The notes under the pieces were generated by a model. It was not told where the DNA came from and searched no databases. It worked only from the letters and a program-made list of their open reading frames with translations. The position numbers were made by a program, and so were the translations under genes. From positions 1 to 34,362 of the forward strand of contig CANJPG010000031.1 in the NCBI GenBank assembly GCA_947476065.1: 34,362 nt of DNA, in the 5' to 3' direction. The stretch is from Fidelibacterota bacterium (GTDB taxonomy: Bacteria > Pseudomonadota > Alphaproteobacteria > Rhodospirillales > Rhodospirillaceae). Below are positions 1 to 34,362 of the stretch, one piece after another. Numbering within the stretch: the stretch's first letter is position 1; the number at the start of each line of letters is the position of its first letter.

Positions 1-172
1 GCTGGCCTGTCACGGCGCGGTGCGCGCCGGACGCCGGCTGAATGGCGCGGAAATGAACGCGATCTTGCGGCAAATGGAGGTGACGCCCCATGCCGGCCAA
101 TGCAATCATGGCCGCCCGACCTATGTCGAGCTGAAGCTGAAGGATATCGAACGCCTGTTCGGCCGGAGATAG
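1..172 (+). CDS. mutL: DNA mismatch repair protein MutL, C-terminal end (partial)
   Basis: Only the last 56 codons are in the window; the reading frame starts at base 2 and ends in TAG. The translation carries the motifs of the MutL C-terminal domain: an ACH-type motif near the edge, then QCNHGRPT, and a terminal LFGRR. The C(P/N)HGRP and FxR motifs are those of nicking-endonuclease-type MutL proteins, used in bacteria that lack MutH, where they help form the metal site. MutL couples MutS mismatch recognition to strand incision and dimerises through this domain. The next gene starts 9 bp downstream on the same strand, so the two may be co-transcribed. The N-terminal ATPase is outside the window, so integrity of the whole gene cannot be judged. 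Confidence 0.9.
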
Positions 173-181
173 GGTACGCGT

Positions 182-1090
182 ATGATCGGCGAGTTTCTCC
201 GTTATCTGACGACCTTCGCGCCCGAGCGCACGCGCAAGTTCGGCTATTTGAAGCGTCTGATCGCGCTCGAGTTCCGCGCCAAAAGATGTGCGACCGCCTG
301 GGCGGCCCATCAGCGCGCCACCCGCAACTTCATCGTCAAGGCCTCCGACCTCTGCGAACACCAGCGCATCGCCGTGGTGCTGGGCTCGGGGCTACTGCTT
401 GAGGTGCCCTTGAAGGCGCTGGCCGAGAAGTTCGACCGCGTCTATCTGGTCGATATCTTCCACATGCCCCAGGTGCGCCGCGAGGCCAAGAAGCACTTCA
501 ACGTCAAACTGCTCACCGCCGACATCACCGGTGTCTTCCAGCAGATGAAGGACAATCGCCCGCCCGGCCCGCACACGCCGGCGGGTGCCCCGCGCATTCC
601 GCATCTGAAAGAGGCCGACCTCATCGTCTCGTGCAATTGCCTGACCCAACTGGCGGGTCCGTTCGTCGAGCATTTCGAGAAGACACGCGGCTTCTCGGAT
701 TTGGATTCCGACAAGCTCGCCTACCAGATTATGGAGCAGCACTGCAAAGCCATCGCCACGGAAGCCACCGGCATCGGCGTGATCATCACCGACACCGAGC
801 GTTTTGTGATGCAGGACGACAAGATCGTCTCGCGCAGCGATTTGTTGAAGGCGCTCAAATTGCCTTTGACGCCGACCATTGTTCACAACGAGGAATGGGA
901 TTGGTTCTTCGCGCCGCATCCGGAAGAGCATCCCAGCCACGACTATATCCACACCGTGCAGGGCAAAGTCTATCAGCGCAACTTCGCCGAAGAAGAAGCC
1001 AAGCCTGAAGACGGACTGGCCATCGACGTGGCCCCGCCGCCGTCGCTTGAGGATCCGGTGGACCTCGGCGCCGTGGTGCCGGAGCGTTAG
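182..1090 (+). CDS. Uncharacterised Rossmann-like (possibly SAM-binding) protein
   Basis: A 302-residue protein of unknown function. Seen in the sequence: a basic, helical N-terminus (about 1-55), then a nucleotide-binding-like stretch VVLGSGLLLEVPL (residues about 65-77) followed by VYLVDIF (88-93), which resembles motif I and the acidic end of strand beta2 in class I methyltransferases. A strand-like ADLIVSCNCL lies at about 145-154. The C-terminal 40 residues are acidic and proline-rich, probably disordered. No signal peptide or membrane segment is visible. It follows mutL by 9 bp and converges on rsmD, with the stop codons overlapping (TTAG, 1087-1090). The methyltransferase-like fold is an inference; no catalytic motif identifies a substrate. 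Confidence 0.7.
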   Translation: MIGEFLRYLTTFAPERTRKFGYLKRLIALEFRAKRCATAWAAHQRATRNFIVKASDLCEHQRIAVVLGSGLLLEVPLKALAEKFDRVYLVDIFHMPQVRREAKKHFNVKLLTADITGVFQQMKDNRPPGPHTPAGAPRIPHLKEADLIVSCNCLTQLAGPFVEHFEKTRGFSDLDSDKLAYQIMEQHCKAIATEATGIGVIITDTERFVMQDDKIVSRSDLLKALKLPLTPTIVHNEEWDWFFAPHPEEHPSHDYIHTVQGKVYQRNFAEEEAKPEDGLAIDVAPPPSLEDPVDLGAVVPER

Positions 1091-1716
1091 CTGTTCAGGC
1101 GTAAAATGCTGACGGCGACGCGGCCATAAGGCCGCCGGTCGACCAGCGTGTACCCGTGCGCCTCAGGCGCGGCTTCGCTCGCGTCGGTTTCGACCGTCAC
1201 CAGGGCGCTAGGCTTCAGCCAGCCTTGCAGCAGCAAGCCATTAAGCGCCGGCGTTACCAGGCCTTCGCCGTAAGGTGGGTCGAGGAAAGCCACATCGCAT
1301 TGCACGGCGGCCCGGGGTGGATGGGCCCCGTCGGCGTTCATGATCACGGCGCGGTCGTCGCAGTCCAGCTTGGCGACATTGCGTTTGATCAGCGCGATGA
1401 CTTCGGGATTGCGGTCGAGAAAGACCGCCTGGGCCGCGCCCCGCGACAGGGCTTCCAAGCCGAGCGCGCCGGTGCCGGCGAAGACGTCGAGCACGCGGGC
1501 GCCGGGCAGGCGAAAATCTTCGAAGGCATGGGCCAAGCGGTTGAACAAAGCTTCGCGCACGCGGTCGGAGGTCGGGCGCACGATGTCGCCGGGCGGGGTT
1601 TCAATGCTGCGGCCGCGCCAGGCGCCGGCGATGATGCGCAGGGTGCCCGGTTTTCCGGCCTTAAGATTCGGCTTTGTCGGTGGCTTTTTCATCACGCTTT
1701 TTTGTCGCTGGGCCAT
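1087..1716 (-). CDS. rsmD: 16S rRNA (guanine(966)-N2)-methyltransferase RsmD
   Basis: A 209-residue protein matching RsmD, which methylates N2 of G966 in 16S rRNA during 30S assembly using SAM. Visible motifs: LRIIAGAWRGR near the N-terminus (about 26-36), the RPTSDRVREALFN block, SAM motif I as LDVFAGTGALGLEA, LDRNPE for the SAM ribose carboxylate, and the N-methyltransferase signature DPPY near residue 147. The first 25 residues are a Lys/Pro-rich tail unusual for the family. The upstream rluB ends inside this gene (56-bp overlap if the first ATG is used; an ATG at 1692 would shorten it), so the two are surely co-transcribed. The pairing rluB-rsmD is common in alphaproteobacteria. Confidence 0.93.
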   Translation of the reverse strand: MAQRQKSVMKKPPTKPNLKAGKPGTLRIIAGAWRGRSIETPPGDIVRPTSDRVREALFNRLAHAFEDFRLPGARVLDVFAGTGALGLEALSRGAAQAVFLDRNPEVIALIKRNVAKLDCDDRAVIMNADGAHPPRAAVQCDVAFLDPPYGEGLVTPALNGLLLQGWLKPSALVTVETDASEAAPEAHGYTLVDRRPYGRVAVSILRLNS

Positions 1717-2527
1717 CCTTGGCGCGTTTGCGTTTCAGACTGAAGCCGGTGGGGGTCGCGCCGCCCAACTGCTGGCGGGCGACGTGGGCCGGCACTTCTT
1801 CAAGGCCGCCCGGCTCGAGTTTACCGAGCTGGAAGGGGCCGTAGGACACGCGGATCAGGCGGTTCACCGTTAGCCCCAGGAACTCCATCACCTTACGCAC
1901 TTCGCGGTTTTTGCCTTCACTCAGCGCGACCGTGACCCAGGTGTTGCTTTTGCTGCCGCCCTTATTTTTTTCCTGACCGTCGGCCATGGTGCTGTCGATG
2001 GCGGCGTCGATGGGGCCATAGCGCACGCCCTCCACGGTCACACCGCGCTTGAGGCGCGCCAGCGTGGAATTTTCGACGCGGCCGTGCACACGCACACGGT
2101 ATCTGCGCACCCAGCCGCGCGAGGGATGTTCAAGTTCACGCGCGAGGCCGCCGTCGTTGGTGAGCAGCAGCAGCCCTTCCGACGTCAGGTCGAGACGGCC
2201 GATGCTGACCACGCGCGGCAGGTGGGACGGCAGCACCTCGAAGACCGTGGTGCGGCCTTTTTCGTCCTTGTGGGTGGTCACGAGCCCCTTGGGTTTGTGG
2301 AACCGCCACAGGCGCGCGCGGTCGGGGGTGGGCAGCGCTTGGCCGTCGACCCGCACGTCGTCGCCGGGTTTCACGGTGACGGCGGGGCTCTCCAGCACTT
2401 TGCCGTTGATGGCGACACGGCCGAGCAAAATCCATTTCTCGGCGTCACGTCGCGAACAAAGCCCTGCGCGCGCCATGACCTTGGCGATGCGGTCGCCGGC
2501 CTCGGCGCTCTTTTTTTCTGGGCTCAT
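1661..2527 (-). CDS. rluB: 23S rRNA pseudouridine synthase RluB-like
   Basis: Family RsuA/RluB pseudouridine synthase, which isomerises a specific uridine in 23S (RluB, U2605) or 16S rRNA. From the ATG at 2527 the protein is 288 residues: an S4 RNA-binding domain at about 13-60 (IAKVMARAGLCSRRDAEKW), then the catalytic domain with GRLDLTSEGLLLLTNDG, in which the Asp of GRLD is the nucleophile, and the KNREVRKV block near the end. The Lys/Asp/Glu-rich C-terminal tail (KRKRAKDG onward) is low-complexity. I chose 2527 rather than the longer frame to 2611 because ATG overlaps the TGA of the preceding amidotransferase as ATGA (2524-2527), a translational-coupling arrangement, and the extra N-terminus does not look like a protein of this family. 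RluB rather than RsuA or RluE is inferred from operon context. Confidence 0.87.
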   Translation of the reverse strand: MSPEKKSAEAGDRIAKVMARAGLCSRRDAEKWILLGRVAINGKVLESPAVTVKPGDDVRVDGQALPTPDRARLWRFHKPKGLVTTHKDEKGRTTVFEVLPSHLPRVVSIGRLDLTSEGLLLLTNDGGLARELEHPSRGWVRRYRVRVHGRVENSTLARLKRGVTVEGVRYGPIDAAIDSTMADGQEKNKGGSKSNTWVTVALSEGKNREVRKVMEFLGLTVNRLIRVSYGPFQLGKLEPGGLEEVPAHVARQQLGGATPTGFSLKRKRAKDGPATKKRDEKATDKAES

Positions 2528-3270
2528 ACGCTGGCGCGCTTTTTGGCGGCGGCGATGAAGGCTTCGAACAGTTTGACGTCGGCGGGGCTGATGTGGAATT
2601 CCGGATGCCACTGCACGCCGATGCAGAAATCGCGCGCGGGGTCCTCGATCCCTTCGATGACCCCATCGGGCGCCACCGCATCGATGACAATGTTCGCCGG
2701 CACACTTTTGACGGCCTGATGATGTGCGCTGTTGACCGGCGCGGACTCTACACCGGTGATTTTGTGCAGCTTGGAGCCCGGCGTGATGGTGATGTCGTGG
2801 CCGGCCTGGTGGCGCGGGTTGGGCTGCTCGTGGGGCAGCGGGTCGTTGATCTCGTCGGGGATGTGCTGGATCAGCGTGCCGCCCAAGGCCACCGCCAACA
2901 ACTGCTGGCCGCCGCAGATGCCCAGGATCGGCTTGTCGACCTTCAGCATGGCGCGGGTGATGCCCAGCTCGAAATCGGTGCGGCCTTCCTTGAGGATGAC
3001 CGTTTCGTGGCGCGTGGTGTCGCCGAACAGCGCCGGATCGACGTCGAAGGCTCCGCCCGACACCAAGAGGCCGTCGAGCAAGCCCGCGTATTCGGCGATC
3101 AGGGACACTTCGTGGGGCAGCATCAAGGGCACGCCGCCGGCTTCACGCACGGCGCCGCAATAGTTGGCACGCACGGCGTACCAGGGATATTTGGAATAAT
3201 CGCTGCGGGCGCCGTCCTTGGGCTCCTCGCTGTCGGCGGTTATGCCGATGAGGGGGGCTGAGCTACTCAT
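2524..3270 (-). CDS. Class I glutamine amidotransferase-like hydrolase (peptidase C26, PuuD-like)
   Basis: A 248-residue protein of the gamma-glutamyl-gamma-aminobutyrate hydrolase family. The catalytic triad is readable: nucleophile Cys119 in GICGGQQ, and His222 and Glu224 in QWHPEFH. The N-terminus PLIGITAD is typical of the family. Members cleave gamma-glutamyl amide bonds, for example gamma-glutamyl-GABA in putrescine catabolism, but no puu genes are adjacent, so the substrate is open. A purine-rich Shine-Dalgarno (AGGAAGG) lies just upstream of the ATG. The gene runs into rluB with a 4-bp overlap and follows the transglycosylase gene by 78 bp. Its presence between tadA and rluB looks like an insertion into an otherwise common alphaproteobacterial gene group. 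Confidence 0.85.
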   Translation of the reverse strand: MSSSAPLIGITADSEEPKDGARSDYSKYPWYAVRANYCGAVREAGGVPLMLPHEVSLIAEYAGLLDGLLVSGGAFDVDPALFGDTTRHETVILKEGRTDFELGITRAMLKVDKPILGICGGQQLLAVALGGTLIQHIPDEINDPLPHEQPNPRHQAGHDITITPGSKLHKITGVESAPVNSAHHQAVKSVPANIVIDAVAPDGVIEGIEDPARDFCIGVQWHPEFHISPADVKLFEAFIAAAKKRASV

Positions 3271-3348
3271 TGGCTTCCTTCCTGGGATCGCCTTCCTAGG
3301 CAGGCGAAGTAGAGCGCTACCGGCTGGAAGTCAAGGAAGGGAGAGGTT

Positions 3349-4458
3349 TCAGCTCGGATCGTCGCGGCGGGGTGCCACAAAGGGGACCGCCGGTACGGCA
3401 TTCAGCATGTCGTAGGTGCGCTTGGCCTCGCCGGCGCGGCCCTTGGCGATGTTGCGTTCCAACATGTCCTGGTCGGCGGTGAGATTGCCGTTCTTGGTCA
3501 CGGCGCGGCTCATGGCGGCGGCCCAGTCGGAGCCCTGGAAGCCGTTGGAGGACAGCGTGGTCTCGTCGCTTTGCCCGCCCTCTTCCTCGCTGCCGTCGCT
3601 CATGGACATGGGCTTGGTGGCGATGAGTTTGGCCAGTTCCTCGAGCATGTAGTGGGACATCATCGCCTTGGTCGGATCAGTGGCTTTGGTTTCGGCTTTG
3701 ACCAGGGCGCCGCGCACGTCGTTGAACTGCGCCGGCAGCGGTGCCGCCGTGCGCTCGGGTGCGGCGATTTGCTCGCCGTTCTCGCCGGTCATGGCGGCGG
3801 CGACGTCGGCGTAGCGGTCCATTTGTCCCGCGAAGCGCTCGCGGACGAGTTTGACAACTTCCGCAGCCGAACGGGCGCGGCCTTCGGGCGTATAGAATAC
3901 CGATTGATTGGCCTTGGCGGCGGCGGGCAGGATCGACGCGGCGGAGGTCTTGGGTTCGCTGGACGCGGCGTTCAGCAGTTGGCCCGCGCCGGCGGCGCCC
4001 AAGAAGTGGGCGAGATAGAGGTCGGGCGCATCAACGCCGCGGCCCAGGGTCTCATGCAGGCTGGTCGCGTTGTCGCGGGCATATTCGGCGGCCATAAGCG
4101 CCGAGGCTTCGGCGTTGCCGCGCAGGGCCATCAGTTTCTTTTCGGCGGCGGGATCGGTGACGGCGGTCTTGCCGTCGCTGCCGGTGGAGATCTTCTGGGC
4201 GAGATCGCCGTAGCCGTAGAGCGATCCGTATTTCTTCATCATGTCGAGCCAGGTGCCGCGCGTGAACTGGAACAGGCCGGTGGCCGAGGAGGTGTCGGCC
4301 TGGGCGTCGGTCTTGAGGCTGCTTTCCTGAGCGGCCTTGGCCACCAGATATTGGAAGCTGACGCCGCTTTTGGCGCTGGCGTTCTGAAGGCCGGTAAGGG
4401 TCGCGCGGTCAACGCTTTGACCGGCCACGTTCACGAGATTGCTGACAGGATGAACCAT
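3349..4458 (-). CDS. Lytic transglycosylase-domain protein
   Basis: A 369-residue protein with a lysozyme-like transglycosylase (SLT) domain in its first half. The block AKAAQESSLKTDA (about 40-52), with catalytic Glu45, followed by SSATGLFQFTRGTW (57-70), is the SLT E-S and GLxQ motif pair; a further AAEYARDN and LYLAHFLGAAGA follow at about 123-157. Such enzymes cleave the MurNAc-GlcNAc bond of peptidoglycan. The second half (about 180-369) is Ala/Glu/Asp-rich without recognisable domain. No clear signal peptide is visible, so export would need a non-Sec route, as for flagellar or secretion-system-linked transglycosylases; that is inference. Divergent from tadA with a short shared upstream region. 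Confidence 0.82.
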   Translation of the reverse strand: MVHPVSNLVNVAGQSVDRATLTGLQNASAKSGVSFQYLVAKAAQESSLKTDAQADTSSATGLFQFTRGTWLDMMKKYGSLYGYGDLAQKISTGSDGKTAVTDPAAEKKLMALRGNAEASALMAAEYARDNATSLHETLGRGVDAPDLYLAHFLGAAGAGQLLNAASSEPKTSAASILPAAAKANQSVFYTPEGRARSAAEVVKLVRERFAGQMDRYADVAAAMTGENGEQIAAPERTAAPLPAQFNDVRGALVKAETKATDPTKAMMSHYMLEELAKLIATKPMSMSDGSEEEGGQSDETTLSSNGFQGSDWAAAMSRAVTKNGNLTADQDMLERNIAKGRAGEAKRTYDMLNAVPAVPFVAPRRDDPS

Positions 4459-4561
4459 CGGATAAACTTACGCCCCGGGGGTTACTGAATTCTTACCTGT
4501 CCTTAACCAATCTCGGTTGCATGGCTTGACGGCCTCCCGCGATCCGACGACTGTGCCGGCC

Positions 4562-5020
4562 ATGGCTGATTCCGTAACCGATTACATGGCCTTGGCGTTC
4601 CGGGAGGCCGAGGCGGCCGGCGCCCGCGGCGAGGTCCCGGTGGGGGGCGTCATCGTTGATTCGGCCTCCGGCGAAGTCCTCGCCGTCGCCGGCAACGAGA
4701 CCGAGGCCCGTTTTGACCCGACCGCCCATGCCGAAATGCTGGTGATTCGCGCTGCCGCCGCAAAGGTCGCCGCGCCGCGCCTGGCAGGCTGCGACCTTTA
4801 TGTCACGCTCGAGCCGTGCGCCATGTGCGCCTCCGCCATTTCGCTCGCCCGCCTGCGCCGGGTCATTTACGGCGCCTACGATCCCAAGGGCGGCGGTGTG
4901 GATCACGGCGCCCGGGTGTTCTCCCAGCCCACCTGCCACCATCGCCCCGAGGTGGTAGGTGGCGTCAATGCCAGCCGCGCCGAGACGCTGCTGAAAGATT
5001 TCTTCGCCGCCCGACGCTAG
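4562..5020 (+). CDS. tadA: tRNA adenosine(34) deaminase TadA
   Basis: From the ATG at 4562 a 152-residue protein, the usual TadA length. It deaminates the wobble adenosine of tRNA-Arg(ACG) to inosine. The zinc site is complete: His56 and the proton-shuttling Glu58 in TAHAEM, Cys86 and Cys89 in EPCAMC. EVPVGGVIV near the N-terminus is the conserved start of the deaminase fold. A longer frame starts at 4517, but its extra 15 residues are not family-like. No good Shine-Dalgarno is seen at either ATG. It is divergent from the transglycosylase gene and 44 bp upstream of a small secreted protein gene. Confidence 0.92.
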   Translation: MADSVTDYMALAFREAEAAGARGEVPVGGVIVDSASGEVLAVAGNETEARFDPTAHAEMLVIRAAAAKVAAPRLAGCDLYVTLEPCAMCASAISLARLRRVIYGAYDPKGGGVDHGARVFSQPTCHHRPEVVGGVNASRAETLLKDFFAARR

Positions 5021-5064
5021 AGTTTCAGCTTCCGGCAGAGGGTGGTTCCTTTTACGATGGCGGC

Positions 5065-5502
5065 ATGAACACCCTGCGTTTGCTTTTTCTGCTGGCCGCA
5101 GCTTTGCCGGTTGTCTCTACCCTCCGCGCGGCGGAGGAGCAGCCCATCGGCTACGGCGGCGCCAAGGTGCAGCTGGCGCCGATCATGGCGCCCTACGGCG
5201 ACGGCCGCACGGTGAGATATCAGGTGGTGACCGTGCGCATGGTGCTCGACGTCGGCCTCAACGAGCGCCCGGCCTGTTTCATGATCCCCGTCGTGCATGA
5301 AAAGATCCTGCTCTACTTGTACAAGAACATGCCCCAGCCGGCCGACCTGCAGGGCCAGCGCAAGGACGTGTTCACCAAGGCGTTGCTGGATGTGGCGACC
5401 GAGACCACCGACCGCGGATTTTATTCGGGCGTCGAATTGGTGGACGACACCTCGCCGCCGCTGGACCCCAAATCACAGACGCTGTCGACGCAGTGCAAGT
5501 AG
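5065..5502 (+). CDS. Small secreted protein, faintly FliL-like
   Basis: A 145-residue protein starting at ATG 5065 with a Sec signal peptide (MNTLRLLFLLAAALPVVSTLRA, residues 1-22, cleavage probably after LRA). The mature part has alternating strand-like segments (VRYQVVTVRMVLDVG, about 52-66) and a helix-rich region (VVHEKILLYLYKNMP, then KDVFTKALLDVATE), ending with a strand (GVELVDD). That order of strands followed by two helices recalls the periplasmic domain of FliL, but FliL proteins carry a membrane anchor rather than a cleaved signal, and no flagellar gene is nearby, so I leave the function unknown. The in-frame ORF extends to 4816, but that part lies within tadA and is not used. It converges on purD with 3 bp between stops. 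Confidence 0.7.
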   Translation: MNTLRLLFLLAAALPVVSTLRAAEEQPIGYGGAKVQLAPIMAPYGDGRTVRYQVVTVRMVLDVGLNERPACFMIPVVHEKILLYLYKNMPQPADLQGQRKDVFTKALLDVATETTDRGFYSGVELVDDTSPPLDPKSQTLSTQCK

Positions 5503-5505
5503 AGC

Positions 5506-6801
5506 TTAGGCTTTCTTTTCGCGGGCGACCGCGCGCCAGCCGATATCGCGGCGGCAGAAACCACCTGGCCATATGATCGCATCGACGCCCTGGTAAGCGC
5601 GCGCCTGGGCATCGCTGACTGTTTTACCCGTCGCGGTGACGGCCAGTACGCGACCGCCGTTGGCGACAATGACCGGTTTGCCGTCGCGCGCTTCGGCCTT
5701 GGTGCCGGCGTGGAAGACATTCACGTGTTCGATCTTGGCCGCATCGGCGAGGCCGCCGATGACCGTGCCCTTCTCGGGCGTGCCGGGATAGCCGTTGGCG
5801 GCCATGATGACGACGAGGGCGGTTTCGTCGTGCCAGCGCAGGTCAAAATTTTTCAGCTGGCCATCGACGGCCGCGACGAGCGCCGGCAGCAGGTCGGACT
5901 TCAGGCGCGTCATCAGCACTTCGCATTCGGGATCGCCGAAGCGCACATTGAATTCCAGCGTCTTGGGGCCATCCTTGGTGATCATGATGCCGGCGAACAG
6001 CACGCCTTTGAAGGGCGTGCCTTCGGCTTTAAGCCCGTTGACCGTCGGCGTGATGATATCTTTCATGATACGCGCGGCCATGGCGTCATCGACGGCGGGC
6101 GTCGGTGAGTAGGCGCCCATGCCGCCGGTGTTTGGGCCGGTGTCGCCGTCGCCGACGGCCTTGTGATCCTGGGCGGCGGCGAGCGGCAGCGCCGTAGAGC
6201 CATCGACCAGGGCAAAGAAGCTGGCTTCTTCGCCTTCGAGGAATTCCTCAACCACGACTTCGTTGCCGGCGGCGCCAAAGGCCTTGTCGGTCATGATGGT
6301 GTCGATGGCTGCGTGGCCCTCGGCAACGCTCTGGCAGATGATCACGCCCTTGCCGGCGGCTAGGCCGTCAGCTTTGACCACGATTGGCGCGCCCTTTTGG
6401 GCGATGAAGGCCTTGGCGGCGGCGGGATCGGTGAAGCGGCCGTAGGCGGCGGTGGGAATATTGTGGCGGGCGAAGAAGTCTTTCATGAAGGCCTTGGAGC
6501 CTTCGAGGCGTGCGGCCTTGGCGCTGGGACCGAAAGCCTTGATGCCGACAGCGGACAGCGCATCGACCAAGCCAGCCACCAGCGGGCCTTCCGGGCCGAC
6601 CACGACGAAGTCGATTTTTTCCTTCTGCGCCAGGGCGACGAGGCCTGCGATATCCTCGGCGCTGACGGGCAAACAGGTGGCCACCTCGGCGATGCCGGGG
6701 TTGCCGGGGGCGCAGAACAGCGCGTCGCACAGTGGCGAGGCGCTCAGGGCCCAGCACAAGGCATGTTCGCGTCCGCCGCCGCCTACAACCAATACCCGCA
6801 T
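5506..6801 (-). CDS. purD: Phosphoribosylamine-glycine ligase PurD
   Basis: A 431-residue GAR synthetase from the ATG at 6801. It joins 5-phosphoribosylamine and glycine with ATP in the second step of purine synthesis. The start [15 protein letters not shown] is the canonical PurD N-terminus, so the 13 extra codons upstream in the open frame were dropped. ATP-grasp features are present: [10 protein letters not shown] (about 75-84), [11 protein letters not shown], the [12 protein letters not shown] loop, and the metal-binding [11 protein letters not shown]. The C-terminal end contains an unusual Cys/Trp-containing tail ([12 protein letters not shown]). It is divergently paired with xseA with a 48-bp gap, an arrangement frequent in alphaproteobacteria. 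Confidence 0.95.
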
Positions 6802-6849
6802 TACGTCCCCACACTGTAAGGCTATCGCTGGCTGTGGCATAACAGAGCC

Positions 6850-8292
6850 ATGAGCGATTTGTCATCATACCTTGAGGAAGGCCCGCAAACGGCCTCCAAC
6901 GCCGCGGCTTTTACGGTCACCGAGCTGTCGGCGGCGCTGAAACGCACCGTGGAAGATTCGTTCGGCTACGTGAAGGTCCGGGGCGAGATTTCCCAGCCCA
7001 AGATCGCGGCCTCGGGCCATTGTTACCTGCGCCTGAAGGACGAAAACGCGGTCATCGACGGCATTATTTGGCGCGGCAGCATGAGCAAGATCGCGCTGCG
7101 CCCCGAAGAGGGCATGGAGGTCATTGCGACCGGACGGCTGACGACGTATCCGGGGCGCTCCAGCTACCAGATCATCATTGAGTCGATGGAGCTGGCGGGA
7201 CAGGGCGCGCTTCTGAAGATGCTCGAAGAGCGGCGCAAGAAACTGGCCGCCGAAGGTCTGTTCGACGAAACAAGCAAGAAGGCCCTGCCCTATCTGCCGG
7301 AAGTCATCGGCGTGGTGACCTCGCCGACGGGGTCCGTGATCCGCGACATCCTGCACCGTCTCGCCGACCGCTTCCCGCGCCGGGTCATCGTCTGGCCGGT
7401 GAAGGTGCAGGGCGAGGGTGCGGCCGCTGAAGTAGCCGCCGCCATTGCCGGGTTCAATGCGCTTGAAGTGGGCGGCGCGATTCCACGGCCCGATGTGATT
7501 ATCGTCGCGCGCGGGGGCGGCAGTCTGGAAGATTTGTGGGCCTTCAATGAAGAGATCGTCGTGCGCGCGGCCGCGGCGTCGCTTGTGCCGCTAATCGCCG
7601 CCGTGGGTCATGAAACCGACTGGACGCTGATCGACCATGCCGCCGACCGGCGGGCTCCAACGCCGACCGCCGCCGCCGAGATGGCGGTGCCGGTGCGGCT
7701 CGAGCTGGTCATGCATCTGGAGAAAACCTACAGCCGCATGATGCAGGCGGCAGCCCGCACGCTTGAAGAACGCCGCGTTCATCTCGAAGGTCTAGTGCGC
7801 GGGATTCCGCGCCTCGACATGATTGTCGCGCAAAAGACCCAGGATCTCGACGCGCTGGATCATCGCCTGGCCGAAGCACCTAAACGCTTGATCGCGTCCA
7901 AGGGCGAAAGCCTTGCCATGCTGACGGGCCGGCTGAATCTGGATCGGTTTGCGACGGACCTGCGGCGTCACTCCACCGACGTGGCGAACCTTGCCGACCG
8001 TGCCTTGCGCGCGCTGACGCGGGCCGGGAACGACGCGGCGACGCGCCTTGAACATATGCTGGCGCGCCTGGAGTCGGTGTCGCCCAAGCGCGTTTTGGAA
8101 CGCGGCTACGCCATGGTCTGGGACGAGGGCGGCGCGCCGGTCACGGCCGTCGCCGGGGCGCCCATGGGCGCCGGCCTCAAGATCGAGTTCGCCGACGGCA
8201 GCGTCGGTGTGCATGTGGACGGTGCCGCGCCCAAGCCCGCGCGTCCGGTAGCGAAGAAGACCGGCGGCGGCAGTCAGGGGACACTTCTATGA
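6850..8292 (+). CDS. xseA: Exodeoxyribonuclease VII large subunit
   Basis: A 480-residue protein of normal XseA length. With XseB it degrades single-stranded DNA from both ends, releasing acid-soluble oligonucleotides. Domains: N-terminal OB fold (about 20-115: [18 protein letters not shown]), then the catalytic region with [15 protein letters not shown] (about 155-169), [16 protein letters not shown] (about 221-236) and [19 protein letters not shown] (about 251-269), followed by a long helical coiled-coil segment that binds XseB. XseB is not in the window. The last four bases (ATGA, 8289-8292) overlap the start of the M23 peptidase gene, suggesting coupled translation. Confidence 0.95.
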
Positions 8293-9362
8293 TGCGCATG
8301 CCCGCTTTTGTTACGTCTGCACTTGGTGCGGCGATGATGATGGCGACGCCGGCCTTGGCGCTGGATGTTACCCTTGGCGGCCGCATGGAGCAGGCGGGTC
8401 TGGTCACGGGCACCGCGCCGCCCGGATCGAAGATCGCCTTCGCCGGTCACGCCGTACCGGTGACCGTTGATGGCAAGTTCCTGCTGGGCATTGACCGCGA
8501 CGCGCCTGCCAAGGTCGATCTCGTAATCACGGGCCCCGATGGCACGCGCGACGTACGGCACTTAACGGTGGCCAAACGCGATTGGAAAATCGACCGTGTC
8601 GACGGCGTGCCGCAGCAGCTGGTCACGCCCGATCCGGAACTGGCGGCTAAGATCGCCCTAGAGAACGGCTACTGGGCTGTCGCACGCAAGAAACTCGAAC
8701 TGACGCCGTTCTTCGAGACCGGCTTCATCCGCCCCGCCGAGGGCCGCATCTCGGGTGTCTTCGGCGGCCAGCGTATCCTCAACGGCTCGCCGCGCGCGCC
8801 GCACACGGGCCTTGATATCGCGGCCCCCACCGGTACGCCCGTGCACGCGGCGGCGGATGGTGTTGTGTCGATGGAAAAAGAGATGCTGATCATGACCGGC
8901 GATACGGTCATGCTCAATCACGGCTACGGCTTGCAGACGTTCTACATCCACATGAGCAAGCTCTATGTCACCGAAGGCCAGAAGGTGAAGCAGGGCGATA
9001 TCATCGGCGAGATCGGCATGACCGGGCGCGCGACGGGCCCCCATCTGCATTTCGGCGCGACATGGTTCGACCAGCGGCTTGATCCCGAGACGGTGCTCGC
9101 GGTTCTGCCCGTCGCGCAGACGAACGCAGAGATTCCCATTCAGCTTTTTGCCAATGGAACAGTGTCGATCGGCGGAAAAACTGTTGCGAATGCGATGGTG
9201 GCTGCGGAACTTCAACGGCTCGCAAGCCGCACCCCAAAGCCGGCCTTGACCATCGCGGGCGTGGAAGCGGGCACGAATGTCGCGGCGACCGCCGGAATCA
9301 TAACGGAAGCCAAGAAACTAGGCCTTGCCATCGACACCGGTCCGGACCCGGAGGCGCATTAG
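8289..9362 (+). CDS. Secreted M23 family metallopeptidase with ExbD/TolR-like C-terminal domain
   Basis: A 357-residue exported protein. Residues 1-24 are a signal peptide (cleavage near ATPALA). An N-terminal beta-rich region (about 26-98) is followed by a LytM/M23 peptidase domain (about 145-272). Its zinc and catalytic residues are readable: His172 and Asp176 in PHTGLD, His221 in YIHMS, and His252 and His254 in GPHLHFG. Family knowledge: such enzymes cut peptidoglycan cross-links, or, when degenerate, activate amidases; here the metal ligands are intact. After the normal M23 end (LDPETVL) there is a further segment, about 279-350, reading EIPIQLFANGTVSIGGK, then a helix, ALTIAGVEAG, another helix and a final strand. 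This order resembles the periplasmic ExbD/TolR domain; that is an inference from pattern only. The gene overlaps xseA by 4 bp and its stop overlaps that of lpxK by 4 bp. Confidence 0.85.
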   Translation: MMRMPAFVTSALGAAMMMATPALALDVTLGGRMEQAGLVTGTAPPGSKIAFAGHAVPVTVDGKFLLGIDRDAPAKVDLVITGPDGTRDVRHLTVAKRDWKIDRVDGVPQQLVTPDPELAAKIALENGYWAVARKKLELTPFFETGFIRPAEGRISGVFGGQRILNGSPRAPHTGLDIAAPTGTPVHAAADGVVSMEKEMLIMTGDTVMLNHGYGLQTFYIHMSKLYVTEGQKVKQGDIIGEIGMTGRATGPHLHFGATWFDQRLDPETVLAVLPVAQTNAEIPIQLFANGTVSIGGKTVANAMVAAELQRLASRTPKPALTIAGVEAGTNVAATAGIITEAKKLGLAIDTGPDPEAH

Positions 9363-10330
9363 CCGCCGATTGCTTTATTTAGCACGCCGTCGAGGGCCGA
9401 TAGATCTTCCCACTGCGCCGTCACGCTCAGCACGTTGACCTGCTGGCGCTGGTCGGGATCGAGGCGTACGGCGTCCTTCACCGTCGTCACCGGTATGGCG
9501 TCGGCGGCGTAGGCTTCGTCGAGCATGGGCTGGATGTCTGCGGCAGCATAGCCGTAGTGATCGCCGAAGGGATGCACCGCGACCAGCCGCGCACCAACAG
9601 CTTGCAGCGCGTGGAAGAATTTGTCTGGATCGCCGATGCCGGCGAAGGCCACGACTTTCTGGCCGCGCAGGCTTTGCCATTCGGGGCCCAGCGCTAAGTG
9701 GGCGCGCAACACCGGCAGCTGGCCCGACAAGCGCGGGGCGATTTGGTGCGGGTCTTCGCCGACAAGCACCACGGCATCGGCGCGGGCGAGCCCGGCGCGC
9801 ACCGGCTCGCGCAAGGGCCCGGCCGGAATCATGCGGCCATTGCCGAAACCACTCAGGCCGTCGACGACCACCAGGGACAAATCCTTTGCGAGGCCGGGAT
9901 GCTGATGACCGTCGTCCATCACCAGGACGTCGGCGCCGCCGGCGATGGCGGGGGCCGCCGCCAGCGCACGTTCGCGCGACACCCAGGTGGGAAAGTGCCG
10001 CGCATGCAACAAAGCTTCGTCGCCGACCTCATCGACGCTATGGCTCGATGCGCTGACGCGCACAGGGCCTTTCAAGCTGCCGCCGTAGCCCCGCAGCAGG
10101 ATGGCCGGCGAGCGCCCGCGGTCGGACAGGTGCGCGGCGATGGAGGCGGCGACGGGGGTCTTGCCGGTACCTCCGGCCGTGAGGTTGCCGACGCAGATGA
10201 CCGGCGCGCTGGCCTGGAGAGGCTTGGCGCGGGCGATACGGCGCGCTGTGACGGCGCCGTAGATCAGGCCGATTGGCTCGAGCAGGCGCGAGATGCCGTT
10301 GTCCTCGCGCCAGAAGTCAGGCGCGCGCAT
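9359..10330 (-). CDS. lpxK: Tetraacyldisaccharide 4'-kinase LpxK
   Basis: A 323-residue kinase that phosphorylates the 4' position of the lipid A disaccharide-1-phosphate at the inner membrane. The P-loop AGGTGKTPV (about 52-60) follows the conserved CVGNLT, and the catalytic MDDGHQHPG block (about 138-146) is present. The N-terminus APDFWRE is typical of LpxK. It overlaps the upstream acyltransferase gene by 14 bp. In many alphaproteobacteria waaA (Kdo transferase) lies beside lpxK; here it does not, and the acyltransferase abuts lpxK directly. Confidence 0.94.
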   Translation of the reverse strand: MRAPDFWREDNGISRLLEPIGLIYGAVTARRIARAKPLQASAPVICVGNLTAGGTGKTPVAASIAAHLSDRGRSPAILLRGYGGSLKGPVRVSASSHSVDEVGDEALLHARHFPTWVSRERALAAAPAIAGGADVLVMDDGHQHPGLAKDLSLVVVDGLSGFGNGRMIPAGPLREPVRAGLARADAVVLVGEDPHQIAPRLSGQLPVLRAHLALGPEWQSLRGQKVVAFAGIGDPDKFFHALQAVGARLVAVHPFGDHYGYAAADIQPMLDEAYAADAIPVTTVKDAVRLDPDQRQQVNVLSVTAQWEDLSALDGVLNKAIGG

Positions 10331-11045
10331 CGCTGCTTTCTCCCCGGGCCTCTCCTCTGGAGATGGCGATGTGCCCGGTGAGATTGTCGGCCTCGTTGCT
10401 CACGCGGGTCAGTTCCTCTTCGAGCTGGTCTTTGAGGGCGGCCAGCGCGGCGTCGTCGGCGTCGCGCGGCACGGTCAAGGGATCACCCCATATCATGGCG
10501 CCCCGGCCGAAAGGCAAGGGGATGATCAGCTGGTCCCAGGTCTTGAGAACGATACGCCGGCTGACGGAGACCGCCAGCGGCAGGATCGGCGCGCCGGTGA
10601 GCCGGGCCAAGGCCAGCACGCCGTCGCTGACCGTCATACGCGGCCCGCGCGGCCCGTCGGGGGTCACACCGATGCTGGCGCCGTCCTTCACCGCCCGGGC
10701 CATCTGGCGCAGGGCGTCGGCGCCGCCCCGGGTCGAGGAGCCGGCGACGGAGGTGTAGCCGAAATGGGCGATGGTGTTTGCAATCAGTCGCCCGTCAGGA
10801 TGGGAGGAGATCAGCATGTGGAAGGCGGCGCGGCCGGGCCAGCAGGCGGGCATCATGGCCAATCGGTTGTGCCAGAAGGCGACGATGACGGGCGCCTGCC
10901 CGGCTTGCGCCGCGGCGGCGGCCACGGCGTTCACCGCCTCCCAGCGGGTGGTGTGCTTAACGGCGGCCATGAGGCCGGCGATCAGCCCGGCCACGCTGCG
11001 CTGGACCAGGGGCTTGCGGCCAATGGTTTTCAGCAGCTTGCCCAT
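10317..11045 (-). CDS. DUF374 lysophospholipid acyltransferase family protein
   Basis: A 242-residue protein from the ATG at 11045, chosen because GGGAAG stands just upstream and because the longer open frame to 11270 has a non-protein-like arginine-rich start. It belongs to the DUF374 group of the LPLAT acyltransferase superfamily: FWHNRLAMMP (about 57-66), SSHPDGR (80-86) and VTPDGPRGP (127-135) are its signatures. The N-terminal 30 residues hold a hydrophobic segment. In alphaproteobacteria such genes sit in the lipid A cluster, and here it is the promoter-proximal partner of lpxK, so a role in lipid A or glycerolipid acylation is likely. The acyl donor and acceptor are not deducible. Confidence 0.88.
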   Translation of the reverse strand: MGKLLKTIGRKPLVQRSVAGLIAGLMAAVKHTTRWEAVNAVAAAAAQAGQAPVIVAFWHNRLAMMPACWPGRAAFHMLISSHPDGRLIANTIAHFGYTSVAGSSTRGGADALRQMARAVKDGASIGVTPDGPRGPRMTVSDGVLALARLTGAPILPLAVSVSRRIVLKTWDQLIIPLPFGRGAMIWGDPLTVPRDADDAALAALKDQLEEELTRVSNEADNLTGHIAISRGEARGESSDARA

Positions 11046-11162
11046 ATCTTCCCGCAGAAGAGGTATGCGCTGGACGCGTCTTGCTTCGGTATCTCCATGG
11101 GCGGACAATAGAGGACTTCGCCGCGTGTGAGAACGGCAGTGAAAACAGGGGTATAGGCCTCG

Positions 11163-11531
11163 ATGCAATCGCGCAGTGATCCGTCGAACGGCGGTAAGGC
11201 GATTTGGTATGTGGTCGCCGGCAGCCTCGTGCTGGTTGCCGCCTATTACCTCGGCGCCGGCAGCACGCACGACCTGTCACAGGCCCCCGTGGCCGAGAAG
11301 ACCTATCCGCGCCTGCCGTCAGACGCCCTGCCCAAGGCCGTCATTTCGGTGCCTACCGAACCCTTTGCCTCGGGCTGGACCGAGCTCTTGCCGGCCGAGG
11401 CCGTCGAGTTGGAAGCCCGGCGTGTGCTGCAGGAAAACGAGGAACGCCAGCAGCGCGAGATGATGGAGCGAGAGCCCGTGGCCGGAGAAGGTGCTCCGGC
11501 GGCCATGATGATGCAGGCTCCCAAGGACTAG
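11163..11531 (+). CDS. Small single-pass membrane protein of unknown function
   Basis: A 122-residue protein. Residues 1-12 are polar, 13-31 form one transmembrane helix (AIWYVVAGSLVLVAAYYLG), then comes a Pro-rich linker and a charged helix (about 80-103, VELEARRVLQENEERQQREMM) that could form a coiled coil, ending in a Met/Ala-rich tail. By the charge pattern the C-terminal part is probably periplasmic, though this is weak. It is divergent from the acyltransferase gene and its stop overlaps that of the glycosyltransferase gene (CTAG, 11528-11531). I do not recognise a family. Confidence 0.6.
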   Translation: MQSRSDPSNGGKAIWYVVAGSLVLVAAYYLGAGSTHDLSQAPVAEKTYPRLPSDALPKAVISVPTEPFASGWTELLPAEAVELEARRVLQENEERQQREMMEREPVAGEGAPAAMMMQAPKD

Positions 11532-12586
11532 GCGGCCGCCGCTGCCGGCTTCGGCTGGGCCTCACTATTGGACGCAAAGAAGCGCTCCGGGGGGAACGGC
11601 GCGATGTTGGCCAGGAACTGCTGCATGCTGGCATCCCAGGAGAATCGTTCGGCATGGGCGCGGCAAGCTTCGGGCGAGGCGCCGATGGCCCGCTGTACCG
11701 CGACGGCGAGATCGGCGTGCAGGCAGCCGACCGGCGCGTCGCCGATCACGTCCAAAGGTCCGGCGACAGGATAGGCAGCGACCGGCACGCCGCAGGCCAG
11801 GGCTTCGATCAGGACCAAGCCGAAGGTATCGGTCAGGCTGGGGAAGACAAAGACATCGGCGGCGGCGAAGTGCTTGGCCAGTTCCTCGCCCTCCTTCACG
11901 CCCACAAAATGCACGTCGGGATATTTGCGGGTCAGCTCCTTGAGCTGCGGGCCCTCGCCGACCACGATTTTGCTGCCGGGATGTTTGACCTGCAGGAAGG
12001 CCTCGATGTTCTTCTCGACCGCCACGCGGCCGACATAGAGCGAGATGGGGCGCGGCAGGTCGAGGAAACTTTTGTCGCGGGGACGAAACAGGGCGGTATC
12101 GACACCGCGGCTCCAGCGCTTGATGTTGATGAAGCCGTGGCTGTGCAGTTCATCTTCAACCGTTTGCGTGGCCACCATCACCGAAGAAGCGGGGGCGTGG
12201 AAGCGGCGCATGGCCTTGTAGGTCCAAGTCACCGGCACACCCATGCGGGCGTTGAGGTACTCGGGGAACTTGGTGTGGAAGGCGGTGGTGAAGGGGATTT
12301 TGCGCTTGATGCAATAGCGGCGCGCGGCGATGCCGAGGGGGCCTTCGGTGGCGATATGCACCACGCAAGGGCGCAGGCCTTCGATCTTTTTGGCCATGCT
12401 TCGCGCGGGCATCAGCGCGAGGCGTATTTCAGGATACGTCGGGCAGGGCATGCTGCGGAACTGGTCGGGCGTGATGGTGATCGCCTCGTAGCCCGCCGCG
12501 GCCAGATGCGCGGCCAGCGTCGTCAGGGTTCGGACAACACCGTTGATTTGGGGATGCCAGGCGTCGGTGACGATGAGTATTCGCAT
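11528..12586 (-). CDS. GT4-family glycosyltransferase
   Basis: A 352-residue protein from the ATG at 12586 (AAGG nine bases upstream). It has the GT-B layout: N-terminal Rossmann domain starting MRILIVTDAWHPQINGVVRT, with the acceptor-side region HIATEGPLGIAAR (about 76-88) and TAFHTKFPEYL, then the C-terminal donor domain with YVGRVAVEKNIEAFL (about 185-199), FPSLTDTFGLVLIEALACG (the E-x7-E region) and PVAAYPVAGP. Close relatives in alphaproteobacteria include lipid glycosyltransferases, and the neighbouring lpxK, phosphoesterase and lipid kinase genes favour a glycolipid product. Its first 64 bases overlap the end of the phosphoesterase gene. The C-terminal PKPAAAAA tail is low-complexity. 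Confidence 0.87.
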   Translation of the reverse strand: MRILIVTDAWHPQINGVVRTLTTLAAHLAAAGYEAITITPDQFRSMPCPTYPEIRLALMPARSMAKKIEGLRPCVVHIATEGPLGIAARRYCIKRKIPFTTAFHTKFPEYLNARMGVPVTWTYKAMRRFHAPASSVMVATQTVEDELHSHGFINIKRWSRGVDTALFRPRDKSFLDLPRPISLYVGRVAVEKNIEAFLQVKHPGSKIVVGEGPQLKELTRKYPDVHFVGVKEGEELAKHFAAADVFVFPSLTDTFGLVLIEALACGVPVAAYPVAGPLDVIGDAPVGCLHADLAVAVQRAIGASPEACRAHAERFSWDASMQQFLANIAPFPPERFFASNSEAQPKPAAAAA

Positions 12587-13488
12587 TCTTTTGCCTTGTT
12601 GGTTGCCTCGAGCGGGATGTTGCCAAAGGACGACAACGGGAAGGTCGGGATGACACTCGGGAAGTCGGGCATTGCGTCGTCGTCGGCGGTCATGGGCTCG
12701 TTGGGCACGAGGCCGCGCAGATCGGCCCAGTGCAGGATTTCCCAATGGCCGTCGAAATGCTCGACCAGCGCCGTACAGCCTTCGACCCAATCGCCGTCGT
12801 TGAGGTAAGTGATGCCGTCGATGTCGCGGATTTCGGCGTGGTGGATGTGGCCGCAGACGATGCCGTCGGCGCCGCGCTCGCGGGCCATGCGCGCCATGGC
12901 TTGCTCGTAGTTCGAGATAAACTGAACAGCGTTCTTGACGCGGTGCTTTAAGTATTTCGACAGTGACCAGTAAGGCAGGTCGAAGCGCCGGCGGATGGCG
13001 TTGAACCAAGTGTTAAGCGTCAGCGCCGCGACGTATGCGGTGTCGCCCAGAATCGCCAGCCACTTGGCGTAGATCATCACGCCGTCGCATTCGTCGCCGT
13101 GGGCCACCAGGAACTTGCGGCCATCGGCCGTGTGGTGGATTACGTCGCGCACCACCTTGATCTGTCCGAACTCCTGATCAAGAAAGTCGCGGGCGAATTC
13201 GTCGTGGTTGCCGGGCACATAAGTGACGTCGGTGCCCTTGCGTGCCTTACGCAGGATCTTCTGGACCACGTCGTTGTGCTCTTGCGTCCAGAACCAGTTT
13301 TTCCGCAGACGCCAGCCGTCGATGATGTCGCCGACCAGATAGAGCTTTTCGGACTCGGTGTGCTTGAGGAAGTCGAGGAGAAAGTGGGCCTTGCAGCCAC
13401 GGGTGCCGAGATGAATATCGGAAAGGAAGATGGTGCGAAACTTGAGGGAGCTGCCAATCGCGCGCAACACATTCTCCTGAAAAGCCAA
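12523..13488 (-). CDS. Metallophosphoesterase, UDP-2,3-diacylglucosamine diphosphatase (LpxH)-like
   Basis: A 321-residue calcineurin-like phosphoesterase. All metal-binding motifs are visible: LSDIHLG (about 22-28), VGDIIDGW (52-59), PGNHDEF (92-98), AHGDECD (about 129-135) and GHIHHAE (about 213-219). The spacing and the WVEGCTALVEH block match the LpxH-like group, whose LpxH member hydrolyses UDP-2,3-diacyl-GlcN to lipid X. Whether this one acts on the lipid A precursor or another UDP/CDP-lipid is not deducible. The C-terminal 30 residues are Ser/Pro-rich and lie in the region overlapping the glycosyltransferase gene. It is divergent from the lipid kinase gene (107-bp gap). Confidence 0.83.
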   Translation of the reverse strand: MAFQENVLRAIGSSLKFRTIFLSDIHLGTRGCKAHFLLDFLKHTESEKLYLVGDIIDGWRLRKNWFWTQEHNDVVQKILRKARKGTDVTYVPGNHDEFARDFLDQEFGQIKVVRDVIHHTADGRKFLVAHGDECDGVMIYAKWLAILGDTAYVAALTLNTWFNAIRRRFDLPYWSLSKYLKHRVKNAVQFISNYEQAMARMARERGADGIVCGHIHHAEIRDIDGITYLNDGDWVEGCTALVEHFDGHWEILHWADLRGLVPNEPMTADDDAMPDFPSVIPTFPLSSFGNIPLEATNKAKECEYSSSPTPGIPKSTVLSEP

Positions 13489-13595
13489 TCCGCGCGCAAC
13501 GGATGTAGGTGAGCCCGAGTCCCTTGCCTAGAGTCCCAGGGTCTGTCTTCATGCAGACTTCATGGGGTTGAAACAGAACTGTCACTGTCAAAGCG

Positions 13596-14567
13596 ATGAG
13601 CGATACCGTAGGACCGCCGCACATGGACGGCATGGATCGGAATGCGGCGCGAGAGGCCGCAGCGGGGCAGTCTGCGCAGCGCGCGGAGCCCTCAGCCGTC
13701 GCCGGGCGGCGCATCCTGGCCGTTTTCAATCCCGCAGCGGGACGCAACCGTAAAGACCGCTTTGATGCCGTGGTCGCGGCGCTGAGGGCGCAAAACTGTG
13801 CCGTGAGCATCGCCCTCACCGAAGCGCCGGGCCACGCCGAAGCCATCGCCCGTGCGGCGGTGGACGTGGATGTCATCGCCGCCGCCGGCGGTGACGGCAC
13901 CGTCAACGAAATCGTCAATGGCCTCGCCGGCAAAGAGATCGCTTTGGGCATCATCCCGCTCGGCACCGCCAACGTGCTCGCCGACGAGATCGGTCTGGCG
14001 CGTAGCGTCGCGGCGCTGGCCAATACGCTCGCGCGGGGTCCTGTCCACAAGATCCATGTGGGACGAATCAATGGGCGGCGTTTTGTGATGATGGCGGGGG
14101 CCGGCTTTGACGCCAATGTTGTCGCCGGCGTTTCGCTCGCGCTGAAAAAGCGGCTGGGTCCTCTGGCCTATGTCTGGCAGGCGGCGGTGGAGGGCTTCAC
14201 CGGAACCCATGCCGGCTGTACCGCGTTGATCGACGGCGTGCCCTATGCGACGTCATCGATGGTGGCCTGCAACGGCCGGCGTTACGGCGGGCCGTTCATC
14301 GCCGCGCCGGCCGCCTCATTGCGCGACGATTGTTTCCATGTGGTGCTGATGCAGGGCCATGGCTGGTTCAACACGGCGCGCTACGGCGTGGCCCTGATGC
14401 TGGGTGTGATCTCGAAGCTATCAGATGTGCGCGTGGTACCTGGCCGCGAGGTGGTGGTGACCGGTGTGGCGGGCCGTCCCGTGCAGGCCGACGGAGATAT
14501 CATCGCCCACCTGCCGGCCAACATCGGCATAGACCCCGAGACGGTCAAACTGGTGTTTCCCGCCTAG
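13596..14567 (+). CDS. Diacylglycerol kinase-like lipid kinase (DAGK catalytic domain)
   Basis: A 323-residue protein of the YegS/DgkB/sphingosine-kinase superfamily, cytoplasmic or peripheral to the membrane. The nucleotide-binding motif AAGGDGTVNEIVNGLAG (about 94-110) and the N-terminal AVFNPAAGRNRKDRF (about 44-58) define the DAGK_cat domain; LGIIPLGTANVLA (about 117-129) is the second signature. The C-terminal half is the beta-sandwich lipid-binding part. The first 35 residues are poorly family-like, so the true start could be an internal ATG such as 13623. Substrate is uncertain: diacylglycerol, ceramide or another lipid alcohol. Placement beside an LpxH-like hydrolase and a glycosyltransferase supports lipid metabolism. 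Confidence 0.85.
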   Translation: MSDTVGPPHMDGMDRNAAREAAAGQSAQRAEPSAVAGRRILAVFNPAAGRNRKDRFDAVVAALRAQNCAVSIALTEAPGHAEAIARAAVDVDVIAAAGGDGTVNEIVNGLAGKEIALGIIPLGTANVLADEIGLARSVAALANTLARGPVHKIHVGRINGRRFVMMAGAGFDANVVAGVSLALKKRLGPLAYVWQAAVEGFTGTHAGCTALIDGVPYATSSMVACNGRRYGGPFIAAPAASLRDDCFHVVLMQGHGWFNTARYGVALMLGVISKLSDVRVVPGREVVVTGVAGRPVQADGDIIAHLPANIGIDPETVKLVFPA

Positions 14568-14728
14568 GAAAAATGTTCCCGGAAAAGCCCGCGATTTATC
14601 GGGATATTTTCCATTAGACCAGACATTTATCCCACTGTTTCTCATCATCATGCGGGGTGTATGCTCAACCTGCCGGTGTGGTGAGGGAGCTGGCCGACAT
14701 AACAATTGCGCACAAAGGCAGAGACGAC

Positions 14729-14986
14729 ATGAAAGACGTGATCGAAGACCTCTACAAAAAAGCCGAAGACGTCCAGACCAAGTACAAGGACACCGAGCTG
14801 CATAACTATCTGCTCAGCCTGGCGCAGAAGCTTCAGGATGCCGATGTCATGTACCACCACTTCGGCTATCTGCTGATGCATGTGCGCGCGAGCGTCGCCC
14901 ACACCGTCCGCCCGCCGCATCTGCAGGAAGCCATCGAACGCGCGCACCAGTTCCTCAAGCGCTACAATGAGCGCAAGGATACCTGA
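14729..14986 (+). CDS. Small soluble helical protein of unknown function
   Basis: An 85-residue, fully helical, charged protein starting at ATG 14729 (upstream AAAGGCAGAG is a plausible weak ribosome site). An in-frame ATG at 14657 would add 24 residues of less convincing sequence. Visible features are a Lys/Glu-rich amphipathic N-terminus (DVIEDLYKKAEDVQTKYKD), a central LSLAQKLQDAD and YHHFGYLLMH, and a C-terminal AIERAHQFLKRYNERKD. No domain recognised. It converges on pmbA with 12 bp between stops. Confidence 0.6.
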   Translation: MKDVIEDLYKKAEDVQTKYKDTELHNYLLSLAQKLQDADVMYHHFGYLLMHVRASVAHTVRPPHLQEAIERAHQFLKRYNERKDT

Positions 14987-14998
14987 GGTACCGCTCGC

Positions 14999-16342
14999 CT
15001 AGGTTCCCGCGAGCGTCATGCCGTCGATGCGCACCGTCGGCGCGTCGATGCCGTAAAGCAGGTCGAGGTCGTTCGCGGGCGTGAGGTGCTTGAACATATC
15101 CTTGAGGTTGCCGGCGATGGTCACCTCGTGCACGGGATAGGTCAGCTTGCCGTTCTCGATCCAAAAACCGACGGCGCCGCGGCTGTAGTCGCCGGTGACG
15201 CTGTTGACGCCCTGGCCGACGAGATCGGTGACGAAGAGTCCGTCCTTGATATCGTCCATAAGCGCGGTCGGGCTCAAGGCTCCGGCTTCCAGCCAGACGT
15301 TGGTGGTGCCCGGGCTCGGCGGGCCGCCGGTGCCGCGCGTGGCGTGGCCGGTGGGCGCCAGATTCAGCTGCCGCGCCGAACGCAGATCGAGAATCCAGGT
15401 GGTCAGCACGCCTTTGTCGATAAGCGCGCGGCGTTTATTGGCCAAACCTTCAGCATCACAGGGCTTGGAGCGCAGGCCGCGGTTGCGGTGAGGATCTTCG
15501 AAGATGTTGATGTGATCGGCGAAGACGCCGGTGTTCATGGCGTCCTTCAGGAAGGTCGTGCCGCGGGCGACGGATGAGCCATTGATGGCGCCCAGCAGGT
15601 GGCTGACCATGCCGCGGGCCGCGCGGGCATCGAAAATCACCGGGACTTTGCGGCTGGACACCTTACGCCCGCCGAGCTTGCGCACGGCGCGTTCGCCGGC
15701 CGTGGCGCCAATTTTTTCCGGGCGCTTCAGGTCGGCGAAGTAGACCGCGGCCGAATAGTCGTAGTCGGTTTCCATGCCCTTATCGGAATCACCGGCGATC
15801 ACCGAGGCACTCAGCGACGAACCCGACGAGGAATAGGCACGCACGAAGCCGTTGGAGGCCGCCATGGCCACCTGGGATTTTCCCCACGAGGCCGAAGCAC
15901 CTTCAGAGTTGGTCACACCTTTGACCGCAAGCGCCGCCGCTTCGCAGGCCTTGGCCTGTTCGATCAGCGTCGCCGCCGTGACGTCCTGGTCATCGCAGAT
16001 ATCGAGCACCGGCAGGTTCTTGGCCAGCTGCTCGGGCGCGGCTAGGCCGCAGAAAGGATCTTCCGGCACCGTGCGTGCCATGGCGACGGCGCGCTCGACC
16101 AGTTCCTTCAAGGCCTCGCGTGACCGGTCGGCGGACGAGACGATAGCCTGGCGTTTCCCGATGAGCACGCGCAAGCCGATGTCGCCGCCCTCGGCGCCCT
16201 CGAGCTGCTCCAGCTTGCCGAGGCGATAGGTCACCGAGACGGAGGTGCCGTCGACGACAATGGCATCGGCGGCATCGGCGCCGGCCTTCTTGGCATCGGT
16301 GATGAGGTCGGACAGGATATTGAGCAGGTCGGGCTGGGACAT
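14999..16342 (-). CDS. pmbA: TldE/PmbA metalloprotease-family subunit
   Basis: A 447-residue protein matching TldE (PmbA), the partner of the TldD metalloprotease. The TldD-TldE heterodimer degrades unfolded peptides and matures some ribosomal peptides such as microcin B17. Family landmarks: VTYRLGKLEQLEGAEGGDIGLRV (in pieces at about 34-57), an RKVPVIFDARAARGM block (about 235-250), LRSKPCDAEGLANKRR, the MDDIKDGLFVTDLVGQGVN segment, and a conserved ending with GNLKDMF. The zinc-ligand HExxxH of TldD is absent, as expected for TldE. It lies 71 bp downstream of the Slam gene on the same strand. tldD is not in the window. Confidence 0.92.
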   Translation of the reverse strand: MSQPDLLNILSDLITDAKKAGADAADAIVVDGTSVSVTYRLGKLEQLEGAEGGDIGLRVLIGKRQAIVSSADRSREALKELVERAVAMARTVPEDPFCGLAAPEQLAKNLPVLDICDDQDVTAATLIEQAKACEAAALAVKGVTNSEGASASWGKSQVAMAASNGFVRAYSSSGSSLSASVIAGDSDKGMETDYDYSAAVYFADLKRPEKIGATAGERAVRKLGGRKVSSRKVPVIFDARAARGMVSHLLGAINGSSVARGTTFLKDAMNTGVFADHINIFEDPHRNRGLRSKPCDAEGLANKRRALIDKGVLTTWILDLRSARQLNLAPTGHATRGTGGPPSPGTTNVWLEAGALSPTALMDDIKDGLFVTDLVGQGVNSVTGDYSRGAVGFWIENGKLTYPVHEVTIAGNLKDMFKHLTPANDLDLLYGIDAPTVRIDGMTLAGT

Positions 16343-16413
16343 GGGGGCTCGTCGGACAGGGTGAAGGAGCGGCAGTCTGCTATCAGCCCGTCATTGGCGC
16401 AACGCCTAAAGGC

Positions 16414-17712
16414 TCAGAAGATCCATGAAAAACCCAGCTCGAAGCGGTCGCGGCTGTAGGCGTAAACCGGGATATTCGACAGCCGCTCGGAATGGATATA
16501 GCTGATGATCGGCGTGAAGCGCCCGAGCGTCGCCAGCGCGTTGGACAGGCTGAGACGTGTGTCGATCTGGGTGTCGTGACGCGTACGGGCGAAGGCCGCC
16601 AGCGGTGCGTCGTAGCAGACCAGTCCCAGTTGCGTGCTGAGATAGCCCGAGAATCTCCACGGCAGGGTGTGGCGATAGATACCGGCGCCTAAGATGTATT
16701 GGGTGTCGCGCAAGGGGGCGATCCGCGCCTGCTCGCGCACGACGCCGGCCACGCCGCGCAGGAAACCGCCGGCCTGGGCATAGGTCAGCACACCGTTAGC
16801 CGACATGATGTTGCCGCTATAGTCGTCGTATTGCGGACGCATGTAGGACTGGTCCTGCCAGCTCAGCGCACCGTTGAAGAGAAAGCGCGTGCCCAGGGGC
16901 TTCTCGCCCTCTATGCGGGCGCCGTAAGCCTCGGTCAGGTTCTTGCCGCCGACCCAGCGGCGGGCGCTGGTGGCCAGCACCGAAATCTCGGCGTTGTTGT
17001 CGAGCAGAAAACGCGGACCGATGTAAAGGCCCAGCTGACGATCGACAAAATCGCGGGTTTTATATTCAGCGTCGTAGAATGTGCCGCCGGCCTTTAGGCG
17101 AATATCGTCGACAATATCCCACTGGTAATTGCCGCTGCCGTTGAGGGCCAGGCCCATGCCGGAGGTTTTGCGGGCACTCTGGTCGATCTGGAAGGGCAGC
17201 CCGAAGATATCCACGGTCTGTGCTGAGGTGGCGACGTTGACGTTGCTGTCGGCGGCGATGCCGGCGCCGAAATCGAAATCCCAGTGCCGCCGCCGTCTGA
17301 GTTCGCCCAGGAAGCCCGAGATGTTGCGCGCCACCGGTGGCGGTACGCCGGCTGCAATGGCGGCGCGGAACTGGCGTTCGGCCTCGCCATCGTCGCCGGC
17401 CAGAAACCGTGCACGCGCCAACTCGAGGCGTACGCGGTTGAGCGAAGGATCACGGGCGAGAATGCGGCCAAAGCGGTCGATGGCCTCGCGGTAGTTCTTG
17501 GTTTCGAAGGCGAGAGTGCCGCGCAGGAAATCGAGGTCGTTGATGTCGACGGCCGTCTCGTCAACCAGGGCCAGAAAACGCCCGGCCTCGGCGGTGTCGC
17601 CGCGCGCCAATGCGGTGCGCGCCTGCTCGATGGCAGGTGAAGGAAAGAGGTCTGTTTGCGCATGAGCGGCGGCCGTCAAGAAGACGGCCGCCAGAACAAT
17701 GTAAAACTTCAT
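16414..17712 (-). CDS. Slam-type outer-membrane translocator (surface lipoprotein assembly modulator, DUF560)
   Basis: A 432-residue exported protein. Residues 1-18 are a signal peptide (AAAHA cleavage). Residues about 25-135 are TPR-like helical repeats (IEQARTALARGDTAEAGRF; NYREAIDRFGRILARDPS; LELARARFLAGDDGEAERQF). From about 143 to the end the protein is made of alternating amphipathic strands: DFDFGAGIAADSNVNVA (about 145-161; the DSNVN motif is characteristic of the family barrel), and a terminal strand ending in Trp-Ile-Phe, a usual BAM-recognised C-terminus. Slam proteins, with their 14-stranded barrel, move specific lipoproteins to the cell surface and define type XI secretion. The gene lies 13 bp downstream of a matching lipoprotein gene. 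Slightly shorter than the neisserial Slams. Family identity is good; its function as a translocator is inferred. Confidence 0.82.
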   Translation of the reverse strand: MKFYIVLAAVFLTAAAHAQTDLFPSPAIEQARTALARGDTAEAGRFLALVDETAVDINDLDFLRGTLAFETKNYREAIDRFGRILARDPSLNRVRLELARARFLAGDDGEAERQFRAAIAAGVPPPVARNISGFLGELRRRRHWDFDFGAGIAADSNVNVATSAQTVDIFGLPFQIDQSARKTSGMGLALNGSGNYQWDIVDDIRLKAGGTFYDAEYKTRDFVDRQLGLYIGPRFLLDNNAEISVLATSARRWVGGKNLTEAYGARIEGEKPLGTRFLFNGALSWQDQSYMRPQYDDYSGNIMSANGVLTYAQAGGFLRGVAGVVREQARIAPLRDTQYILGAGIYRHTLPWRFSGYLSTQLGLVCYDAPLAAFARTRHDTQIDTRLSLSNALATLGRFTPIISYIHSERLSNIPVYAYSRDRFELGFSWIF

Positions 17713-17725
17713 TGGAGCGAAGGAA

Positions 17726-18715
17726 CTACTTCGCTACGCCGAAGGACGTGATCACGTTCATGCCGGGCAGGGTCATGGCTATGGAACCCGCCGCCTCGGC
17801 TGCACCGACACCGTAGAAGGAGCCGCCGAAAGTACCGGTGGATCCGCCCATGGCGAACTGGGCATTGGCGCTATCCACGGCGCGCGCCGTGCCGACGAAG
17901 GTGATGCCGGTGATCTTGCCGGCCGACAAGCTGATGTCGTTGGCCAGGGCCACGCCGCCCAAGGTGCCGTCGTTGGCCATTTTCTGTGCCGTCACGCCGG
18001 TGACCGAACCGGCGATGGTGTTGGCGCTGAAGTTGGCCGTCAGGTTGACGTTGCCGTTAACGGCATACCTGCCCGCGGCGCCGGTGGAGGCAAAGCCGGT
18101 GGTCTTGCCGCTGTAGGACGCGTTGCCTTCGCTCGGACGATCGCCCGCGCCGCCGCCGCCCGGAACGCCGCCGGCAAACACGCCGATCGACTGCACGGTG
18201 CCCGAGACGCTGGTGGTGGCCCAGGTGCCGTAGGTCGCATAGGTCAGTGTGGATGCGGCGAAGCGGCCGGCGAGGTTGGCCGTCGGATTTGACGACGTCG
18301 CGGAGAAAGTGGCGGCCTTAGGAACGGCATAGGTCGTCGAACCGGCGGCGCCCGGCAGGGTGATGTTGTAGCCGGTGGTGGTGGCGGTGATGCTGCCCGA
18401 CGCGGTGGGGGCCGTCGTGCCGGTCAGATCAAAGCCGTCCTTAAAGGTGATGAGCTCAGAGCCCGCGTGTGCAGTAAATAGCACGGTGGTTCCCGGAGTC
18501 AGCGTGTTGAAGGTCAAGGGCGCGGTCGGTGTTGTTGGTGTGACCGGTGTCACGGGCGTTACCGGCGTGACGGGAGTGACAGGCGTCACGGGAGTTGTCG
18601 GTGTGGTCGGCGTCGTCGTAATCGGCGCTGTCGTGCCCGAAGACGAGCAGCCGGCTGTCAAGGCGAGGGCCGTCGTGACAAGCAGGGCAGAGGCGATTTT
18701 TTTGGAGATGGTCAT
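17726..18715 (-). CDS. TbpB-like barrel lipoprotein, probable Slam substrate
   Basis: A 329-residue lipoprotein. The signal peptide ends in the lipobox LTAGC, with lipidated Cys23 followed by Ser-Ser-Ser, so it is not kept at the inner membrane by an Asp at +2. Residues about 28-66 are a Pro/Thr linker containing six perfect VTP repeats (43-60). Then comes a beta-rich, Gly/Ala/Thr-rich domain; its end, GGSFYGVGAAEAAGSIAM followed by SFGVAK, closely resembles the C-terminal beta-barrel (TbpB_B_D type) of transferrin-binding-like proteins and other Slam substrates, in which FYGxxAxExxGxF is the signature. AGRYAVNGNVNLTANFSA (about 214-231) is another strand pair of that barrel. Shine-Dalgarno GAGGA sits 6 bases before the ATG. 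The ligand is unknown; no TonB receptor is adjacent. Confidence 0.8.
   Translation of the reverse strand: MTISKKIASALLVTTALALTAGCSSSGTTAPITTTPTTPTTPVTPVTPVTPVTPVTPVTPTTPTAPLTFNTLTPGTTVLFTAHAGSELITFKDGFDLTGTTAPTASGSITATTTGYNITLPGAAGSTTYAVPKAATFSATSSNPTANLAGRFAASTLTYATYGTWATTSVSGTVQSIGVFAGGVPGGGGAGDRPSEGNASYSGKTTGFASTGAAGRYAVNGNVNLTANFSANTIAGSVTGVTAQKMANDGTLGGVALANDISLSAGKITGITFVGTARAVDSANAQFAMGGSTGTFGGSFYGVGAAEAAGSIAMTLPGMNVITSFGVAK
18518..18619 (-). repeat. Nine-base tandem repeat coding a Thr-Pro/VTP linker
   Basis: An imperfect 9-bp tandem repeat inside the lipoprotein gene (codons 33-66). The strictest part, 18536-18589, encodes six VTP units; flanking units read TTP. Third-position changes differ among units, so it is not a fresh expansion. 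It forms the flexible tether between the lipid anchor and the folded barrel. Confidence 0.9.
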
Positions 18716-18862
18716 AGGAAGTCCTCACATGTTGGTGGGCGCCTATGCCCAGAGATGCACCGTGCCTGCCCCGCCGCGCGTGGGAAGTGAAGAAGGTTTT
18801 TGTGCGGCAGAGACCGGAAATAGGCGGGTCACTAAGCCAACGTAAGTTTTCCATGCGAAGTT

Positions 18863-18936
18863 GCAGGCTCGCGAGAATAAGTTGACACGCCGCGCGTGCG
18901 ACTCGCTGCGCGAGCATCAAACGCGCGGCGACCTGC
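18863..18936. promoter_or_regulatory. Nested inverted repeat between ubiD and the lipoprotein gene
   Basis: Three nested arms are visible: GCAGG (18863-18867) with CCTGC (18932-18936); GCCGCGCGT (18889-18897) with its perfect complement ACGCGCGGC (18921-18929); and CTCGC (18902-18906) with GCGAG (18910-18914) around a TGC loop. It lies 68 bp beyond the ubiD stop and about 150 bp upstream of the lipoprotein start (both minus strand). No T-tract follows on the minus strand, so it is not a standard intrinsic terminator. It could end ubiD transcription in another way or regulate the surface-lipoprotein operon. The rest of 18716-19004 shows nothing recognisable except the lipoprotein ribosome site. 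Confidence 0.6.
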
Positions 18937-19004
18937 GTATTAGTACGTACGATTTTTGTTTAAGTGCGCCGGATGCGGAGATCGCCCATGCCGCGCAACA
19001 GGGC

Positions 19005-20513
19005 CTATTTCCATATTTTCTTGCCGTTGCCGGGCAAGCCGTAGCTGGACCACTTCTGCGACACCAGCGCGACGATGTCGTCGGCCATGCGGATCTCGGT
19101 GCCCCATTCGCGTTTGGTCTCGGGATACATCTTGGTGGTGGCGTCCATGCCGATCTTGCCGCCGAGGCCGGGCTCGGGCGAGGCAAAATCCATGTAGTCG
19201 ATGGGCGTGTTCTCGACGACGGTGATGTCGCGCGCCGGGTCCATGCGCGTCGAAACCGCCCACATCACGTCCTTCCAATCGCGGCAGTTGATGTCGGCGT
19301 CGACGATGATGACAAACTTCGTGTAGACGAACTGGCGCAGGAAGCTCCACACACCCATCAGCACGCGTTTGGCGTGGCCGGGATAGGCCTTCTTCATGCT
19401 GACCACGGCGATGCGGTAGCTGCAGCCTTCGGGCGGCAGCCAGAAGTCGACGATCTCGGGGAACTGCTGGATCAGCAGCGGAATGAAAACTTCATTGAGC
19501 GCTTCACCGAGGATGCTGGGCTCGTCGGGCGGACGGCCGGTGTAGGTGGACAGATAAATCGGATCGCGGCGCATGGTGATCGCCGAGACCTTGAACACCG
19601 GAAATTTTTCCACGCTGTTGTAGAAGCCGGTGTGATCGCCGAAGGGGCCTTCGTCGCCATGCTCGTCGAGCAGGACGTGGCCTTCGATGACGATCTCGGC
19701 TTCGGCGGGCACTTGAAGGGGAACCGTCTTGCAGTCCACGAGTTCCAATTTGCGCCCGCGCAAGAGGCCGGCGAATTGGTATTCCGACAGTGTGTCTGGC
19801 ACCGGTGTGACCGCAGCGAGAATGGTGCCGGGATCAGCGCCGATGACGACGGCCGCGGGCAGGGGTTCAACCTTCTTGCCTTTCCAGCGGTCGAAGTGGG
19901 CGGCGCCGCCACGATGTTTCAACCAGCGCATCAAGGTGGAGTCGCGCCCGGTCACCTGCATGCGGTAGATGCCGAGGTTGTAGACGTCGCGTTTGTCGCC
20001 GCCGGGTCCTTTGGTGACGACCAGCGGCCAGGTGATCAAGGGGCCCGCATCGCCGGGCCAGCAGGTTTGAATGGGCAGTTTGCCGAGGTCGATGTCGCCG
20101 CCTGTCAGCACGACCTCCTGACAGGGCGCAGAGGAGACAGTCTTCGGCTTCATCACCATGACGGTGCGCAAGAGGGGCAACAGCTCGAGGGCCTCTTTCC
20201 AACCGCCCGGCGGTTCGGGCTGTTTGAGGAAGGCCAGAGTCTCGCCGACTTCGCGTAGCTGATGGGGTTCGCGGTCCATGCCCCAGGCGACGCGCTCGAC
20301 GGTGCCGAAGAGATTGACCAGCACCGGGATCGGCGAGCGCCCGCCGTCGGGGCCCACAACATTTTCAAAGAGAATGGCGGGACCACCTTCGGCCAGCACC
20401 CGAGTCTGGATTTCTGTCATTTCCAAATGGGAGGAAACCGGCGTTTTGACCCGCACAAGCCGGCCGTCCCGCTCCAGCCGGGTCATGAATTCGCGCAAGG
20501 ACTGGTAGGGCAT
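19005..20513 (-). CDS. ubiD: 4-hydroxy-3-polyprenylbenzoate decarboxylase UbiD
   Basis: A 502-residue protein of normal UbiD length, the prenylated-FMN-dependent decarboxylase of ubiquinone synthesis (3-polyprenyl-4-hydroxybenzoate to 2-polyprenylphenol). The N-terminus [20 protein letters not shown] and the downstream blocks [40 protein letters not shown] (with conserved Glu and Asp near the cofactor), DFWLPPEGC and [12 protein letters not shown] are family signatures. The prFMN-making partner ubiX is not in the window. The gene ubiA, catalysing the preceding step, is 2.6 kb away on the same strand. It is divergent from the HD-GYP gene across a 409-bp gap. Confidence 0.95.
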
Positions 20514-20922
20514 GGCCGTGGCCGTTTTTGGACCGGGGGAGGAAATGTCACGCTAGTACGGGCACTTAAGGCGCTGGCCCGAGAGCCGTCAAGCGGCTCC
20601 TGGCCCGAAGGAGCAGCGGTATCTGCAACCGCTACAATTTCAACTTATAAGGGAAAACGATGCCTTCGCTTGTCGCAAAAAGACTGTGCGGTTATGATGA
20701 ACGGCCTTTACGCTTAGTTCGCAAATTCGCTCTAAGCTGCTGAGGGCTCGAAAAAATCGCCTCTAAAAAGTGACACAAAATCGACCTTGTGAGCGGTGTC
20801 ATATAAAGCGGGCGAGTGTGGGCTGAGGTTCTGCAGCAACCGTGTGTACCGGCAAGGTGCACACAATTATGTGGCACCGGCTCCTGGCGAAAGCCGGGTG
20901 TGGCCGGAAATAGGTGGCGATC
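20514..20922 (+). promoter_or_regulatory. Long divergent intergenic region and leader upstream of the HD-GYP gene
   Basis: No convincing gene is present in this 409-bp stretch. An inverted repeat, TGACAC (20771-20776) with GTGTCA (20796-20801), could be an operator, and TATAAA at 20802-20807 could be a -10 box, though no good -35 is placed in front of it. Downstream, 20842-20898 folds into hairpins described separately. A good ribosome site AGGTGG (20912-20917) precedes the ATG at 20923. Nothing recognisable was found in 20514-20770. Confidence 0.45.
20842..20898 (+). promoter_or_regulatory. Leader RNA with alternative hairpins before the HD-GYP gene
   Basis: GTGTGTACC (20842-20850) can pair with GGTGCACAC (20856-20864), one mismatch. 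The same GGTGCACACA (20856-20865) can instead pair with TGTGGCACC (20870-20878), with one bulged A and an ATTA loop. A third hairpin, CCTGGC-GAAA-GCCGGG (20883-20898), ends 13 bases before the AGGTGG ribosome site. The first two helices exclude each other, as in switching leaders. I could not match it to a known riboswitch class. Confidence 0.4.
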
Positions 20923-22698
20923 ATGGCTGAAGCGATTGATCAAACTTCCAGTGCGGCGGCCAACTACAACGTGCCTGACGGCATGGCCACGGGCGCCTCG
21001 GGCCTTGAGCGCCTGATCGAGATTGGCCTTGCCCTGTCGGCCGAGCGCAATCACGACCGGTTGACCGAACTGATCCTCCTGGAGGCCATGAGCATCACCG
21101 GGGCGGACGGCGGAACTTTGTATCTGCGCACCGACGAAGACGCTCTCAAGTTCACCATCATGCGCACCACCTCGCTGAAGATCGCCATGGGCGGCACGAC
21201 GGGTGTGCCGATCCCGTTCCCGCCGGTCAGGCTCTACAACGCCGAAACCGGTCAGCCCAACCACAACAACGTCTCGGCTTCGGCGGCGATCACCAAGAAG
21301 CCGATTAACATCCCCGACGCCTACGAGGCCGAGGGCTACGATTTTTCGGGCACCAAGAAATTCGACCAGGGCACCGGCTACCGCTCCAAGTCGTTCCTGT
21401 GCATTCCGCTGCTGAACTACGCCGATGATCTCATCGGCGTACTGCAGCTGATCAACGCAAAGAACGCCGCGGGCGAGGTCGTCGCCTTCAGCAAGGACAT
21501 CCAGCGCACCATCGAAGCCCTGGCCTCACAGGCCGCCGTCGCTATCGATAACCAGAAATTGATCGAAGCGCAGAAGGCCCTGATGGACAGCCTGATCAAG
21601 GTGATGGCCCACGCCATTGACGCCAAGTCGCCCTACACGGGCGGCCACTGTCAGCGCGTGCCTGAGCTGACCAAGATGCTGGCGAGCAAGGCCGAGGCGG
21701 CGACCGACGGCATTTTTGCCGACTTCAAGCTCGACGAACAACAGCGCTACGAACTGCATGTGGCGGCGTGGCTGCATGACATCGGCAAAGTCACGACGCC
21801 CGAATTCGTCGTCGACAAAGCCACCAAGCTGCAGACCATCTACGACCGCATCCATGAAGTCCGCATGCGCTTCGAAGTGCTGCAGCGCGACGCCGAGATC
21901 CGCATGCTGAAGTCCATCGCCAAGGGCAAGAACGCGCGTATCGAGCGCAAGAAGTACAAAGACCGCTGCGCCGAGCTGAAAGCGCAATGGACATTCATCG
22001 CCGATGCCAATATCGGCGGCGAGTTCATGTCCCAGGAGAAGCAGGACAAGGTCAAAGAGATCGCCAAGCAGAAGTGGTACCGCAACTTCGACCGCAAACT
22101 CGGCCTGTCTTGGACCGAAGCCAAGCTGCTCGACAAAGCCCCGCCGGCGGAAGAGGGCTGGGAGCAGCTGTTGGCCGACCTGCCGGAACACAGCGAAGCC
22201 GAATACAATCTCGGCGAAGTGCTCAACATGTGCATCGCGCGCGGCACGCTGAACGACGACGAGCGCCGGAAGATCAACAATCACATTGTTTTGACCATCG
22301 ACATGCTGAAGGAGATGCCCTTCCCGAAGCACTTGAAGCGCGTGCCCGAATACGCCGGCGGCCACCACGAAAAGATCGACGGCACCGGCTATCCCAACAA
22401 GCTGAGGGGCGATCAGATGTCATGGCCCGCCAAGATGATGGGCATCGCCGACATCTTCGAAGCGCTCACCGCCGCCGACCGGCCGTACAAAAAGGCCAAG
22501 ACCTTGTCCGAGAGCCTGAAGATTCTCTGGTTCATGAAGAAGGACAAACACGTCGATCCGGATCTGTTCGAGCTGTTCCTGCGCTCGGGCGCCTATATGG
22601 AATACGCCGAGCAGTTCCTGCGCCCCGACCAGATCGACAAGGTGGACATCAACCAGTACCTGCAACCGCCGGCACCACGGCCGCAAGCGGCGGAGTAG
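20923..22698 (+). CDS. GAF and HD-GYP domain protein, putative cyclic-di-GMP phosphodiesterase
   Basis: A 591-residue cytoplasmic signalling protein starting at ATG 20923 (a GTG at 20914 overlaps its ribosome site and is less likely). Residues about 28-212 are a GAF sensor domain (GLERLIEIGLALSAERN; FLCIPLLN; GVLQLINAK; LASQAAVAIDN). The HD-GYP part has His242 (GGHCQRV), His285-Asp286 in LHDIGK, His454 in INNHIVL, His481-His482, and GTGYP at 487-491, so the metal ligands and GYP motif are intact. HD-GYP enzymes hydrolyse c-di-GMP. Between the HDIGK segment and the GTLNDDERR segment (about 440-448) there is an insertion of about 130 residues, highly charged and helical (residues about 300-440), which is known in some GAF/HD-GYP proteins. 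Preceded by a long structured leader. Confidence 0.9.
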   Translation: MAEAIDQTSSAAANYNVPDGMATGASGLERLIEIGLALSAERNHDRLTELILLEAMSITGADGGTLYLRTDEDALKFTIMRTTSLKIAMGGTTGVPIPFPPVRLYNAETGQPNHNNVSASAAITKKPINIPDAYEAEGYDFSGTKKFDQGTGYRSKSFLCIPLLNYADDLIGVLQLINAKNAAGEVVAFSKDIQRTIEALASQAAVAIDNQKLIEAQKALMDSLIKVMAHAIDAKSPYTGGHCQRVPELTKMLASKAEAATDGIFADFKLDEQQRYELHVAAWLHDIGKVTTPEFVVDKATKLQTIYDRIHEVRMRFEVLQRDAEIRMLKSIAKGKNARIERKKYKDRCAELKAQWTFIADANIGGEFMSQEKQDKVKEIAKQKWYRNFDRKLGLSWTEAKLLDKAPPAEEGWEQLLADLPEHSEAEYNLGEVLNMCIARGTLNDDERRKINNHIVLTIDMLKEMPFPKHLKRVPEYAGGHHEKIDGTGYPNKLRGDQMSWPAKMMGIADIFEALTAADRPYKKAKTLSESLKILWFMKKDKHVDPDLFELFLRSGAYMEYAEQFLRPDQIDKVDINQYLQPPAPRPQAAE

Positions 22699-22701
22699 CG
22701 G

Positions 22702-23082
22702 CTACTTCCGGCTAAATTCGGTCAGCGACAGCGTATTGCCGTCGGGGTCCTTGAACCACGCCACCTTGGCGCCGCTGGGTGAGGCCCAGATGCCGAGGTC
22801 GTCCTGGCCCATGCCGGGATAGCGCTGGAAGGCGACGCGCTTTTTCTTCAAGCCCTTCACGGCCTTCCTGATATCCGCAACGTCCCAGCCCAGCACCGTG
22901 TAAGGCGCGATCACCGCCTCTTGGACGACGGCAACGCGCAGCATGGTGCCCCCCGCGTTGTATTCCAGCGCGAAGGGCGATTCGCCGACGAGGCGCAGGC
23001 CCAAAATGTCGCTGTAAAAACGTTTGGCGCGCTTGGGCTGCTGCGTTGCGACGAAAGCGACGAGCTTCTTCTTAGCGAGCAT
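22702..23082 (-). CDS. VOC superfamily (glyoxalase/bleomycin-resistance-like) protein
   Basis: A 126-residue single-domain VOC protein with paired beta-alpha-beta-beta-beta units: KLVAFVATQQPKRAKRFYSDILGLRL (in two parts, residues 6-31) starts the first, and PYTVLGWDVADIRKAVKGL the second; it ends with AWFKDPDGNTLSL, the most conserved VOC motif. Glu-type metal ligands are not clear at every expected place, so enzymatic activity is uncertain. It lies 12 bp downstream of ubiA on the same strand, so it may be co-transcribed with it. It converges on the HD-GYP gene with 3 bp between stops. Confidence 0.85.
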   Translation of the reverse strand: MLAKKKLVAFVATQQPKRAKRFYSDILGLRLVGESPFALEYNAGGTMLRVAVVQEAVIAPYTVLGWDVADIRKAVKGLKKKRVAFQRYPGMGQDDLGIWASPSGAKVAWFKDPDGNTLSLTEFSRK

Positions 23083-23094
23083 GACGGCACTCCC

Positions 23095-24063
23095 TTACAC
23101 GCGTTGCAGCAGTAAAGACGCCAGGATGAGCAATCCGAAATCGCGGTTGGACTGGAAGCGCTTCAGGCAGTTGGCCGGATCGCTAATGTCGAGGGTGGCA
23201 ACCTGCCACACCAGATGCACGGCCGCGGCCCCCAGGAACACCAGCGCGGGCCAGCCGGGCATGAAGACGCGCACGCTGGCATAAGCGATGAGCGCGATGG
23301 TCAGCAGGTACATCAGCGCGACGAAGGGCCGCGTTTTCGACCCCAACGCCAGCGCGGTTGATTTTACGCCGACCAGCGCGTCGTCTTCCTTGTCCTGGTG
23401 GGCGTAGATCGTGTCGTAGCCCAGCGTCCAGAAAAAGCCGGCGGCATAGAGCGGGGCAGCCGCCCATTCGAGGCCGTCGCGCATGGCCGCCCAGCCCACC
23501 AGCGCGCCCCAATTGAACGTCAGGCCCAGCCAGGCCTGGGGCCAATAGGTGATGCGTTTCATATAGGGGTAGCTGAACACCAGCAGCAGCGACGCGGCCC
23601 CGACGATAATGGCCGGCGTGTTGAGCTGCAGCAGGACGGCCAGCCCCGCGGCCAATTGCAGGACGAGGAAGATCACGGCGGCTTTTAGTGAAACTTCGCC
23701 CGCGGGCAGGGGCCGTGTGGCGGTGCGCGCCACCTTGCCGTCGATATTGCGGTCGACGATGTCGTTGAAGGTACAGCCGGCACCCCGCATCACCAAGGCG
23801 CCCAAAACGAACAGCAGCATAAGATTGCGATCCGGCGCGCCGAAGTTGGCCAGGGTAATGGCCCACCAGCCGGGCAGCAGCAGAAGCCACGTGCCGATCG
23901 GACGGTCGAGGCGGGCCAGCCGCGCGAAGGGGCGCAGAAACGGCGGCAGCCAGACATCCACCCAGCTGTTGCGCGGAATATCCGTCGGCTTGCGGATGGC
24001 CGAGAGATCCCTCTCGAAGCGGGGGCGTTCAAAGCGTTTGCGTAGTTCGTTTCGGTCGAGCAT
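23095..24063 (-). CDS. ubiA: 4-hydroxybenzoate polyprenyltransferase UbiA
   Basis: A 322-residue integral membrane prenyltransferase that attaches the polyprenyl tail to 4-hydroxybenzoate in ubiquinone synthesis. The first aspartate motif NDIVDRNID (Asn100 to Asp108) with following RTATRPLPAGE, and the second motif GYDTIYAHQDKEDD (about 217-230), bind Mg-polyprenyl diphosphate. About eight or nine hydrophobic helices are visible. The first 45 residues form a charged, non-membrane extension. It is divergent from rsmE with 49 bp between starts. Confidence 0.94.
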   Translation of the reverse strand: MLDRNELRKRFERPRFERDLSAIRKPTDIPRNSWVDVWLPPFLRPFARLARLDRPIGTWLLLLPGWWAITLANFGAPDRNLMLLFVLGALVMRGAGCTFNDIVDRNIDGKVARTATRPLPAGEVSLKAAVIFLVLQLAAGLAVLLQLNTPAIIVGAASLLLVFSYPYMKRITYWPQAWLGLTFNWGALVGWAAMRDGLEWAAAPLYAAGFFWTLGYDTIYAHQDKEDDALVGVKSTALALGSKTRPFVALMYLLTIALIAYASVRVFMPGWPALVFLGAAAVHLVWQVATLDISDPANCLKRFQSNRDFGLLILASLLLQRV

Positions 24064-24112
24064 GGAGATAGACTAGGCGAGAATCCCATCCCTGCTCAAT
24101 TGTCCTTGGTAC

Positions 24113-24856
24113 ATGGCCAAACCTCCGCGTCTCTATACTGATACGCCGCTGGCACCTGGTGCCGGCGTCGACGCAACCGACGAACAGGCCCATTACCTGT
24201 TACATGTCATGCGTTTGACCGCTGGGTCGCAGGTTTTGCTGTTCAACGGGCGCGACGGAGAATGGCGGGCCAGCGTCACGATCCCGGCCAAGCGCCGCGT
24301 ACACTTTGAGCTGGCGGCGCAAACGCGCGCGCAGCAGGCCGAGCCCGACCTGTGGCTTGCCTTCGCGCCGATCAAACGCGTCGAGGTCCTGGCCGAGAAG
24401 GCGTCCGAACTCGGGGTGTCAGCCTTGCTGCCGGTCTTTACGCGCCACACCGATGTCACGCGCGTCAATATCGCCCGGCTCACCGCCAATGCGGTAGAAG
24501 CCGCCGAGCAATGCGAGCGTCTCACCGTGCCGCGAGTTCACGATGCCGTGAGCTTCGACGCCTTTCTCGCGGCCTGGCCGCCTTCGCGCATTCTCTATGT
24601 GCTCGACGAAACCGGCGGCGGCGTGCCCATCGCCCACGCGTTGGCCGCATGCGAACCAGGTGCGCCGTGTGGGCTTATAGCCGGACCCGAAGGCGGCTTC
24701 GCACAATCCGAGCTTGACGCCCTCAGGCAACTGCCCTTTGCTAGGTTCGTGGGGCTGGGACCGCGCATCCTGCGCGCCGAGACCGCCGTATTGGCGGCGG
24801 TGGCGTGTTGGCAGGCGCTGGTGGGAGACTGGTCCAAGAGAGACCCGACAGCCTAG
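24113..24856 (+). CDS. rsmE: 16S rRNA (uracil(1498)-N3)-methyltransferase RsmE
   Basis: A 247-residue SPOUT-class methyltransferase modifying U1498 of 16S rRNA. Visible: the N-terminal PUA-like domain (HYLLHVMRLTAGSQVLLFNG, about 27-46), the AEKASELGVSALLPVFTRHT helix-strand (about 94-113), the SAM-binding IAGPEGGFAQSEL (about 188-200) and the knot GLGPRILRAETA (about 214-225). The usual neighbour order in alphaproteobacteria is ubiA-rsmE-gshA, which is found here. Confidence 0.95.
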   Translation: MAKPPRLYTDTPLAPGAGVDATDEQAHYLLHVMRLTAGSQVLLFNGRDGEWRASVTIPAKRRVHFELAAQTRAQQAEPDLWLAFAPIKRVEVLAEKASELGVSALLPVFTRHTDVTRVNIARLTANAVEAAEQCERLTVPRVHDAVSFDAFLAAWPPSRILYVLDETGGGVPIAHALAACEPGAPCGLIAGPEGGFAQSELDALRQLPFARFVGLGPRILRAETAVLAAVACWQALVGDWSKRDPTA

Positions 24857-25011
24857 GACCTGCACGGGAAGCGTTTCGGAAAATTGTCACAAGGTATGGC
24901 TGGCGCCCAGCGCGCCGGCCCCCTATGTATCCGCAACCTTCCATAATCTTCCGCTGGGGCCGCCTGCTCCGGATACCGTATCTGTGCGATCAAAGGGGCC
25001 CGCTAGCCGTC

Positions 25012-26373
25012 ATGACGTCGTTCCGTTCCGAACAGGACGAGCCTGTTACGTCCAAGGCGCAGCTCATCGCCACGCTGGCGAATGGCTGCAAGCCCAAGGA
25101 CCAATGGCGCCTGGGCACCGAGCACGAGAAATTCGCCTTCGTCAAACCCGGCGACAAGCCGCTCACCTATGAAGGTCCGCAAGGCATCAACGCGCTGCTG
25201 ACGGGCTTGCAGCGTTTCGGCTGGGAGCCGGTCAAGGAAGGCGCCAACGTCATCTCGCTGCGTCAGGGCGGTAAGGGTACGATTTCGCTCGAGCCCGGCG
25301 GTCAGTTGGAATTGTCCGGCGCGCCGGTCGAGAATGTCCACCAGACCCATTTTGAGATCAGTGAACACCTGGCACAGGTGAAGATCGTCGGCGATGAGCT
25401 TGGCGTCGGCATGCTGGCCTTGGGCTTCACGCCCGACTGGACGCGCGAGGACATCCACTGGATGCCCAAGGGCCGCTACAAGATCATGCGCGCCTACATG
25501 CCTAAGGTCGGCACCATGGGCCTCGACATGATGCTGCGCACCTGCACGGTGCAGGTGAACCTCGACTATGCGTCCGAAGCCGACATGGTCAAGAAGCTGC
25601 GCGTCTCGCTGGCGCTGCAGCCCCTGGCGACGGCGTTGTGGGCTAACTCGCCCTTCACCGAGGGCAAGCCCAACGGCTGCCTCTCAATGCGGGGCAAGGT
25701 CTGGCAGAACACCGATCCCGCACGCACCGGCATGCTGCCCTTTGCTTTTGACGAGTGCATGAGCTTCGAGCGCTACGTCGATTACCTGCTCGACGTGCCG
25801 ATGTACTTCGTCTATCGCGACGGCTACATCGATGCTTCGGGCCAGTCGTTCCGCGATTACCTCAAGGGCAAGCTGCCGGCCTTGCCGGGCCAGATTCCAA
25901 CCGTCGCGGACTGGGTGGATCACATGTCCACCGCCTTCCCCGAAGCCCGGGTGAAGAACTACATCGAACTGCGCGGCGCCGATTCCGGGGCGCTAGATAA
26001 GCTCACCGCCTTGCCGGCATTCTGGGTCGGCCTCTTGTACGACGATCAGGCCCTTGATGCCGCCTGGGACCTGGTCAAGGCCTGGACGGCCGAGGACCGC
26101 GAGCTTCTGCGCACGCAGGCGCCGGTGCTGGGCCTAAAGGCCCGGATTGGCGGACGCAGCGTCCAGGATCTGGCTAAGGATGTGCTGGCCCTCGCGTCGT
26201 CGGGTCTTGCCCGCCGCGCGCGCCTGGAGAAAGGCCGCGATGAGTCCGCCTACCTCGCCCCCTTGCAGGAGATTGCGGCATCGGGGATAACCGCAGCAGA
26301 GCGTATGCTGGCGTTGTACAATGGTGCCTGGGGTGGAACGACCGCCCCGGCCTACGAGGCCTTCAAGTATTGA
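25012..26373 (+). CDS. gshA: Glutamate-cysteine ligase, plant/alphaproteobacterial type
   Basis: A 453-residue enzyme from the ATG at 25012; the open frame runs upstream to 24805 but overlaps rsmE and is not family-like. It makes gamma-glutamylcysteine, the first step of glutathione synthesis. The N-terminal WRLGTEHEKFAF (about 32-43), TISLEPGGQLELSG, MPKGRYKIMRAYMP, LMLRTCTVQVNLDY-like block (about 174-189) and FYVYRDGYIDASG-like block (about 265-280) are signatures of the plant-type GshA found in alphaproteobacteria. The 155-bp gap after rsmE leaves room for its own promoter. Followed at 13 bp by a chorismate mutase gene. Confidence 0.93.
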   Translation: MTSFRSEQDEPVTSKAQLIATLANGCKPKDQWRLGTEHEKFAFVKPGDKPLTYEGPQGINALLTGLQRFGWEPVKEGANVISLRQGGKGTISLEPGGQLELSGAPVENVHQTHFEISEHLAQVKIVGDELGVGMLALGFTPDWTREDIHWMPKGRYKIMRAYMPKVGTMGLDMMLRTCTVQVNLDYASEADMVKKLRVSLALQPLATALWANSPFTEGKPNGCLSMRGKVWQNTDPARTGMLPFAFDECMSFERYVDYLLDVPMYFVYRDGYIDASGQSFRDYLKGKLPALPGQIPTVADWVDHMSTAFPEARVKNYIELRGADSGALDKLTALPAFWVGLLYDDQALDAAWDLVKAWTAEDRELLRTQAPVLGLKARIGGRSVQDLAKDVLALASSGLARRARLEKGRDESAYLAPLQEIAASGITAAERMLALYNGAWGGTTAPAYEAFKY

Positions 26374-26386
26374 GTGCGGGGGATCC

Positions 26387-26785
26387 GTGGCGGCAAAATC
26401 CAAGAGCAGGGCGAAAGCTAAGCCAAAGACCAAGCCCCAGGCAAAGTCCAAGGCCAAGCGCGTCACGAAACGCGCCGCCAAGGAGTCTGATTGGCGCATG
26501 CCGGTCAACAGCCTTGCCGATGTGCGCGCCAATATCGACCGCCTTGATCGCGAGATCGTGCCGTTGTTGTGTCAGCGGCTGTGGTTTGTCACCCAGGCCG
26601 CAAATTTCAAGCCGTCGGTGGCCGGCGTGGTCGTACCCAGCCGTGTCGAAGAGATTATTGCCAAGGTGCGGGCTGCCGCCGAAAAGCTGGGCAGCCGTCC
26701 TGATACCCTGGAACGCGTCTACCGCCAGCTGATCGACGCCTTCACGGCGGACGAGCAGCGGCATTGGAAAGAACTGCACAAATAA
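26387..26785 (+). CDS. Chorismate mutase, AroQ type, with basic N-terminal tail
   Basis: A 132-residue protein from GTG 26387, chosen because GGGGGA stands just upstream and because it starts after the gshA stop; an ATG at 26498 would remove the tail. Residues 2-34 are a Lys/Ala/Pro tail with about 15 lysines or arginines. The mutase domain (about 42-132) has the type II all-helical pattern: VRANIDRLDREIVPLL with the active-site Arg48, a second basic residue in QRLWFVTQAANFK (Lys75), and SRVEEII (Arg86). It converts chorismate to prephenate; PchB-type isochorismate pyruvate-lyases share the fold and cannot be excluded. Confidence 0.8.
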   Translation: MAAKSKSRAKAKPKTKPQAKSKAKRVTKRAAKESDWRMPVNSLADVRANIDRLDREIVPLLCQRLWFVTQAANFKPSVAGVVVPSRVEEIIAKVRAAAEKLGSRPDTLERVYRQLIDAFTADEQRHWKELHK

Positions 26786-26786
26786 G

Positions 26787-27794
26787 TTGGCCGATAGTTT
26801 GGTTAAGCCGGCGAAAAAATCACGAATTACGTTGAAGGCGCGCATTGCCCGCCTTGCGCTGCGTCAACGCGGACGGGCCGTCACCCGCGCGGTGTCCAAA
26901 TCACTCTCTAGAACACTGCGGCGCTCGCTTAAGCGCCTCAGTACCAGCCGCGCCGGGACTTGGGCGCTGCCGACTATGGGCGGCCGGCAGTTCTGGTCGG
27001 ACCGGCTGATCTACGCCGGCTGGCGCATCCAGGAAAACGTCATCACCGGGCATTCGCGCCTTTTGGACGCGCGCAATATCCGCCGCGCCTGGGGCACCTT
27101 CGACCATTGCCTGGCGCGTTTCGAAGAGATGCGCGAGCGCCATCGCCTACGCCCCCACCGCACCCACGTGGTGATCATGGTGCATGGCCTGTTGAAGGCC
27201 CACGGCATGTTCAGGGGCCTGGGACGCTGGCTGGCCAAGCGCAATATCGATTCACTGGGATTTACCTACGCCAGCACGCGCCACTCGGTAGCCACCCATG
27301 CCAAGGCGCTGTGCCATGTGCTCGATCACTTCGGCGACGTGGGCGCGGTGACCTTTGTGACCTACAGCCTGGGCGCGCTGGTGGTGCGTAAGGCCCTGGC
27401 GAAGGGCAGCTGGCGTGAACGCATCGAAGTGCGCGGACTGTTCATGATCGCGCCACCCAATCGCGGCGCCCGCATGGCCGAGATCATCGCCAAGCGGGGC
27501 CCGGGGCGGTGGCTGGTGGCGCCCGTCGCTGCCGACCTGATGCCGGCCAGGGCGCGGCGTCTGCCAAAGCCCGACGTGGATTACGCAATCGTCGCCGGCG
27601 GCACGGGCAAGGCCAAAGGCTTCAACCCGTTCCTGGCCGGGGATAACGACGGCTATGTGCGGGTGGCCGAGACGCTGCTGGCGGCAGACGACGATCACCT
27701 GGTGGTACGCGCACCGCACGGCCTCTTGGTCAATCACCGCACGACCAAGAAGGCGCTCGCGCGCTTCCTCGCCGGCGTGCCGATCTCGGGCTAG
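26787..27794 (+). CDS. Alpha/beta hydrolase (lipase/esterase-like) with basic N-terminus
   Basis: A 335-residue protein whose annotated start is a TTG one base after the previous stop; the true start is uncertain, since no ATG occurs before residue 64. Residues 1-55 are extremely basic (KARIARLALRQRGRA, KSLSRTLRRSLKRL). The hydrolase core follows: the oxyanion strand VVIMVHGLLKAHG (about 128-140), the nucleophile elbow TYSLG with Ser194 (first Gly of GxSxG replaced by Thr), the acidic region GDNDGYVRV (Asp286 or Asp288), and candidate His311 or His317. GFTYASTRHS and IAPPNRG are usual lipase-like elements. Substrate unknown. Likely co-transcribed with the chorismate mutase gene. Confidence 0.7.
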   Translation: MADSLVKPAKKSRITLKARIARLALRQRGRAVTRAVSKSLSRTLRRSLKRLSTSRAGTWALPTMGGRQFWSDRLIYAGWRIQENVITGHSRLLDARNIRRAWGTFDHCLARFEEMRERHRLRPHRTHVVIMVHGLLKAHGMFRGLGRWLAKRNIDSLGFTYASTRHSVATHAKALCHVLDHFGDVGAVTFVTYSLGALVVRKALAKGSWRERIEVRGLFMIAPPNRGARMAEIIAKRGPGRWLVAPVAADLMPARARRLPKPDVDYAIVAGGTGKAKGFNPFLAGDNDGYVRVAETLLAADDDHLVVRAPHGLLVNHRTTKKALARFLAGVPISG

Positions 27795-27816
27795 GCTGCC
27801 GACTCGACTTCCAGCT

Positions 27817-28230
27817 TCAGATTTTTTGGGTGAGCACGGCGACCGCGCCGGCCAGACCGCCCAGCAGCAGCACCACGGATGACAGGAATGAAATCCCAAA
27901 GCCAAGCCCGCGCCTCTCGGCCGCCTTGTAGTACCTGATGGCGTAGACCACGCGGCCCACCGGCCAGAAAATGCCGACGATGGCGGCGGGCAGATCGCCC
28001 CAGGCCGAGGCGAAGAGGGCGATGGCGGGAATGAAGATCACCGCCTGCTCGAGGGTGTTCATGTGGACGCGAAAGACCCTGAGGAATTCGTCCGGTCCGG
28101 ACACCGATGGCGCCTGAACATTATGTTTTGCGCGGGCTGCGCCTACTTTCATCGCTACCCAGATGTAAACAAAAAGTGAAAACACTACGACGATGGTGGT
28201 CAGCGGATATGCGGCGATCATGGTGTTCAT
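27817..28230 (-). CDS. MAPEG family membrane protein
   Basis: A 137-residue protein with four hydrophobic helices (about 4-26, 62-77, 79-98 and 112-134). The motif FRVHMNTLEQ (about 53-62) and WPVGRVVYAIRYY-like loop (about 89-101) are those of MAPEG proteins, a family of membrane glutathione-dependent or eicosanoid-type enzymes. Bacterial members are mostly uncharacterised. Its nearness to gshA is suggestive only. It converges on the alpha/beta hydrolase with 22 bp between stops. Confidence 0.85.
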   Translation of the reverse strand: MNTMIAAYPLTTIVVVFSLFVYIWVAMKVGAARAKHNVQAPSVSGPDEFLRVFRVHMNTLEQAVIFIPAIALFASAWGDLPAAIVGIFWPVGRVVYAIRYYKAAERRGLGFGISFLSSVVLLLGGLAGAVAVLTQKI

Positions 28231-28542
28231 TCCCTTAGCTCAGGTCCCCAGACCGGCGCTGCGTGCGTGTCGCGTGCAGTACCGGCGGCTGCCATGATAT
28301 CGCCATCATCGCCCCCGCCGAAGCGCGTTCGTGGCCGCCGCTGGTGGTGTTGCGCTGTGGACGCTGAAGCACAGCGGGCAAAAAGATTTGGGTGCGGGGA
28401 CATTTTTGCTTGATTTCCCGCCCAATAGGAGTAAATGCGAACCCAGACGTTACGCGCACGTGCCTAAAGCAAGTCGCCGTTAAGCAACGACGTAAGCGTC
28501 CTTTCGTTGGTTGGACTATCTGTTTTTTGTCTGATTGATAAA
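28231..28542 (+). other. Intergenic region upstream of the ornithine decarboxylase leader
   Basis: No gene supported here. A short hairpin is possible at 28485-28509 (CAACG with CGTTG, enclosing GACG-TAAG-CGTC), and a T-run (TTTTTT) lies at about 28523-28528 just before the leader ORF. No promoter with convincing -35 and -10 elements was found by eye, although one must lie here or just upstream if the operon is transcribed from this gap. An ORF reading minus at 28235-28579 has no protein-like composition and was not called. Confidence 0.4.
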
Positions 28543-28801
28543 AGGAGGCCGTGCATGCCCCTTCTAAACCAGAGACCATTCTTGTCGCGGCACGCCGCGC
28601 CCGCCCGCGTTACAGCGGCTGTGCGTCGCTGCGCCTGCTTCATTTGCCAGTCCCACGACGACCTCGTGGAAGCCTCCAGATTTGAAGTCCTTAGGGATTG
28701 AAATCTCCTCTTCGTCGTTAAGTGGTCTGCCTGCCGGGGAACCGGCCGGGCTGGAGTGACGCCGCCGCTGAAAGCGGGCCGGCTGGGGAATTAAAGGTAA
28801 A
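28543..28801 (+). promoter_or_regulatory. Structured leader of ornithine decarboxylase (speF-type candidate)
   Basis: The leader begins with a strong ribosome site AGGAGG (28543-28548) for the upstream ORF. GGAGGC (28544-28549) is complementary to GCCTCC (28672-28677), and AGGAG (28543-28547) to CTCCT (28705-28709), so the site may be masked by either. Further stems: GCGG/CCGC (28587-28598), CAGCG/CGCTG (28613-28631), AGATTT/AAATCT (28678-28706, spanning the ORF stop), CCGGCC/GGCCGG (28742-28782) and CCGCT/AGCGG (28765-28777) just before the decarboxylase ribosome site AAAGG. An RNA motif called speF is known upstream of ornithine decarboxylase genes in alphaproteobacteria; position and gene agree, but a covariance-model match was not tested. 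Confidence 0.6.
28555..28701 (+). CDS. Leader peptide ORF upstream of ornithine decarboxylase (48 residues)
   Basis: ATG 28555 lies 6 bases after a perfect AGGAGG. The peptide is 48 residues, Arg- and Ala-rich in its first half (MPLLNQRPFLSRHAAPAR), with a cysteine-rich centre (RRCACFICQ, 25-32) and an acidic/hydrophobic end (EVLRD). It ends 100 bp before the decarboxylase start. In gammaproteobacteria the unrelated SpeFL leader peptide senses ornithine by arresting its ribosome; a comparable role here is inference. Evidence for translation is the ribosome site and its ability to pair with sequence near the ORF end. Confidence 0.55.
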   Translation: MPLLNQRPFLSRHAAPARVTAAVRRCACFICQSHDDLVEASRFEVLRD

Positions 28802-30199
28802 ATGGTCCAATTCAAAGCGCGCCAATTCGAGAAATCATTGCAGAACGACCCCGCGGAAGAGCTTTTCCGGTCGGTCGATGACGTGGCAAAGCGGCTGAAG
28901 CCCGAAGCGCCCGTGCAGTGTGTGTTCCCAGAACACGTACGCAATCAGGCGCAGCGCTTCCTTACCGGCTTTCCGGGCCAGGTTCTGTACGCCGTCAAGT
29001 GCAACCCGGGTGCAGACTTCCTGCGCCACATGCATGCCGCCGGCATCCGCCAGTTCGACGTCGCCTCGCTGGAGGAAGCGCGCCTTGTGAAAGGCCTGTT
29101 TCCGAAGGGCGTTGGCCTGCACTTCATGCACCCGGTGAAAAGCCGCGAATCCATCCGTGCGGCCTACAAGCTGGGCATTCGCACCTTCGCGCTCGATTCC
29201 GTCGGCGAGCTAATGAAGATTCTGGAAGAGACCCGCTCGGCCAAGGACCTCAATCTGTTCGTGCGCCTAGCCGTCTCGGGCAACGCGGCGGCCTATGACC
29301 TGTCCGGCAAGTTCGGCGCTGCCCCCGCGGCGGCGGCCGACCTCTTGCGCCATGTGCGCAAGGTCGCCCACAAGCTTGGCATCTGCTTCCATGTCGGCTC
29401 CCAGTGCATGGATCCGGCCGCCTACAAGGCCGCCATCCTGCGCGCGGCCGAAGTCGTCGGTAAGGCCAAGGTGAAGCTGGACGTCCTCGATGTGGGCGGC
29501 GGCTTCCCCGCGACTTATCCGAACATGACGCCGCCGCCGCTGGACGACTATATGGCCGCGATCATCGAAACCGCCCAGCCCCTGATCGCCGAAGGCGGCG
29601 TGGCCGCCGGCGCCCAGCTGTGGTGCGAGCCCGGCCGCGCCATGGTGGCCGCCGGTGCCGCCATGCTGGTGCGTGTGACCCTGCGCAAGGGCCGGCGCCT
29701 CTATATCAATGACGGCACCTACGGCAGCTTGTTCGACGCCGGCGCCCTCAATTGGCGTTTCCCGGTGCGTCTGGTGCGGCCCCTGAGCCGTTCGGGCAAG
29801 AACTCGAACACGCCCAACACGCGCCTGGCCTCCGACAAGCTGGTGCCCTTCGTGTTCTATGGCCCGACCTGCGACAACCTGGACAAGATGAAGGGCCCCT
29901 TCATGCTGCCCGAGGACACGCAGGAAGGCGACTGGATCGAGATCGGCATGCTCGGCGCTTATGGGTCCACCATGGCGACGCGCTTCAATGGCTTCCACTC
30001 CTCGGCCGCCGCGACGGTCTGGCCGGAGGCGATGCCCTTTGCCGTGGCGCCGCGCAAACGTACGGTGCTGCGCGAGGTCTCGCCTGCGTCAGGCGAGCCA
30101 ATGCAGTCGGTCCTCAGCCTCTCGGCGTCGGAAGGCGAATCGCCCGCGGAAATGTCTGCGGACAGTAACATCGCCGGCCCGGCACTCGAGCTAAAGTAA
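28802..30199 (+). CDS. PLP-dependent ornithine decarboxylase (fold type III)
   Basis: A 465-residue decarboxylase of the eukaryotic-like fold III family (ODC, or lysine/ornithine decarboxylase), producing putrescine. PLP lysine Lys66 lies in YAVKCNP; other landmarks are GSQC, the phosphate-binding VGGGFP (231-236), CEPGRAMVA (275-283) and the interface catalytic Cys357 in GPTCDNLDKM. GAYGSTMATRFNGF closes the domain. The family usually ends near 380-410 residues; here about 55 additional residues (411-465) form a Ser/Glu/Ala-rich tail. Ribosome site AAAGG precedes the ATG. The next gene, a deoxyhypusine-synthase homologue, follows 79 bp later, and together with the leader forms a polyamine operon. 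Ornithine versus lysine or diaminobutyrate preference is not settled by sequence alone. Confidence 0.88.
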   Translation: MVQFKARQFEKSLQNDPAEELFRSVDDVAKRLKPEAPVQCVFPEHVRNQAQRFLTGFPGQVLYAVKCNPGADFLRHMHAAGIRQFDVASLEEARLVKGLFPKGVGLHFMHPVKSRESIRAAYKLGIRTFALDSVGELMKILEETRSAKDLNLFVRLAVSGNAAAYDLSGKFGAAPAAAADLLRHVRKVAHKLGICFHVGSQCMDPAAYKAAILRAAEVVGKAKVKLDVLDVGGGFPATYPNMTPPPLDDYMAAIIETAQPLIAEGGVAAGAQLWCEPGRAMVAAGAAMLVRVTLRKGRRLYINDGTYGSLFDAGALNWRFPVRLVRPLSRSGKNSNTPNTRLASDKLVPFVFYGPTCDNLDKMKGPFMLPEDTQEGDWIEIGMLGAYGSTMATRFNGFHSSAAATVWPEAMPFAVAPRKRTVLREVSPASGEPMQSVLSLSASEGESPAEMSADSNIAGPALELK

Positions 30200-30278
30200 G
30201 CCGCATTTAAGCTGTTTGACCGCTCCGGCTTGACCGGGATGGTTTCCTCTGCCTTTTTCTCTGCCAACTTTCACAGGA

Positions 30279-31376
30279 ATGGACGAACGACCCATGGCCG
30301 CGCCCAAAACCAAGCCGAAAACCGCCAAGAAAGCTCCCCCCGCGAAAGCCAAGAGCAACGAGAAAGCCCTTTTGCTCTCGACGGTGGTCGAGCACATCGA
30401 CATGACCTCCTTCGACGCGCGTCCGATCATCGACGCCATGGGCAAGATGTCGTTCACATCGCGCGACACCAGCCGCGCGGCCGGCATCTTCAACATGATG
30501 CTGAATGATTCCAAGTGCTCGAACATCCTGACCCTGGCCGGGTCGACCTCGGCTGGCGGCTGCATGCAGGTTTACGTCGACATGGTGAAGTACGGCATGG
30601 TGGACGCGATCGTGTCCACCGGCGCCTCCATCGTCGACATGGATTTCTTCGAAGCCCTGGGCTTCAAACACTATCAGGGTTCGCAGTTCGTCGATGACAC
30701 GCACCTGCGCAAGAACTACGTCGACCGCATCTACGACACCTACATCGACGAAGAAGAGCTGCAGCACTGCGACAAGATCATCTGCGACATCGCCGACAAC
30801 CTGAAGCCGGGCGCCTACTCGTCGCGCGCCTTCATCAAGGAAATGGGCCGTTGGCTGAAGACCCGCAAGAACCGCAAAAAAGAATCTCTGGTCGAGACCT
30901 GCTTCGACATGGATGTGCCGATTTTCTGCCCGGCCTTCACCGATTCGTCGGCGGGTTTCGGCCTAGTGCTGCACCAGGTGAAAAATCCGAAGTCGCATAT
31001 CAATATCGATTCCATCGCCGACTTCCGCGAACTCACCGACATCAAGATCAAGGCCGGCACCACCGGCCTGATGATGATCGGCGGCGGCGTGCCTAAGAAC
31101 TTCGTGCAGGACACCGTGGTGTGCGCCGAGATTCTGGGCGTCGAAGCCGAGATGCACAAATACGCCGTGCAGATCACGGTCGCCGACGTGCGCGATGGTG
31201 CGTGTTCGTCCTCGACCCTCAAGGAAGCCAATTCCTGGGGCAAGGTGGAGACGACCTACGAGCAGATGGTGTTCGCCGAAGCCTCCAGCGTCATTCCGCT
31301 GATCGGCTCGGACGCCTATCACCGCGGCGCCTGGAAGAAGCGCAAGGCCCGCAAGTTCTCGAAGATGTTTGACTAG
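30279..31376 (+). CDS. Deoxyhypusine synthase-like protein (putative homospermidine synthase)
   Basis: A 365-residue member of the deoxyhypusine synthase family. Conserved points: NAD-binding LTLAGSTSAGG (about 85-94), the VSTGASIVDMDFFEALG region (about 112-128) and SWGKVE (319-324), in which Lys322 corresponds to the lysine forming the covalent imine intermediate with the butylamine donor. Bacteria lack the eIF5A substrate, and several bacterial homologues instead transfer the aminobutyl group to a free polyamine, such as putrescine, giving homospermidine. Its place directly after ornithine decarboxylase agrees with that. The first 30 residues are a Lys/Ala/Pro tail; an ATG at 30294 is an alternative start. 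Its stop overlaps the aldo/keto reductase stop (CTAG, 31373-31376). Confidence 0.85.
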   Translation: MDERPMAAPKTKPKTAKKAPPAKAKSNEKALLLSTVVEHIDMTSFDARPIIDAMGKMSFTSRDTSRAAGIFNMMLNDSKCSNILTLAGSTSAGGCMQVYVDMVKYGMVDAIVSTGASIVDMDFFEALGFKHYQGSQFVDDTHLRKNYVDRIYDTYIDEEELQHCDKIICDIADNLKPGAYSSRAFIKEMGRWLKTRKNRKKESLVETCFDMDVPIFCPAFTDSSAGFGLVLHQVKNPKSHINIDSIADFRELTDIKIKAGTTGLMMIGGGVPKNFVQDTVVCAEILGVEAEMHKYAVQITVADVRDGACSSSTLKEANSWGKVETTYEQMVFAEASSVIPLIGSDAYHRGAWKKRKARKFSKMFD

Positions 31377-32197
31377 AGGCTCTTGCCTTTAGACCAGGCT
31401 AAAATCTGTTCGCGGCCGCTGGCGAGATCTCCGTCGGCGGCCGCAACGTTTTCGGCCATATGCTTCGGATTGCCGGTGCCGGGGATGGCCACCGTCACGG
31501 CTGGATGCCCCAGCACGAATTTCAGCAACAACTGCGCCCATGTGCCGGCGCTGATGTCCTTGGCGAAGGGCGGCAGCGGCTGCTTGTCCAGCCGGCCCAC
31601 CAGACCGCCGCCGCCGAAAGGTAGGTTGACGATGACGGCGATGCCCCGGTCCCGGGCCAAGGGCAGCAGACGTTCCTCGGCGGCGCGGTCGTCGAGGGAA
31701 TAGTTGAGCTGTACGAAATCCAGCTTCTCGGCCTTGAGCACGGCTTCCAACTCGCGGTAGGCGCCGCTGTGGTAGTGGGTCACGCCGACATAGCGCACGC
31801 GGCCCTCGGCCTTCCAGCCCTTCAGCGTGGCGAGGTGAGTGTTCACATCCACCAGGTTATGCACCTGCATGAGGTCGAGCTTGTCGGTGCGCAAAAGCCT
31901 GAGCGACTTTTCCATTTGCGCGATACCCTGGGCTTTGCCCGAGGTCCAGACCTTGGTGGCAAGGAAAGCGTGGCCACCGAGCCCCCGGTCGGCCAATAGC
32001 GCGCCGGTGACATCTTCGGCGCGACCATACATCGGCGAGCTGTCGATCATGGCTTTGCCGGGGCCGAGCACGACGTTGAGGACTTCGCCCAAGCGGGCAC
32101 GGGTAGCGGCGTCGGTGCCGACGTCAAAGCCGCGGTAGGTGCCGAGGCCGACGATGGGCAGCATTTCGCCGCTGGAGGGAATGGCGCGCTGTTGCAT
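31373..32197 (-). CDS. Aldo/keto reductase
   Basis: A 274-residue TIM-barrel NAD(P)H oxidoreductase. The catalytic tetrad is readable: Asp52 and Tyr57 in IDSSPMYGRAE, Lys82 in LATKVW, His113 in MQVHN. The NADPH-phosphate end shows AIPGTGNPKH near the C-terminus. It reduces aldehydes or ketones; substrate unknown. The stop overlaps that of the deoxyhypusine-synthase-like gene by 4 bp and the gene is 16 bp downstream of the TrhA gene on the same strand. Confidence 0.9.
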   Translation of the reverse strand: MQQRAIPSSGEMLPIVGLGTYRGFDVGTDAATRARLGEVLNVVLGPGKAMIDSSPMYGRAEDVTGALLADRGLGGHAFLATKVWTSGKAQGIAQMEKSLRLLRTDKLDLMQVHNLVDVNTHLATLKGWKAEGRVRYVGVTHYHSGAYRELEAVLKAEKLDFVQLNYSLDDRAAEERLLPLARDRGIAVIVNLPFGGGGLVGRLDKQPLPPFAKDISAGTWAQLLLKFVLGHPAVTVAIPGTGNPKHMAENVAAADGDLASGREQILAWSKGKSL

Positions 32198-32213
32198 GCG
32201 CAGATACTACGCC

Positions 32214-32906
32214 TCAGCCGACTTCCGGGCTACAGGCCCACCCGACAACCGTGGGGCCGGTCGCGTAACCGACGATACTGGCGAAGTGGCAGGCCGCCGC
32301 CAGCAGCACGATGCCGTGCCAGATGGCCAACTGGTAGTGCAGCCCGTCCCACAGGAAGACCGCGACGCCGGTGGTGTAAAGCACGCAGCCGATGGCCAGC
32401 AGCGGCAGGCCGGGCGAGGGGATGGCGGCGCGCATGGGCTTGTAGGCGACGATCATGACCCAGCCCAACAGCACATAGGCCGGCAGCGAGAAAAGCTCGA
32501 AGCGCGCGGGGATGAACAGTTTCAAAGCAATGCCGGTGACGGCCAGCGCCCATATGCCCGCGAACAGTCGCAGGCCATGGACGCCGCGCACACTCAGCAG
32601 TGCGAAGGGCGAGATCGAGCCAGCGATCATCATGAAGATGGCGGCGTGATCAAAGCGGCGCAGCAGAGCGCGCCCAGGGTGATCGACGTCGAGATTATAC
32701 AGCGCCGAGCAGGTGAGCATTGTCATCAGCCCGAGGCCATAAAGTCCGAGGGCGAGCATGACGCGGGATTTGACCGAGGGCACGGTGGCGGTACGTGCGC
32801 GGCGCACGGCGATGAACACGAGCACCAAACAAGCGATCAGGCCAGCGAAAAGCCCTGTCGTGTGCACGATCGCGTCGGCAAACCACTCTGCACCAAATTG
32901 ACGCAA
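32214..32906 (-). CDS. TrhA/hemolysin III family (PAQR) membrane protein
   Basis: A 230-residue protein with seven hydrophobic helices (about 12-33, 47-66, 87-103, 111-130, 136-153, 161-184 and 190-213). The motifs CSALYNL (about 66-72), RRFDHAAIFMMIAGS (about 83-97) and LAIWHGIVLLAAACHF (about 193-208) hold the family's conserved Ser, Asp and three His, which form a metal site. In E. coli the homologue YqfA is linked to membrane homeostasis; a haemolytic role is only historical. Probably co-transcribed with the downstream aldo/keto reductase gene. Confidence 0.87.
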   Translation of the reverse strand: MRQFGAEWFADAIVHTTGLFAGLIACLVLVFIAVRRARTATVPSVKSRVMLALGLYGLGLMTMLTCSALYNLDVDHPGRALLRRFDHAAIFMMIAGSISPFALLSVRGVHGLRLFAGIWALAVTGIALKLFIPARFELFSLPAYVLLGWVMIVAYKPMRAAIPSPGLPLLAIGCVLYTTGVAVFLWDGLHYQLAIWHGIVLLAAACHFASIVGYATGPTVVGWACSPEVG

Positions 32907-32992
32907 GACACCGGCTCCTATTCCCCAATCTTATGGGAATAACGGAGCCGGCGCACGCGGTGTTCCTCCCTGATGGGAGAATGCAGACGAGG

Positions 32993-33478
32993 TTATTTGC
33001 CGAGCGCTGCGACGCCAACGCGGGCGATCTGGCCGTCCTGGGCCGAGCTGCCGCCCGAGACGCCGATGGAGCCGATGATCTTGCCGCCCGAGATCAGCAG
33101 CTCGCCGCCTTCGACGGTGATGACCGGCATGCTGAGGAAGCGAAGACCTTCGCCGCCGGCGGCGACCGCATCCTGCATCACCTTGGTGGCGCGCTTGAAT
33201 TTGACCGCGGTCGCTGCCTTGGCGGCGGCGACGTCAATGGAGCCCAGCTGGGTGCCGTCCATGCGCTCCATGGCGACGGCGTTGGCGCCGGTGTCGAGAA
33301 TGGTGATGACCATGCTGAAGTTATTTTTCTTCGCTTCGGCTTCGGCTGCGGCGATGATTTTCTTGGCGGTGTCGAGCGTGATCGGCGCGCCGTATCCCGG
33401 CGGGGCTTCCTGGGCGATGGCGGCAGTCGACAGCAGGAGTGCGGAGGCGAGCGCAAGGTGGCCGAGTTTGAGTGTCAT
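32993..33478 (-). CDS. Secreted GlcG/HbpS-like protein (DUF336)
   Basis: A 161-residue protein with a signal peptide (TLKLGHLALASALLLSTAAIA, cleavage after about residue 22). The mature part is a typical GlcG/HbpS domain: ITLDTAKKIIAAAEAEAKKN (in parts, 33-52), VITILDTGANAVAMERMDG (about 57-75) and GKIIGSIGVSGGSSAQDG (about 131-148). In Streptomyces HbpS binds haem and senses redox stress; here function is unknown. It is alone on the minus strand, 86 bp from the TrhA gene, and divergent from the reductase gene. Confidence 0.88.
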   Translation of the reverse strand: MTLKLGHLALASALLLSTAAIAQEAPPGYGAPITLDTAKKIIAAAEAEAKKNNFSMVITILDTGANAVAMERMDGTQLGSIDVAAAKAATAVKFKRATKVMQDAVAAGGEGLRFLSMPVITVEGGELLISGGKIIGSIGVSGGSSAQDGQIARVGVAALGK

Positions 33479-33591
33479 GATGAGTGTCCCCAGACGGTGT
33501 TGTTATGAACGTGCCGAAGGTTTGATTTAGACCTTGATTCGGCTGCTAAATCCAGACTCAAATCCCCCCCGCAGGACATAGGGACTGGACC

Positions 33592-34362
33592 TTGGAATAC
33601 CGCAAGATCTGTATCGTAGGGCCTGGCGCCATCGGCGGCATGATGGCGGTGTTGATGGCGCGCGCGGGCCACGACGTTTGTGCGCTGGCCCGGCCCGCCA
33701 AAGCCGAGGCGATCAATAGCCGCGGCCTTACACTGGTTTTGGCCGGCGAGACACTGCATGCCGATATCAAAGCCTCTTCCAATGCCGCCGATCTCGGCCC
33801 CCAGGATCTGGTGATTGTTACCTTGAAGGCCAACGCCCTGCCGGCGGTGGCGCCGCAGCTTGGCGCGCTGTGCGGGCCCGAAACGCCGATCGTCTTTGCG
33901 ATGAACGGCACACCGTGGTGGTTCTTCGACAGCTTCGGCGGCCGCTTCGCCGGCACGCGGTTGCGCTCGGTGGATGCCGACGGCCGCATCGCCCGCGCCG
34001 TCGATGCGGCCCGCGTCGTCTGGGGCGTGATCACCTGCAGCGTCGGCGAGCGTGATGACGGCGTGATCGTGCACACGGCGTCGCGGACTCTCATCCTCGG
34101 AAGGCCCAGCAATGTTGCCAGCGGGCTTGAGGATATCGCCGCGGTGTTTCGCCCTCGCGGTTATGCCACAACGGTCAGCACCAATATCCGCCAGGAGATC
34201 TGGACCAAGCTTCAGGTCAACATCACGGTCAATCCTATGAGTGCCCTGACTCACGGCGCCCTGGGTGAGTTGATCGCCGAGCCGCTGCTGGAAGAGGCCA
34301 TGCACGCGGTGGCCGGCGAAATGCGTGCGCTGGGTCTTGCGCTGGGCCTCGACCCGGGTCCC
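33592..34362 (+). CDS. Ketopantoate reductase (PanE/ApbA) family protein, 5' part
   Basis: An incomplete gene of at least 257 codons running off the window end. The N-terminus carries the NADPH-binding GPGAIGGMMA (about 9-18) preceded by YRKICIV; KANALPAVAP (about 82-91) and AMNGTPWWFFD (about 103-113) follow the family pattern, and KLQVNITVNPMSALT (about 205-219) is the conserved substrate-side helix (K..N..N...). It reduces ketopantoate to pantoate, or a related 2-ketoacid. The start is inferred as TTG 33592: no in-frame ATG occurs before residue 19, which would cut the dinucleotide motif. AGGA or AGGG lies 10-20 bases upstream, so start confidence is moderate. Confidence 0.85.
   Translation, partial: MEYRKICIVGPGAIGGMMAVLMARAGHDVCALARPAKAEAINSRGLTLVLAGETLHADIKASSNAADLGPQDLVIVTLKANALPAVAPQLGALCGPETPIVFAMNGTPWWFFDSFGGRFAGTRLRSVDADGRIARAVDAARVVWGVITCSVGERDDGVIVHTASRTLILGRPSNVASGLEDIAAVFRPRGYATTVSTNIRQEIWTKLQVNITVNPMSALTHGALGELIAEPLLEEAMHAVAGEMRALGLALGLDPGP

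Follow-up and report, generated by a model that had tools for sequence, protein, structure and literature searches.

A two-gene locus on the reverse strand of the analyzed DNA (34,362 nucleotides of contig C31, here called the window) very probably forms a self-contained type XI secretion module, in which a Slam outer-membrane protein exports a TbpB-like lipoprotein to the cell surface. The first-pass annotation had proposed such a pair, and both profile searches and the co-occurrence of the two families in related genomes agree with it. Both open reading frames lie on the strand and at the positions that had been given for them (Table 1). The lipoprotein gene (the cargo) comes first and is followed after 13 bases, the spacing that had been claimed, by the Slam gene. 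In the window genome, the Slam and TbpB-barrel families were matched by this pair only.

Table 1. Positions of the Slam-cargo pair and its parts in the window
Feature	Position	Strand	Description
Slam, type XI secretion outer-membrane protein	16414..17712	-	432 aa; SlipAM (PF04575) plus TPR
Cargo lipoprotein	17726..18715	-	329 aa; SPII signal, Cys 23, Pro/Thr/Val tether, single handle-plus-barrel lobe
Cargo residues 23-65: predicted acylated Cys, Ser/Gly, Pro/Thr/Val tether	18521..18649	-	From sequence and codon list
TbpB-like barrel domain, residues 194-329, presumed Slam-recognition domain	17729..18136	-	Pfam match
Intergenic leader, ubiD to cargo	18716..19004	-	Exact 13-base word GGGCATAGGCGCC common to the L002 leader

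Using the SlipAM profile (PF04575), we found that the window Slam matched over the whole profile (residues 144 to 432; profile positions 1 to 288 of 288) with 69.3 bits against a cut-off of 22 (E 5.2e-19), in agreement with the earlier assignment to the Slam/DUF560 family. A signal peptide, judged by eye, covers about residues 1 to 19, TPR repeats lie at about residues 27 to 122, and the C-terminal barrel domain occupies residues 144 to 432. The proposed TPR-like N-terminus was recovered by TPR_19, which exceeded its cut-off in Pfam, and by TPR_Slam at residues 61 to 115 (E 3.6e-8; 34.2 bits, 1 bit below the cut-off of 35.2). Two motifs read earlier from the translation, DSNVN and a terminal Phe, were present, the former at residues 155 to 159. 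All nine members of the Slam alignment (A4), the window protein among them, match SlipAM and TPR_Slam at E <= 0.01, and SlipAM matched none of 14 control genomes. The NCBIfam Slam models gave no match to the window Slam.

The predicted structure of the Slam protein, made from a two-sequence alignment, had a mean pLDDT of 37, with about 19 to 28 per block across most of the barrel part, and its confident part comprised the TPR helices only. Searches of solved structures with single sequences returned TPR and low-complexity matches only, and the Slam profile matched solved structures by its TPR part only, among the best 60 of 92 matches. PgaA-type porins also pair TPR repeats with a barrel, and the protein might be another TPR-barrel exporter of this sort, such as a polysaccharide porin. 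A PgaA cluster was indeed initially drawn into the DUF560 network and then removed (PMC8406197, cited here, like PMC9090332 and PMC12282271, from the available part of its text). We regard this reading as extremely unlikely, since the SlipAM match is whole-length and well over the cut-off, the protein has just 432 residues, and no such glycan synthesis gene was found among the 20 window proteins scanned.

The cargo carries the lipobox LTAGC that had been noted, ending at Cys 23 and followed by Ser at +2 to +4. It matches the PROSITE lipoprotein pattern, which permits the Thr found here at -3. The Pro/Thr tether described earlier is present as a run of TPV repeats, (TPV)n, that are perfect at the protein level and written in mixed synonymous codons; because the codons are mixed, the repeats are not a fresh DNA expansion. 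The barrel signature FYGxxAAExxG was located as FYGVGAAEAAG at residues 300 to 310. Consistent with the claimed TbpB-like barrel, TbpB_B_D (PF01298) matched residues 194 to 327 with 33.6 bits against a cut-off of 26 (E 6.4e-8). In the cargo alignment (A3), 10 of the 11 members, including the window cargo, match this profile at E <= 0.01, while the scan of the 14 control genomes gave two weak matches at E <= 1 and none over the cut-off. The NCBIfam model slam_lipo (NF041636) scored 33.9 bits, well below its cut-off of 80, and the cargo was not assigned to that equivalog.

When the A3 profile, built from the window cargo and ten relatives, was searched against solved structures, TbpB was found at E 5.3e-16, with LbpB and hemophilin lower down; the single-sequence cargo search found no TbpB structure. 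Since the alignment with a TbpB chain of 239 residues (5kkx) spans profile positions 105 to 326, the cargo appears to correspond to one complete TbpB lobe, handle and barrel together. TbpB_B_D matched the window cargo once (one lobe), versus twice in a relative from genome G257, a 615-residue lipoprotein (L042:8526-10373, reverse strand) in a genome with no Slam match. The predicted model of the window cargo, again from a two-sequence alignment, had a mean pLDDT of 38.

Outside the sampled relatives, the best Slam matches in a plasmid collection came from Novosphingobium (34% identity to the N. pentaromativorans Slam). The N. pentaromativorans locus (L120) holds the same pair in the same layout, annotated as "transferrin-binding protein-like" and "surface lipoprotein assembly modifier"; no TonB receptor is among its ten listed features, although the table of genes may not be complete. 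The search of the plasmid collection with the cargo at E 1e-5 gave no match, a result limited by sensitivity, as our own barrel model finds the N. pentaromativorans cargo there. A phage search with the window Slam gave no match. The alphaproteobacterial host that had been suggested received indirect support from the plasmid collection through Slam and through purD, whose best matches were Shinella and Sinorhizobium, but less clearly through UbiD, whose best matches, in Neisseria and E. coli, were closely followed by Shinella. A search for 16S gave no match in the window genome and succeeded in 9 of 14 control genomes.

We then analyzed the distribution of the two families in related genomes. 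Within the order, SlipAM matched 18 of 297 genomes at E <= 0.001, 16 of them over the cut-off. Among 73 genomes of the family, Slam was found in 8, a TbpB-barrel protein in 9 and both in 7 (Fisher p 1.7e-7, uncorrected for kinship). The cargo lies directly upstream of Slam on the same strand, with gaps of 12 to 191 bp, in six of the seven genomes with both genes; the seventh is G303, whose contig stops short of the cargo position next to Slam. The pairing proposed earlier thus recurs, with the cargo-then-Slam order in all six readable loci. In a midpoint-rooted tree, the seven unbroken Slams of the family (that of G300 is cut by the contig end) formed one group (100/100), within which the window Slam grouped with those of L002 and G303 (100/100). 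At the class level, the Slam profile matched 36 of 385 genomes at E <= 1e-20, and 14 of the 39 class loci, counting all places besides the window's own, have an adjacent open reading frame positive by our in-house barrel model, which misses divergent barrels. At two of the class loci (L151 and L152), a barrel-containing, lipoprotein-like protein whose Pro-Thr repeats are very long lies downstream of Slam, and a second barrel-positive open reading frame lies on the opposite side of each Slam.

The coupling of Slam and cargo is not strict, because two genomes of the same genus, G193 (97% complete) and G257 (96% complete), encode a TbpB-barrel lipoprotein with no Slam match, and in G183 a broken Slam was found and no match for the cargo. 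G183 is the only one of the 73 genomes with Slam alone; the remnant (L044:7929-8456, forward strand) has internal stops and matches part of the profile. The barrel lipoproteins of G193 and G257 would suit a reading in which the window lipoprotein stays periplasmic, the Slam-like barrel exports something else and their adjacency is accidental. Such an arrangement is very unlikely given the 7 of 73 genomes with both genes, the constant order in the readable loci, and the fact that known Slams export the TbpB-like barrel domain.

We infer the export steps of the module from known Slam systems. The lipoprotein precursor would pass through Sec, be cleaved and acylated at Cys 23, and be carried to the outer membrane by Lol. 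Slam would then recognize the C-terminal TbpB-like barrel of the cargo, perhaps aided by its periplasmic TPR domain, and pass the unfolded cargo outward through its own barrel. The cargo lobe would fold outside, held on the surface by its lipid and the stiff Pro/Thr/Val tether, and its variable handle might, as a guess, bind a ligand. A targeting role of the cargo barrel is described in the available text of PMC12282271, and that of PMC9090332 reports that proteoliposomes with Slam1 translocate TbpB with Skp as a holdase.

The surroundings of the pair bear on what the cargo may bind. The 20 window proteins scanned, a set that includes the pair and leaves aside shorter or less clear open reading frames, include UbiD, UbiA, TldD/PmbA, diacylglycerol kinase-like, GAF-HD and PurD neighbors, together with XseA, LpxK, GCS2 and deoxyhypusine synthase; no iron or TonB genes were found among them. 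The TonB receptor barrel (PF00593) had no match anywhere on the contig, which extends the earlier remark that no such receptor is adjacent, and 38 matches elsewhere in the genome. The window cargo has one histidine, and several of the 11 aligned members have another residue in that column. Because the contig has no TonB receptor and the cargo a single histidine, the locus does not simply reproduce the layout of heme or transferrin co-receptor loci. Between positions 16300 and 19100, no sigma-70-like promoter was found, and one terminator-like site, fewer than chance expects, lies inside the Slam gene. The searches for Rfam matches and tRNAs found none.

Two roles of the cargo are compatible with the module, and we weight surface binding or attachment slightly above metal or heme capture. 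The cargo may, with somewhat less than an even chance, be an adhesin or polymer-binding surface protein that acts on particles, algae or other cells, in a role like that of NilC or Pls-type T11SS cargo. This would fit the composition of the mature protein (58% Ala, Gly, Ser and Thr), its long tether, the several-fold faster evolution of the cargo compared with tldD and ubiD, and the lack of a metal-uptake gene among the 20 window proteins scanned. Its nearest relative, L002, comes from a record named ErkenSummer_bin-3013; Erken is a lake. These ecological points are indirect, and Pfam matched no adhesin domain in the cargo.

Alternatively, the cargo could be a hemophilin- or TbpB-like co-receptor that binds heme or metal and passes it on to a TonB receptor encoded elsewhere in the genome. 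We consider this conceivable but rather doubtful. TbpB, LbpB and hemophilin are the nearest structures by profile, and the genome holds the 38 receptor matches mentioned above. Cargo genes that do not adjoin Slam, in G303 (L039; Slam elsewhere) and G193 (L043; no Slam match), lie about 5 to 6 kb from TonB receptor genes. On the other hand, receptors are so many that nearby ones may be chance, the window contig has none, and the single histidine is not kept in several of the aligned members.

The closest syntenic locus is that of L002, a metagenome-derived genome of the same genus (the same genome as G299). Its gene order is ubiD, cargo, Slam, a relative of a 217-residue protein on the other strand, and tldD. 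Identity to the window is 72% for Slam and 45% for the cargo. The L002 cargo ends in the same type of barrel (FYGPNAAEAAG), lacks both a tether and any cysteine, and by eye shows a VAAQ site resembling a cleavage site. By the PROSITE pattern, 11 of the 12 cargos checked have a lipobox, and L002 is the sole exception. As a caution, neither Lys nor Arg occurs among the first seven residues of its signal peptide, although the same holds for two lipidated relatives at their called starts. An unbroken frame and a leader partly shared with the window make an error in start codon or frame unlikely. The dN/dS ratios (NG86) between the window and L002 were about 0.25 for Slam, about 0.52 for the cargo, 0.16 for tldD and 0.08 for ubiD, at high dS values of 0.7 to 1.05, and those of Slam and the cargo fit purifying selection.

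These comparisons suggest, with a probability that we put close to but below even, that the cargo at one syntenic locus within the genus has switched between a lipid-anchored, tethered form (window) and an anchor-free, tether-free secreted form (L002), while a Slam of 72% identity was kept. A lipid anchor seems to be optional in the lineage, and one Slam clade may serve both anchored and released cargo, the soluble form coming from one metagenome-derived genome. If so, Slam would be indifferent to the anchor, and the signal peptide alone would decide between display and release. The Slam subfamily would then not decide, contrary to the suggestion of the published split between subclusters 1A and 1B. 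In the accessible text of PMC8406197, most cargo of subcluster 1A is lipidated and has two barrels, and that of 1B has one barrel and is soluble in 97.8% of cases. The mixing of lipidated and soluble cargo as such is already known, since the corresponding text of PMC12282271 gives mixed counts in most architectures; a switch between anchored and anchor-free forms at one syntenic locus was not found in the available parts of either paper.

The interval between ubiD and tldD, where the window and L002 carry the pair, is mostly empty of it in the genus (19 genomes sampled; TldD in 17 and UbiD in 14 at E <= 1e-100). Nine of the 11 readable intervals lack the pair. The two genes lie within about 15 bp of each other in G257 and G183, and are separated by about 0.8 to 1.8 kb, a stretch in which neither cargo nor Slam was matched, in G193, G223, G300, G080, G287, G285 and G302 (in G302 only the end of ubiD is present). 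The G263 copies lie about 13 kb from each other, and this interval was left out of the readable count. Slam adjoins TldD in G303, where the contig ends before ubiD, and the pair of G300 is located on another contig. As most sites are empty and the G300 pair lies elsewhere, the module is intermittently present in the genus and has moved; either loss or gain, with or without a mobile element, could account for its patchiness at ubiD-tldD.

An unrelated putative outer-membrane protein of 217 residues (L002:9306-9914, reverse strand; L038:7040-7693, forward strand) is represented in several genomes of the genus by relatives that lie in the ubiD-tldD interval or next to tldD. It is present, whole or in part, in five of the seven wider intervals (all except G223 and G302). 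Its L038 copy had no Pfam match, and the window has no relative of it at this place.

The window pair is a further member of an already known kind of T11SS, as systems with TbpB-barrel cargo are published for Sphingomonadaceae and Rhodobacteraceae (PMC8406197 and PMC12282271, available parts). Like Neisseria Slam1-TbpB and Slam2-HpuA (subcluster 1A), it joins a Slam barrel with a TPR domain to a lipidated TbpB_B_D cargo. Neisseria TbpB has two lobes and works with a TonB receptor, whereas the window cargo has one lobe, one histidine and a contig without a receptor. The single TbpB-like barrel per cargo is shared with HrpB-HrpC/hemophilin-type systems (subcluster 1B), as is the lack of a lipobox in L002; the window cargo, being lipidated and tethered, differs from the largely soluble 1B cargo described in PMC8406197.

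Among alphaproteobacterial systems, those of environmental Sphingomonadaceae (subcluster 1C in the available text of PMC8406197) are comparable to the window pair. The "Sphingomonas surface proteins" with Pro-Thr repeats likewise combine a Pro/Thr tether with lipidated and soluble members in one group (18 lipoproteins and 12 soluble proteins in that part of PMC12282271); they have several barrels, unlike the window cargo with one. Marine Rhodobacteraceae T11SS (cluster 3) also belong to the Alphaproteobacteria, and some of their loci include a lipoprotein cargo with a C-terminal barrel. Those loci, as described in the same text, carry DUF1194, glyoxalase and thymidylate synthase genes, whereas the 20 scanned window proteins include, of these, a glyoxalase-family protein only, about 4 kb from the pair. 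Searches of the open-access literature found no paper joining Slam, TbpB and alphaproteobacteria, and none joining the full Slam name and Novosphingobium.

A different pairing was observed in other families of the class. At eight loci (L178, L179, L181, L182, L185, L187, L188 and L189), a Slam-like gene has the gene of a FecR-domain protein (PF04773, over the cut-off) as its immediate downstream neighbor; these are 8 of the 19 class loci, out of 39, with a neighbor scanned by Pfam. The Slam-like proteins, identified by our in-house Slam profile, fall into one group of nine rows in the tree (100/100), the ninth being L183, whose neighbor was left out of the scan. Most of the FecR-domain partners carry a signal peptide (by eye). 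A weak C-terminal TbpB- or fHbp-like barrel was seen in L178, L181 and L187 by Pfam, below the cut-off, and in L181, L185 and L189 by the in-house model. Within the genus of the window, G287 encodes a TPR protein (L050:1438-2820, reverse strand) that was likewise matched by the in-house Slam profile but gave no match to PF04575; it groups with L180 in the tree and is followed by a FecR-domain open reading frame cut by the contig end (L050:2-1285, reverse strand). FecR is not named in the available main text of PMC12282271, and the open-access literature searches for "FecR domain" with DUF560 and for FecR with the full Slam name found no paper with either. These FecR-domain proteins may represent a kind of T11SS cargo that has yet to be described.

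All type XI systems verified by experiment belong to the animal-associated cluster 1, according to the available text of PMC12282271, and the window lineage is probably free-living. A compact pair in such a lineage offers a view of the role of T11SS away from hosts. Within one genus, the unbroken, broken, absent and cargo-only states, together with anchored and anchor-free cargo at one locus, amount to a natural test of what Slam recognizes.
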